From Hyphomonadaceae bacterium (lineage in GTDB: Bacteria > Pseudomonadota > Alphaproteobacteria > Caulobacterales > Hyphomonadaceae): a DNA stretch of 48,702 nucleotides. The notes under the pieces are model-generated. The model had not been told where the DNA came from, did no database searches, and saw only the letters and a program-made list of their open reading frames with translations. The stretch lies in NCBI GenBank assembly GCA_030158285.1, contig JAOATF010000116.1, positions 1 through 48,702 on the forward strand, in the 5' to 3' direction. The position numbers were made by a program, and so were the translations under genes. This document shows positions 1-48,702 of this stretch, piece by piece. Every line of letters begins with the position of its first letter. Position 1 is the first letter of the stretch.

Positions 1-92
1 AACAGAGCTTTGGATTCCATGGCATCATGCACGGGCTTATACTTCTCCCCGTCGATCCCGCAGGAGGGCAGCTGATCACTGTTCAAACAGCG

Positions 93-491
93 CGGGGCCG
101 ATGCAGGCGAGCGTGAAGAGCCTGCGCGACTCGTTACGAGGTGCGGTGGTCCCGTTGTCGTCCCCAAGGGAGGGCCTACCACCGTGTGAAGCGCAGGAGT
201 ATTCGGGGGACCGGGCTGAACATCCCGACCCGCACGCCGGCGGCGAGCTACGACACGCGGTTGAAAAACGCCGCCGTTCGAGGCCGCTGGACAAACACCT
301 GCCGGGGACGCGGGATCCGCGCTTCTCTTCTGACTACCGGTAGAGCTGAGCAATCAGCATTGCCAAACCACGCGGGGCATCCCGCGTCCCCGGGCCCTCC
401 ATGTGTGGAGCAAGCCCAGCCTGCCTCCCGAAGCCGAAGGCGTAGGGAGGAGCTAAAGCGAACCTCCATGCGGAAACGCAGTGGGGCTTTT
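93..491 (+). ncRNA. Candidate structured non-coding RNA, unidentified
   Basis: No protein gene is convincing in the first 570 bases, but the + strand can form a long series of local stems: 103-108 with 120-125, 130-133 with 137-140, 145-150 with 178-183, 212-215 with 224-227, 238-244 with 270-276, 304-316 with 379-391 (13 perfect pairs, continued by 317-321 with 371-375), 397-401 with 406-410, and 424-429 with 445-450. The series ends in a GAAA-capped hairpin followed by CTTTT. Its size (about 400 nt) suggests RNase P RNA or a permuted tmRNA, but I find neither the RNase P core sequence nor a tmRNA tag reading frame. The opposite strand would form the same stems, so the orientation rests on the terminator. 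The 5' boundary is arbitrary. Confidence 0.4.
463..491 (+). terminator. Rho-independent terminator-like hairpin
   Basis: 463-472 pairs with 477-486 with one bulged G at 481, closed by a GAAA tetraloop and followed by CTTTT. It would end a + strand transcript from the structured region. It lies just before the palindromic repeat starting at 502. Confidence 0.5.
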
Positions 492-501
492 GGTGTTATC
501 T

Positions 502-609
502 GGACCGCCGGGCCCCCGCCCGGCAGCGCGTCGCGTCGCGACGCGATCCCTCAATGCTCACCGCCGCTCGCGACTACGTCGCGACTGCCGGGCAGGCGCC
601 CGGCGGTCC
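502..609. repeat. Inverted pair of a dispersed 25-base palindromic repeat
   Basis: Positions 502-526 and 585-609 are inverted copies of one GC-rich unit; the right copy differs only in the four-base centre (AGGC instead of GGGG). The exact unit recurs at 33188-33212. Each unit is itself an imperfect palindrome (GCCGGGC...GCCCGGC). The 58-base spacer is rich in CGCG/TCGCGA. This looks like a REP-type extragenic element. The right arm encodes the last residues of the upstream carboxylesterase gene. Confidence 0.75.
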
Positions 610-2256
610 GGAGAGCTTCGGAGACGCCATGCCCACATTCCAGTTCCACGCGACATTGCCCGCCGACTTCCGCCGGCACACCGCCGCCTCGTGCAACTCA
701 TACATGCCGGGGAACACGCCCGCCGCTGCAACCGGCCCCTCGCCGAACAGCATGTAGGCCTTCGCCGAACCATAGGCGGGCCACGCTGCAGCGTTCGCGC
801 TCACCGGCTGGCCCGTCTTCGCAAAGCTCGTCCAGTAATCCAGCATCGCGCCCGACAGGTCCGTCTCCACACCCGACGACGGAATTTTCGGCCAATAGGG
901 CGGCGTGCGCTTCAGCGTGCCGAACATGTAGGGCAGCTCGCTCGCATGAAACGCATGCAGGTTCGCCGCATCCGCTTCCGGATAGCCATGGTCGAACAGG
1001 TAAAGATAGGCCGGCGCGCCAACAGCCGTCTGCTTCCGCGCCAGCCGCTCCGCCGTCCAGCCATAGAGCGCATCGCGCGTCGTCGCGTAGATGCTCTCCT
1101 GCAGCCGGTCGCTCGGATAAAGCTTCAGGAACAGCTCGGCGAGATCGCCATAGCGGTCGCGGATCGTCGTCTCATACACTTCCGCGCTCGCCGGCTTCGG
1201 CGGCGCCAGAACGGTCAACGAGCGGATCTCCCCACTGTTGAACCCCGCCAGCAGCGGCACGCGCGCCTGCTCGCCAAGATCGAACGTCTCCACCAGCTGC
1301 CGCGTCAGGATTTTCCCGTCGACCGCGCCAAACGGCGCAAACCCCGCCATCGCCGCCGTATTCGTCACCGTCTGCGCATCGATCGCGCGCATGGCCGCAA
1401 CATCCGCCGCCTTCAGCTTCGCGGACACAATCGTCCCCACCTGTTCCGCCCCCGGCGATCCGAACTTCGTCGCTTTCAGCTCGGGCGTGGAGACCATGTA
1501 CGCGCTCTGCGCAATCGCCTTGGCGAACAGCCCTTTCGCTTTGGGCGAGGCCATCAGGTACATCACGCTCAAGCCGCCCGCAGACTCGCCCGCAATGGTG
1601 ACGTTCGCCGGATCGCCGCCAAACGCGCCGATATTCTGCTGCACCCATTTCAGCGCCGCGACCTGGTCCAGCAATCCATAATTGCCCGAAACCCCATCCG
1701 CCGATTCCGCGCTCAGCCCCGGATGCGCGAGATACCCCAGCACGCCCAGCCGGTAGTTGATCGAGACAACCACCACGCCGCGCTCCGCCAGCTTCGCGCC
1801 GTCATAGAGCTTCTCCTTGCTCGATCCCGACACCAGCGCGCCGCCATGGATCCAGACGAACACCGGCGCCTTGTTTGCGTTCGCCGGCGTCCACACATTC
1901 AGCGTGAGGCAATCCTCGCTCGTGGCGCCGAGTTCCTGCGTGTAGACAGACACGCCGACAGACGGTGGCTGGATGCACGCAGGCCCGAACGCGTTGGCAA
2001 GCTTCTCTCCACTCCACGCCGCCAGCGGCGCGGGCGGTTTCCAGCGCAGATCGCCAACCGGCGCCTGTGCGTAGGGAATGCCTTTGAACACATGCAGGCC
2101 GTCTTCGGCGACGCCCGCAACCGCGCCCGCAGGCGCCGACACGACGGGAGCATTCTCCGCTTTTGTCGTGGGCGCACTCGCCCCGCACGCCGCGACGGCC
2201 AGCGCCGCCGAGACCAGCGTCGCGCGCCAGAGTGACTTGCGAAGGGGCGATGTCAT
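574..2256 (-). CDS. Exported type-B carboxylesterase / lipase (lipoprotein)
   Basis: Alpha/beta-hydrolase of the carboxylesterase type B family, expected to cleave carboxylic esters outside the cytoplasm. Numbered from the chosen ATG at 2256, the triad is Ser225 in GESAGG, Glu343 in FNSGE and His437 in HASELPY, spaced as in the family. The oxyanion-loop motif WIHGGAL is present. The N-terminus carries a lipoprotein signal (lipobox ending AVAAC). An in-frame ATG exists at 2313, but the start at 2256 has a GGGAG ribosome site and places the signal peptide at the N-terminus. The last dozen residues (609 down to 577) are read out of the palindromic repeat, so the native C-terminus may have been replaced. 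The substrate is unknown. Confidence 0.88.
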   Translation of the reverse strand: MTSPLRKSLWRATLVSAALAVAACGASAPTTKAENAPVVSAPAGAVAGVAEDGLHVFKGIPYAQAPVGDLRWKPPAPLAAWSGEKLANAFGPACIQPPSVGVSVYTQELGATSEDCLTLNVWTPANANKAPVFVWIHGGALVSGSSKEKLYDGAKLAERGVVVVSINYRLGVLGYLAHPGLSAESADGVSGNYGLLDQVAALKWVQQNIGAFGGDPANVTIAGESAGGLSVMYLMASPKAKGLFAKAIAQSAYMVSTPELKATKFGSPGAEQVGTIVSAKLKAADVAAMRAIDAQTVTNTAAMAGFAPFGAVDGKILTRQLVETFDLGEQARVPLLAGFNSGEIRSLTVLAPPKPASAEVYETTIRDRYGDLAELFLKLYPSDRLQESIYATTRDALYGWTAERLARKQTAVGAPAYLYLFDHGYPEADAANLHAFHASELPYMFGTLKRTPPYWPKIPSSGVETDLSGAMLDYWTSFAKTGQPVSANAAAWPAYGSAKAYMLFGEGPVAAAGVFPGMYELHEAAVCRRKSAGNVAWNWNVGMASPKLSGPPGACPAVAT

Positions 2257-2421
2257 GCAGCCGTCTCCCGTTTTTCCTGCGCGGTTCTTCTGCCGCAAAT
2301 CGAAGCGGGACACTCAGAGCAAAATGCTCCGCCGTCAATATTCGCTCTCGTCAGAATGAATATCTGCAGTTGAGCGCCGCGCCGCCCGCGCTATCTTCCC
2401 TCAAAGGTCAGGCAGGCTCTC

Positions 2422-3828
2422 ATGACACTCCACGCCGTACGCGGCCCGAAGCAGACCGTGGTGATCGTCGGCGGCGGGCTCAGCGGCCTGCTCTGCGCGC
2501 TGCAAGTGCGCAAGCTCTGCCCCGAAGCGCGCGTGCTGGTGATCGAGCGCTCGCTGCGCCGTGGACCGGGCCTTGCCTATGGCGAGTTCGCCTCCGGCCA
2601 CGTCCTCAACGTCCCCTCCCATCGCCTCGCCACCGGCTCCGAGCCCAGCTTCCGCGACTGGCTCGCCGCCAACGCAGACCGCTACGAGCTTGCGCAAGCA
2701 CTCGCCGAAGCCAACGGCAGGATCGACGACGTCTTCGCGCCTCGGTCCGCCTTCGGCGACTTCCTCGAAGAGACCGCCCAGCGCAGCATCCAGTCGAACG
2801 TCTTCGACTGGATCCAGGCCGAAGCCATCGGCTTCCTCCCGCCGCCTCGCCGCGGTGTCGTGCTCGTCGATGGCACGGAGCTCGATGCCGCCGCTGTCAT
2901 CCTCGCAACCGGCAATGAATCGCCCGCGCCGCTCGGCATGGAGTCGCTGGAGCGTTCGCAGCGCCACATCGCCAACCCGTGGGCCAGCGGCGCCCTTGAT
3001 AAGATCGCCCCGGATGACGATGTCATCCTCGTCGGCACAGGCCTCACCGCCGTCGACGTGACACTCGCCCTCCGCCGCGCCGGTCACACCGCCAGCATCA
3101 CCGCCGTTTCCCGCCGCGGACTTCTGCCCCGCAAGCACAAGCTCTGCCCGCCTTCAAAGCCGTTCATCATGGACGGCGGCCCGGCTTCTCCCGCCGAACT
3201 TCTCGTCCGCGTCCGCCGCGAAGTCACCCGCGCTATGGAAGCCGGCGCCTCCTGGCAAGGCGTCATCGACACCATCCGCCCCGTCGCCCGCGACATCTGG
3301 CAAAGCTGGACCGACGCCCACAAGCGCAGCTTCCTCCGCCACCTCCGCTCCTGGTGGGACGTCTACCGCCACCGCATGGCCCCGCGCATCGCGGACGGCC
3401 TGTCTGCGTTGCTAGCGGAGGGCCAGCTGAATGTGGTGGCCGGACGGATCACCGCGGCCGCCGAGGAAGGTCCGCTCATGGCGCTGGATGTGTCGGAGCG
3501 CGGCGGCGTGCGCCGGCGTCTTCATGCGCATCACGTCATAAACTGCACCGGTCCCGCAACCGATGTCCGCGCGCTGCCCAGCCCGATCATTACCGACGGG
3601 CTTGATCACGGCTACATCCGCCGCGATCCGCTCCGCCTCGGCATCGAGACCAGCGCCTGCGCGGCCATCGCTGAGGATGGCGTCGCCTCCGACTGGCTGT
3701 TCGCCATCGGTCCCCTCACGCGGCCCGAATTCTGGGAGACCACCGCCGTCCCCGAAATCCTCGCGCAGGGAAGGGCGCTGGCCGAACGCCTCAGCGCCGC
3801 AGACACGACGCGCGGCTACGGTATCTGA
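2422..3828 (+). CDS. FAD/NAD(P)-binding oxidoreductase-like protein (COG4529 / YdhS type)
   Basis: A 468-residue cytoplasmic protein with an N-terminal FAD-binding dinucleotide fold (VVIVGGGLSG near residues 13-22, acidic strand end LVIER) and a second nucleotide-binding segment, ILVGTGLTAVD, near residue 200. This two-fold layout matches the uncharacterised COG4529 (NAD_binding_9) family. That family is annotated only as FAD/NAD(P)-binding, so no reaction can be assigned. The start ATG follows an AGG-rich stretch. It is divergent from the esterase, with a 165-base gap between the two start codons. The following TIR gene is co-directional, 119 bases downstream, and may or may not share a transcript. 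Confidence 0.8.
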   Translation: MTLHAVRGPKQTVVIVGGGLSGLLCALQVRKLCPEARVLVIERSLRRGPGLAYGEFASGHVLNVPSHRLATGSEPSFRDWLAANADRYELAQALAEANGRIDDVFAPRSAFGDFLEETAQRSIQSNVFDWIQAEAIGFLPPPRRGVVLVDGTELDAAAVILATGNESPAPLGMESLERSQRHIANPWASGALDKIAPDDDVILVGTGLTAVDVTLALRRAGHTASITAVSRRGLLPRKHKLCPPSKPFIMDGGPASPAELLVRVRREVTRAMEAGASWQGVIDTIRPVARDIWQSWTDAHKRSFLRHLRSWWDVYRHRMAPRIADGLSALLAEGQLNVVAGRITAAAEEGPLMALDVSERGGVRRRLHAHHVINCTGPATDVRALPSPIITDGLDHGYIRRDPLRLGIETSACAAIAEDGVASDWLFAIGPLTRPEFWETTAVPEILAQGRALAERLSAADTTRGYGI

Positions 3829-3947
3829 GGCGAGGCCGCACGACGCTCGCCCATCCGGCGATGTCGCCGGTTGCCTGATCGGCGCCCCGATGCTCTATCG
3901 GCTTGGCGCGCGTGCGATAGCCGAATGCGGGCAAGCCGGGGGATCAG

Positions 3948-6875
3948 GTGGCTGAGACGGGGAAGGCCTATCGCGCCTTCATCAGTTATTCGCAGCAGGA
4001 TGAGGTGTGGGGACGACGCCTGCACGCCTGGCTCGAATCCTACCGCGTGCCCGAAGGCGTCGCGGTCGATCTCGGTCCCTCGCGCAGGCTGGGCCGTTTT
4101 TTCCGCGACGACGAGGAAATGGCCGCCGCCGCCGACATCGCCGTGACGGTCGAACGCGCGATCGAGAATTCCGAAAGCCTCATCGTCGTCTGCTCGCCAC
4201 GCTCGGCGAAATCGAAATGGGTCGCCGCCGAAATCCGCCACTTCCGCAGCACGGGTCGCGGCGGGAAAGTCTTCGCCGTCATCATCGACGGTATGCCCAA
4301 CTCGGGTGATCCCGAAACCGAGTGCTTCCCGAAAGCCCTGCGCGCCGGCGTAGATCCCGACGATCCGCTGGCCCTGCCGATCGAACCTCTCGGGCTCGAC
4401 CTGCGCAAGACCGGCCGCTCCCGCGCCTGCGCGCGGCTTGCCGCCGGCCTGCTGGGCGTCGACTTCGACGATCTCTGGCAGCGCGACCGCCGCCGCGCCG
4501 AAACACGCCAGCGCGCCATACTCGCGGCCTCCACCGCCGTCAGCGTCGCCTTCGCCGTGCTGGCCGGCGCCGCCATATTCTTCGGCATGCGCGCCAACGA
4601 GAACGCACAACGCGCCCAGACAAACCTCACGCGCTTTTTCGCCGAGCGCGCCTGGCAGCGCCTGTCCGAAGGCGACAGTGTCGCCGCAACCCGCTACGCG
4701 CTGGCGGGCATGCGGCTGTCGCCCGAGAATGCGCCGTCCTATCACGCCGTGCTCGGCGCCGTGATGCAGGATGCCGGCGAGGGCCTGCCGCCCCTGCTGC
4801 ACGACAAGGCGGTGCTGGCCGCCAGCTTCTCGCGCGACGGCGCCACCATCGTCACCGCCAGCGCCGATGGAACGGCAAAACTCTGGGCGGCAAGCGACGG
4901 ACGCCTGCTTCACGTGCTCAAGGGACACGAGGGCGAGGTCACACGCGTTGCATTCTCGCCCGACAGCCACCATGTCGTCACGTCAGGCGAAGATAGCCGC
5001 GCCATCGTGTGGGGCGTCGGCAGCGGTTCTGCTGTGGCCACCTTCAAGGGCGAAGCCGCGATTAACGCGGTCGCATTCTCGCCGGATGGCAAGACGGTTG
5101 CGACGGCCAATGAAGACGGCAGCGCAACGCTCTGGACGCTCGGCGCGGAAAAGCCGCGTGCCGTGCTCGCCGGTCACACGGGCAGGGTGAGGAGTGTCTC
5201 TTTCTCGCCGGACGGCAAACGCCTGTTGACCGCAAGCAATGATTTCACGGCGAAGCTCTGGAACGTCAGCGACGGCCGCTTGCTGAACACGCTCAAGGAG
5301 CATGACGAGCGGATATTCAGCATCGCCTTTTCCCCGGATGGCGCCCGCATCGCCACGGCCAGCGGCGATGGCACAGCGCGCATCTGGAATGCATCCGACG
5401 GCAGGCTTATATCCACGCTGACAGGGCACAAGGCCGAAGTCTGGAGCGTCGCGTTTTCTCCCGACAGCGATCTTGTCGTCACCGCCAGTGTCGATGCCAC
5501 CGCAATCGTGTGGCGTGTCCGCGATGGCCGCGCGCTGTCAACGTTCAAGGGCCACAGCCTGCGGATACGCACGGCAGAATTCTCGCCCGATGGCCAGCGC
5601 GTCGTCACAGCGGGCGATGATCGCACCGCGCAGGTCTGGACGGCACGCACCGGGCAGCTGGTGGAAACACTGAAGGGGCACGGCGGCACGGTGGTCAGTG
5701 CCGCCTTCTCGCCCAACGGCAAGCAGATCCTGACCGCCAGCGTGGATCGCAGCGCAAAGGTCTGGAACGCCGGAAACGGCCGCCTGCTGGCGAGTGTCGC
5801 GGGCCACTCAGACAATGTGCGTTACGCGGAATTCTCCCCTGATGGCCAACGCCTGGTCACGGCGAGCGACGACAAGACAGCGCGCGTCTGGGAGTCAGCA
5901 ACAGGCGCGCCGCTCCTCACGCTCGCGGGCCACTCCGACCAGGTCTCCGGCGCAGCCTACGCGCCCGATGGAACAGGCATCGCCACATCCAGCAAGGACC
6001 AGACAGCGCGGATCTGGGATGCGCGCGATGGCCGGCTGCTGCATATACTGGCGGGCCATGGCGGCTGGGTGATCAGCATCGCGTATTCGCCGGATGGCAA
6101 GCGCGTCGTCACCGCCAGCGAAGATGGCACGGCCAAGGTCTGGAACGTGTCAGACGGCGTGCTGGTCGCAACGCTGCGCGGTCATGAAGACTGGGTCCGC
6201 AGCGCCGCCTTCTCGCCGGATGGCCGCTATGTCGTCACCGCCAGCGAAGACAGGAAAGTGCGCATCTGGGACGTCGCCACGATGAACGTCATCGTGACCA
6301 TGGGGCGGCACACCAGGAGCGTGGGCACAGCACTATTCTCAGCAGACGGCGACAGCGTGCTCTCCGCCAGCGACGATGGCACGGCCATGGTCTGGCGCTG
6401 GCGGGACGACAAGGTGCTCGCCACGATGAAGTCCGCAAGCGGCGCCATATCATCGGCCGTGTTCTCCGCTGATGGCCGCCGCATCGTGACGGCCAACCAG
6501 AACGACACCGCCAGCATCTGGGATGCCGCAGATGGCCGCCTGCTGGTGACGCTGGTCGGGCATGCGGGCACAATCAACGGCGCGGTGTTCTCCAACGATG
6601 CCAAGCGTGTCGTCACAGCGAGCAGCGATCGCACCGCGAAAGTGTGGGACGTCTCCCGCATCACCGAGGCCTGGGATGATCTGGCGACAGACGCCTGCAA
6701 TCGCCTGCTGGGCGCGCATGGCCGCTATGTCCCGCAACCGGAAATCGATGCCGACCAGCTGCTCGCGTCCGAATGGCCGGACGCCACGCGCGATGTCTGC
6801 GAAGGTGTGAAAGGCACGGAACCGGAAGCCGGCCTGCGCAAGCGTGCCGCGCTGGGGCCAGCCGCGCCACCCTAG
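3948..6875 (+). CDS. TIR domain - membrane helix - 15x WD40 repeat protein
   Basis: Residues 8-130 form a TIR domain: strand A YRAFISYS, then FRDDEEM, then SAKSKWVAAEI. Glu95 in that last motif lies where the catalytic glutamate of NAD-hydrolysing TIR domains sits (as in SARM1), so NADase or cyclase activity is possible. An Arg-rich stretch precedes one hydrophobic helix at about residues 190-211. Positive-inside reasoning puts TIR in the cytoplasm and the rest in the periplasm. Residues about 286-905 are 15 WD40 repeats of 42 residues (SPDG..VVTAS.D.TA.VW pattern), enough for two seven-bladed propellers plus one. The start is GTG at 3948, because a GGGGGA ribosome site precedes it and the TIR fold begins right after. 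The partner, ligand and process are unknown. No recognised defence partner gene is adjacent. Confidence 0.88.
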   Translation: MAETGKAYRAFISYSQQDEVWGRRLHAWLESYRVPEGVAVDLGPSRRLGRFFRDDEEMAAAADIAVTVERAIENSESLIVVCSPRSAKSKWVAAEIRHFRSTGRGGKVFAVIIDGMPNSGDPETECFPKALRAGVDPDDPLALPIEPLGLDLRKTGRSRACARLAAGLLGVDFDDLWQRDRRRAETRQRAILAASTAVSVAFAVLAGAAIFFGMRANENAQRAQTNLTRFFAERAWQRLSEGDSVAATRYALAGMRLSPENAPSYHAVLGAVMQDAGEGLPPLLHDKAVLAASFSRDGATIVTASADGTAKLWAASDGRLLHVLKGHEGEVTRVAFSPDSHHVVTSGEDSRAIVWGVGSGSAVATFKGEAAINAVAFSPDGKTVATANEDGSATLWTLGAEKPRAVLAGHTGRVRSVSFSPDGKRLLTASNDFTAKLWNVSDGRLLNTLKEHDERIFSIAFSPDGARIATASGDGTARIWNASDGRLISTLTGHKAEVWSVAFSPDSDLVVTASVDATAIVWRVRDGRALSTFKGHSLRIRTAEFSPDGQRVVTAGDDRTAQVWTARTGQLVETLKGHGGTVVSAAFSPNGKQILTASVDRSAKVWNAGNGRLLASVAGHSDNVRYAEFSPDGQRLVTASDDKTARVWESATGAPLLTLAGHSDQVSGAAYAPDGTGIATSSKDQTARIWDARDGRLLHILAGHGGWVISIAYSPDGKRVVTASEDGTAKVWNVSDGVLVATLRGHEDWVRSAAFSPDGRYVVTASEDRKVRIWDVATMNVIVTMGRHTRSVGTALFSADGDSVLSASDDGTAMVWRWRDDKVLATMKSASGAISSAVFSADGRRIVTANQNDTASIWDAADGRLLVTLVGHAGTINGAVFSNDAKRVVTASSDRTAKVWDVSRITEAWDDLATDACNRLLGAHGRYVPQPEIDADQLLASEWPDATRDVCEGVKGTEPEAGLRKRAALGPAAPP
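4803..6660 (+). repeat. In-frame 126-base tandem repeats encoding WD40 blades
   Basis: Fifteen consecutive units of about 126 bases, each encoding a 42-residue WD40 blade. The nucleotide sequence is divergent between units while the amino-acid pattern is kept, so this is an old array under protein selection rather than a recent expansion. Confidence 0.8.
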
Positions 6876-6881
6876 CGCGGC
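6861..6881. terminator. GC hairpin between convergent genes
   Basis: 6861-6867 pairs with 6875-6881 (7 GC-rich pairs), and the stop codon of the TIR-WD40 gene spans the loop/stem edge. There is no U-run on either side, so it is a weak terminator call for two convergent genes. Confidence 0.3.
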
Positions 6882-6882
6882 C

Positions 6883-7275
6883 CTATTGTGGCTTGTCCGG
6901 ATCCTGAACCGGACGCCCATTGCCGCCCGTGCCGCCTGTGCCGCTGGATCCCAGCGGGGCTGTTTCGGGTGTTGTCTCTGCAGCAGCGGTAGCGGGCGCT
7001 GCGCCGCCGCCACCTGCGCCACCGCCGTCCGCTTCGGTCAGGACGGGCGTGACAAATGCCGTGTCCTTCGGCGGCTGCTGCGCGGCGGCGTGGTCCTCGG
7101 CCGTCCATTTGGTCACGTCCTCAGCCGTGACGATCTCGCCCTGTTCCTCGCCTTCGGGCGCGGTCGTCGGGGTCGTTTCAGGCGGCTGCAGGGATGCTGC
7201 GGCGGGGATCGCGGCGAATGTCGTCAGCGCAAGGATCGACATGCCGGCGAGCAGGTTACGGCTGGTGATATGCAT
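6883..7275 (-). CDS. Small exported Pro/Ala/Gly/Thr-rich protein, function unknown
   Basis: A 130-residue protein with a clear Sec signal peptide (hydrophobic core followed by AAAS at about residues 25-28). The mature part is low-complexity: acidic and Thr/Pro-rich first, then Gly/Ala-rich, with no recognisable fold. The ATG at 7275 is preferred over upstream in-frame starts because AAGGGG lies just before it and the signal peptide then starts at residue 1. It lies 91 bases downstream of the metallopeptidase gene on the same strand, so the two may form an exported pair. Low complexity makes the product speculative, but the signal peptide and ribosome site are convincing. Confidence 0.6.
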   Translation of the reverse strand: MHITSRNLLAGMSILALTTFAAIPAAASLQPPETTPTTAPEGEEQGEIVTAEDVTKWTAEDHAAAQQPPKDTAFVTPVLTEADGGGAGGGGAAPATAAAETTPETAPLGSSGTGGTGGNGRPVQDPDKPQ

Positions 7276-7366
7276 CGTGATTGCCCCTTCAACTCTGGCC
7301 GAGCACCCTGACCTATGTGGTACGTCCACAGGCGGGTGGTCAGCAACCTGAAAATGCCATCGACCG

Positions 7367-8191
7367 CTACTGGTCGGCGTCGAAATCAACCTTCAGCCAC
7401 ATATCGATCAGCTCATAGCAGATCACGATCCGGTCGTAGTTCTGCTCCGGCTTGGCGCCGCTGAAGGAGTCGTAGTGAAACGTCCCTGAATCCCCGCCCA
7501 TCGCTTTGCAGTTCATCGCCATCAGCTTGGTCGGGCGGATCAGCTTGAAGTCCTGGCCAACGTCATAGGCGAGGTCCTCGAGGATGGTGCTGTCACGCAA
7601 AAACTGCGCGGCGCGCTCCATGCCCTGCGTTGGCGCTGCATAGCTCACATCGATCTGAACGCCGGTGCGGTCTGTGTGGTTCGCATATTCCGCGACCAGC
7701 CCGTCCAGCATGTCGGCGTATTTCTGCTCGCATTCCCACTCCGGCTGCACGACCTCGGCCAGCCCGGCAAAGCTTTGCGGGTCGCTGCCATAGATATGGC
7801 AGATGATCTGCTCGGCGCGCGCCAGCGGCGGCGCATGCGGGTCATCTTCCGAATAGCGCGGGCCCGCCTTCAGCCACGCCAGCGCCGCACCCATCATCTC
7901 GTTGACGCCATTCTCGTCGGACGGATCGGGGATCAGCAGCAGCGTCGCAAAATCGTCGGCCGCGCTTTCGATCGCGTCGGTGGCGGCCGTCTTGGCGTTG
8001 ATGCCCTGGATCTGGTTCATCAGCATGTGGCCCGCCTCATGATAGGCCATGAAACGGATATAGCCCTGAACAAGGGTCTCATTGCTCGATTGCGCGGCGG
8101 CGGGCGGGGTAGCTGCGGCTATCGACGCGGCGGCCATTGCCATGGCGATAGGGGACATCGCCGCCGCGAATGTCTTTCCCAGTTGCCGCAT
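7367..8191 (-). CDS. Exported DUF4344 putative metallopeptidase
   Basis: A 274-residue protein with a signal peptide (long Ala/Met-rich hydrophobic stretch ending PAAAQS). It carries the zinc motif HEAGH within YHEAGHMLMN and a downstream acidic motif ESAADDFATLL that can supply the third ligand, the arrangement of the DUF4344 gluzincin-like family. It is expected to act in the periplasm or outside. Five cysteines in the mature part may form disulphides. The start at 8191 is chosen for the GGAG site upstream and the position of the signal peptide; an in-frame ATG/GTG further upstream (8233) would bury the signal. The substrate is unknown. Confidence 0.75.
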   Translation of the reverse strand: MRQLGKTFAAAMSPIAMAMAAASIAAATPPAAAQSSNETLVQGYIRFMAYHEAGHMLMNQIQGINAKTAATDAIESAADDFATLLLIPDPSDENGVNEMMGAALAWLKAGPRYSEDDPHAPPLARAEQIICHIYGSDPQSFAGLAEVVQPEWECEQKYADMLDGLVAEYANHTDRTGVQIDVSYAAPTQGMERAAQFLRDSTILEDLAYDVGQDFKLIRPTKLMAMNCKAMGGDSGTFHYDSFSGAKPEQNYDRIVICYELIDMWLKVDFDADQ

Positions 8192-8402
8192 GCCTGTCTC
8201 CGCCACCCTGTCCGGGAGCCTAGCACAGACCACCGAACAGGTCGCCGGGCAATGTCAGACGCGCAGTCGCGGCGGCAGGGAGGAGGGGTACGTAACGGCC
8301 CTTATCGTATGGCTTCATTCTCCCACGAACCCTATATACCGGGCAGGCTCAGGCAGGCCGCCAAGCGAATGCGGCCCCCTAGCAAAGGCACAAGGTATCT
8401 TC

Positions 8403-9773
8403 ATGCTGTCAGTGCTCGAACTCTTCCGCGTCGGGCTCGGGCCGTCTTCGTCGCACACTGTTGGCCCGATCCGCATTGCGCGCCGGTTCCTGGTCGAGCT
8501 TGAGACTGCAGGGCGGCTGGAGGCGGTCCACCGCGTCCATGTGGAACTGCAGGGCTCGCTGGCTTTGACCGGGGCAGGGCACGGAACACCCGGCGCCGTC
8601 ATCCTCGGCCTCCTGGGCTTCGAGCCCGAAACCATCAACCCGGATGAGGCCGCGCCGGCCATGCAGCGCGTGACGTCCATGCAGGAACTTCACCTGCTCG
8701 GCAAGCATCGCATCGCATTCACGCCCCGCAAGGATATCGATCTCGCAACCACGATCATTCCCGAGCGCCATCCCAACGGCATGAAGCTCACAGCGTTCGA
8801 TGCCTCTGGCGCCGTGCTGGCCGACATCACCTATTTCTCCATCGGCGGCGGGTTCATCGTGTCAGCCGAAGAACTCGATGCCGCGCCCACGCTAGCGCCG
8901 GGCGCCGACACGGTACCGCTTCCGTTTGGCTCGGCGGCAGAGTTGCTGGCCCTGTGCTCTAGCCATTCGCTCACGATCGAAGAGGTCATGTGGCGCAACG
9001 AGGATGCGATGCGGCCACATGCAGAAACCGCAGCCTATCTGACGCGGATCTTCGACGTGATGATGGCCTGCATCGATCGCGGCCTCGTGCAGGACGGCAT
9101 GCTGCCCGGGTCACTCAAGGTCACGCGCCGCGCGCCCGCCCTGTGGCGAAAGCTGTCCGCGACGCCGCTGGCGAACGAGCAGGAGCGCCTGTTCGACTGG
9201 CTCAACACCTATGCGATGGCCGTGAACGAGGAGAACGCAGCCGGTGGCCGCGTGGTGACCGCACCGACCAATGGCGCCGCCGGCATCATCCCGGCCGTGC
9301 TGCGCCACTATTGCGCGTCACTCTCCAACAAGGAGGAGGCGAGCCTGCGCTTCCTGCTCACCGCCGGCGCCATCGGCATCCTCTACAAGCAACGTGCCTC
9401 CATTTCGGGCGCGGAGATGGGATGTCAGGGCGAAGTCGGCGTCGCCTGCTCGATGGCAGCGGCGGGTCTCGCCGCTGTCTGGGGCGCGACCCCGCTTCAG
9501 GTCACCATCGCGGCGGAGATCGCGATGGAGCACAATCTCGGCCTGACCTGCGATCCGGTCGGCGGCCTCGTGCAGATCCCCTGCATCGAGCGGAACGCGA
9601 TCGGCTCCGTGAAGGCCGTCAACGCCGCGCGCCTCGCGCTGCACTCGGACGGCCCCATGCGCGTCAGCCTCGACGACGTCATCGAGACCATGCGCCAGAC
9701 CGGCGTCGACATGTCCTCCAAGTATAAAGAGACCAGCCAGGGCGGCCTCGCCGTCAACGTCGTGGCCTGCTGA
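8403..9773 (+). CDS. sdaA: L-serine ammonia-lyase, iron-sulfur dependent
   Basis: Converts L-serine to pyruvate and ammonia using a 4Fe-4S cluster. The 456-residue protein starts with the family hallmark [17 protein letters not shown] and has the alpha-domain motifs [26 protein letters not shown] and [14 protein letters not shown]. The last two hold the cluster-ligand cysteines. Beta and alpha domains are fused in one chain of the usual length. The ATG at 8403 is chosen because the conserved N-terminus begins there and AAGG precedes it; the reading frame is open upstream to 8082 without family similarity. It is a single gene between divergent and co-directional neighbours of unrelated function. 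Confidence 0.95.
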
Positions 9774-9815
9774 GCTTTCCCTCGCGTCGCATGACGGCAA
9801 CACGCTGCTGGCAAT

Positions 9816-9830
9816 TGAGAATGATTTTCA
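9816..9830. promoter_or_regulatory. Fur box upstream of siderophore receptor
   Basis: TGAGAATGATTTTCA fits the 7-1-7 Fur consensus TGATAATNATTATCA with one mismatch per half-site, and is a near-perfect inverted repeat. It lies 68 bases before the receptor start codon, where ferric uptake repressors bind. Iron repression of the receptor, and by read-through of piuC, is inferred. Confidence 0.7.
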
Positions 9831-9897
9831 GAAAGTGACTTGCATTCGCAACTAGATGTCGCCATACGACTGCAACGCATTCGCATGGGACTGGAAA

Positions 9898-12249
9898 ATG
9901 GACCGCACTATCAAGGGTAAAGCTGTTGCCGGTGTGCGCAGCCTCGCAAAGTCCGCGATTCAAGGCGCAAGCCTCGTCGGCGCAACCAGCCTGGCCTTCG
10001 CCGCGCTCTCGCCGGCGCTGGCCCAGACCGACACCAAACCGGCCCAGAAAACCAATGAGGTCGTGATCACCGACCAGCACGAGCAAGAGGCCCAGTCCTC
10101 CAAGCATACCGCTCCGCTGGCCGACACGCCGAAGTCTATTACGGTCATCCCGGCTGAAGTGATCCAGGCGACCGGCGCGGTCTCGCTGACCGACGCGCTC
10201 CGTACGATCCCGGGCATCACCATGGGTTCGGGCGAGGGCGGCATCAGCGCCGGCGACCGTCCGTTCATCCGTGGTGTCGACAGCACGAACGACGTGTTCA
10301 TCGACGGCGTGCGCGATGCCGGCGTGACCAGCCGTGAAGTTTTCAACCTCCAGCAGGTGGAAGTCTCGCGCGGTCCCGGCGGCGCCTTCACGGGCCGCGG
10401 CGCCACGGGCGGCAGCCTCAATCTCGTGACCAAGACGCCGCAAGCCGACACGTTCTACGCTGGCAGCGTCGCGCTCGGCACGGACAATACGCAGCGGATC
10501 ACCGCCGACATCAACATTGCGCTGGGTGACACGGCCGCGTTCCGCGTCAATGCCATGAGCCACGAGGCCGACGTCGCTGGCCGCGATTTCGTGACCGTCA
10601 GCCGCAAAGGCATCGCTCCCTCGCTCGCCTTCGGCATCGGCACCAATACGCGCACGACGGTGAGCTACTATCATCTCGAAGCTGACGACATGCCTGACTA
10701 TGGCATCCCGTATCTGCGTCAGCCGGCCGTGATCGATCCGGTCTACGGCAGCATCGTGTTTGCGACGCCGATTACCGGCCATGACGAAGACTTCTACGGC
10801 CTGCTGAACCGCGACTTCCGTCGCCAGGAGACGGACACCGGCACGATCCGCGTCGAACATGATTTCGGCGATAACCTGACGCTGTCGAACGTCACCCGCT
10901 ACGGCGAAACCAGCAACCAGCAGGTCGTCACCAACCCGGACGACAGCCGTGGCAACGTCGTCAACGGCTACGTCCTCCGCAACACCAAGAACCGTGGTCT
11001 CGACCTCACCACCATCGCCAACGTCACGGACCTGCGCGGTGAGATCGATCTGGCCGGCATGAAGCACAGCTTCGACATCGGCATGGAAATCAGCAAGGAA
11101 CAGAGCCACAGTCAGGGTTATTACGTGACCGGCCCGAACCTGCCGGCGCAACCGGGCTTTCTCGCCGGCGCCGGCACGAACGTCACGGTTGGCACGGCCT
11201 GCTCAAACCCCGCGCTTACAGGCGCTCCGAGCGCGTACAACTGCACGACGCTCAACAACCCGAACGCCAGCGACCCGTGGGTCGGCAACGTCACGCGCGC
11301 GCTGGGCTATACCGACACGACGACCGAAGTGTTCGGCCTCTACGCCTTCGACACGATCGAGTTCAACCCGCAATGGTCGCTGAACGTCGGCGTGCGTTAT
11401 GACGACTACTCGACCAAGCAGAAGGGCCTGACCGCAACGGCATCGGCAGTCGCGCCATTCTACACCACGTCGATTCCGGTTCCGCTCTCGCGCGCCGATG
11501 AATTCGTCAACTACCAGCTCGGCCTCGTCTACAAGCCTGTCGAAGCTGGCACGTTCTACATCTCCACCGGCACATCGACGAACCCATCGGGCGAGGGCGC
11601 GGGTGAAACCACCACGCTGTCGACCGCGCTGCAGATCCTCGAGCCGGAAGAGAACAAGAGCTACGAAGCCGGCGTGAAGTGGGAGTTCTTCGGCGGCAAC
11701 CTGCTGACCACTGCTGCGGTGTTCCGTACCGAGAAGGCCAACGCGCGCGTCACCGATGCGCTCGGCGTCCTCAGCACGGTGGGCGACCAGGAGATCAACG
11801 GCGTCGAGCTGACGGCCTCCGGCGAACTCTCGCCCGGCTGGTTCATCTTCGGCGGCTACACCCATCTCGAAAGCGAGATCACGGATGCTGGCTTCCAGCT
11901 GGTCGGCGCGGTGCTCGTCCCGTCCGCTTCGACCGGCAAAGAGTTTCCCAACACGCCAAAAGATGCGCTGAGCCTGTGGTCCAACTACGACATCACGCCC
12001 CAGATCACGATCGGTGGCGGCGCGTCCTACATGTCGTCCCGCTTCGGCGATGCGACCAACCGCATCTCGATCCCGTCCTACTGGCGCTATGACGCGGTGG
12101 CGACCTACACCTTCAGCGACAACCTGAACATGCAGCTCAACCTCAACAACATCACGGATGAGCGGTATGTCACCAACCCGTACACCAGCCACATGGCGCA
12201 GATCGCCGCCGGCCGCTCGGCGCTGGTGACGCTTAACGTCAAGTACTGA
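9898..12249 (+). CDS. TonB-dependent catecholate siderophore receptor (Fiu-like)
   Basis: An outer-membrane ferric-siderophore transporter of 783 residues. After a long signal peptide ending ALAQ comes a plug domain ([56 protein letters not shown]) and then a 22-strand-type barrel ending in an aromatic-containing strand (VTLNVKY). The plug motifs are those of the Fiu/BfrD siderophore group. The ATG at 9898 is used because GGGACTGGAAA precedes it; an ATG at 9856 lacks a ribosome site. A Fur box lies upstream. A strong terminator and a PiuC-type oxygenase gene follow directly, the common Fiu-PiuC pairing. The exact siderophore is not determinable. Confidence 0.92.
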
Positions 12250-12269
12250 ACCGTGTAAGACGAACGGCG

Positions 12270-12300
12270 AGCCCTGCCTGCTTCAGCAGGCAGGGCTTTC
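12270..12300 (+). terminator. Strong intrinsic terminator after the siderophore receptor gene
   Basis: 12271-12281 pairs perfectly with 12286-12296 (11 pairs, TTCA loop), followed by TTTCG. It sits 20 bases before the piuC start codon, so piuC needs read-through or a promoter within the receptor gene. Confidence 0.8.
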
Positions 12301-12319
12301 GCGTTCAAGGGGCCACGAC

Positions 12320-13003
12320 ATGTTGCTGTCGATACCGTCAGTCCTCTCGAAGCAGGCCGTGGCCGACATGCGCGCAGCGATCGACGCGGCCGGCTGGGTG
12401 GACGGCAATGTCACCTCCGGCAAGCAGTCGGCGCTGGCCAAGCGCAACCTCCAGCTGCCGGAAGATTCGCCTGTCGCCCGCAAGGCCGGCGACCAGATCC
12501 TCGATGCGCTGGAAAGGACGCCGCTGTTCGTCGCCGCCGCGCTGCCGCTGAAAGTGTTTCCGCCGCTGTTCAACCGCTATGGCGAGGGCAACAGCTTCGG
12601 CATGCATGTCGACAACGCCTTGCGCGTCCGCCGTGACAATGGTTTCCGCATCCGCACCGACCTCTCCGCCACGCTCTTCCTGTCCGAGCCAGACGAATAC
12701 GATGGCGGCGAGCTGATCATCGAGGACAATTACGGCGCCCACGCCGTGAAGCTGAATGCCGGCGACATGGTGCTCTATCCGGCATCAAGCCTGCATCGCG
12801 TCGAGCCGATCACGCGGGGCGCGCGAACCTCCAGCTTCTTCTGGATCCAGTCCATGATCCGCGAAGACGCGAAACGCACGCTGCTGTTTGACATGGACAT
12901 GTCCATCCAGTCGCTGGCGGCTGAGCTGGGGCATGGCCACGCGCAGGTGATCGCGCTGACGGGCGCGTATCACAACCTCCTGCGCATGTGGATCGACCTC
13001 TGA
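12320..13003 (+). CDS. piuC: Fe(II)/2-oxoglutarate-dependent PKHD-type hydroxylase
   Basis: A 227-residue cytoplasmic oxygenase of the PiuC/YbiX family, found beside Fiu/PiuA-type receptors and thought to help process imported siderophores or iron. The iron ligands are visible as the HVD of GMHVDNAL and the His of SSLHRVEPI, followed by TRGAR, whose Arg binds 2-oxoglutarate. The double-stranded beta-helix core is about residues 80-185 and a helical C-terminus follows. Length is as expected. It lies 70 bases after the receptor, with a terminator in between. Iron regulation is inferred from the neighbour, and the substrate is not established. Confidence 0.92.
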
Positions 13004-13060
13004 ACTCGGCCAGGAGTTTGGCCGTCAGTTTGGCGACGTCTCTTCTGCAAGGATCGCCGT

Positions 13061-14080
13061 CTACGGCGCTTCCACCACAGCTCCCGCACGCGCCGCGTAG
13101 TTACGCACAAACACCGGTGCATCCACCCGGCCAGAGGGCAGGTGAACGACCGACCCCGGCCCAACCCCCGTCACCTTCACGCGCGGCGCATCCAGCGGCC
13201 CACGCGCCGTGATGCCTCGCAGGCCCGATCCATCGACAATCCAGGCATACCCATCCGGCTCAGTGGCGTAGATGGATCCGGATCCATCGGGTTCGACAGC
13301 CAGCGCCGCGCTTTCATCGACGCCAACGCCAATCATGGCAGGCTGGTCTGCAGCGCGATCCGTCTGTCCCTTGGCAAGGAAAGCAAACAGGCGGCCCAGC
13401 CGCGCGCGCTCCTTGAAATGGCTGTCCGTGATCACACCTTTGAGGAGCGACAGCTCAAGGAAATCGCCCTCGATCGTGTTCGCCGGGCCAAGTGGATCAG
13501 CCAGCGCCTCTGGGCTCTTGATGCTGCCATCGTCCATCGCGCCGTAGAGTTTTTCGCCGAGGATCGCGAGGCCCGCGCTGGTGCCGGCCAGCGGTTTGCC
13601 CGCCGCGACATGTGCGTTGATGATGTCTTCTACGGGCGTACCCCGCCAGTAGCGGACATAGCGCGCCTGGTCGCCGCCCGCGATGAAAATGCCGTCCGCC
13701 TTCTTCATGCGGTCGAGGATCTTCTTGTCGGTCGCCTGGCTGCGGTCGTGAAACACAAAAATCTCGGCCGACTGGATGCCGCCGATCTCGTGATAGAACT
13801 CCTGGCCGATTTCCTCGCCATAGGACGCGCTGATCACCACGATGTGGCCCTTGCCGGCTTTGCCGAAGAACCATTTCATCGAGTCGATGTTACGATCGCC
13901 GCCGCCCATCAGCAGCAGACCGCCGGATACCTTTCCGGGTGTGGATGAATTCAGTCTGCCGAATGCGTAGTGCTCGTAAGGCTGCACACTCGCCTGTTGC
14001 GCGACTGCCGCCGTCAACGAAACTGTGATCAGAGTCATCAACAGAAAGGCGGCTCGCGCGAGCACGTGCTGCATTCGCAT
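13061..14080 (-). CDS. Exported cyanophycinase-like serine peptidase (S51 family)
   Basis: A 339-residue protein with a signal peptide (hydrophobic core, then AVAQQ). It has S51-family motifs: GGLLLMGGGD, GIFIAGGDQ, the nucleophile elbow GTSAGLAIL and a His in TDSHFKER. Cyanophycinases cleave beta-Asp-Arg dipeptides from cyanophycin, and exported members occur in bacteria that feed on extracellular polymer. The residues after the core (about 250 on) form a small beta-rich tail common in exported members. The start at 14080 has AAGGGAAG upstream. It is divergent from a TonB receptor gene across 178 bases, which suggests a shared nutrient module. The true substrate could be another beta-aspartyl or alpha peptide. 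Confidence 0.85.
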   Translation of the reverse strand: MRMQHVLARAAFLLMTLITVSLTAAVAQQASVQPYEHYAFGRLNSSTPGKVSGGLLLMGGGDRNIDSMKWFFGKAGKGHIVVISASYGEEIGQEFYHEIGGIQSAEIFVFHDRSQATDKKILDRMKKADGIFIAGGDQARYVRYWRGTPVEDIINAHVAAGKPLAGTSAGLAILGEKLYGAMDDGSIKSPEALADPLGPANTIEGDFLELSLLKGVITDSHFKERARLGRLFAFLAKGQTDRAADQPAMIGVGVDESAALAVEPDGSGSIYATEPDGYAWIVDGSGLRGITARGPLDAPRVKVTGVGPGSVVHLPSGRVDAPVFVRNYAARAGAVVEAP

Positions 14081-14258
14081 TGTCTTCCCTTTGGTCCGAC
14101 ATGGCGGCGACTCTACTTGCCACCGAAAAATCTTGCAGCGCACCGTTCCACGTTGTCATGCCGATTGAAACGGTCCGGAATTTCTGATCGTGTCGTCAGG
14201 AAATGATCAAGCGCGATATCGCATATTGATCTGTGTAGAGAAGATACAGGGACGCATC

Positions 14259-17042
14259 ATGACGGGCTTTGGGAAGCAGTCACTTCGTATACTGCTGGCG
14301 CTGGGCGTCTGCTTGCCGGCGCTCGCCGCGCCCGCCTTCGCGCAGGAAACTGCGGCGGCGGATAGCGACAAGGTCGTTATCACCGGCTCGCGCATTCCCA
14401 CGATCAACGACGAAGGCCCATCGGCCGTCACGGTTGTCGATTCGGATGCAATCCGGGCGAACGGCTTTGCCAGCGTTCCGGATCTGCTGGCCTCGATCAC
14501 CCAGAACAGCGGCGAAACGCAAAGCCCGCAGTCTGGCAGCAGCGCGGACTTCACGCCCGGCGCCCAGCAGGTCGATCTTCGTGGCCTTGGCCCCAACCAC
14601 ACGCTGGTGCTGGTCAACGGCCGGCGCATCGCCGACTTCCCGCTGCCCTATATCGGCCGCAGCAACTTTACCGACATTTCGAACATACCCGTCGGCCTGA
14701 TCGACCGCGTGGAAATCCTCAGCGGCGCGGCCTCGGCCATCTACGGTTCGGACGCCATCGCGGGCGTGGTCAACTTCAAGATGAAGGACCAGATCGACGG
14801 TATCACGCTGGACTATCGCCATGGCATCAACGATCGTGGCGGCGGCGAGTCCCAGCGTCTCACGGTGACCGGTGGTTGGTCACAGGACAATTTCCGTATC
14901 GCCGGCGGCGTTGAACTGATGAACCAGCGCCCGCTGTGGGCCTATGATCGCGACATCCAGGACAGCACGGCCGACAGCCCGGGCAGTACGATCGCCCGCC
15001 GCACCTTCCTGCGCTACAGCATCGAGAACGACGAATATATTGATCCGGGCGCCGCGACCTGCAACGCCCTGTCCAATCTCAACGGCGGCACGACGTTCTA
15101 CGCGTCGCGTCCGCGGTTCGGTCCGATCGATCCGGATACCGGTGACTTTGGCCCCGGCTTCTACTGCGGCAGCCGCGAGTCGATCGCGTACGGAACCATC
15201 GTGTCCGGCCGCAAGGGCTTCAACGGCTTCGGCACGATGTCCTACGACGTGAACAACAACATGGAGCTGTTCGCCGACTTCCAGCTGGGCGTCAGCAACG
15301 TCAAGCTGATGTACGATGTGACCAGTTGGGCCTTCGAAGCGTCCTCCAGCAGCTCGGACAACAGCTTCTTCAACGCGTTCGACGGTACTATCGACGACTG
15401 GTCGCGCCAGTTCACGCCGGAAGAAACCGGTGGTCTCGAAATGCAGCGCAGCAAGCAGACAACGTACAGCATTACGCCCGGCGTCCGCGGCAATTTTGAA
15501 GGCGGCTGGGAGTACGAGGCATCGCTGAACTACAGCCGCTACGAGTCGGTTGTCCGCTGGCCGCAGATCATCAACAGCCGCGCGGTCGCGCATTACCTCG
15601 GGCCACAGCTCGGTGTGGATGGGGCGAGCGGTTATCCGATCTTCAACGCAAACCCGGCGCGTCTCTACACACCGCTGACCCGCGCCGAGTATGAGAACAT
15701 CTCCGCCGACACGGTTTACAATCCGGAAAGCTGGACCAGCAATTTGCAGGCGACGCTGACGAACACCGAACTGTTCCAGCTCCCGGCTGGTCCTGTCGGC
15801 TTCGCGGCGGTGGCCGAGTATGGCGAGCAGGGCTACGACCTGAAGCCGGATCCGCTGGCGCTGACGGACTACTACTACAGCTGGAAGGACAGCGATGGCA
15901 AAGGCGACCGCAAGCACGGGGCCGTTGGCGCCGAGGCGCGTATTCCGATCCTCGACATGCTGACCGCGACGGTGGCCGGCCGCTATGACCGCTTCGACTT
16001 TGCCGGCCGCAGCGTCGACAAGTTCACCTACAATGGCGGCCTCGAACTGCGCCCGACCGACAGCCTGTTGGTCCGTGCGTCCTACGGCACCGCGTTCCGC
16101 GCGCCGGACCTGCACTACGTCTTCACCGGCCCCGGCAACATCCAGAGCGGCGTGAATGACTACTATCTCTGCCGCACCGAAGAGCCAGCTGAAGACATCA
16201 GCGATTGCAGCTACTCCGGCACGGGCATCGTGGTGAGCCGTAATGGCAACCGCGATCTCAATGCCGAGACGGGCAAGACGTTCACGGCTGGCGTCGTGTA
16301 CTCGCCGGTGGATGAGTGGCAGTTCTCGGTCGACTATTTCCGCGTGAAGCTGAACGATCAGGTCGCCGACCTGAGCACGGATCAGGTGGCGCGCGACGAA
16401 GCCGACTGCCGTATCGGGCAGACCCCGAACGGCACGCCGGTCGACATCACCTCGCCGACCTGCGTGAACGCGATTTCCCGTGTGCGTCGTTTCGCGACAG
16501 GCGGTCTCGCCGGCCAGATCGAGTCGATCAGCGTCAATCCGATCAACATTGCCAGCGAAGAGACCAGCGGCATCGACTTTGCGCTCCGTGGCTCCGTCCC
16601 GACGGACTTCGGGACGTTCAACCTGTCGCTTGGCCATAGCCACGTGCTGGATCACGACTTCCAGCAATTCCCGGGCGATCCGACCCTCGACAAGCTGGCG
16701 GTCGATAGCGGCTTCTACCTGCCACGCGACAAGTCCAACGCCAGCGTCGGCTGGCAGCAGGATAACTTGAAGTTCACGGTATCCGGCACGCGCCTCGGCC
16801 GTCTGCCGAACTTCGATGAAGATGCCTGGGTCGGCTCGAGCGAGCTGTACAATGCAACGCTGCAGTACGATTTCTCGGATCACCTGCGCGCATCGCTGAC
16901 AGTGCGCAACATCTTCGACAAGATGCCCGTCAAGGACAACACCTGGACCAGCTACCCCTACTACAACACCAGCTGGTACGACAGCATTGGCCGCGGCATC
17001 TTCCTGCAGCTGACGTACAAGCTGGGAGGTGAGGGGCTGTAG
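14259..17042 (+). CDS. TonB-dependent receptor, probable peptide or oligomer uptake
   Basis: A 927-residue outer-membrane receptor. Signal peptide ends PAFAQE; the plug has VVITGSRIPT, a TonB-box-like N-terminus, VDLRGLGPNHTLVLVNGRR and VEILSGAASAIYGSDAIAGVVNF; the barrel ends with LQLTYKLGGEGL. VTGSRI plus LVLVNGRR is typical of the large TonB receptors of Caulobacterales and Xanthomonads rather than siderophore receptors. Four or more Cys residues in extracellular loops (about residues 275-310 and 650-720) may pair. The ATG at 14259 is chosen for the AGGGA site and the signal peptide; the frame stays open upstream to 14190. It shares its upstream region with the cyanophycinase-like gene, so uptake of released dipeptides is plausible but unproven. 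Confidence 0.88.
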   Translation: MTGFGKQSLRILLALGVCLPALAAPAFAQETAAADSDKVVITGSRIPTINDEGPSAVTVVDSDAIRANGFASVPDLLASITQNSGETQSPQSGSSADFTPGAQQVDLRGLGPNHTLVLVNGRRIADFPLPYIGRSNFTDISNIPVGLIDRVEILSGAASAIYGSDAIAGVVNFKMKDQIDGITLDYRHGINDRGGGESQRLTVTGGWSQDNFRIAGGVELMNQRPLWAYDRDIQDSTADSPGSTIARRTFLRYSIENDEYIDPGAATCNALSNLNGGTTFYASRPRFGPIDPDTGDFGPGFYCGSRESIAYGTIVSGRKGFNGFGTMSYDVNNNMELFADFQLGVSNVKLMYDVTSWAFEASSSSSDNSFFNAFDGTIDDWSRQFTPEETGGLEMQRSKQTTYSITPGVRGNFEGGWEYEASLNYSRYESVVRWPQIINSRAVAHYLGPQLGVDGASGYPIFNANPARLYTPLTRAEYENISADTVYNPESWTSNLQATLTNTELFQLPAGPVGFAAVAEYGEQGYDLKPDPLALTDYYYSWKDSDGKGDRKHGAVGAEARIPILDMLTATVAGRYDRFDFAGRSVDKFTYNGGLELRPTDSLLVRASYGTAFRAPDLHYVFTGPGNIQSGVNDYYLCRTEEPAEDISDCSYSGTGIVVSRNGNRDLNAETGKTFTAGVVYSPVDEWQFSVDYFRVKLNDQVADLSTDQVARDEADCRIGQTPNGTPVDITSPTCVNAISRVRRFATGGLAGQIESISVNPINIASEETSGIDFALRGSVPTDFGTFNLSLGHSHVLDHDFQQFPGDPTLDKLAVDSGFYLPRDKSNASVGWQQDNLKFTVSGTRLGRLPNFDEDAWVGSSELYNATLQYDFSDHLRASLTVRNIFDKMPVKDNTWTSYPYYNTSWYDSIGRGIFLQLTYKLGGEGL

Positions 17043-17138
17043 CGGCTGGGCGTGTTTGCCGGTGTGCGGTTGAGCGGCTGGCGCCCGGCGCGGCAGGGGC
17101 TATAGGGTGCGTTCCGAAAAGAATGCAGGGCCCGCCAC

Positions 17139-18305
17139 ATGACCGAACGAAGCAAACTGATCGCCGCAAAGGTCGAGGCATTCGTTCGCGAGGTTGTGAT
17201 TCCCTACGAAAAGGACCCGCGGGTTGAGCCGCATGGCCACGGCCCGCCCGATGAACTGGTCTGGGAGCTGCGGGAACTGGCGCGCAAGGCGGGCGTGCTG
17301 ACGCCACATATCCTGGAAGATGGCTCACACCTGACTCAGCGCGAGACCGCCACGGTGCTGCGCGCCTCCGGCCTGTCGCTGCTGGGCCCGTTGGCCGTCA
17401 ACACGATGGCGCCTGACGAAGGCAACATGTACCTGCTTGGAAAGGTAGGAAGCGCGGAGCAGAAAGCGCGCTTCCTTGATCCGCTGGTGTCTGGCCGCGC
17501 CCGCTCGGCCTTCTTCATGACGGAACCGGCATCCGAGGGTGGGGCGGGGTCCGACCCATCGATGATGCGCACGACCTGCCATCTCGATGGCAATCACTGG
17601 GTGATCAACGGCCGCAAGGCCTTCATCACGGGCGCACAAGGCGCCAAGGTCGGCATCGTCATGGCCAAATCCGACGATGGCGCCTGCATGTTCCTGGTCG
17701 ACCTGCCGGACCCGGCGATCCGGATCGAGCGTCTGCTCGATACGATCGACGCCTCCATGCCCGGCGGCCACGCCGTCGTGACCATCGACAATCTGCGCGT
17801 CAGCGCCGACCAGATGCTCGGCCGCAGCGGCGAGGGCTTCAAGTATGCCCAGATCCGCCTGAGCCCCGCGCGCCTGTCGCATTGCATGCGCTGGCTCGGC
17901 GCTGTGACGCGCGCTCAGGAAATCGCCACCGCCTATGCCTGCACCCGGCACGCTTTCGGCAAGCCGCTGGTCGACCATGAGGGCGTTGGCTTCATGCTGG
18001 CCGAGAACCTGATCGACTTGAAACAGGCGGAGGTGATGATCGACTGGTGCGCTGACGTGCTGGACAGCGGCGCGCTGGGAACGACCGAAAGCTCCATGGC
18101 CAAGGTGGCGGTTAGCGAGGCGCTGATGCGCATCGCGGACCGTAGCGTGCAGGTGATGGGCGGCACGGGCGTGTCGGCCGACACGATGGTCGAACAGGTG
18201 TTCCGCGAAGTCCGCGCCTTCCGGATCTATGACGGCCCGACCGAAGTGCACAAATGGGCGCTCGCCAAGAAGATCAAGCGCGATCACCTGAAGCCCCACG
18301 CCTGA
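17139..18305 (+). CDS. Acyl-CoA dehydrogenase family protein
   Basis: A 388-residue FAD-dependent acyl-CoA dehydrogenase, predicted to introduce an alpha-beta double bond into an acyl-CoA and pass electrons to ETF. Visible motifs are the FAD/substrate segment FFMTEPASEGGAGSDP, WVINGRKAFITGA, the middle-domain RIERLLDTID, YACTRHAFGKPLVDHEG and the C-terminal IADRSVQVMGGTGVSAD. The final part EVHKWALAKKIKR carries a Glu near the usual catalytic-base region. The chain length fits. The AceE-like gene follows 111 bases downstream on the same strand. The acyl-chain preference cannot be read from the sequence. Confidence 0.9.
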   Translation: MTERSKLIAAKVEAFVREVVIPYEKDPRVEPHGHGPPDELVWELRELARKAGVLTPHILEDGSHLTQRETATVLRASGLSLLGPLAVNTMAPDEGNMYLLGKVGSAEQKARFLDPLVSGRARSAFFMTEPASEGGAGSDPSMMRTTCHLDGNHWVINGRKAFITGAQGAKVGIVMAKSDDGACMFLVDLPDPAIRIERLLDTIDASMPGGHAVVTIDNLRVSADQMLGRSGEGFKYAQIRLSPARLSHCMRWLGAVTRAQEIATAYACTRHAFGKPLVDHEGVGFMLAENLIDLKQAEVMIDWCADVLDSGALGTTESSMAKVAVSEALMRIADRSVQVMGGTGVSADTMVEQVFREVRAFRIYDGPTEVHKWALAKKIKRDHLKPHA

Positions 18306-18416
18306 AGGGTGGCTGTAGGGCGGGGCAGGAAATTGTTGCAAGACGGCGATTGTTGTACTCAGGTTGCTTGAGAGCGTGCTCCGCGGAGCAAGTTCTGCTC
18401 CAGCACAGGATTGCCC

Positions 18417-20801
18417 ATGACTGTCTCTTCGGCGCGCCCCGCCTCCAGCGGCGAACCGGCCAAGACGAACAGGCCGATCGCAGCATTCGAAAGGCTGGAT
18501 GCACGCCTGCGTTGGATTTCCAGCTGGATGATCCACAACGCCAACAACATCCGCCCCAACCGCGACGGGCTGAAGGTTGGCGGGCACCAGGCCTCCTGCG
18601 CATCGATCACCACGATCATGTCGACGCTCTTCTTCGGCGTTCTCCGCCGGACGGATCGCGTCGCGGTGAAGCCGCACGCGAGCCCCGTTCTGCACGCCAT
18701 CGAATACATGTGCGGGCGGCAGACGCAGGAGCAGCTGGAGCGGTTCCGCGCGCTCGGCGGGGCGCAGTCCTATCCCTCGCGCACGAAGGACAAGATCGAC
18801 GTCGATTTCTCCACCGGCTCCGTCGGCCTCGGCGTTGCGATCACGGCCTTCGCGTCCCTGACGCAGGACTATCTGAAAGCCCATGGCTGGCTCGATCCGG
18901 CGCGCGAGGGGCGGATGATCTCGCTGCTCGGCGATGCGGAGCTGGATGAGGGCAACATCTACGAGGCCCTGATCGAGGCCTACAAGCACGACATCCGCAA
19001 CACGTGGTGGATTGTCGATTACAACCGCCAGAGCCTCGATGCGACGACGGCCGATCGCATGTTCGATCGCTTCGAAGATATCTTCGCCACGGCCGGCTGG
19101 CGCGTGCTCACGCTGAAATACGGCAAGCGGCAGCTGCAGGCGTTTGCCCAGCCGGGCGGTGAAGAACTACGTGCATGGATCGATAGCTGTTCCAACGCGG
19201 AATACGCGGCGCTCACCTATCAGGGCGGCGGCGCATGGCGCGCGCGCCTGATTGCGGATCTCGGGCCCGCAGGGCAGGCGCTGGTCGCGACCTATGGCGA
19301 CGACGATCTGCACAGCCTGATGACCGGGCTCGGCGGTCACTGTGTCGAAACGCTTCTTGAAGCTTTCGCCGAAGCCAGCGACGACACGCCGACGCTATTC
19401 ACCTGCTACACCATCAAGGGTTACGGCCTGCCTTTCCAGGGCCACAAGGACAACCATTCCGGCCTGATGACCAACACGCAGGTCGATGCGCTGCGCGAGA
19501 GCATGAACATCGCGGCGGGGGAGGAGTGGCAGCCCTACGCCGGTCTCGGCCAACGTGACGCCAAGGGCGTCCGTGATCTGGTTGAAAGCTCAGACTACGC
19601 GCGCAGGAAAGATCCTGAGGAACGCTCGCAGGTGTCCGTGCCGGATGCGGCGGCATTCCCATTGCCACGCGGAGACGAGATGTCGACGCAGGCTGGTTTC
19701 GGCCGGATCCTCGTCGATCTCGCAAAGGCGCATGAGGCCTTCGCGCGGCGCATCGTGACGACATCGCCGGATGTGACCGTCTCGACCAATCTCGGCGGCT
19801 TCGTAAATTTGCGCGGCCTGTTCCGCCGCCGGGAGATGCGCGACATTTTCCGCGAGGCGAAAATCCCCTCCATGCAGAAGTGGGCGGGCGACAATGCCGG
19901 CCAACACATCGAGCTGGGCATTGCCGAGAACAACCTCTTCCTGATGCTGGGTGCGCTGGGGCTCTCCAGCGATCTCTGGGGCGAGCGGTTGCTTCCGATC
20001 GGCACGATCTACGATCCCTTCATTGCGCGCGGGCTCGATGCGCTGAACTATGCCTGTTACCAGGGCGCACGCTTCATGCTGGTTGCGACGCCCTCGGGCA
20101 TTACGCTCGCGCCGGAGGGCGGGGCACACCAGTCGATTTCCTCGCCACTGGTTGGCATGGGCCAGCCGGGGCTCACCTATTTCGAACCTGCCTACGTCGA
20201 CGAACTGTCGACCATCATGCGCTGGGGCTTCGAGCACATGCAGGCGGAGGATGGCGGGTCGGTCTATCTCCGTCTGTCCACGCGGACGATCGAACAACTG
20301 CCGCGCACGCTCAGCGACGAACAGGCGGAAGGCGCGATCGCCGGCGCCTACTGGCTACGTCGCCCCGAGGGATCGACGCCGCTTGCCATCGCTTATGTTG
20401 GCGCCGTGGCGCCTGAAGTGATGGCGTCGGTCGCGGAGCTCGCCAGCCAGTATCGCGGGCTCGGCGTGCTGGCCGTCACATCGCCGGACCGCCTTTTCGC
20501 CGACTGGCAAGACGCGCGCCGCGCCACCGCCAACGGCGCGCCGCGGCTCTCCCATGCCGAGCATCTGCTGTCCGAGCTCGCCCCGGATGCCGGCATCGTC
20601 ACCGTTGTCGACGGCCATCCGCTGACACTGGGCTGGCTCGGAAGCGTGCAGCGTAACCCAATCCACCCTCTCGGCGTCACGCGCTTCGGCGAGTCCGGAG
20701 ATCTGCCTGATCTCTACGCGCGCCACCAGATCGACGCCGCTTCAATCATCACGGCAGCAAGGGACGCTGCCGCGTGGGTCCAGCCGCGACGGCGAGTCTA
20801 G
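18417..20801 (+). CDS. Thiamine-diphosphate 2-oxoacid dehydrogenase E1 / transketolase-like protein (AceE-type)
   Basis: A 794-residue ThDP enzyme resembling homodimeric pyruvate dehydrogenase E1. HQASCASI marks the N-terminal substrate region, the ThDP/Mg motif is GDAELDEGNIYEAL followed by WWIVDYNRQSLD, then TIKGYGLPFQGHKDNHSG. The transketolase pyrimidine domain has NAGQHIELGIAENNLF, and a transketolase C-domain follows. It is shorter than enterobacterial AceE (about 887). Alphaproteobacteria normally use the heterodimeric PdhAB for pyruvate, and no E2/E3 genes are nearby, so this is probably a side-pathway 2-oxoacid or acyloin-type enzyme. The ATG at 18417 is preferred because AGGA sits six bases before it; a TTG at 18411 abuts that site. 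It ends 7 bases from the convergent tricorn gene. Confidence 0.8.
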   Translation: MTVSSARPASSGEPAKTNRPIAAFERLDARLRWISSWMIHNANNIRPNRDGLKVGGHQASCASITTIMSTLFFGVLRRTDRVAVKPHASPVLHAIEYMCGRQTQEQLERFRALGGAQSYPSRTKDKIDVDFSTGSVGLGVAITAFASLTQDYLKAHGWLDPAREGRMISLLGDAELDEGNIYEALIEAYKHDIRNTWWIVDYNRQSLDATTADRMFDRFEDIFATAGWRVLTLKYGKRQLQAFAQPGGEELRAWIDSCSNAEYAALTYQGGGAWRARLIADLGPAGQALVATYGDDDLHSLMTGLGGHCVETLLEAFAEASDDTPTLFTCYTIKGYGLPFQGHKDNHSGLMTNTQVDALRESMNIAAGEEWQPYAGLGQRDAKGVRDLVESSDYARRKDPEERSQVSVPDAAAFPLPRGDEMSTQAGFGRILVDLAKAHEAFARRIVTTSPDVTVSTNLGGFVNLRGLFRRREMRDIFREAKIPSMQKWAGDNAGQHIELGIAENNLFLMLGALGLSSDLWGERLLPIGTIYDPFIARGLDALNYACYQGARFMLVATPSGITLAPEGGAHQSISSPLVGMGQPGLTYFEPAYVDELSTIMRWGFEHMQAEDGGSVYLRLSTRTIEQLPRTLSDEQAEGAIAGAYWLRRPEGSTPLAIAYVGAVAPEVMASVAELASQYRGLGVLAVTSPDRLFADWQDARRATANGAPRLSHAEHLLSELAPDAGIVTVVDGHPLTLGWLGSVQRNPIHPLGVTRFGESGDLPDLYARHQIDAASIITAARDAAAWVQPRRRV

Positions 20802-20808
20802 CTGCACC

Positions 20809-23800
20809 CTATCGAACGTCCGCACCATACTCGCCCAGCGGCGGGTAGGCGCGCGCCGTAAGCGGCGGAATGGGCTCGGCTGCGATCTTGTCCTTGAGGT
20901 AGGCAAGGGCGGCTTCCATCTGGCTGTCCTGCCCGAGATACGCGGCGTGCGGCATGTTCTCGATCGTGATGTCAGGCGAGACGCCGCGGCCTTCCACAAG
21001 CCAGCGGCCATCAAGCCCGAACTGCGGGGTCTCGGCGACGCGTGCCTGGCCACCGTCAGTGAGCGGATTGCGATCTGACAGCCAGATGCCCGCGCCGGCG
21101 GTTTGCGTGCCGATGAGCGGGGCGATGTTGAGCGCTTTCACGCCCGCCGAGAAGGTCTCGCCATCTGAATAGGTGCCCTCGTCGATGAGGATGACGAGGT
21201 GGCCGCGGAAGGTCTGCTGCATGTTGGTGGTCGCCGGGCCCGTGCCATTCGGCGAAGGCCAGAAAGCCCACACGCGGCGAAGCAGTGTGCCAATGATCCA
21301 GCTGTCGATGTTGCCGCCGCGATTGCCGCGGACATCGATGATCATGCCGTCCTTGTCGAAGTGCTCGTAGAAATCACGTGCGAAGCTCGCCGCATCCGAT
21401 GCGCCCATGGCGCGGAGATGAAGGTAGCCGACTTTTCCGCCAGAAGCTGTCGCCACGGCGTCGCGGTTGTGCTGGACCCAGTCATTGTAGAGCAGGGTCA
21501 CTTGTTCGCCGCGGGACGCAGGCATGACGATGCGGCTGAGCTGGGTTGAGCCCCGTGTGAAATCCACGCGAACCTGCTGGCCAGCCTTCTGCGTCAGCCG
21601 GTCGCTGAGTGCGGCGATCGTTGTCACCTTGGCGCCGTCGATCGCCGTGATGACGTCGCCGGGCTGCACCTCAACACCGGGCTTCAGGAGCGGGCCAAGC
21701 GTATCGGGACGCGCACGCTCGCCATCCAGAATGGAGACGACGCGCAGGCCGTTGGGAACGGCTTCATAAGTCGCACCGAGGAAGGCAGGCACACCGCTTT
21801 CGCGATCGAGGGGGATTTCGCCAGCGCGAATCTGGCTGTGCAGGATGCCAAGCTCAGCTGACATCTGCGCGAGAAGGTCGTTGAGTTCGGCGCGATGGCC
21901 CACGCGCTCGGCGAGGGGAACGAACCGGTCGCGGACAGCATTCCAGTTCACGCCGCGCAGGCTTCTGTCGTAGGCGAAGTCACGATGCAGACGCCATGCA
22001 TCCAGCGCCATCTGACGCCATTCATCACGCGGATCGACGGCCAGACGCCAGTCGGAGATGCGGATGGTGCTGTCTTCCAGGTCCTTCGGGAAATCTTCTC
22101 CGGGGTTCACCACCAGGAACTTCGCCTTGGCGCTGGCGCCTTGCTGGACGAACAGCTTGGTGCGATCCGCCGAAAGGGCGAAGCGCCGGACATCACTGGT
22201 GAAGTCCTTCAGCTCCACCTTCTTCGACGTGATCTTGAGTCGCTTCAGGGTAAGGCCATCTTCGCCCGTCGCGCCGCGTTCGCTGAGAAGGATGTTGGTC
22301 TTGGTGACAGCGACGCCGGCGTAGTCGCCAGGCTGCACGGGAACTTCCCACAGGCGGTCCTGCGCACCGGCCAAGGTTATGGCAGCCTGCTTCTCATCCT
22401 TGGTCGCATCTGGTTTGTCGCTAGCCTTTTTGGCGTCGGCAGTAGGTTTGGCGCCTTTCGAGGAAGTCTCCTCATTCTTCTTCGCGTCGTCGGTCTTGTC
22501 GGCTGCGGGGGCGAGTTCGTCGTCGGGCTTGAACGGGAATGTCGCTTTCAGGTCCAGCTGCAGCGCGTAGAGCTTCGTGCGGGCGCGGAAGGCGGGGCCC
22601 ATATTGCGGTCGCCCCACGGCGCGCCGGGGTTTGCCTGGAAGTTGCGATCAGAGAGGAAGTAAAGCCAGGCGCCGTCGGCCGAGAAGGCCGGCGAGAATG
22701 ACTCGTATTTGCCGGATGTCATCACAGTGCGCTGACGCGTCTGCGTGTCGTAGAGCGCGACCTGCGTGATGTCGCGGGCATCCACGAAGGAATAGGCCAC
22801 GTAGCGACCGTCGGCCGACCAGTCATAGCTGGCGAAGGGCGCATCGGAACTGCTGTTGGTGCTGTCGATCTCGGTGCTGCGGCCGGTCTTGGCGTCAAGG
22901 TGGAACAGTTTTCCACGCTTGTCGGAATAAAGAAGGCTGTCGCCTTTGGGAGCGGGTGAAACGTCCCAGATGTAGGCGCCTGAGCCGGTGGTGAGGGCTT
23001 TGCCTTCGCCGCGGCCGTCGGCCGGGAAGCGCCAGATTTCGCCGTACACGCCGGAGTCGATGATAGCGTAGAGCGACTTGCCATCCGCCCCGATCGCAGC
23101 CGAGCGCGCGCGTGCGCCATCCGGGATCTGGAACTCAACGCGGCGACGTGGACCCGCGAAGGCAGTCACGAAGCGCCCGCGCGCTGAAATCGTGACGGCA
23201 TCGCCCGCAGGCGCAAAGGTGGCGCTTTCGAGGAAGGTGAGCGGAGCCTCGAGCCAGCGCCGGCGCGTGAAGTCATCATCGGTCGCAAGGCGAAGCGAGA
23301 CGGATGATGTCGCGCCTGACGCGATGTCGTAAGTGTAGAGATCGGCGCCACTCTGATAGATGACGCGACCTTGATAAAGATAGGGCGTGCGCATCTGCCA
23401 GGCAGTCGACTGCGTATGCTGGCGCGGATCGCCACCAGTCTCGTTCACCGACCAGATATTGTCGGAGCCCGACTTGTCGCTGACGAAGTAGATACGACCG
23501 GCCCAGGCCATCGGGCTGGTGATCGGCGCTCCGAAGTCGGCAGCGAGCCGGACGGCTTCAGCTGTGCTGCCCAGCGTGTAGCGCCAGAGCTGACCCATCC
23601 GGCCACCGCGATAGCGGACGGCGTTATCGCCGCCGACCGACAGGCCATAGCGCGTAAAGGCGAGCGTCTTGCCGTCGCTCAGCAGCGTTGCCTGTTCGGC
23701 ATCAGCGAGAGGAATGTCGTCGATGCGCAGGCTGGTGCGGTCGACCGTGCGCAGCAGACGAGGAACGGCGCCGGGGATGTTGGCGGTGCGATAGATAATC

Positions 23801-24159
23801 CTGTTGTTGTCCAGCCAGCCGCGAACCGAAACGTCACCGCCCTCGTAGGTGAGGCGCACCGGCGCGCCGCCGGTGATGGGCATGAGATAGATTTCGCGGG
23901 GGCCATCGTAGGTCGCCTCGAAGGCGATCCAGCGGCCGTCCGGGGAAATGACGGGCGTGGATTCAGCTTCAGGATGCGTCGTCAGCCGCAGCGCGTCGCC
24001 ACCTTCCGGCGCCGCGCGCCAGAGATCGCCCTCGCTTGCAAACACCAGCGAACCCGGTCCCAGCGCCGGGGTCTGGTAGTAGCCGACGCCTTGAGCCGCA
24101 GCCTGTCCCGCAGCCACGATGCATGAGGCCGCCATGAGGGAGGCAAGAAAATATCGCAA
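20809..24159 (-). CDS. Tricorn protease homologue (exported S41-family peptidase)
   Basis: A 1116-residue exported peptidase. The order is signal peptide ending AAAQG, TolB/WD40-like beta-propeller segments (repeated SPDGRWIAFE-type blades) to about residue 560, a Lys/Ala/Asp-rich low-complexity insert, a tricorn core with LHRDFAYD carrying the probable catalytic His, a PDZ domain (LKPGVEVQPGDVITAIDGA), and the catalytic half with DVRGNRGGNIDSW and GTYSDGETFSAG, where Ser in SDGE is the nucleophile. Archaeal tricorn degrades peptides released by the proteasome; exported homologues probably process peptides in the periplasm. The start is TTG at 24159, supported by AGGGGA seven bases upstream and by the signal peptide beginning there; an ATG at 24243 would add residues before the signal. 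Confidence 0.88.
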   Translation of the reverse strand: MRYFLASLMAASCIVAAGQAAAQGVGYYQTPALGPGSLVFASEGDLWRAAPEGGDALRLTTHPEAESTPVISPDGRWIAFEATYDGPREIYLMPITGGAPVRLTYEGGDVSVRGWLDNNRIIYRTANIPGAVPRLLRTVDRTSLRIDDIPLADAEQATLLSDGKTLAFTRYGLSVGGDNAVRYRGGRMGQLWRYTLGSTAEAVRLAADFGAPITSPMAWAGRIYFVSDKSGSDNIWSVNETGGDPRQHTQSTAWQMRTPYLYQGRVIYQSGADLYTYDIASGATSSVSLRLATDDDFTRRRWLEAPLTFLESATFAPAGDAVTISARGRFVTAFAGPRRRVEFQIPDGARARSAAIGADGKSLYAIIDSGVYGEIWRFPADGRGEGKALTTGSGAYIWDVSPAPKGDSLLYSDKRGKLFHLDAKTGRSTEIDSTNSSSDAPFASYDWSADGRYVAYSFVDARDITQVALYDTQTRQRTVMTSGKYESFSPAFSADGAWLYFLSDRNFQANPGAPWGDRNMGPAFRARTKLYALQLDLKATFPFKPDDELAPAADKTDDAKKNEETSSKGAKPTADAKKASDKPDATKDEKQAAITLAGAQDRLWEVPVQPGDYAGVAVTKTNILLSERGATGEDGLTLKRLKITSKKVELKDFTSDVRRFALSADRTKLFVQQGASAKAKFLVVNPGEDFPKDLEDSTIRISDWRLAVDPRDEWRQMALDAWRLHRDFAYDRSLRGVNWNAVRDRFVPLAERVGHRAELNDLLAQMSAELGILHSQIRAGEIPLDRESGVPAFLGATYEAVPNGLRVVSILDGERARPDTLGPLLKPGVEVQPGDVITAIDGAKVTTIAALSDRLTQKAGQQVRVDFTRGSTQLSRIVMPASRGEQVTLLYNDWVQHNRDAVATASGGKVGYLHLRAMGASDAASFARDFYEHFDKDGMIIDVRGNRGGNIDSWIIGTLLRRVWAFWPSPNGTGPATTNMQQTFRGHLVILIDEGTYSDGETFSAGVKALNIAPLIGTQTAGAGIWLSDRNPLTDGGQARVAETPQFGLDGRWLVEGRGVSPDITIENMPHAAYLGQDSQMEAALAYLKDKIAAEPIPPLTARAYPPLGEYGADVR

Positions 24160-24273
24160 GGAAAGTCCCCTGATCTCGTTCGAGAGAGCTAGGCGCCACC
24201 CTCTGCAGTTCGCAAGCAATATCCCGCCGCGGGTGACCCACATACGAACAAGCCTCGATGTCGGATGTCATGT

Positions 24274-24349
24274 TGGTGGGCCCGGCAGGACTCGAACCTG
24301 CAACCAGACCGTTATGAGCGGCCGGCTCTAACCATTGAGCTACAGGCCC
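24274..24349 (-). tRNA. tRNA-Ile2 (anticodon CAU, lysidine-modified)
   Basis: A 76-base cloverleaf with encoded CCA: seven-pair acceptor stem (GGGCCTG with CGGGCCC), D-arm TAGCTCAATGGTTAGAGC, anticodon loop CTCATAA and T-arm GCAGGTTCGAGTCCTGC. A CAU anticodon could be Met, but the D-arm/anticodon-arm sequence closely resembles enterobacterial tRNA-Ile2, in which TilS converts C34 to lysidine so that AUA codons are read. It lies just upstream of the stress-response island. Confidence 0.92.
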
Positions 24350-24515
24350 GACCTGTCTCAGCGGGGCGCAACATACGCATTTTCGCGGCGATGGGAACCG
24401 CTGCCCCGCCGCCGCCCAAAACCCCGCAAACTCGCGCAAAATGCACAGCAAAAGGGCCGGCGATCCGCCAGCCCTTTCGCAGTCCTGTCCCTGGTCCCGG
24501 CGTTTGCCCGGAGAC

Positions 24516-24689
24516 CTAGAGCACCGATCGTCCCTGCAGCGCCCTGACCACGAAGGCCACGACCGTCAGCACGAGGAAGACGACAAACAGAAGTTGCGCG
24601 ATCGACGTCGCAGCGCCGGCGATGCCGCCGAAGCCGAGCACGGCCGCCACAAGCGCGAGTACGAGAAAAGTCAGGGCCCATCCAAGCAT
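24516..24689 (-). CDS. DUF1328 small membrane protein (YtjA-like)
   Basis: A 57-residue protein with two hydrophobic helices joined by a short Gly/Ala turn ([15 protein letters not shown]) and a basic C-terminus (RALQGRSVL). Small size, two helices and the FGGIAGAA turn match the DUF1328 family, small inner-membrane proteins often induced by general stress. The ATG at 24689 has GGGAG upstream. An exact EcfG-type promoter sits 36 bases before the start codon, so stress control is strongly suggested. The molecular function is unknown. Confidence 0.88.
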
Positions 24690-24724
24690 GATCTACTCCC
24701 TATGTCCGATGGTTCGGCAACTGG

Positions 24725-24749
24725 AACGTGCCCGCGCGTCTCCGGTTCC
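24725..24749 (-). promoter_or_regulatory. EcfG-type promoter for the DUF1328 gene
   Basis: Read on the minus strand: GGAAC at 24749-24745, 16-base spacer, CGTT at 24728-24725. This is an exact match to the alphaproteobacterial EcfG consensus, with a predicted start about seven bases past the -10 and a leader of about 30 bases. Confidence 0.85.
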
Positions 24750-24832
24750 GCCCATTCACCCTGTGACGCGCACATCATGAAGCGCCACGCAGAGCGCGAC
24801 AGACCCACACAGCATCAACGCACCATCGCGAT

Positions 24833-24858
24833 GGAACTTCCCGTCACACGATCGCGTT
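24833..24858 (+). promoter_or_regulatory. EcfG-type promoter for the entericidin-like gene
   Basis: GGAAC at 24833-24837, 17-base spacer, CGTT at 24855-24858. It lies 47 bases before the ATG of the entericidin-like gene and is divergent from the DUF1328 promoter. Confidence 0.85.
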
Positions 24859-24905
24859 TCCACATCTGATCGGCGGCTGTCGCCGACGGGACATGGAGAT
24901 TCACG

Positions 24906-25040
24906 ATGAAGACCGCTTTCGCCGCCCTCGTGCTGATGCTCGCCACGGCCGCTGCCGGCTGCAACACCGTCGAAGGTGTGGGCGAAGATATGACGGCTGC
25001 CGGTCAGGCCGTCGATGACGCTGCCGAAAAGGCCCAATAG
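24906..25040 (+). CDS. Entericidin-family small lipoprotein
   Basis: A 44-residue lipoprotein: signal peptide with lipobox AAAGC, then CNTVEGVGEDMTAAGQAV, the signature of entericidin A/B-like proteins. Enteric entericidins form an antidote/toxin pair under the stress sigma factor. Single-copy relatives in alphaproteobacteria are stress-induced envelope lipoproteins of unproven role. GGAG lies eight bases before the ATG. An EcfG-type promoter precedes it and a strong terminator follows, so it is a monocistronic stress gene. Confidence 0.9.
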   Translation: MKTAFAALVLMLATAAAGCNTVEGVGEDMTAAGQAVDDAAEKAQ

Positions 25041-25053
25041 CATGATGCGATGT

Positions 25054-25083
25054 GCGCCCGGACCTCGTCCGGGCGCGCCTTTC
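25054..25083 (+). terminator. Intrinsic terminator after the entericidin-like gene
   Basis: 25054-25063 pairs perfectly with 25067-25076 (10 GC-rich pairs, CTC loop), followed by GCCTTTCG. Confidence 0.8.
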
Positions 25084-25164
25084 GCTTCGCGTTAGAGGCG
25101 ATGCCTCAGCGGCGCCCTATGTGCATGTCGCGTTAAGGTCCGGCGTCCAGCCAGTGCAGTAACC

Positions 25165-25677
25165 ATGTTTGCTAACTCGAAACTCGTTTGCGGAGCAGGG
25201 CTGGCCATCGTCGCCGGCTCTTTTGCGTTCATCCCGTCAGTGCTGGCCCAGACCAGGCCAGCCGAGACGACGCCCGCCGCCGTCACGTCGGCAACGTGCC
25301 CCTCCGGTCTTCTCTCCGTTTACTATGCGCGTGGCGAAGCCACGCCCTCCGAAGAAACTGTCTCCCTCATTGGCCGCATCGGCGCAGAAGCGACCGCCTG
25401 CCAGCCCGATGGCATCGATCTCGTGACGCAGATCGACAACAGCGGCGAGGCAGACGCCGTCCCGCTCGCGCTCGCGCGCCTCGGCAATGTGGCCTCCGAA
25501 CTGATCGCCTCCGGCGTTCCGGCTGACCGCATCCGCCTGGTTGCCCGCCCGAGTGGCGCCTCCACCTCGCCGATGGGCGAGGTCAGCGTCATCTTCCGCA
25601 AGCAGGTCTCAGGTCCCGACGATGCCGCCGCCCCGGCGCGTCCCGCCCAGCCGCAGACCCAGTCTGACCGAATCTGA
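25165..25677 (+). CDS. Exported protein with a degenerate OmpA-like C-terminal fold
   Basis: A 170-residue protein with a Sec signal peptide (ending SVLAQT). Residues about 45-145 follow the OmpA-like pattern: an opening strand (LLSVYYARGEA), an EETVSLIGRIGAEA helix, a strand with DLVTQIDNSGEA, then an LALARLGNVASELIASGVPADRIRLVA helix-strand pair. The peptidoglycan-contact signature (GHTD...N..LS..RA) is largely lost, so wall binding is doubtful. The C-terminal tail is Ala/Pro/Gln-rich and probably disordered. It lies between the entericidin-like gene and the convergent phyR; no EcfG motif was found upstream. Function unknown. Confidence 0.7.
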   Translation: MFANSKLVCGAGLAIVAGSFAFIPSVLAQTRPAETTPAAVTSATCPSGLLSVYYARGEATPSEETVSLIGRIGAEATACQPDGIDLVTQIDNSGEADAVPLALARLGNVASELIASGVPADRIRLVARPSGASTSPMGEVSVIFRKQVSGPDDAAAPARPAQPQTQSDRI

Positions 25678-25712
25678 AGTTCGGCCTGATCTGAAACACC
25701 AAACCTGAAGCC

Positions 25713-25750
25713 AAAAAAGTTTCGGCCCGGCAGGTGTCCCCGCCGGGCCG
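25713..25750 (-). terminator. Intrinsic terminator of phyR (possibly bidirectional)
   Basis: 25742-25750 pairs with 25723-25731 (9 GC pairs). On the minus strand the stem is followed by AAAC and six T residues (A-run 25713-25718 on the + strand), which terminates phyR. The hairpin may also serve the convergent OmpA-like gene. Confidence 0.75.
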
Positions 25751-25773
25751 CATGTTCTTTCGATTTAGCCAGA

Positions 25774-26556
25774 TCAGGCCGCGACCGGCTTCTCTTCGTG
25801 GAAGAACAGCGCCTGACCGATCGCCGCTTTCACCGTCTCCGGCTGGAAGGGCTTGGTGATCATGAAGGCCGGCTCCGGCTTGTCGCCCGTCAGCAGGCGC
25901 TCCGGGAAGGCGGTGATGAAGATCACCGGCACGTCCATGCCGCGCAGGATGTCGTTCACCGCATCGATGCCGGATGAGCCATCGGCCAGCTGAATGTCCG
26001 CCAGCACGAGCCCCGGCCGCGCCGCCTTCACGGCTTTCACCGCCTCCGTGCGCGTCGTGGCAACCGTGGTCACGCGGTGCCCAAGGTCATGCACCAGCGC
26101 CTCGATATCGGCGGCGATCACCGGCTCGTCCTCGATGATCAGAACGTCCGTCGCCAGCACGTTCTCGATGTCGGATTGCGCGCGGGAGATCAGGTCGCGC
26201 AGGGCCTCCGGTCGCTCGCCCAGGATCTGGGCGGCCTCTTCCGGAGAAAAGCCTTCCAGCGCCGTCAGCAGAAAGGCCTGCCGGTGGCGGGGCGGAATGC
26301 GCAGCACGCGCTCGCTGATCGTGGTTGCGCTCTCGGGGACGGTTTCCAGCTGGGCGCCGGTTGCGCCCCAGATAGCATGGAAAAGCCGGTACAGCGCCAC
26401 GCGTGGGGGCAGGTCGTCCAGCTCGTGCGTGCCCGAAGCCAGGGCCTGCAGGGCGGCTTTCACGTAGGAATCGCCGCTTTTCTGGGTCCCCGTCAGGGCC
26501 CGGGCATACCGGCGAAGAAATGGCAAATGGGGTCCAAGCTTTTGAACCAGGCTCAT
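25774..26556 (-). CDS. phyR: PhyR, anti-anti-sigma response regulator of the general stress response
   Basis: A 260-residue regulator. The N-terminal ~125 residues imitate an ECF sigma factor (sigma2-like helices, then RHRQAFLLTALEGFSPEEAAQILG as the sigma4-like part). The C-terminal receiver has the acidic pair IEDEP (residues 141-145), phospho-acceptor Asp187 in LVLADIQLADG, and FITAFPERLLTG, the switch region characteristic of PhyR. In the known pathway, phosphorylated PhyR binds NepR and frees EcfG. GGGAGATTCT precedes the ATG. An exact EcfG promoter lies upstream, back to back with the nepR promoter, so phyR is probably auto-activated through EcfG. Confidence 0.96.
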   Translation of the reverse strand: MSLVQKLGPHLPFLRRYARALTGTQKSGDSYVKAALQALASGTHELDDLPPRVALYRLFHAIWGATGAQLETVPESATTISERVLRIPPRHRQAFLLTALEGFSPEEAAQILGERPEALRDLISRAQSDIENVLATDVLIIEDEPVIAADIEALVHDLGHRVTTVATTRTEAVKAVKAARPGLVLADIQLADGSSGIDAVNDILRGMDVPVIFITAFPERLLTGDKPEPAFMITKPFQPETVKAAIGQALFFHEEKPVAA

Positions 26557-26600
26557 AGAATCTCCCGCACGTCGCTAATCACAGTCTCTCCGAAGGGGTA

Positions 26601-26625
26601 AACGTCATACGCCCGGCCGGGTTCC
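26601..26625 (-). promoter_or_regulatory. EcfG-type promoter for phyR
   Basis: On the minus strand: GGAAC at 26625-26621, 16-base spacer, CGTT at 26604-26601, about 45 bases before the phyR start codon. Confidence 0.88.
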
Positions 26626-26645
26626 ATGGATCTTTCGGATTTTGT

Positions 26646-26670
26646 GGAACCACATGTTCCATAGCACGTT
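26646..26670 (+). promoter_or_regulatory. EcfG-type promoter for nepR-ecfG
   Basis: GGAAC at 26646-26650, 16-base spacer, CGTT at 26667-26670. The -35 elements of this promoter and of the phyR promoter face each other 20 bases apart, so the polymerases would occupy adjoining DNA. Confidence 0.88.
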
Positions 26671-26723
26671 ATGGACCTGTCGCGGGGCTGACCCGCTCAC
26701 AACGGATGAGGCTGAAAAGCCAT

Positions 26724-26978
26724 ATGGGCAAAGACATGACCGGGGACGATTCGGGCTCGAGGCCACCTGTGGACCCCCGAACCGCACGCCGCCGCCAGGA
26801 CCCGATAGGGCGCCGGCTGCGTCAGATGTACGACGACGTCGTGAGCGAAGATGTTCCCGACGATTTTCTGGACTTTCTCGAGCAGGCTGACGAACGCATG
26901 GCCGGGGAAGCAAACGGGCAGGAGCCAGAGGCCAAGACGCTGGAAGCAGAGACTTCGCCTTCCGGATCCAAACCCTGA
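26724..26978 (+). CDS. nepR: NepR-type anti-sigma factor
   Basis: An 84-residue protein whose core DPIGRRLRQMYDDVVSEDVP followed by DDFLDFLEQAD is the NepR signature: two amphipathic helices that clamp EcfG. The flanks are charged and probably disordered, as in the family. GAGG lies 11 bases before the ATG at 26724; the upstream in-frame ATG at 26706 has no ribosome site but cannot be excluded. It is the first gene of the nepR-ecfG-kinase unit, with 14 bases to ecfG. It is recognised by PhyR when that is phosphorylated. Confidence 0.9.
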   Translation: MGKDMTGDDSGSRPPVDPRTARRRQDPIGRRLRQMYDDVVSEDVPDDFLDFLEQADERMAGEANGQEPEAKTLEAETSPSGSKP

Positions 26979-26992
26979 CAAGCGGCGGTAAA

Positions 26993-27676
26993 ATGGTTGA
27001 TTCCAGCGACATCCATAAGGTGACGCAACGGCAGCGCCATGCCGGCGGCGGAGAGGATGATACGTCATCCGCCTCAGCCGCCAACGAAGCGACTTTCCGT
27101 GCAGAGCTCGTCGGCCTGATCCCGCATCTGCGCGCCTTTGCTCGCAGTCTCTGCAAGGATCCGACAGCCGCCGATGACCTGGCTCAGGAAGCGCTGGCCA
27201 AGGCCTGGAAAGCGCGTGAATCGTTCGAGCCAGGCACCAGCCTCAAGGCCTGGACCTTCATGATCCTGCGCAACCAGTTCTATTCCGAAAAGCGCCGCAG
27301 CTGGCGCTCAGCGCCCCTCGATACCGAAGTGGCCGAGAACACGCTTCTGGCCGCTGACAACCCAACCGCCCCCATGGAGCTGCTGGAGCTGCGCGCCGCG
27401 CTCAACAAGCTGCCGGCAGACCAGCGCGATGCGCTGATCCTCGTCGGCGCCGGCGGAATGGCTTATGAGGAAGCCGCGCAGGTCTGCCAGGTCGCCGTCG
27501 GCACGATAAAGAGCCGCGTCAGCCGGGCTCGCAAGGCGCTGGAAGTCATGCTGAACGAGACGGGATCGAGAAATCCCGCGGAGCACGAAATTGGGGCCGG
27601 CAATGCGTTTGACGATATTCTGCAGCAGGCCTCTACCCTCGCTGAGGGCGGAGTGAGGTCGAGGGGTGACAACTGA
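26993..27676 (+). CDS. ecfG: EcfG-family RNA polymerase sigma factor
   Basis: A 227-residue ECF sigma factor of the alphaproteobacterial general stress type. Region 2 is at about residues 45-110 (LCKDPTAADDLAQEALAKAW and SLKAWTFMILRNQFYSEKRR) and region 4 at about 140-195 (LPADQRDALILVGAGGMAYE and VGTIKSRVSRARKALE). It is expected to direct transcription from GGAAC-N16/17-CGTT promoters, several of which lie in this window, including its own. The first 30 residues and the last 35 are not conserved. It overlaps the kinase gene by 11 bases, which suggests translational coupling. Confidence 0.95.
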   Translation: MVDSSDIHKVTQRQRHAGGGEDDTSSASAANEATFRAELVGLIPHLRAFARSLCKDPTAADDLAQEALAKAWKARESFEPGTSLKAWTFMILRNQFYSEKRRSWRSAPLDTEVAENTLLAADNPTAPMELLELRAALNKLPADQRDALILVGAGGMAYEEAAQVCQVAVGTIKSRVSRARKALEVMLNETGSRNPAEHEIGAGNAFDDILQQASTLAEGGVRSRGDN

Positions 27677-29393
27677 GGATCTGCCGCGGCGCCGTTTATC
27701 GCTCCGCGTCCTGCTCCTCCTGATCTTCGCAGCGGCGCTCTCGCCGGTGCTGGTGATCGGGGGGATACGCTGGTCGGGAGATGTCGAACGGGACGCCCAG
27801 TATCGTCGCGAAACCATGACACTGGTTGCGCGCGTTGCGGCCAGCCGTGCCGAAAGCCTGCTGGGGTCCGCGCCCTCCATCCTCAATCTCATCGGGACGG
27901 GCGACACCGGCCAGCCATGCGACCTGCCACTCAAGCAGATCCTCGTCGCGCTGCCTGACTTCGCGAATTTCGGCGTCGTGGGCGCCGATGGCATTGTGAA
28001 GTGCTCGACGCAGGAAGGCGCGCCTGGCACCGACGTGAATGCACGCGAATGGTTCAAGACCGTGCGCGACGGCCCGAAACCCTTCGTGCTCTCCGGCGCG
28101 GTTTTCGGACAGGTCACTCACCAGTGGGTCGTCGCCTCGGCGCTTCGACGCGAAACGGCGACCGGCGCGTTCGATGGCGCGTATGCGCTGGGCCTCCCGG
28201 TCAATGCGCTGGTGTCTCAGCTCGAACACAGCGACTTGCCTCGCAATTATGAAGTGTCGCTTGTTGATGCTTCCGGCCGCGTGTTTGCCAGCTCCTTCTG
28301 GGAAATGTTCGACGGCGCCACGATGGCGAAGGTCGATCCCGAGAATGGCGGCTTCGTCCAGCTCAATTCGAACCAGGGCGAGAGTCGCCAGGCAGCGGTC
28401 ATCCCGCTCGCCGGGCACGAATTCTACGCCATGGTCTCGGCCCCGACGCCGCCGCCGATCGCGCTGGAAAACGTGGCTGCTTTCGGCAATTTCGCGCTGC
28501 CGCTGATGGCGTGGCTGCTGGCGCTGGTTACGGCCTGGCTCGCGATGGACCGGCTGGTGCTGCGTTGGCTCGACTACCTGCGCCGCATCGCCGGCCTTTA
28601 TGCCAGCGGCAAGCTCTCGGTTCAGCCCCTGCGCGCCCGGCGTCAGGCCCCGGGAGAGATCAACGAACTCGCCGATACGCTCGAGGAAATGGCCGTCCGC
28701 ATCCGTGATCGCACGGGCCGCATGGAAACCGCGCTGGCCACACGCGATGCCGCGATGAAGGAAATCCACCATCGGGTGAAGAACAACCTGCAGATCATCA
28801 ACAGCCTGCTGAGCCTGCAGGGCCGCAAGCTCAACGATCCGGCCGCCATCTCCGTGCTCGATGACGCGCGCGCGCGCATCAATGCGCTGTCGCTGATTCA
28901 CTCATCGCTCTACGAAAACAACAACATCCGCGCGGTGGAGTCGAAAAGCTTCTTCACCCAGCTGGCGGGCAATCTCGCTAATGCCGTGGGTGCGGAAGAC
29001 CGCGGGTTCAGGATCACGGCCAGCATCGACGATGAAACCATCGACGCCGACATCGCCGTGCCGCTGGCGTTGTTCACCGCCGAAGCCGTCACCAATGCCG
29101 CCAAACACGCTTTTGCTGACTTTACGCCCGGCAGCAGCGGCCTGATCGAGATCATCTACAAGATCGATCCCGACGCGACCGTTCTCACCATCCGGGACAA
29201 TGGCGCTCCCTATGCGGGCGCTGTGGGCGCAGCCTCCAGTGTCGGCGCAACGCTGATGGCGGCCTTTGCGAAGCAGGCGAGGGGAAAGATGGAAGAGGAT
29301 GTGGCGCCGACCGGGAGGCGTTCCGTCCGCATCCGCATCCTGGCGGCCGACCGGGTCCCCTATGTCGAGTCAGATGTAATCGTACACTACTAG
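27666..29393 (+). CDS. HisKA_2-family sensor histidine kinase, probable PhyR kinase
   Basis: A 575-residue membrane kinase. One helix at about residues 12-34, an extracytoplasmic CACHE-like domain (about 35-270, with a motif region NAREWFKTVRDG), a second helix at about 275-298, a HAMP-like linker, then the phosphoacceptor His369 in EIHHRVKNNLQ and an ATPase domain with AEAVTNAAKHAF (N box) and IRDNGAPY (G1). This HisKA_2 layout is typical of PhyK-like kinases that phosphorylate PhyR. The start is GTG at 27666, overlapping ecfG by 11 bases with a GAGG-rich ribosome site. Position in the nepR-ecfG unit supports the role. The signal sensed is unknown. Confidence 0.92.
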   Translation: MTTEDLPRRRLSLRVLLLLIFAAALSPVLVIGGIRWSGDVERDAQYRRETMTLVARVAASRAESLLGSAPSILNLIGTGDTGQPCDLPLKQILVALPDFANFGVVGADGIVKCSTQEGAPGTDVNAREWFKTVRDGPKPFVLSGAVFGQVTHQWVVASALRRETATGAFDGAYALGLPVNALVSQLEHSDLPRNYEVSLVDASGRVFASSFWEMFDGATMAKVDPENGGFVQLNSNQGESRQAAVIPLAGHEFYAMVSAPTPPPIALENVAAFGNFALPLMAWLLALVTAWLAMDRLVLRWLDYLRRIAGLYASGKLSVQPLRARRQAPGEINELADTLEEMAVRIRDRTGRMETALATRDAAMKEIHHRVKNNLQIINSLLSLQGRKLNDPAAISVLDDARARINALSLIHSSLYENNNIRAVESKSFFTQLAGNLANAVGAEDRGFRITASIDDETIDADIAVPLALFTAEAVTNAAKHAFADFTPGSSGLIEIIYKIDPDATVLTIRDNGAPYAGAVGAASSVGATLMAAFAKQARGKMEEDVAPTGRRSVRIRILAADRVPYVESDVIVHY

Positions 29394-29397
29394 CTGG

Positions 29398-29544
29398 TCA
29401 GGTCACCGGAACCATGGCCACCGCCGCGGCGACGGCCAGACCGGTCGCGATCGCCAGGCAGGCAATCAGCGCAAACAGGCTCCCCTTCCGGGAAACTTCC
29501 CGGTCGATGTCCTCCATCAGCTGGCGTTCTTCAGGGTCGTGCAT
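29398..29544 (-). CDS. 48-residue single-helix membrane protein, stress-promoter controlled
   Basis: A short protein: an acidic/charged N-terminus (HDPEERQLMEDIDREVSRK) followed by one hydrophobic helix of about 25 residues to the C-terminus. No family recognised. The ATG at 29544 is chosen because an EcfG-type promoter lies 32 bases upstream; the frame stays open further upstream but crosses the promoter. No strong ribosome site is seen. It is convergent with the kinase gene with 4 bases between stops. Confidence 0.65.
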   Translation of the reverse strand: MHDPEERQLMEDIDREVSRKGSLFALIACLAIATGLAVAAAVAMVPVT

Positions 29545-29575
29545 GGTACTCACGTTCTGTGGTGTCTGAAATCGG

Positions 29576-29600
29576 AACGCCAAGGCATTCCCCCGGTTCC
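29576..29600 (-). promoter_or_regulatory. EcfG-type promoter for the 48-residue membrane protein gene
   Basis: On the minus strand: GGAAC at 29600-29596, 16-base spacer, CGTT at 29579-29576. The predicted leader is about 25 bases. Confidence 0.8.
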
Positions 29601-29663
29601 AACTCCAGATGCGAAGAGAGCGCCGCTTTACGCAGCGCTCCCTCCCCATTTTGGGCTTCTATA

Positions 29664-30020
29664 CTAACCGCGATACTCGCCATTGGCCCAGTAAGACCGC
29701 CCGCTGCGGCGATCGACGTAATAATACCGCCGGGCATAGTTATCATACAGCAGCGGCTCGCCGTTCGGCCCAACATCAGCCCGGCTGTTATTGTTGTTCC
29801 GGTCGGAACTCGCGCCAGCAACACCACCAGCAATAGCACCACTGGCAGCACCAATAGCAGCCCCCTGCCCAGCATCCCCCGAACCAGTGTTGTTACCGAT
29901 GATGGCGCCGGCGGCGCCACCAAGGAGGGCGCCGGTGAGGGCGCCGCGTTCTGTGTTGCCAGTTGAGGTACAAGCTGTGGTGGCGCCGAGGGCGGCGAGG
30001 GCGAAGAGGGTGGTTTTCAT
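29664..30020 (-). CDS. Glycine-zipper lipoprotein
   Basis: A 118-residue lipoprotein: signal peptide with lipobox TTAC, then a glycine-zipper region (ALTGALLGGAAGAIIGNNTG and AAIGAASGAIAGGVAGA) like that of 17-kDa surface antigen / YMGG-type outer-membrane lipoproteins, then a polar Asn/Arg-rich stretch and a Tyr/Arg-rich tail (YARRYYYVDRRSGRSYW). It probably inserts in or spans a membrane. It starts 29 bases after the preceding gene on the same strand, with AGGAGA before the ATG, so the two form an operon under the EcfG-type promoter at 30523. Confidence 0.8.
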   Translation of the reverse strand: MKTTLFALAALGATTACTSTGNTERGALTGALLGGAAGAIIGNNTGSGDAGQGAAIGAASGAIAGGVAGASSDRNNNNSRADVGPNGEPLLYDNYARRYYYVDRRSGRSYWANGEYRG

Positions 30021-30049
30021 GGGGGTCTCCTTGAATGTGGCGGTTGCGA

Positions 30050-30484
30050 CTAGCGCAGCGGCCGTTTGATGGCGCCGGCGCCGCCGCCGATGATCAGGCC
30101 CGCGACCGTGGTCTGGGCGATCAGCGCCAGCGACGCCGTTGCAACGGCAGCCGTCGCGACCAGGCCGACACCCGCGCCCAGCACGGAGCCGAGCACCATG
30201 CCGGACATCACCGGCGCATCCTGCTTGCGCTGGATCGCCAGTTGCGGCGGTTGCATGTCCTTGAGTTGAACAAGCGCGCGCGAGACTTCACGCAGGTCGG
30301 TTTCTTCACCGCCCGTCATGTTCTCCGCGGTGCTGTCAGCCAGCTGCTGGGCATCCAGCTTCCAGCTTTCAAGAATGCGCACCTTGTCGGTGTGCGAAAG
30401 TTCATTGTCCTTCACGACTTCGTCCGGATGGTCGAAGTGTCGCTTCGGATGGAAAACCAGTTCGTCTACTGCATGCGTGCTCAT
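30050..30484 (-). CDS. Stress-promoter controlled protein with soluble N-terminus and Gly/Ala-rich membrane C-terminus
   Basis: A 144-residue protein. Residues 1-90 are charged and helical (VDELVFHPKRHFDHPDEVVK, then a helix with DKVRILESWKLDAQQLAD), and residues about 95-140 form two hydrophobic Gly/Ala/Val segments (VLGSVLGAGVGLVATAAVA and QTTVAGLIIGGGAGAI). Proteins of this shape recur in alphaproteobacterial stress regulons, but I cannot name a function. The ATG at 30484 is chosen for GGAAGGCGGA upstream. An EcfG-type promoter lies 39 bases before the start. It is the first gene of a two-gene unit with the glycine-zipper lipoprotein. Confidence 0.75.
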   Translation of the reverse strand: MSTHAVDELVFHPKRHFDHPDEVVKDNELSHTDKVRILESWKLDAQQLADSTAENMTGGEETDLREVSRALVQLKDMQPPQLAIQRKQDAPVMSGMVLGSVLGAGVGLVATAAVATASLALIAQTTVAGLIIGGGAGAIKRPLR

Positions 30485-30522
30485 GGCGGATCCGCCTTCC
30501 TCGCTCTGAGTGGTCAACCCAG

Positions 30523-30548
30523 AACGAGGCAGGCAGGTCCGCGGTTCC
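30523..30548 (-). promoter_or_regulatory. EcfG-type promoter for the 30484 gene and glycine-zipper lipoprotein
   Basis: On the minus strand: GGAAC at 30548-30544, 17-base spacer, CGTT at 30526-30523. Confidence 0.82.
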
Positions 30549-30619
30549 GCAGGACACGCAGCGGTTAATTTGTCAGTTCAAGGGAACCTATACGGCCCTG
30601 TAACAACCAGTCCGTGCGC

Positions 30620-31420
30620 CTAGCTCGGGCCATCTTTCGGCAGGCTGGCGTAGGCGATGCCGCCATCGACCGCGATCGAGTCGCCAACGACATAGTCGCC
30701 CGCTTTCGATGCGAGGAAGATCGCCGTGCCGGCCATGTCCTCGTCGCGACCGATGCGGCGCGACGGCGTGCGCTTGGCGACAGCTTCGGCTTCATCGCGC
30801 GCGGCCTTGTTCATCTCGGATGCAAATGGTCCCGGCGCGATCGCGGTGACGACGATGTTGTCGTCGATCAGGCGCGCGGCCATGCGCTTGGTGAGATAGA
30901 GGAGCGATGATTTCGAGGCGTGATAGGAATACGTGTCCCACGGGTTGAGGCGGATGCCGTCGATCGAGCAGATGTTGATGACCTTTGCGGGCTGCGCCGG
31001 GCTCGCCGCTTTCTTCAGCGCGGCATGCAGCGCCTGCGTGAGGAAGAAGGGCGACTTCACGTTGAGGTTCATCACCTTGTCCCAGCCCGCTTCCGGAAAC
31101 TCCTCGAACGGCGCGCCCCAGGCCGCGCCCGCATTGTTGACGAGGATGTCGAGCTTGCCTTCGCGCTTGTAGATTTCTTCCGCGAGCATCTTGGCGCCGG
31201 CGACAGTCGAGATGTCCTGCGGCAGCGAGATGCACGGCGCATGGCCGAGCGCGGTGAGTTCTGCGGCGGTGGCGTCGCACGCATCGGCCTTGCGCGCCGA
31301 GATGTAGGTCTTGGCGCCGCTTTCAACGAAGCCCTGCGCGATCATCTTGCCGATGCCGCGCGATCCGCCAGTGACGAGCGCGACGCGCCCTTTCAGCGAG
31401 AAGAGGTTGGCGATCATCAT
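30620..31420 (-). CDS. Short-chain dehydrogenase/reductase
   Basis: A 266-residue classical SDR acting on an unknown alcohol or carbonyl with NAD(P). The cofactor motif is TGGSRGIG (about residues 18-25), followed by LVNNAGAAWG, a catalytic Ser in NICSIDGIR, and YHASK with the Tyr/Lys pair. AIAPGPFASEM follows, as in SDRs that close over the cofactor. An Arg after the second strand (SARKAD) suggests NADP preference. GGGAG precedes the ATG. It stands alone between the stress island and an inverted repeat. Confidence 0.9.
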   Translation of the reverse strand: MMIANLFSLKGRVALVTGGSRGIGKMIAQGFVESGAKTYISARKADACDATAAELTALGHAPCISLPQDISTVAGAKMLAEEIYKREGKLDILVNNAGAAWGAPFEEFPEAGWDKVMNLNVKSPFFLTQALHAALKKAASPAQPAKVINICSIDGIRLNPWDTYSYHASKSSLLYLTKRMAARLIDDNIVVTAIAPGPFASEMNKAARDEAEAVAKRTPSRRIGRDEDMAGTAIFLASKAGDYVVGDSIAVDGGIAYASLPKDGPS

Positions 31421-31501
31421 ATGTGGGGCTCCCGGAGTGTGTGCTTGTTGGCGCGGACATTAGCGGGGCAGATGGGGATTGCTAGGGGCGGGGCGGCGTC
31501 T

Positions 31502-31664
31502 CCGCCTGCTTCGCAGGCGGCCCCTTCCGTCATGCTTCGCATGCCACCTTCCCCGCTTCGCGGGGCAGGACCACAAACCGCTGGCAGCGTGGGGAAGTCC
31601 TCCCTCGCCGAAGGCGGGGGAGGTGGCGCGAAGCGACGGAGGGGGCTGCCTGCGAAGCAGGCGG
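31502..31664. repeat. Long imperfect inverted repeat (dispersed intergenic element)
   Basis: 31502-31524 pairs with about 31641-31664, and the pairing continues inward (TTCCGTCATGCTTCGCATGC against GAAGCGACGGAGGG). Each end also contains the small palindrome CCTGCTTCGCAGG. Together it can fold into one stem of about 160 bases. It fills the gap between two co-directional genes. It is a non-coding dispersed element of the kind common in alphaproteobacterial intergenic DNA. Confidence 0.75.
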
Positions 31665-31678
31665 ATGGCTGTGCGCGG

Positions 31679-32923
31679 TCAGCGCATCAGATGCTTCGCC
31701 ACCGCCGCGTAGGCGGGCAAGGACACCTTGTCCAGGATGGAATTCCCGTTCGCGGCTACCGGATGCGACGCAAAGCGCGCGATCACCACTTCGGCCTTTG
31801 GTGCGATCCAGCAGACCTGGCCGTGGATGCCGCGGGCGGTGTAGGCGTTGAGGTCGTCGTGGCTGACCCACCATTGGCTGCGATAGCTCCAGCCGGGCAT
31901 GGTGGCGTAGCCGGCTTTTGCGAAGTCTTCTTTTCTTGCGCCGCCAGCGATGTCGTCGACGACGGTGGCGGGGACGATCTGCTGGCCGTTGTACTGGCCA
32001 CGGTTGCGCATCATTTCGCCGAACCGGGCGAGGTCGCGCAGGCTGAGGTTGAGGCCGCCGCCGCACGCCGCCATGCCGACGGGGTCGACGTGGAGATAGC
32101 CGTCTTCTTCCATGCCGAGCTTCTGCCAGATGCGTTCGGAGATGAGTTGCGGCATCGGTTTGCCGGTGACGCGCTGGATCAGCCACGCCAGCACTTCGGT
32201 GTTGCAGGTCTTGTAGGTAAAGCCTGCGCCGTGCTCGCCCTGCTTGGGCAGGGTGGCGAGGAAGCTCGCGATGGAGTCAGGGCCAGTATAGCCTTCGGGC
32301 GGCTTGCTGTAGCCCGCAGCAATCCCGTACGTGCGAACTTCGGCGAGCGGGTCGGTGTAGTTCTCCGAATACTTGACGCCCGTGGTCATATCCATGACCT
32401 GCCGCACGGTAGCGTCGGCGAAGGCGGATTTTGCAAGTTCGGGCAGGTAGCGCGCTACCGGGGCAGCTGTGTCGATCACGCCTTCATGCGCCAGCGTTGC
32501 CGCGATCAGGCCGACGAAGGATTTCGTCACCGAAAAGGCGATGTGCGGAAGGTCTGCCGACAGCGCGCCGCGATAGGTTTCGTAGACGATGCTGCCGCGA
32601 TGCAGGATGACGATGCCGTCGGTGTAGAGCGCCTCGATGGATGCGCCCCATGTCGTCTGTTCGCCCTCCATTGTGGTGAAGGCGACAGCATCGATGTCGT
32701 CGCGCAGCTTGTGGGGAAGGGCGCTGGGGGCGGCGGGGCCGCGCCGGACGGTGGCGGTGGGTTTCAGTTCGCGCTGGTGGCTGAACGCCCAGCGCGTGTT
32801 GGGGAAGGAGTTGCCGCCGAGCTCGCCGCCTTCGGGGCGGATGGTCTTGTCCCGCGCCGGCGGAAAGCCGGACATCAGGCCGCGCGTGACGGGATCACTG
32901 TTCTGCGGATTCCAGTTGGACAT
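31679..32923 (-). CDS. Serine hydrolase of the beta-lactamase / class C esterase family
   Basis: A 414-residue protein of the beta-lactamase-related family (esterase EstB, 6-aminohexanoate-dimer hydrolase). The nucleophile motif SVTK (SxxK) is in IAFSVTKSFVG, the Tyr of YSENYTD or a later YKTCN may serve as the second motif, and a C-terminal HGQV (ARGIHGQVCW) replaces the K-T-G triad. No signal peptide is obvious, so it may be cytoplasmic. The ATG at 32923 has GGGGAGAAAC before it. It is flanked by inverted repeats on both sides. The substrate is unknown; an amide or ester hydrolase is most likely. Confidence 0.85.
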   Translation of the reverse strand: MSNWNPQNSDPVTRGLMSGFPPARDKTIRPEGGELGGNSFPNTRWAFSHQRELKPTATVRRGPAAPSALPHKLRDDIDAVAFTTMEGEQTTWGASIEALYTDGIVILHRGSIVYETYRGALSADLPHIAFSVTKSFVGLIAATLAHEGVIDTAAPVARYLPELAKSAFADATVRQVMDMTTGVKYSENYTDPLAEVRTYGIAAGYSKPPEGYTGPDSIASFLATLPKQGEHGAGFTYKTCNTEVLAWLIQRVTGKPMPQLISERIWQKLGMEEDGYLHVDPVGMAACGGGLNLSLRDLARFGEMMRNRGQYNGQQIVPATVVDDIAGGARKEDFAKAGYATMPGWSYRSQWWVSHDDLNAYTARGIHGQVCWIAPKAEVVIARFASHPVAANGNSILDKVSLPAYAAVAKHLMR

Positions 32924-33033
32924 GTTTCTCCCCGGCCTGTGGTGAGGGGAGCTTAGACGCACGGCGGGGGATTTGTCACTTTGGGGGTGACGCTGCTTGC
33001 GGTGACGTTTGGAGGCATGTTGCTCGACCTGTG

Positions 33034-33170
33034 AGCCCGCGCTCGTCCTTCGACGGACGCTCCCTTTGGTCGCTGCTCAGCATGAGCGCTTCTTTGCTAT
33101 CAGCGATGAACTCACCAAGCGCTCATCCTGAGCAGCGCGAAGCGCGTCCGTCGAAGGACGAGCGCGGGCT
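33034..33170. repeat. Near-perfect long inverted repeat with 27-base arms
   Basis: 33034-33060 and 33144-33170 are exact reverse complements (27 bases). The interior continues as a second stem, with a GCTGCTCAGC/ATGAGCGC block pairing with one mismatch around a loop near 33095. The whole gap upstream of the acyl-CoA dehydrogenase stop codon can fold as one hairpin. The arm sequence (GTCCTTCGACGGACGC type) is self-complementary, which is typical of dispersed intergenic palindromes. Confidence 0.85.
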
Positions 33171-33187
33171 TGCCGCTGTCGCGGCAA

Positions 33188-33212
33188 CTGCCGGGCGGGG
33201 GCCCGGCGGTCC
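33188..33212 (+). repeat. Third copy of the 25-base palindromic unit
   Basis: Identical over 25 bases to the reverse complement of 502-526, and to 585-609 except for the four-base centre. It ends nine bases before the stop codon of the following minus-strand gene. Confidence 0.8.
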
Positions 33213-33220
33213 AGAGAGCC

Positions 33221-34354
33221 TTAGTACCCGCCGATCCTTGCGTAGCGGTCGCGGTGGAAGCTTTCGCCGCCGTAGAGGTTTTCGAGGACGCGGGCGCGTT
33301 TCATGTAGAGGCCCGAGTCGTGGGCGTCGGTCATGCCGATGCCGCCGTGCATCTGGACCGTCTCGTTGGAGACGAGGTGCAGGGTTTCGGCGGCGCGGGC
33401 CTTGGCGAGGGAGGCCAGTTCGGAAACGTCGTTGGCGTTGCGATCGAGCGCATCGAGCGCGGCGATCACGCAGCTGCGCGTCAGTTCGAGTTCGGTGAAC
33501 ATGATGGCGGCGCGGTGCTGGATCGACTGGAACGAGCCGATCAGCTGGCCGAACTGCTTGCGCACTTTCAGGTATTCGCTGGTCATCTCGAAGGCGGCAT
33601 CCGACGCGCCGAGCATTTCCGCCGAGAGGCCGATGCGGGCGCGGTCGAGAATCTGTTCGAGCGCGGCATAGCCGCCATCGACCGTGCCGAGCACGGCGTC
33701 AGCGCCGACTTCGGCGCCAACGAAGGTGATGTTCGCGGCAGCGTGGGCATCGAGCGTTTTCAGGTTGGTGCGCGTGACGCCTTTTGCATTGGCGGGCACG
33801 AGGAAGAGGGTGATGCCGGTGGCGTCGCCCGCATCGCCCGAGGTGCGCGCGGCGACGATCAGCAGGTCGGCATCGCCGCCATCGACGACGTAGCGCTTGT
33901 CGCCATTGAGCACGAAGCCGGCGCCGGATTTCTTCGCGCCGAGTTTGACGTGGGCGGGATCGTGGTGCGGGCCTTCATCGACGGCCAGCGCGGTGAGGCA
34001 TTCGCCGGCGGCGATCTTCGGGAGCCACGCCTGTTTCTGTGCCTGGTTGCCAGCGATGAGCAGGGCTGAGGCGCCGACGAGGGCGGTGGAGAGGAGCGGG
34101 GTGGCGCCGATGGTGCGGCCCTGCGCTTCGAGCACCTGGCCGAGGCCGACATAGCCGAAGCCCGAGCCGCCGAATTCTTCCGGGATGATGACGCCGGTGA
34201 AGCCGAGATCGACCATTTCCTTCCAGGCGGCCTTGTCGAAGCCGGCGCCGGCGGTGCGCAGGGTGCGCAGCTGGGCGACGGGGAGCTTTTCGGCCGCGAA
34301 GGTCATCGCGCTGTCGCGCAGCATCTGCTGCTCTTCATTGAGCACGAACGCCAT
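33221..34354 (-). CDS. Acyl-CoA dehydrogenase family protein (short, FadE-like)
   Basis: A 377-residue flavoprotein of the acyl-CoA dehydrogenase superfamily. It has the N-terminal helix domain (LNEEQQMLRDSAMTFAAE), a beta domain with DLLIVAARTSG, a C-terminal RKQFGQLIGSFQSIQHRAA flavin-contact motif and a terminal VQMHGGIGMTDAHD. This divergent group is often annotated as the small partner in alpha2beta2 steroid or alkanoate dehydrogenases, so it may work with another acyl-CoA dehydrogenase (that at 39254 is in the same window but not adjacent). AAAGGAG precedes the ATG. The DsbA-type isomerase gene lies 35 bases upstream on the same strand. Confidence 0.88.
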   Translation of the reverse strand: MAFVLNEEQQMLRDSAMTFAAEKLPVAQLRTLRTAGAGFDKAAWKEMVDLGFTGVIIPEEFGGSGFGYVGLGQVLEAQGRTIGATPLLSTALVGASALLIAGNQAQKQAWLPKIAAGECLTALAVDEGPHHDPAHVKLGAKKSGAGFVLNGDKRYVVDGGDADLLIVAARTSGDAGDATGITLFLVPANAKGVTRTNLKTLDAHAAANITFVGAEVGADAVLGTVDGGYAALEQILDRARIGLSAEMLGASDAAFEMTSEYLKVRKQFGQLIGSFQSIQHRAAIMFTELELTRSCVIAALDALDRNANDVSELASLAKARAAETLHLVSNETVQMHGGIGMTDAHDSGLYMKRARVLENLYGGESFHRDRYARIGGY

Positions 34355-34389
34355 GGGCCAACTCCTTTAGCCGGGTGGATACCGGACTT

Positions 34390-35007
34390 TCAGTTTTGTG
34401 AGTTGGGTCTTAGCGTTCCGCGTACCGTCCAATCAAGTGCGTCCTCGAGGCGGTCATTGCCCCAGAACAGCTCGCCATCCTCGGTGATGAAGCTGGGAGC
34501 GCCGAAAATGCCGAGATCGGCGGCGTGGGCGGTCTCGTCGCGCAGCTTGTCCTTGATGGGGTCGGACGTCATGGCGGCGAGCGTTTCCAGCGGGTCGAGG
34601 CCGGCGCGCCGCGCTGCGGCATGGAGGATCTGCGGGTCGGCGATGTCGCGGTCGTGGACGAAGTTTGCCTGATAGACCGCCTTCACGAAGTTGGGCCTGT
34701 CTTCCTGCGGCAGGGAAAGGGTGATCCGCGCCGCCATCAGGCCGTTCTGGGGAAAACGCCCCGGGCGCTTGAAGGGCAGGCTGTATTTCTCGCAGGTGCG
34801 CTCGACGTCGCGCCACATGTAGGAGCCCTTGATGGGCACGACGTTGAACGGGCTGTCCTTCATGCCCTGCTGGGCGTGGAAAAGCGGGCCAAGCAGGAAG
34901 GGCCGCCATTCGAGCTGGACGCCCCTTGCGGCGGCGATCTTGTCGGCGCGCATGACGGCTGGATAGGAGTAGGTCGAGGCGAATTCGAACCAGAATTGCA
35001 GTTTCAC
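34390..35007 (-). CDS. 2-hydroxychromene-2-carboxylate isomerase-like protein (DsbA-fold, kappa GST type)
   Basis: A 205-residue thioredoxin-fold protein (QFWFEFASTYSYPAVMRAD) of the DsbA-like HCCA isomerase/kappa glutathione transferase family. A Ser/Tyr pair (TYSY) replaces the DsbA cysteine pair, and FGAPSFITEDGELFWGNDRL is the family's cis-Pro loop and C-terminal signature. HCCA isomerase takes part in naphthalene-type aromatic degradation, but relatives occur in many pathways. The start is GTG at 35007 with AAGGTGATTTC before it. It is probably co-transcribed with the acyl-CoA dehydrogenase downstream (35-base gap), pointing to a catabolic role. Confidence 0.85.
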   Translation of the reverse strand: MKLQFWFEFASTYSYPAVMRADKIAAARGVQLEWRPFLLGPLFHAQQGMKDSPFNVVPIKGSYMWRDVERTCEKYSLPFKRPGRFPQNGLMAARITLSLPQEDRPNFVKAVYQANFVHDRDIADPQILHAAARRAGLDPLETLAAMTSDPIKDKLRDETAHAADLGIFGAPSFITEDGELFWGNDRLEDALDWTVRGTLRPNSQN

Positions 35008-35131
35008 GAAATCACCTTGGGTCAGCCGCGATTCGCGATCCTAGCAGATTGCGCCCGGAAATTGCGCGCCCATATCCCAGTGCAGGACGCCGCCAGTTTC
35101 TCTGGCGGGATGAGGACAAACGGGAAAATTC

Positions 35132-35638
35132 ATGTCGATTTCGATGTACAAGGCCAGCGCGCCTGTGTTCCTGCGCATGCTTGGAAACCTGGACCAGTTC
35201 CTGGCCAAGGCCGAGGAGAACGCCAAACAGCGCGGGTTCGACGCCAACCTGCTGGTCACGCAGCGGCTGGCGCCGGACATGCGGCCGCTGTCGGCGCAGA
35301 TCCAGCTGGCGAGCGATAGCGCGAAGGGGGCGATGGCGCGGCTTTCGGGTGGTACGCCGCCGGCGATGGCGGATACCGAGGCGACAGTCGCGGAACTGCG
35401 GGCGCGGATTGCGAAGACGATCGACTATGTGAAGAGCGTGCCGGCCGAAGCTGTGGATGGGTCGGAAGAGAAAGATGTCGTGCTGAAGACGCCGGGCGGG
35501 GACATTCCGTTCAAGGGGCTGGGTTTCCTGACGGGGTTTGCGCTGCCGAATTTCCTGTTCCACGTGACGACGGCCTACGCGATCCTGCGCCATAGCGGCG
35601 TGCCGCTCGGCAAGATGGATTTCCTCGGCCGGGCGTGA
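35132..35638 (+). CDS. DUF1993 domain protein
   Basis: A 168-residue protein matching the DUF1993 pattern: SISMYKASAPVFLRMLGNLD at the N-terminus, RLAPDMRPLSAQIQLASD in the middle and LPNFLFHVTTAYAILRHSGV at the C-terminus. The family is built on a DinB-like four-helix bundle, and the His in LFHVTTAYAILRH recalls the metal site of that fold. The biochemical role is unknown. A GGGAAAATTC ribosome site precedes the ATG. An amidohydrolase gene follows 37 bases after the stop. Confidence 0.88.
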   Translation: MSISMYKASAPVFLRMLGNLDQFLAKAEENAKQRGFDANLLVTQRLAPDMRPLSAQIQLASDSAKGAMARLSGGTPPAMADTEATVAELRARIAKTIDYVKSVPAEAVDGSEEKDVVLKTPGGDIPFKGLGFLTGFALPNFLFHVTTAYAILRHSGVPLGKMDFLGRA

Positions 35639-35675
35639 ATGGTAGGTCTGCGGCATCAGCCCTGAGGGGGATGCC

Positions 35676-36929
35676 GTGAAACATATCGTTCTTGCTGCTG
35701 TCGCGCTGTTCGCTGCCGCCTGCGCCACGCCAGCGCCGGAGCAGGCGGTTGCCGAACTCGCGATCGTGGGGGCGAAGGTCTATCCGGCGCCGGGTGTGGC
35801 GCCGATGACGGACGCGACGGTGATCGTGCGCGATGGCGTGATTGCGCAGGTGGGGCCGACGAGTGCGGTGCGGGCATCGGCTGCGGCGCAGGTGATCGAT
35901 GGGCGCGGGCTGACGGTTGTGGCCGGGCTGTGGAACAGCCACGTGCACTTCTTCTCGCCCACGCTGTTCCAGCCGCCGGAGACGAATGCCAAGGCGCTGG
36001 CGGGCGAGGTGGAAGCCATGCTGACGCGCTGGGGCTTTACCAGCGTGTTCGACATTGCCTCGCTGCCGGGGCAGGTGACCGGGCTGCGCAAGCGGATCTA
36101 TGCGGGGGAAATTCCGGGGCCGAACATTCTCACGGTCGATGCGCCGATCTTTCCGCTCAACGGCACGCCGATCTATGCGCGCGAGCTTCTGAAGGGGCAG
36201 CCTTCGTTCGAGGTGAGCGATCCTGCGGTGGCGACGAAACGCGCGCGTGAGCAGATCGCCGCCGGCGCGGATGGCGTGAAGATTTTCGCGGGCGCCATCG
36301 TCGGGCCGCCGCAGGGCGTGCTGCCGATGCCGCTGGATATCGCAAAGGCGGCGTCGGCTGAGGCGCACCGCCACGGCAAGCCGGTGTTTGCGCATCCGTC
36401 CAACCGCGCGGGACTGGACGTCGCCATCGACGGCGAAGCGGATATCCTGGCGCACACAACGGCGGACGACGGACAGGCGTGGACGCCGGAGCTGGTGGCG
36501 CGGCTGAAGGCGCACAAGATGGCGCTGATACCAACGCTGACCCTGTGGGATGTCGAGCTGCGGCGGGACAAGGCGCCGGAAACAGTGATCAAGGCATTCA
36601 TCGCCGTCGCACAGGGCCAGTTGAAAACCTACGCCGATGCCGGCGGCGAAATCCTGTTCGGCACGGATGTCGGCTATATCGATGTCTTCGACACCACGCA
36701 GGAATATCGCCTGATGTCGGAGGCGGGACTGAGCTTCGACCAGATCCTCGGCTCGCTGACCACGGCGCCATCCGCGCGCTTTGGCTTCAGCAAGAAAGGC
36801 AAGGTGGCGGCGGGCATGGATGGCGACCTGGCCATCCTGTCGGCCGATCCCGCTGCAGACATCACCGCCTTCGCAAAGGTCGCCTATACGATCCGCGCCG
36901 GTGAGGTGATCTACGCGGTGAAGAAGTAG
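35676..36929 (+). CDS. Exported amidohydrolase lipoprotein
   Basis: A 417-residue metal-dependent hydrolase of the amidohydrolase superfamily (imidazolonepropionase/prolidase-like group) anchored as a lipoprotein (lipobox AAAC at about residues 13-16). The metal and catalytic motifs are WNSHVHFF (HxH), DGVKIFAG (Lys bridge), FAHPSN (His), ILAHTTADD (His) and FGTDVGY (Asp). The fifth-strand spacing and the Asp fit a binuclear site. It probably hydrolyses a cyclic amide or peptide in the envelope. The start is GTG with TGAGGGGGATG upstream. The DUF599 gene follows 26 bases after the stop. Confidence 0.88.
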   Translation: MKHIVLAAVALFAAACATPAPEQAVAELAIVGAKVYPAPGVAPMTDATVIVRDGVIAQVGPTSAVRASAAAQVIDGRGLTVVAGLWNSHVHFFSPTLFQPPETNAKALAGEVEAMLTRWGFTSVFDIASLPGQVTGLRKRIYAGEIPGPNILTVDAPIFPLNGTPIYARELLKGQPSFEVSDPAVATKRAREQIAAGADGVKIFAGAIVGPPQGVLPMPLDIAKAASAEAHRHGKPVFAHPSNRAGLDVAIDGEADILAHTTADDGQAWTPELVARLKAHKMALIPTLTLWDVELRRDKAPETVIKAFIAVAQGQLKTYADAGGEILFGTDVGYIDVFDTTQEYRLMSEAGLSFDQILGSLTTAPSARFGFSKKGKVAAGMDGDLAILSADPAADITAFAKVAYTIRAGEVIYAVKK

Positions 36930-36955
36930 GGCCGTGAATTGCTGGAGGGCGAACG

Positions 36956-37663
36956 ATGACCTGGCATGATGGCGGCGCATTGGCCTTTTTCGTCGTGGGG
37001 TGGTGGTTTCTCAGCTGGGTGATTGACCATTCGCCCTGGCACCGGCTGTCGCTGTCCGCCGCGATGAAGGCGCAGCGCCGGGAATGGATGCGCCAGATGG
37101 CGGCGCGCGAGATCCGTCTGGTTGATGCCAACATCATCACCGGCCTGCAGCAAGCGACGTCCTTCTTTGCGTCCACCGCACTGCTCGCCGTCGGCGCCGG
37201 ATTTGCGCTGTTGACGGCGGCGGACACGATCATCGGCGCGTTCGAGCAGAGCTTTGTGCATCTCGAGATCGATCGTGCGGCTTTCTATGTGAAGACCGCC
37301 GTGCTGATGGCGCTGTATGCCTATGCGTTCTTCAAGTTCGGCTGGGCCTATCGGCTGTTCAATTATTCCGCGGTGATGCTGGCTGCGACGCCGGAGGCGG
37401 GAAAGCCCGGCGCGGACGAGGCGGCGCGCGGCGTTGCGGACATGAATATTGCGGCGGCGGGGCAGTTCACCCATGGCCTGCGCGCGTTCTTTCTCGCGAT
37501 TGCGATCCTGGCCTGGTTCATCACGTGGTGGGCGTTCGTTGCGGCGACGCTGGTGATCATGGCGGCGCTGGCGAACCGGCAGTTTAATTCGCGTGCGCGG
37601 AATGTTGCGCATCAGGCATTGGCGCGGCTGACGATTCCGGCGAGTGCGAACGACAAGATGTGA
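36956..37663 (+). CDS. DUF599 integral membrane protein
   Basis: A 235-residue protein with four or five hydrophobic helices (about residues 8-24, 65-88, 112-132 and 178-205). It matches the DUF599 family, including the motif MKAQRREWMRQMAAREIRLV and the central LVDANIITGLQQATSFFAST. It has no known activity. TGGAGGGCG precedes the ATG. Co-direction and a short gap suggest co-transcription with the amidohydrolase upstream. Confidence 0.85.
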   Translation: MTWHDGGALAFFVVGWWFLSWVIDHSPWHRLSLSAAMKAQRREWMRQMAAREIRLVDANIITGLQQATSFFASTALLAVGAGFALLTAADTIIGAFEQSFVHLEIDRAAFYVKTAVLMALYAYAFFKFGWAYRLFNYSAVMLAATPEAGKPGADEAARGVADMNIAAAGQFTHGLRAFFLAIAILAWFITWWAFVAATLVIMAALANRQFNSRARNVAHQALARLTIPASANDKM

Positions 37664-37837
37664 GAGGGCGGACGCCCTGCCTCCTGACCCTCGCCATGCC
37701 CGTTCGCCAGCTCTCTCCACGGAACCTCGCAAAAAACAACGCCAGAGACCCCAACAAGCACGGGATTGTTGCGCAGGCGTGCTTGAAAGCTGTCCCGGCT
37801 ATGGGTCAATTCGGTTCAGGGACGGACAAGGCGGATC

Positions 37838-39244
37838 ATGGACGGGCATTCACCCCCAGCGACGGAAGCAAGCCGCCTGCTCACGCTGCAGCGCGCGGCT
37901 CAGTTGAAGGAGGGCCTTCCGTCTGCCCGCGTCCGCACGGACCGGCTCTATCAGCTTGAGGACATGGTGCGGAAACGCGCCCAGTCTTTCGCTGACGCCA
38001 TCTCCGCCGACTTCGGCAACCGTTCGCGCTTCGAAACGGACCTGCTGGAAACCGCCGTTACCGTTTCGGCGATCCGCCATGCGCGGAAGAACGTGAAATG
38101 GTGGATGCAGCCGAGCTATCGCGAGGTGGGGCTCAACTTCTGGCCGGGCTCGGCCTGGGTGCGGCCGGATCCGCTGGGCGTCATCGGCATTGTCTCGCCT
38201 TGGAATTATCCGCTGCAGCTCGCGCTCTCGCCGCTGGTCGATGCGGTGGCCGGCGGCAATCGCGTGATCATCAAGCCCTCCGAATACACGCCGAACTTCT
38301 GTGACCTGTTGAAACGCGCGATCAGCGAGACGTTCGCGGAAGACGAGATCGCCGTCGTTCTTGGCGGGCCCGAGGTCGCCGCCGAATTTTCGCGCCTGCC
38401 GTTCGACCATCTCGTCTTCACCGGCTCGACATCGGTGGGCCGGAAGGTGGCGGCCAGCGCGGCTGAAAACCTCACCCCTACGACGCTTGAGCTGGGTGGG
38501 AAATCGCCCGCTGTCGTCTGTCCGTCGGCGTCGATGGTCAAGGCGGTGAAGGCCATCGCCTATGGCAAGTTCATCAATGCCGGGCAGACCTGCATCGCGC
38601 CGGACTATGTGCTGGTGCCGCGCGAGCGGATGATCGAGTTTTCCGAGATGATCATCGCGGAGGCGCGCCGGGCCTATCCCGATCTTGGCCCCGACTATTC
38701 CAGCATGGTCTCCGATCGCTCCTATGACCGGCTGATGTCGGCGATCACCGAGGCTGAGATGGGCGGCGCGAAAGTGCTGCGCCATCCCGCGCCATCAGAT
38801 CGCGCACGCCGCGTGTTGCCGCCTGTCGTGGTGCTCGATCCGCCGCAGGATTCGCTGCTGGTGCGCGAGGAAATCTTCGGGCCGGTGCTGCCGGTGATCG
38901 GCTATGACTCGCTCGATGATGCGCTCGACTGGATCAACCAGCATCCGCATCCGCTCGCGCTCTATGTGTTCGCCAACGATACGCGCGAGCAGAACCGTGT
39001 CCTGGACCGCACGCAATCGGGCGGCGTCACCGTGAATGGCACGCTCTTGCACATTGCGCAGGAAGGGCTGCCGTTCGGCGGGGTGGGGGCCAGCGGCTGG
39101 GGCGGCTATCACGGCAAGGCGGGGTTTGATCGCTTCACGCACCAGCGCGCCGTGTTCAAGACCGGGTTCTTCAACGCAGCCACACTGCTCGCGCCGCCCT
39201 ATGGCGCGCGCGCGAGACAGCTGCTGCGGTTCCTGATGCGGTAG
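37838..39244 (+). CDS. NAD(P)-dependent aldehyde dehydrogenase, coniferyl-aldehyde type
   Basis: A 468-residue aldehyde dehydrogenase oxidising aldehydes to acids. The motifs are SPWNYPLQLALSPLVDAVAG, IIKPSEYTP, FTGSTSVGRKV, the general base Glu in LELGGKSPAVV and the nucleophile Cys in NAGQTCIAPDYVL. The shorter N-terminus and NAGQTCIAPDY resemble CALDH-type enzymes acting on aromatic or long-chain aldehydes. EEIFGPVLPV is the usual C-terminal motif. A run of hydrophobic residues at the end (ARQLLRFLMR) could contact the membrane, as in fatty aldehyde dehydrogenases. GGCGGATC precedes the ATG. No certain substrate. Confidence 0.92.
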   Translation: MDGHSPPATEASRLLTLQRAAQLKEGLPSARVRTDRLYQLEDMVRKRAQSFADAISADFGNRSRFETDLLETAVTVSAIRHARKNVKWWMQPSYREVGLNFWPGSAWVRPDPLGVIGIVSPWNYPLQLALSPLVDAVAGGNRVIIKPSEYTPNFCDLLKRAISETFAEDEIAVVLGGPEVAAEFSRLPFDHLVFTGSTSVGRKVAASAAENLTPTTLELGGKSPAVVCPSASMVKAVKAIAYGKFINAGQTCIAPDYVLVPRERMIEFSEMIIAEARRAYPDLGPDYSSMVSDRSYDRLMSAITEAEMGGAKVLRHPAPSDRARRVLPPVVVLDPPQDSLLVREEIFGPVLPVIGYDSLDDALDWINQHPHPLALYVFANDTREQNRVLDRTQSGGVTVNGTLLHIAQEGLPFGGVGASGWGGYHGKAGFDRFTHQRAVFKTGFFNAATLLAPPYGARARQLLRFLMR

Positions 39245-39253
39245 GTGATCGGG

Positions 39254-40447
39254 CTACTGGTGATCCCGCAGGCCGAGTACGCGTTTTGCAACGACGTTAA
39301 GGTTGACCTCCGACGTGCCGCCTTCGATCGAGTTGCCCTTGGCGCGCAGCATTGAGCGCGTGGACATGATCTCGCCCGTCTTGAAACCGTCACCCTCCCA
39401 GCCGAGGCCCTGATAGCCCATGGCCTCGACCTGAAGTTCGGTCTTCGTCTGGTTCATCTTGGCGGCGGCGTATTTGATGATCGAGGTGGCGGGGCCGACA
39501 TCCGCGCCGGCTTTCGCCATCTCGGTGTTGCGCTGGATGGTGAGCAGGAAGGCCTGCTCGTACATCATCTGTTTGGTGACGCGCGCGCGCAGGTCGCCAT
39601 CGGCCATGATGCCGTCTTTCGTGCCGACGTATTTCTTGGCGATGTCGGCCAACGACGGGCCGGAGTTGCGGTCGGCGCCGAAGCCGGTGGCGGAGATGTT
39701 CTGGCGCTCGTACTGCAGCAGCCGCTTGGCGATATCCCAGCCCTTGCCGGGTACGCCGACCATCTGCTCTTTCGGCACCTTCACATCGGTGAAGAAGGTT
39801 TCGCAGAAGGGCGAGGAGCCGGAGATCAGCAGGATCGGGCGCGTCTCGACGCCGGGGCTGGTCATGTCGAACAGCACGAACGAGATGCCTTCGTGCTTCT
39901 TCGTGAAGTCGGTACGGACGAGGCAGAAGATCCAGTCGGCGTGGTTGGCATAGGATGTCCAGATCTTGGAGCCATTGATCAGCCAATGATCGCCCTTGTC
40001 CTCGCACTTGGTCTGCAGCGAGGCGAGGTCGGAACCGGCGCCCGGCTCGGAATAGCCCTGGCACCAGCGTGTCTTGCCGGCGCAGATGTCCGGCAGGAAG
40101 CGTTTCTTCTGTTCCTCGTTGGCGTATTCGAGCAGGACTGGGCCGAGCATCCAGATGCCGAACGAGGCCAGCGGCGCGCGGGCGTTGATGCGCTTCATCT
40201 CCTGATCGAGGACGATGGCTTCGGCTTTCGAGAGGCCGCCGCCGCCGTATTCCTTCGGCCAGGCGGGCGCGGTCCAGCCCTTGGCGACCATGCGCTCGAG
40301 CCAGACTTTCGAGTCCGGGTTGACGAATTTCTGGTTGCGGCCGCCCCAGACGACTTCTTCCTCGACCGTCGGGGTGCGCATGGAGGCGGGGCAGTTGGCC
40401 TCGAGCCAGGCGCGGGTCTCTGCGCGGAACGTCTCGATGTCGGCCAT
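39254..40447 (-). CDS. Acyl-CoA dehydrogenase
   Basis: A 397-residue acyl-CoA dehydrogenase with classic motifs: CQGYSEPGAGSDLASLQTK for substrate binding, WLINGSKIWTSYANHADW, AKRLLQYERQN in the middle domain, and RSMLRAKGNSIEGGTSEVNLN at the C-terminus. The Glu of SIEGGTSE is the usual position of the catalytic base in this branch. Length and order fit the large subunit of heterotetrameric dehydrogenases for sterol or long-chain side chains; the short dehydrogenase at 33221 could be a partner. GGGAG precedes the ATG. It is convergent with the aldehyde dehydrogenase, 9 bases apart. Confidence 0.92.
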   Translation of the reverse strand: MADIETFRAETRAWLEANCPASMRTPTVEEEVVWGGRNQKFVNPDSKVWLERMVAKGWTAPAWPKEYGGGGLSKAEAIVLDQEMKRINARAPLASFGIWMLGPVLLEYANEEQKKRFLPDICAGKTRWCQGYSEPGAGSDLASLQTKCEDKGDHWLINGSKIWTSYANHADWIFCLVRTDFTKKHEGISFVLFDMTSPGVETRPILLISGSSPFCETFFTDVKVPKEQMVGVPGKGWDIAKRLLQYERQNISATGFGADRNSGPSLADIAKKYVGTKDGIMADGDLRARVTKQMMYEQAFLLTIQRNTEMAKAGADVGPATSIIKYAAAKMNQTKTELQVEAMGYQGLGWEGDGFKTGEIMSTRSMLRAKGNSIEGGTSEVNLNVVAKRVLGLRDHQ

Positions 40448-40522
40448 GATGTGCTCCCGGGTCGGCTTTTATGCGGTCTCAGGGCTAAGGCTGCGCCGGG
40501 GCAGGGTCAAGCGGCGGAACGA

Positions 40523-40750
40523 TCAGCCGCCATACTTGCTGAGCGTGCGGGAGCCGGTGTGGATGCCCCAGAGGTTGGCGGCGTGGATGACTGCGAAGAG
40601 CAGCAGGCAACCCGCAAAGAGCGTGACCACCGGCCATGAGATCCAGCGGGCGCGCAGGCTATCCTTGCGCGGCTGGCTGGATTTCCAGCCGGCAAATGCG
40701 GTCAGCGCGCCAAACGCGGCAATGAAGGCGAAGGTGATCGGCCATTCCAT
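40523..40750 (-). CDS. Small two-helix membrane protein
   Basis: A 75-residue protein with two hydrophobic helices (about residues 4-20 and 42-62) separated by a basic loop (WKSSQPRKDSLRARW). No family recognised. An in-frame GTG at 40759 is an alternative start. It sits 18 bases after the stop of the glycosyltransferase gene on the same strand, so it could be a partner of that enzyme. Confidence 0.6.
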   Translation of the reverse strand: MEWPITFAFIAAFGALTAFAGWKSSQPRKDSLRARWISWPVVTLFAGCLLLFAVIHAANLWGIHTGSRTLSKYGG

Positions 40751-40768
40751 GGCGAACACATGATGCGC

Positions 40769-42163
40769 TCAGCGCTTGCCCGCGAGTTGGCGAGATGCCG
40801 CATCCGCAGGGTCTGAGAACGGAAATTCCAGCTGGACGACGTTGTCGCGCAGCGGAGCGGGCGGCGGGGCCGGACGATCGCTTGCGAAACTCACCCCGTG
40901 TTGGGTCTTGGCCCAGAAGTGAGGCTTGAGCTTCATTTCGACCAGGGCGCGCAGCATCGTCCACGACTGCAGCGGCCAGTAGGCGAGCATGGTCAGCAGC
41001 GTCCAGGGCGTTGCGTGTTTCGATCCGGAGGCGAGGGCGGCCAGAAGTGCGCTCGCGTAGCCGAGGCCGAGCATGATCCAGTGCCAGGCCTCGAAGCTCT
41101 GGAAGATGAACAGGTTCGCGGCGATCCAGAGATAGAGCGGTCCGTGCAGGATTGAGGCGAGGAGGCCGCCGCCGAGCGTCAGGTGCGTGGAGAGGTAGTT
41201 CACCAGTCCCATCTGGCGCATGGCGCGGAGCGGGTGGCGGTTGAGAACGAGCCACGTTTGCAGGTGGCCCTTCATCCAGCGGGTGCGCTGGTTGCGCCAC
41301 TGCCGCCAGCTGACGGGCGCTTCCTCCAGTGTTGGCGGGCTCGCCATGCCGGCGACATAGCCGAAGCGCGCGAGACGCAGGCCGATGTCTGCATCCTCCG
41401 TCACATTCCAGGCGTCCCAGCCGCCGACACGGGTGAGAGCGTCGCGACGGAAATAGTTGCTTGTGCCGCCGAGGGGGATCGGCAGTCTCAGGTCGGCGAG
41501 CAGCGGCAGCCAGACGCGGAACTGGATGGCGTACTCAAGCGCGAACTGGCGTGCGATCCAGCTGTCGGCGCCGTTGTGAATCTGGAGCGGGGCCTGCACC
41601 ACGGCGAGATTGGCAGGCCCGCGGGCGAACACGGCCATCGCGGCGCGGGGCTGGTCGGGCGAGGGCAGGTCTTCTGCGTCATAGATGGCGACGATGTCGC
41701 CGCGGGCAAAGGCGAGGGCGTAGTTCAGCGCCTTGGGCTTGGTGCGCGGTGCGCCGGGTGGAACGGGGATGACTTCGAAGCAATCGGGCAGGCGTTGCGC
41801 CTCGACGGCGGTGATCGTTCCCGGATCGTCCGCCTCCACCAGCAGCTTCACGTCCAGCCGCCAGCTCGGATAGTCGAGCTGCGAGATCGCATTGATGAGG
41901 TTCGGCACCACCTCCGCCTCGCGATACAGCGGCACGAGGATGGTCAGCGTTGGGAGCTGGTCGTTGAACGTGCGCGGCGCTTCTGGTGCGGGCTTGCGCA
42001 GGATGGCGGCGATTGCCGTCCAGAAACGCATCGCGATGATGAGGCCGAATGCGGCGGCGACCACGAGGGCAAGTGTCTTCATCGCCAGCATGGGCTGCAG
42101 GAACATCCAGCTCCCGAAGCCGATGGTGAGCAAGAAGCCGATGATACGCTGCTTGGCGTTCAA
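40769..42163 (-). CDS. Family 2 glycosyltransferase, polytopic (cellulose/chitin-synthase type)
   Basis: A processive GT2-type glycosyltransferase: N-terminal helices, then LTILVPLYREAEVV, the Asp-rich DAED (IYDAEDLPSPDQPR), TEDAD and NQRTRWMKG (the QxxRW product motif), followed by further transmembrane helices. It should transfer a sugar from UDP-sugar to a growing chain across the inner membrane. The coordinates start at TTG 42163, which has no good ribosome site and sits inside coding-like sequence. The same frame continues upstream to CTG 42331 with plausible residues (LWERDELFKRRLAEARAFG), so the real N-terminus is probably about 56 residues longer, with a CTG start after a GGGGGG stretch. 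The sugar is unknown. Confidence 0.85.
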   Translation of the reverse strand: MNAKQRIIGFLLTIGFGSWMFLQPMLAMKTLALVVAAAFGLIIAMRFWTAIAAILRKPAPEAPRTFNDQLPTLTILVPLYREAEVVPNLINAISQLDYPSWRLDVKLLVEADDPGTITAVEAQRLPDCFEVIPVPPGAPRTKPKALNYALAFARGDIVAIYDAEDLPSPDQPRAAMAVFARGPANLAVVQAPLQIHNGADSWIARQFALEYAIQFRVWLPLLADLRLPIPLGGTSNYFRRDALTRVGGWDAWNVTEDADIGLRLARFGYVAGMASPPTLEEAPVSWRQWRNQRTRWMKGHLQTWLVLNRHPLRAMRQMGLVNYLSTHLTLGGGLLASILHGPLYLWIAANLFIFQSFEAWHWIMLGLGYASALLAALASGSKHATPWTLLTMLAYWPLQSWTMLRALVEMKLKPHFWAKTQHGVSFASDRPAPPPAPLRDNVVQLEFPFSDPADAASRQLAGKR

Positions 42164-42442
42164 TCCCCAGCGCGCGCTGAATTCCGGATGCTGCGATGAC
42201 AGTTGTTCGCTTGCGGCGCCAAAGGCGCGCGCCTCGGCGAGGCGGCGTTTGAACAGCTCGTCACGTTCCCAGAGATTAGCGTTCCCCGATCGCTGCCGCG
42301 CGGCGGCAGCGTCCCAATCGCTGTCAAACAGGGTAACCCCCCAAGGTCACAGAATTTCTGCAGGCCGAAACTAGCCATTGCAAAAGCAGCGAATCAAGTG
42401 GCGCGCGAAAATTCTTTCGGCACGCGTGCTGTCATGAGCTGA

Positions 42443-44746
42443 TCAGCCCAGTGCGCGGCGGCGCAACGGAAGGATATTCGATCCGGCGCGCGAGGCGGGG
42501 TCTTTCTTGTCGATCTCGGTGGACGGGATCGGGCGGCTGTAAAGGAAGCCTTGCACTTCCGTGCAACCGAGGCCGGCGAGGATGGCGGCCTGCTGTTCAT
42601 TCTCGACGCCTTCAGCCGTGACGCGCATGCCGAGATCGCGGGCGAGCGAGATGACGGCGCGGACGATGGCCTGGTTTTCGGTCGAGGTGTCGATGTCGCG
42701 CACGAAGCGCTGGTCGATCTTGATCTTGTCGAACGGGAAGGCGCGCAGGTAGCTGAGCGAGGAATAGCCGGTGCCGAAGTCATCGAGCGCGATCTTCACG
42801 CCGAGCTCGCGCAGCGCGTGGAGCGTGCGGATGTTGTGTTCCGTTTCGTCCATCAGGACGCTTTCGACGATCTCGATTTCCAGGCGGCGCGGATCGAGCT
42901 GGTAGGTAGCGAGAGCGCTGATGACGGTGGCAACCAACGACGGGTTCTTCATCTGCGCAGGCGACAGGTTGATGGCGACGGCGACGTCGTCTTTCCACTG
43001 CGCGGCTTCCTCGATCGCCTTTCGGATCACCCACTCGCCGAGCGGCACGATGATGCCGGTCTCTTCAGCGCATGTAATGAACAGGCCGGGCGAAACAAGG
43101 CCGTGGCCGGGGCGGTTCCAGCGCAGCAGGGTCTCGTAGCCGGAGACCTTGCGGGTGCGGGTGTTCACCAGCGGCTGGAAGTAGACTTCCATGGCTTCGG
43201 CGGCGAGGGCGGCGCGAAGGTCGGTTTCGAGGTCGGCGCGGACTTGCGCATCCTGTTCCATGCCCGGCTCGAAGAAGCGGGCGCAGCCGCGGCCCTGGGC
43301 CTTGGCGCGATAGAGCGCGAGTTCGGCGTTCTTCATCAGCTCGGCGGGATCGAGGCCGTTTTCCGGAGCGACAGCCACGCCGACGCTGCCGCCGGCGAGG
43401 ATTTCCTTGTTGCCGAGATAGACCGGCGCCAGCAGGGCGTCGACGATGTGGTCGGCCATTTCGCCGGCTTCATCGATCAGCACATCCGTCTGCAGCACCG
43501 CGAATTCATCGCCGCCAAGACGAGCGAGGAAGGCGTTGGCGCCGACGCAATCGCGCAGGCGTTCGGCGACAACTTTCAGGTAGGCGTCGCCCGCCGGGTG
43601 GCCCTGCGTGTCGTTCAGGGTCTTGAAGTTGTCGAGGTCGATGACGAACAGGGCGAAGCCTTCGCCGGTGGCGTTGGCGGTTTCCTGCGCGATCTCCAGC
43701 TGGCGCACCAGTATGGCGCGGTTGGGGAGGTCGGTCAGTGAATCGTATTCGGTGACGTAGGCGATGCGGGCTTCGGTGTCGCGAGCGCGGGTCACGTCGG
43801 AGCAGACGCCGCGCCAGCCAATATCGGCCGTGGGCTGACCGCTGACCGACCACCAGGCTTCACGGGCGCCGATGGAGACGCGGAGCATTTCGTCCTTGAA
43901 CGGTTTGCGATCACGCAACAGCTCGTCGAGGCGATGGACGGACTCGGGGGCGAAGAGGGCGAGGAAGCTGCCGCCTTCGAGCATGTCGGCGGGGAGGCCG
44001 GCCGCATCGACAAAGCGTTGTGACGGCTTGACCAGGCGGTGCTGGGCGTCGATGCGCCAGAGCCAGTCGACTGAGTGTGCCTCGAAATCGTTGAGCAGCA
44101 GGGCCATCGTATCCTTGGCGTCCTGCATCGCAGCGTTGGCGAGGTGGCGGCGGATGTTGGCTTCGTTGCTGGCGGCGGCGAAGCGTTGCAGCGTCAGGAT
44201 GCCGGCGAGGATCAGCAGCGCGGTGTTGAGCCACCAGGACGGATTGGCGACCGCCATGCCGACGCAGGCGCCCGCGCCGACGAGCAGAGAGTAGCCCAGC
44301 GAGGCGACCGGGAAGCTGGAGTGCAGCAGAGCGCCGACGCACAGAATGGCGGCGGTGAAGACGCCGAGAAGCAGGTAGTGATCCGCGTGGCTCGATGCAA
44401 TGAGCGCGCAGATGATGCCGCCCCAGAGAGCGCCGGAGAACAGGGTATAGCGGACAATGCGGCCGTCTTCGATCGCTCCGGGAAGGTCACTCGCCGTACG
44501 GCGGGCTTCGCGCATGCGGATGAAGATGAGTACGGCGCTGGTGTAGCACCAGACGAAGACCAGCGGCATCGCCGCTTCGTTCCAGAACGCAAAGGTGAGG
44601 ACGACGGCGTTGAGCAGCGAGTGGATCGCAGCCAACGGAGCCAGCGCATGGAAAGCGCCGCGACGCTCGGCGTTGACGGTTTCACGCAGCTCGGCCGGGA
44701 CATCGACCTCGCCGAAGAAGATTGTGCGAAGATTCGCGAAGATCAT
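42443..44746 (-). CDS. Membrane-bound GGDEF-EAL cyclic-di-GMP enzyme
   Basis: A 767-residue protein: an N-terminal membrane block of about five to six helices (residues about 35-190), a PAS-like domain (about 210-330), a GGDEF domain with intact signature RLGGDEF and the preceding RxxD-like inhibition region not evident, then an EAL domain. The first EAL signature reads ETLLRW (Glu retained), with INLSPAQM, EIVES and DDFGTGYSSLSYL intact, so phosphodiesterase chemistry is plausible. It may synthesise and/or degrade cyclic-di-GMP. The start at 44746 is chosen for AGGGTGGG before it. It lies upstream of the glycosyltransferase on the same strand, and a 20-base near-palindrome lies upstream. Confidence 0.92.
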   Translation of the reverse strand: MIFANLRTIFFGEVDVPAELRETVNAERRGAFHALAPLAAIHSLLNAVVLTFAFWNEAAMPLVFVWCYTSAVLIFIRMREARRTASDLPGAIEDGRIVRYTLFSGALWGGIICALIASSHADHYLLLGVFTAAILCVGALLHSSFPVASLGYSLLVGAGACVGMAVANPSWWLNTALLILAGILTLQRFAAASNEANIRRHLANAAMQDAKDTMALLLNDFEAHSVDWLWRIDAQHRLVKPSQRFVDAAGLPADMLEGGSFLALFAPESVHRLDELLRDRKPFKDEMLRVSIGAREAWWSVSGQPTADIGWRGVCSDVTRARDTEARIAYVTEYDSLTDLPNRAILVRQLEIAQETANATGEGFALFVIDLDNFKTLNDTQGHPAGDAYLKVVAERLRDCVGANAFLARLGGDEFAVLQTDVLIDEAGEMADHIVDALLAPVYLGNKEILAGGSVGVAVAPENGLDPAELMKNAELALYRAKAQGRGCARFFEPGMEQDAQVRADLETDLRAALAAEAMEVYFQPLVNTRTRKVSGYETLLRWNRPGHGLVSPGLFITCAEETGIIVPLGEWVIRKAIEEAAQWKDDVAVAINLSPAQMKNPSLVATVISALATYQLDPRRLEIEIVESVLMDETEHNIRTLHALRELGVKIALDDFGTGYSSLSYLRAFPFDKIKIDQRFVRDIDTSTENQAIVRAVISLARDLGMRVTAEGVENEQQAAILAGLGCTEVQGFLYSRPIPSTEIDKKDPASRAGSNILPLRRRALG

Positions 44747-44817
44747 TCTGCCCACCCTGACCCATAGGGGTCCAGTTGCACACATTGGCAGAACAGGGTC
44801 GATTTCACGTCAAACCG

Positions 44818-44837
44818 ATTGATGAAATTTCATCGAT
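44818..44837. promoter_or_regulatory. Near-perfect palindrome upstream of the GGDEF-EAL gene
   Basis: ATTGATGAAATTTCATCGAT: the inner 14 bases (44821-44834) are a perfect palindrome. It lies 72 bases before the start codon of the cyclic-di-GMP gene, in otherwise GC-rich DNA, and is an operator candidate. Confidence 0.5.
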
Positions 44838-44878
44838 GTGCGGCGGGCCGTCGCGTTCAAAGGTTTACGAGAAGTGAC

Positions 44879-45895
44879 TCAGCCGAGATGACCAGCGAGC
44901 GCGTCGATCTCGTGCGGTTCGGTTGCCCAGGAGCAGACGAAGCGGTGCGAGCCGTCGATCCACGGGTAGAAAGTCGCGCCGGCCTTGGCGAGTTTGTCGG
45001 CGATGCCTTCGGGCAGGTGGACGAAGACTTCGTTGCCGTCACAGGGATGGGCGAGCTCTGCGCCAGCGCGCGTCAACGCATCGGCAAGACGTGTTGCCGA
45101 GGTGTTAGCGCGGCGAGCGAGGTCGAGCCAGAGGCCGTCTTTCAGGTAAGCGCCCATCTGCGCGCCGAGGAAGCGCATCTTGGGCGGCATGTGCCCGGCG
45201 CGCTTGACGCGGACTTTCAGGTCCATCAGGCGCTGGCGCGCGGCGCCGAAGAGAATGATCGCCTCGCAACCGACAGCGCCGTTCTTGGTTGCGCCAAAGC
45301 AGAGGACGTCGACGCCGGCGCGCCATGTCATCTCGGCGGGCGAGGCGCCGGTGGAGACGAGCGCGTTGGCGAGGCGGGCGCCATCGAGATGCACGGCGAG
45401 GCCGGCGGCGTGAGCGAGGGCGGCGCGTTCGGCGATCTCGAACGGGCGATAGGCGGCGCCGCATTCGGTGAGGTTGGAGAGCGAGAGGACGTGAACGGGC
45501 GTCTCGTGGACGAAGTCGTGGCGGTTGGCGTCGAGTTTGCGCTTGAGGGCGGGGAGTTCGATGCGGGCGTGCTTGCCGGAGAGCAGGGAGAGCTTGGCGC
45601 CGCCGGTGAAGAATTCAGGCGCGCCGCGTTCGTCGCGCTCGATGTGCGCTTCGTCGTGGCAGAGGATGGCGCCGTGCGGCGGGCAGAGCGTGGCGAGAGC
45701 AAGCGCATTGGCCGCTGTGCCTGAGGGGACGAGCCAGATGTCGAGGTCGGTCTCGAAGGCATCGCGCAGGGATTTCTGGGCGGCGGCCGTCCAGGGGTCT
45801 GCGCCGTAGGAGGGCGCAGGGCCTTTCGAGGCGGCGAGCATGGCCTCGAGAATGGCGGGATGAGCGGGGGCGGCTGTGTCGGACGAGAAGTTCAT
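44879..45895 (-). CDS. ltaE: Low-specificity L-threonine aldolase
   Basis: A 338-residue PLP enzyme cleaving threonine (and other beta-hydroxy amino acids) to glycine and aldehyde. The family pattern is visible: N-terminal FSSDTAAPAHPAILEAM, the phosphate-binding VPSGTAANALAL, HEDEAH-like CHDEAHIERDE, VHLDGARLANAL, and PLP Lys in CFGATKNGAVGCE. The order and length match. CFGATKNG followed by CEAII is typical of the bacterial group. It is divergent from the amidohydrolase gene at 46019. Confidence 0.93.
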   Translation of the reverse strand: MNFSSDTAAPAHPAILEAMLAASKGPAPSYGADPWTAAAQKSLRDAFETDLDIWLVPSGTAANALALATLCPPHGAILCHDEAHIERDERGAPEFFTGGAKLSLLSGKHARIELPALKRKLDANRHDFVHETPVHVLSLSNLTECGAAYRPFEIAERAALAHAAGLAVHLDGARLANALVSTGASPAEMTWRAGVDVLCFGATKNGAVGCEAIILFGAARQRLMDLKVRVKRAGHMPPKMRFLGAQMGAYLKDGLWLDLARRANTSATRLADALTRAGAELAHPCDGNEVFVHLPEGIADKLAKAGATFYPWIDGSHRFVCSWATEPHEIDALAGHLG

Positions 45896-46018
45896 CGCCC
45901 GTGTGGAGCGGAAATCCGGGGTTTAGGCAAGCGGGGTGCGTGACCGGGCGGTACTCATTTACATTGCCCCGGGCGGGTGCATCCTCCGGCAAAAGAAAAG
46001 ACCAAGGGAGGACTGCCG

Positions 46019-47203
46019 GTGCCGTATGCTTCTGGTCGTGTGATCCATGATGCGGACAGCCATCTGATGGAGCTGCCGGATTGCTTGGAGGGGTTTATCG
46101 ATCCGGCTTTCCTGAGCGCGTATCGCGAGCTGCCGAAAGTGAGACACGCGCGGGCGCAGGCTTATGTGGAGCAGGCGCGGAGCCGGCATGCGGATGAAGG
46201 GTTTCGCGAGGCGGCGGACAGCAACATCATGTTGCGCAAGAATTACGATGCGCTGGGATCGTTCCTGAAGGCGGATCGTCCGCGGGCGCTGGACCAGTTG
46301 GGGTTTGCCTCGCAACTGGTGTTCACGACGTGGTGCCTCAACAATTTCGGGCTGGAGAAGCCGGCGGATGCAGCGCTCGGCTATGCCACGGCGACGGCGC
46401 ACAACCGGATGATGGCGGACTTCTGTGCGGTGGACCGGCGGCTGCTGGGCACGGCGTATGTGCCGCTGTTCGACATGGAGCGCGCGATCACGACGGCGCG
46501 CGAGGCGATCGCGATGGGCGCGAAGGCGCTGCTGATCCCGTCGCGGCCGCAGGGACGCTCGGCGAGCCATGTCGGCTATGATCCGATCTGGGCGATGGCG
46601 CAGGAGGCGGGGCTGCCGATCCTGTTCCATGTCGGTGACGAGAAGAAGCTGGACGACCAGTATTTCGACAATGGCTTGCCGCGCGTGAAGGACTTTCATG
46701 GCGGGGAGGAGAACTTCACATCGGTGTCCTACATGCCGATTCCGCATTCGGTGGAGCTGACGCTGGCGGCGATGATCATCGATGGCGTGATGGATCGCTT
46801 TCCGAAGCTGAAGTTCGGCGTGATCGAGCTGGGCGCGTCATGGGTGCCGGGGTGGATGCGCAATCTGGACGGCGCGGCGATGGCGTTCGCGAAGAACGAG
46901 GAGCGGCTGCAGAAGCTGTCGATGAAGCCGTCGGAGTTCGTGCAGCGGCAGGTGCGCGTGACGCCGTATCCGCACGAGGACATCGGCTGGCTGATCGCGA
47001 ATGCCGGGGAAGAGGTATTCCTGTTCTCGTCGGATTACCCGCATGTGGAAGGCGGGCGGAATCCGCTGAAGCGGTTCAATGACAGCCTCGCCGGATCAAG
47101 CACGCGGGCGGTGGATCGGTTCTACTGCGATAACTTCATCGATCTGATGGGGGCGGGGCTGGCGGAGGATCTGCGGTATCCGCGGCATCTGGCGGTGGCT
47201 TGA
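46019..47203 (+). CDS. Amidohydrolase-2 family protein (ACMSD-like TIM-barrel)
   Basis: A 394-residue metal-dependent hydrolase/decarboxylase of the amidohydrolase_2 family. The opening HDADSHLMELPD carries the first metal-binding residues, LFHVGD the His, LKFGVIELGASWVP the Glu/central strand and FSSDYPHVEGG the Asp. Family members hydrolyse or decarboxylate aromatic or cyclic acids. The GTG at 46019 is preferred because AGGGAGG lies eight bases upstream and family similarity begins just after; a GTG at 45977 would add 14 residues without similarity. The enzyme is probably catabolic; the substrate is not determinable. Confidence 0.88.
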   Translation: MPYASGRVIHDADSHLMELPDCLEGFIDPAFLSAYRELPKVRHARAQAYVEQARSRHADEGFREAADSNIMLRKNYDALGSFLKADRPRALDQLGFASQLVFTTWCLNNFGLEKPADAALGYATATAHNRMMADFCAVDRRLLGTAYVPLFDMERAITTAREAIAMGAKALLIPSRPQGRSASHVGYDPIWAMAQEAGLPILFHVGDEKKLDDQYFDNGLPRVKDFHGGEENFTSVSYMPIPHSVELTLAAMIIDGVMDRFPKLKFGVIELGASWVPGWMRNLDGAAMAFAKNEERLQKLSMKPSEFVQRQVRVTPYPHEDIGWLIANAGEEVFLFSSDYPHVEGGRNPLKRFNDSLAGSSTRAVDRFYCDNFIDLMGAGLAEDLRYPRHLAVA

Positions 47204-47268
47204 CGAAGGTAGCCGTCACCGTCCCGTCTTTATTATAGCTTCTACTTCAACGTCAAATGGTTGCGTCA

Positions 47269-47790
47269 ATGAGATACAGGCTAGCTTTTGGCGCTTGCGG
47301 CATTTCTCTGGTCGTGGCCTGCGGTGTCCATGTGCCTCCTGTCGGTAGCTCATCCCTTGTGACTGCGAACGGCGTGCGTATTTCCTCGACGTCGGGCGTA
47401 GCCAACAATTGTGGTGCACCGGCGATTGCAAACAGCCATAGCTACACCATCAAGAATACAGTCATCGACGTTGGGGGGAGATCTGAGCGCGATCCCTATT
47501 TTGAATTTGCAGATCCCGGAATAGACAAGAACCGAGCTAAGCAGGCGGTCAATATTCTGAGACGATTTGATAGCGAGTTTCGCGGCGCTTGCTCAGATTG
47601 GGTTCGTGTCCCCGAGAACGAGAAGGCACCGTTTCTGGCCCATCATGATGCCGCGCTGGTTGGGCTGATTGAGAGCGCAACCCGGCTTGAAGCGCAGACA
47701 ACGAATGATGGATTCGTCGCCGAGATGGAGTTGGCGAGGAAGCGGATCGATGATCTGGAAGCCCGCAAGCCTCAAGGAGCGCGCTGGTAG
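47269..47790 (+). CDS. Small lipoprotein of unknown function, atypical composition
   Basis: A 173-residue protein with a lipoprotein signal (lipobox VVAC) starting at the ATG at 47269; an ATG at 47257 is an alternative. After Cys comes a Ser/Val/Asn-rich stretch, then a charged helical part ending in a coiled-coil-like ELARKRIDDLEARK. Codon use and AT content differ from the neighbours. No family recognised and no clear ribosome site. Confidence 0.5.
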   Translation: MRYRLAFGACGISLVVACGVHVPPVGSSSLVTANGVRISSTSGVANNCGAPAIANSHSYTIKNTVIDVGGRSERDPYFEFADPGIDKNRAKQAVNILRRFDSEFRGACSDWVRVPENEKAPFLAHHDAALVGLIESATRLEAQTTNDGFVAEMELARKRIDDLEARKPQGARW

Positions 47791-47853
47791 CTAGCGACGC
47801 TTCGCGCAGCGAAATGCACCATTAGCATCCGCTTTCACCTCAAAGAAAAAGAC

Positions 47854-47876
47854 GCGCTTCGAGGAAGCGCGCCTTT
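47854..47876 (+). terminator. Intrinsic terminator after the atypical lipoprotein gene
   Basis: 47854-47860 pairs with 47864-47870 (7 pairs, GAG loop), followed by GCCTTTCC. Confidence 0.6.
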
Positions 47877-48093
47877 CCCGTTACTCCACGCGTACTCTAC
47901 GCGGCCGATCGAGCTACGCGAATCGGCCAAGACCACTTACGCACGCAGCCGTGATCGAGGCGAGCGCCAGAAGCAGCGAGAGCTGCAACGGGCTGTGCGG
48001 AACGCATTACGCTTTACAGGTACAAATCGAAACGAAAACGGGCGCGGAGCTGGAATAGCAACTCAACGCGCCCTCTTTCGGGTCAGAAAATCA

Positions 48094-48137
48094 GACCGCC
48101 GGATCCGGGAGGGGGGGAGGGTCCGGATCCGGTGGTC
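48094..48137 (-). terminator. Terminator of the phasin gene
   Basis: 48094-48108 pairs with 48123-48137 (GACC plus CCGGATCCGG on each side, near-perfect). The minus strand continues TGATTTTCTG, so it ends transcription from the phasin gene. Confidence 0.65.
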
Positions 48138-48151
48138 ACGCGAAGAAAGTC

Positions 48152-48580
48152 TTAGGCGACTTTCTTGGCGGATTTGGCAGCCGTCTTGGCCGTGGCGGCA
48201 ACTTCTTCAACGGCTTTCGGCGTGAGCGTCACGACCGTTTCGAAGATTTCCGTCTGGGCTTTCTTGGCGACTTCAGCGTAGGCCATCAGGCGGGCCGGGA
48301 TGTCCTGCATCGTGGCCTGGGCCAGTTCGCCGGCTTTCTTGGCGTAGGCGGTCGGCTGGGCTTCGGCGGTCATCAGGACGGTGGCGTCCTTGGCAGCGTC
48401 GGTCATCCAGGCGGTCGTCAGCTCAACGTTCTTGTTGAGGGCTTCGATCGCGACAGCGCGATACTTGGCCTGCATGTCGGCGAACGCTTTCAGCGGCGCG
48501 GCATTGGCGAAGTCGGGCATGAATTTCGTGAATTGTTCCATGTTCTTGTTGAAGTCGAACATGTCGGTCATCGGGTTCAT
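48152..48580 (-). CDS. Phasin family protein (polyhydroxyalkanoate granule)
   Basis: A 142-residue small amphipathic helical protein of the phasin family, which coats polyhydroxyalkanoate granules. The N-terminal FDFNKNMEQFTKFMPDF is a typical phasin opening, followed by long helices (MQAKYRAVAIEALNKNVELT), and the C-terminus is Ala/Lys-rich (AATAKTAAKSAKKVA). Low-complexity sequence makes family membership less certain than for longer enzymes. The start at 48580 has AGGAG upstream; the frame is open further upstream without similarity. Upstream palindromes suggest PhaR-type control. Confidence 0.8.
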   Translation of the reverse strand: MNPMTDMFDFNKNMEQFTKFMPDFANAAPLKAFADMQAKYRAVAIEALNKNVELTTAWMTDAAKDATVLMTAEAQPTAYAKKAGELAQATMQDIPARLMAYAEVAKKAQTEIFETVVTLTPKAVEEVAATAKTAAKSAKKVA

Positions 48581-48625
48581 GGGAGGCTCCTGAACGGGGG
48601 TATTCGTCTCGTTGCAGTCATCTAA

Positions 48626-48640
48626 TGCCGCGCTGCGGCA
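48626..48640. promoter_or_regulatory. Palindromic operator candidate upstream of the phasin gene
   Basis: TGCCGC-GCT-GCGGCA is an exact 6-3-6 inverted repeat, 46 bases before the phasin start codon. It resembles TGC/GCA-type sites bound by PhaR, the repressor of phasin genes, but the match is by shape rather than verified consensus. Confidence 0.45.
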
Positions 48641-48658
48641 AAGGCAAGATGATTTTTG

Positions 48659-48691
48659 CCGCAGGTGCGAAAAAGATTCCGCAGGTGCGAA
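48659..48691. repeat. Two 13-base direct repeats upstream of the phasin gene
   Basis: CCGCAGGTGCGAA occurs at 48659-48671 and again at 48679-48691, 20 bases apart (about two helical turns), next to the palindrome at 48626. A tandem regulator site is possible. Confidence 0.5.
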
Positions 48692-48702
48692 CCCCAAGTT
48701 AG

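What the first reader, a model, noticed from the sequence alone, without database searches (positions are those of the whole stretch)
24725..30548. Six exact EcfG-type promoters clustered around the phyR-nepR-ecfG locus
Six sites match GGAAC-N16/17-CGTT exactly at 24725, 24833, 26601, 26646, 29576 and 30523, each within 32 to 54 bases of a start codon and correctly oriented. An exact nine-base match at fixed spacing should be rare by chance. The island therefore carries the sigma factor, its regulators and at least four small membrane/lipoprotein targets together, a compact self-contained stress module rather than a scattered regulon.
Basis: partly seen in the sequence, partly recalled or inferred. 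Interest (0 to 1): 0.7.

Follow-up and report, generated by a model that had tools for sequence, protein, structure and literature searches.

The report
Stress-sigma promoters clustered at their regulator
A cluster of switch sequences for a bacterial stress-response regulator sits around that regulator's own genes and in front of several small cell-envelope genes; the cluster is real and conserved in relatives, but it is one dense part of a regulon that also seems to have targets elsewhere in the genome.

Summary
Six exact GGAAC-N16/17-CGTT sites lie at the stated places, intergenic, 31-47 nt before start codons. Density is about 100 times that of the rest of the genome (6 in 5.8 kb; 44 in the other 4.19 Mb). 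In 80 related named phyR loci there are 524 sites against 18 expected from wrong spacings. These are almost certainly EcfG promoters of the alphaproteobacterial general stress response. Five of the six recur at matching places in the genus; the one before a 48-aa gene does not.

"Self-contained rather than scattered" fails: of the 44 other sites 18 lie 10-120 nt before a predicted start, against 5 of 59 wrong-spacing controls, several before stress-type genes. It is a dense core of a scattered regulon.

Beyond the finding: in 105 same-family genomes PhyR and DUF1328 go together (72 both, 31 neither, 2 discordant), mostly within 6 kb; outside the family the link is weaker. Two 99% complete congeners lack PhyR, NepR, EcfG and DUF1328. 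The kind is known; this is a new member.

The parts
24516..24689 (-). 57-aa DUF1328 small membrane protein (PF07043)
   Evidence: Pfam E 7e-16; site 35 nt upstream
24725..24749 (-). EcfG-type promoter, N16, for the DUF1328 gene
   Evidence: same place in 9 of 10 genus loci that hold the gene, read off; upstream of 32 of 34 DUF1328 genes found in 80 named loci, wrong-spacing control 0
24833..24858 (+). EcfG-type promoter, N17, for the entericidin gene
   Evidence: 10 of 10 genus loci that hold the gene; 56 of 65 in named loci, control 1
24906..25040 (+). 44-aa entericidin-family lipoprotein (PF08085)
   Evidence: Pfam E 1.8e-5, 25 bits over cut-off 23.3
25165..25677 (+). 170-aa protein with no family above a curated cut-off and no EcfG site of its own; bystander or read-through gene
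   Evidence: weak matches only; relatives in genus loci
25774..26556 (-). PhyR: sigma-like domain plus receiver, anti-anti-sigma factor
   Evidence: PF22029, PF22233, PF00072; NF006623 E 1e-106
26601..26625 (-). EcfG-type promoter, N16, for phyR
   Evidence: 10 of 11 genus loci; 70 of 80 named loci, control 8 of 80
26646..26670 (+). EcfG-type promoter, N16, for nepR-ecfG-phyK
   Evidence: 11 of 11 genus loci; 72 of 77 named loci with NepR, control 2
26706..26978 (+). NepR anti-sigma factor
   Evidence: PF18557 E 1.8e-14
26993..27676 (+). EcfG-type ECF sigma factor
   Evidence: Sigma70_r2 and r4_2; ECF superfamily model TIGR02937 above cut-off; lies between nepR and phyK
27666..29393 (+). PhyK-like HisKA_2 sensor kinase with dCache domain; start overlaps the ecfG stop, so probably the same operon
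   Evidence: PF07568 E 1e-23, PF02743; NF051872 PhyK E 3e-125 but below its cut-off
29398..29544 (-). 48-aa protein with one hydrophobic stretch (by eye), no family
29576..29600 (-). EcfG-type promoter, N16, before the 48-aa gene; the one site without a counterpart before that gene in relatives
   Evidence: absent in the 2 genus loci (L192, L193) where the 48-aa gene was recognised
29664..30020 (-). Glycine-zipper lipoprotein; 29 nt behind the 144-aa gene, probably read from its promoter
   Evidence: PF13488 E 9e-9; no exact site and no one-mismatch site keeping AAC before it here, though 6 of 7 genus loci and 29 of 30 named loci have one
30050..30484 (-). 144-aa predicted membrane protein, no family; among fetched loci seen only in the genus
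   Evidence: 7 of 11 genus loci, the other 4 being contigs of at most 5.3 kb; 0 of 80 named and 0 of 9 same-family loci
30523..30548 (-). EcfG-type promoter, N17, for the 144-aa gene (and glycine-zipper gene)
   Evidence: 7 of 7 genus loci that hold the gene

Best explanation
[quoted passage not shown] Stress makes PhyK (and probably other HisKA_2 kinases) phosphorylate PhyR; phosphorylated PhyR binds NepR through its sigma-like domain; EcfG is released and directs RNA polymerase to GGAAC-N16/17-CGTT. Two back-to-back promoters between phyR and nepR make the switch self-amplifying, the kinase gene riding in a nepR-ecfG-phyK operon. Four further promoters drive small envelope proteins (DUF1328, entericidin, a 48-aa protein, a 144-aa protein plus the glycine-zipper lipoprotein behind it). 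The locus is the densest part of a regulon that also has perhaps 10-20 exact-consensus promoters elsewhere in this genome. Shown here: gene families, sites, spacing, conservation, scattered sites in promoter position. Inferred from the family: the phosphorelay and partner switch, EcfG dependence of each transcript, operon structure.
For:: six sites, correct strand, 31-47 nt from starts. PhyR, NepR, ECF sigma, PhyK-like kinase; 524 sites in 80 named loci against 18.2 per spacing pair in controls; 504 of the 524 lie from 4 kb before to 8 kb after the phyR start; over 100 loci 503 hits at N16, 153 at N17 and 3-18 at each other spacing from 8 to 27; five of six sites at matching places in the genus; 18 of 44 other sites in promoter position against 5 of 59 controls (P 2e-4); their genes include Transgly_assoc, glycine-zipper, DUF4142, an AI-2E transporter, a response regulator. 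(PMC3073932, section 8 read): in Caulobacter crescentus phyR (CC_3477) and the entericidin B homologue CC_3473 are SigT-dependent under carbon starvation and carry the SigT motif, as does a Transglycosylase-associated protein (CC_1682). (PMC8103513, passages): both core units have GSR promoters.
Against: No RNA data from this organism. Over the whole genome the motif is at background (50 against 49), so the scattered part rests on position relative to starts from a home-made gene caller; about 4 of the 18 are expected by chance, and L119 looks like a truncated hybrid-kinase gene with the site inside its frame (by eye). The 48-aa gene's site is not conserved before that gene. The sigma factor passes only the ECF superfamily model of the 25 NCBIfam rows shown (of 88), and NepR and PhyK are below their NCBIfam cut-offs. 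In the Caulobacter table neither phyR nor CC_3473 was SigT-dependent under osmotic stress.
Confidence: 0.92

Rival explanations
1. Compact self-contained module: all or nearly all EcfG targets of this organism are in this island.
For: Genome-wide count equals background (50 against 49) while the island is about 100-fold dense.
Against: 18 of 44 other exact sites in promoter position against 5 of 59 controls; several of their genes belong to GSR-type families; ten GSR-bearing genomes of the genus carry about 18 excess sites each on average against 4-10 in the fetched loci (some loci are short contigs).
Confidence: 0.05
2. The sites are chance matches in GC-rich intergenic DNA.
For: The motif is only nine fixed bases and is at background over the genome.
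Against: 0 of 100 shuffles reach six; spacing spectrum peaks only at 16-17; 524 against 18 in related loci; conserved positions with divergent spacers.
Confidence: 0.01
3. The island as a whole came into this genus by horizontal transfer from Caulobacteraceae.
For: PhyR is closer to Caulobacteraceae loci (median 68%) than to nine loci of other genera of its family (63%); two same-genus genomes lack PhyR, NepR and EcfG.
Against: The PhyR+EcfG tree (quick, 55 rows chosen by hand) puts the genus in a clade of its own (SH-aLRT 100) and Caulobacteraceae in a separate one (99), their order unresolved; EcfG and PhyK identity to the two groups is about equal.
Confidence: 0.05

Closest known systems
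Caulobacter crescentus sigT-nepR-phyR locus with its HK4/PhyK kinase (PMC3073932: section 8 read, other passages seen; PMC8103513: passages)
   Same: phyR beside nepR-sigma with a kinase gene at the locus (CC_3474 to CC_3477, figure legend); an entericidin homologue next in gene number (CC_3473) that is SigT-dependent under starvation and carries the motif; other targets scattered by gene number. One passage of that paper labels PhyR CC_3473, against its own table and legend.
   Different: Here DUF1328 and entericidin form a divergent pair on the phyR side, and further small envelope genes with EcfG sites lie behind the kinase gene.
Sphingopyxis granuli and Sphingomonas melonis EcfG regulons (PMC7083833: section 8 read and passages; PMC6599016: passages)
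   Same: Sphingopyxis consensus GGAAC-N16-CGTT with such a promoter before nepR2-ecfG1; envelope proteins and ecnAB among its targets.
   Different: 79 transcriptional units reported in Sphingopyxis, ecnAB (SGRAN_1922) far in gene number from ecfG (SGRAN_1161/1163); two EcfG paralogues there, while here the next-best sigma factors are only 34-38% identical. The S. melonis motif is given as GGAAC-N17-20-GTT.
RpoS/sigma-S regulon of Salmonella (PMC5437024: passages)
   Same: A DUF1328 protein (YtjA) and ecnB are listed among small genes tightly controlled by the general stress sigma factor.
   Different: Unrelated sigma factor and promoter; the passages seen do not present them as neighbours of the sigma gene.

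Membership tests
Alphaproteobacterial GSR core locus (PhyR-NepR-EcfG) | PhyR with N-terminal sigma-like domain and C-terminal receiver | tested here: met
   PF22029, PF22233, PF00072; NF006623 356 bits over cut-off 240
Alphaproteobacterial GSR core locus (PhyR-NepR-EcfG) | NepR upstream of the sigma gene | tested here: met
   PF18557 53.5 bits over cut-off 25.7; NCBIfam NepR 61.6 bits, below its cut-off 100
Alphaproteobacterial GSR core locus (PhyR-NepR-EcfG) | ECF sigma factor of the ECF15/EcfG group | tested here: inconclusive
   Sigma70 r2/r4 domains, ECF superfamily TIGR02937 above cut-off and locus order fit; no ECF15 model was available
Alphaproteobacterial GSR core locus (PhyR-NepR-EcfG) | Divergent phyR and nepR-ecfG units, both with EcfG-type promoters | tested here: met
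Alphaproteobacterial GSR core locus (PhyR-NepR-EcfG) | HWE/HisKA_2 kinase at the locus | tested here: met
   PF07568 83.5 bits over 22.3
Alphaproteobacterial GSR core locus (PhyR-NepR-EcfG) | Partner switch: phosphorylated PhyR sequesters NepR and frees EcfG | not testable with these tools
   needs biochemistry
EcfG promoter | GGAAC and CGTT boxes at 16-17 nt, kept while the spacer varies | tested here: met
EcfG promoter | EcfG-dependent transcription start | not testable with these tools
   needs RNA; experimental parallel for phyR and an entericidin gene in Caulobacter

The most novel reading that the evidence does not exclude
In this family the GSR locus is a core island in which the stress switch and a small set of envelope genes are kept, and lost, together. 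DUF1328 is a near-obligate companion of PhyR: of 105 same-family genomes 72 have both, 31 neither, one each is discordant, and in 67 of the 72 they lie within 6 kb. That would make this little-studied small membrane protein a core effector or modulator of the GSR rather than one target among many. Limit: in 80 named loci, mostly Caulobacteraceae, DUF1328 was found near PhyR in only 34, so the rule may hold for this family alone.
Probability: 0.45. Interest if true: 0.5.

Novelty: new member of a known kind. Interest (0 to 1): 0.33.

Why it matters
The locus itself is expected biology. What is useful is that motif clustering round phyR is strong and conserved enough to find the switch's closest partners without RNA data, and that it singles out DUF1328 (and entericidin) as genes that stay with the switch. 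Members of both families are also listed as controlled by the unrelated stress sigma factor RpoS in Salmonella (PMC5437024, passages), so two bacterial classes may have put the same small envelope proteins under their general stress response. Genomes without the switch give a natural control.

Tried and rejected
Reversed-pattern control: the tool's built-in control (53 against 50 in this genome; 20 against 524 in the named loci) was set aside for genome counts because the box and its reversal differ in CpG; wrong-spacing controls were used instead.

Horizontal transfer of the island from Caulobacteraceae: suggested by PhyR identity, not supported by the PhyR+EcfG tree. The tree is a quick one; 17 of 52 inner branches are drawn open, and 28 of the 71 Caulobacteraceae-like loci were used, chosen by hand.

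Paralogy between the 170-aa gene (25165-25677) and the scattered gene L123: 24% over 83 columns, E 0.001, too weak to claim. Glycine-zipper gene and L115: 37% over 90 columns, partly low-complexity.

One-mismatch sites in the window that keep AAC, are intergenic and lie within 150 nt of a start: none.

Literature: the searches listed no paper that I could see to state clustering of EcfG targets round phyR or a DUF1328-PhyR association; I saw listings, and passages or one section of six papers, in an open-licence library, so this does not show that it is not in print. SMc00796 (DUF1328 of Sinorhizobium) as an RpoE2 target could not be confirmed.

Full report
Observation. One search finds exactly six exact GGAAC-N16/17-CGTT matches in the window, at the six coordinates given; 100 dinucleotide shuffles give a mean of 0.52 and a maximum of 3. 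All six are intergenic by a codon-usage gene caller, and the gap from CGTT to the start codon is 35, 47, 44, 35, 31 and 38 nt.

Genes. Pfam and NCBIfam give DUF1328 (24516-24689, -), entericidin (24906-25040, +), PhyR (25774-26556, -), NepR (26706-26978, +), an ECF sigma factor (26993-27676, +), a PhyK-like HisKA_2 kinase with a dCache domain (27666-29393, +), a 48-aa protein (29398-29544, -), a glycine-zipper lipoprotein (29664-30020, -) and a 144-aa protein without family (30050-30484, -). NepR and PhyK fall below NCBIfam's cut-offs while NepR is well above Pfam's; of the 25 NCBIfam rows shown for the sigma factor (of 88) only the ECF superfamily model is above its cut-off. The name EcfG therefore rests on domains plus locus order.

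Enrichment. The whole genome (4,191,483 bases in 271 contigs, 90.36% complete) holds 50 matches, six of them here. The density is about 100-fold that of the rest; Poisson P is about 7e-11 without correction for the number of possible windows. But over the whole genome the motif is not enriched: twelve wrong spacings (10-15 and 18-23) predict 49 for a pair of spacings.

Are the other 44 sites promoters? I took all 44 and, as controls, 60 wrong-spacing matches (spacings 13, 14, 19, 20; 30 of 51 and 30 of 43 matches). With one gene caller for both, 29 of 44 real and 15 of 60 control sites are intergenic, and 18 of 44 against 6 of 60 lie 10-120 nt before a start. Two controls are one palindromic place, so I count 5 of 59; Fisher P is 2e-4. 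About four of the 18 are expected by chance, and one (L119) looks by eye like a truncated hybrid-kinase gene with the site inside its frame. The downstream genes include a Transglycosylase-associated protein (L015), glycine-zipper proteins (L016, L115), DUF4142 (L007), an AI-2E family transporter (L002), a response regulator (L019), a transglutaminase-like protein (L023) and a PAS hybrid kinase (L118); others have no family. The regulon of this genome is thus probably scattered as well as clustered. Exact matching and the incomplete assembly make this a lower bound.

Natural control. Fifteen genomes of the genus were searched, this one included. Two, each 99% complete (G088, G092), have no PhyR at E 1e-40, no NepR, no EcfG at E 1e-15 and no DUF1328; a third (G098, 77% complete) also shows none but may be incomplete. 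Over ten genomes with the GSR and at least 85% completeness, 730 sites are seen against 545 expected from wrong spacings (excess 1 to 39 each); over the two without, 80 against 82 (Fisher P 0.012). This genome itself has the smallest excess (50 against 49), which I put down to noise of about 7. In G088 and G092 the SDR gene that borders the island here is present (82% identity), beside an acyl-CoA dehydrogenase that by eye resembles the one at 33221-34354. In G088 the next 6 kb hold none of the island proteins (tblastn; the only other match in the stretch is a 30% entericidin-like one at E 0.02 on the other side of SDR). The G092 contig ends about 0.35 kb behind SDR.

Conservation. In 80 named PhyR loci with up to 10 kb on each side (Caulobacteraceae mainly by title; 80 of 527 relatives were kept), there are 524 exact sites in 1.45 Mb; wrong spacings give 109 over twelve spacings, 18.2 per pair; every locus holds at least two. 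504 of the 524 lie from 4 kb before to 8 kb after the phyR start. Exact sites within 130 nt upstream (in brackets the number with any of twelve wrong spacings): phyR 70 of 80 (8), nepR 72 of 77 found (2), entericidin 56 of 65 (1), DUF1328 32 of 34 (0), glycine-zipper 29 of 30 (0), the 170-aa gene 0 of 6 (0); the 48-aa and 144-aa genes were found in none. Over 100 loci the spacing spectrum is 503 at N16, 153 at N17 and 3-18 at each other spacing from 8 to 27. In 11 genus loci (read off the table; four are contigs of at most 5.3 kb) matching sites are present for nepR in 11 of 11, phyR 10 of 11, entericidin 10 of 10 with the gene, DUF1328 9 of 10, 144-aa gene 7 of 7, glycine-zipper 6 of 7, with spacers that differ. 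In nine loci of other genera of the family the DUF1328 gene has such a site in 8 of 9.

Against my reading: the site before the 48-aa gene has no counterpart before that gene in the two relatives where it is recognised (L192, L193). In L192, and before a similar small gene in L191, a site instead lies just behind it, in front of a lipid-kinase-like gene (DAGK_cat), which is followed by a metallophosphoesterase gene and a second DUF1328 gene (Pfam run on L191). In the window the kinase and 48-aa genes end 5 nt apart, so that block is absent there, and the genome has one DUF1328 gene.

DUF1328 and PhyR. In 105 same-family genomes, PhyR at E below 1e-80 occurs in 73 and DUF1328 in 73; 72 have both, 31 neither, one PhyR only (G002), one DUF1328 only (G059). 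The cut-off was set after seeing a gap between 1e-84 and 1e-59; seven genomes have only weaker PhyR-like hits and count as without. In 67 of 72 the two lie on one contig within 6 kb; in five they are on different contigs. Of 104 DUF1328 copies 76 lie within 10 kb of PhyR and 28 do not. Relatedness inflates the Fisher P (3e-24), but genomes with both and genomes with neither occur side by side in four genera (g1, g3, g4, g5). Outside the family the link is weaker: 34 of 80 named loci, and DUF1328 occurs in E. coli and Methanosarcina among the control genomes.

Mechanism. The partner switch and the autoregulation of phyR and nepR-ecfG are taken from the literature (PMC8103513, passages). Here the start of phyK overlaps the stop of ecfG, so the kinase should share the loop. 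The glycine-zipper gene has no site of its own here and follows the 144-aa gene by 29 nt, so it is probably read from that promoter. In Caulobacter, Table 1 of PMC3073932 (section 8) lists the entericidin B homologue CC_3473 and phyR (CC_3477) as SigT-dependent under carbon starvation with the motif, though not under osmotic stress; the kinase, sigT, nepR and phyR are CC_3474 to CC_3477 (figure legend). This is experimental precedent for a clustered target.

Known or new. The locus is an ordinary GSR core with new sequence. Clustering of further targets round it is conserved and, in the searches named under Tried and rejected, I saw no paper that describes it as such. The DUF1328-PhyR link is the most interesting part and is correlative.

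Noticed in passing
G088 and G092 (same genus; L213, L214): Two 99% complete congeners show no PhyR, NepR, EcfG or DUF1328; the bordering SDR gene and an acyl-CoA dehydrogenase gene remain.
   Followed up: partly
L191:13502-15359 and L192:4705-6598: In relatives a lipid-kinase-like gene (DAGK_cat), a metallophosphoesterase and a second DUF1328 gene, with EcfG sites, lie between the kinase gene and the 48-aa gene; the window lacks this block.
   Followed up: partly
window 30050-30484: 144-aa membrane protein without any family; among the fetched loci found only in this genus, at this locus.
   Followed up: no
window 25165-25677: 170-aa protein kept beside the entericidin gene in the genus at only 39-47% identity, with no EcfG site; fast-evolving.
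   Followed up: no
L118 and L019 in the window's genome: Two scattered EcfG-type sites stand 39 and 27 nt before a PAS hybrid histidine kinase and a receiver-domain gene, perhaps extra signalling arms of the stress response.
   Followed up: no
G059: The only same-family genome with DUF1328 but no PhyR hit at E 1e-40 (93% complete); true exception or assembly gap not decided.
   Followed up: no
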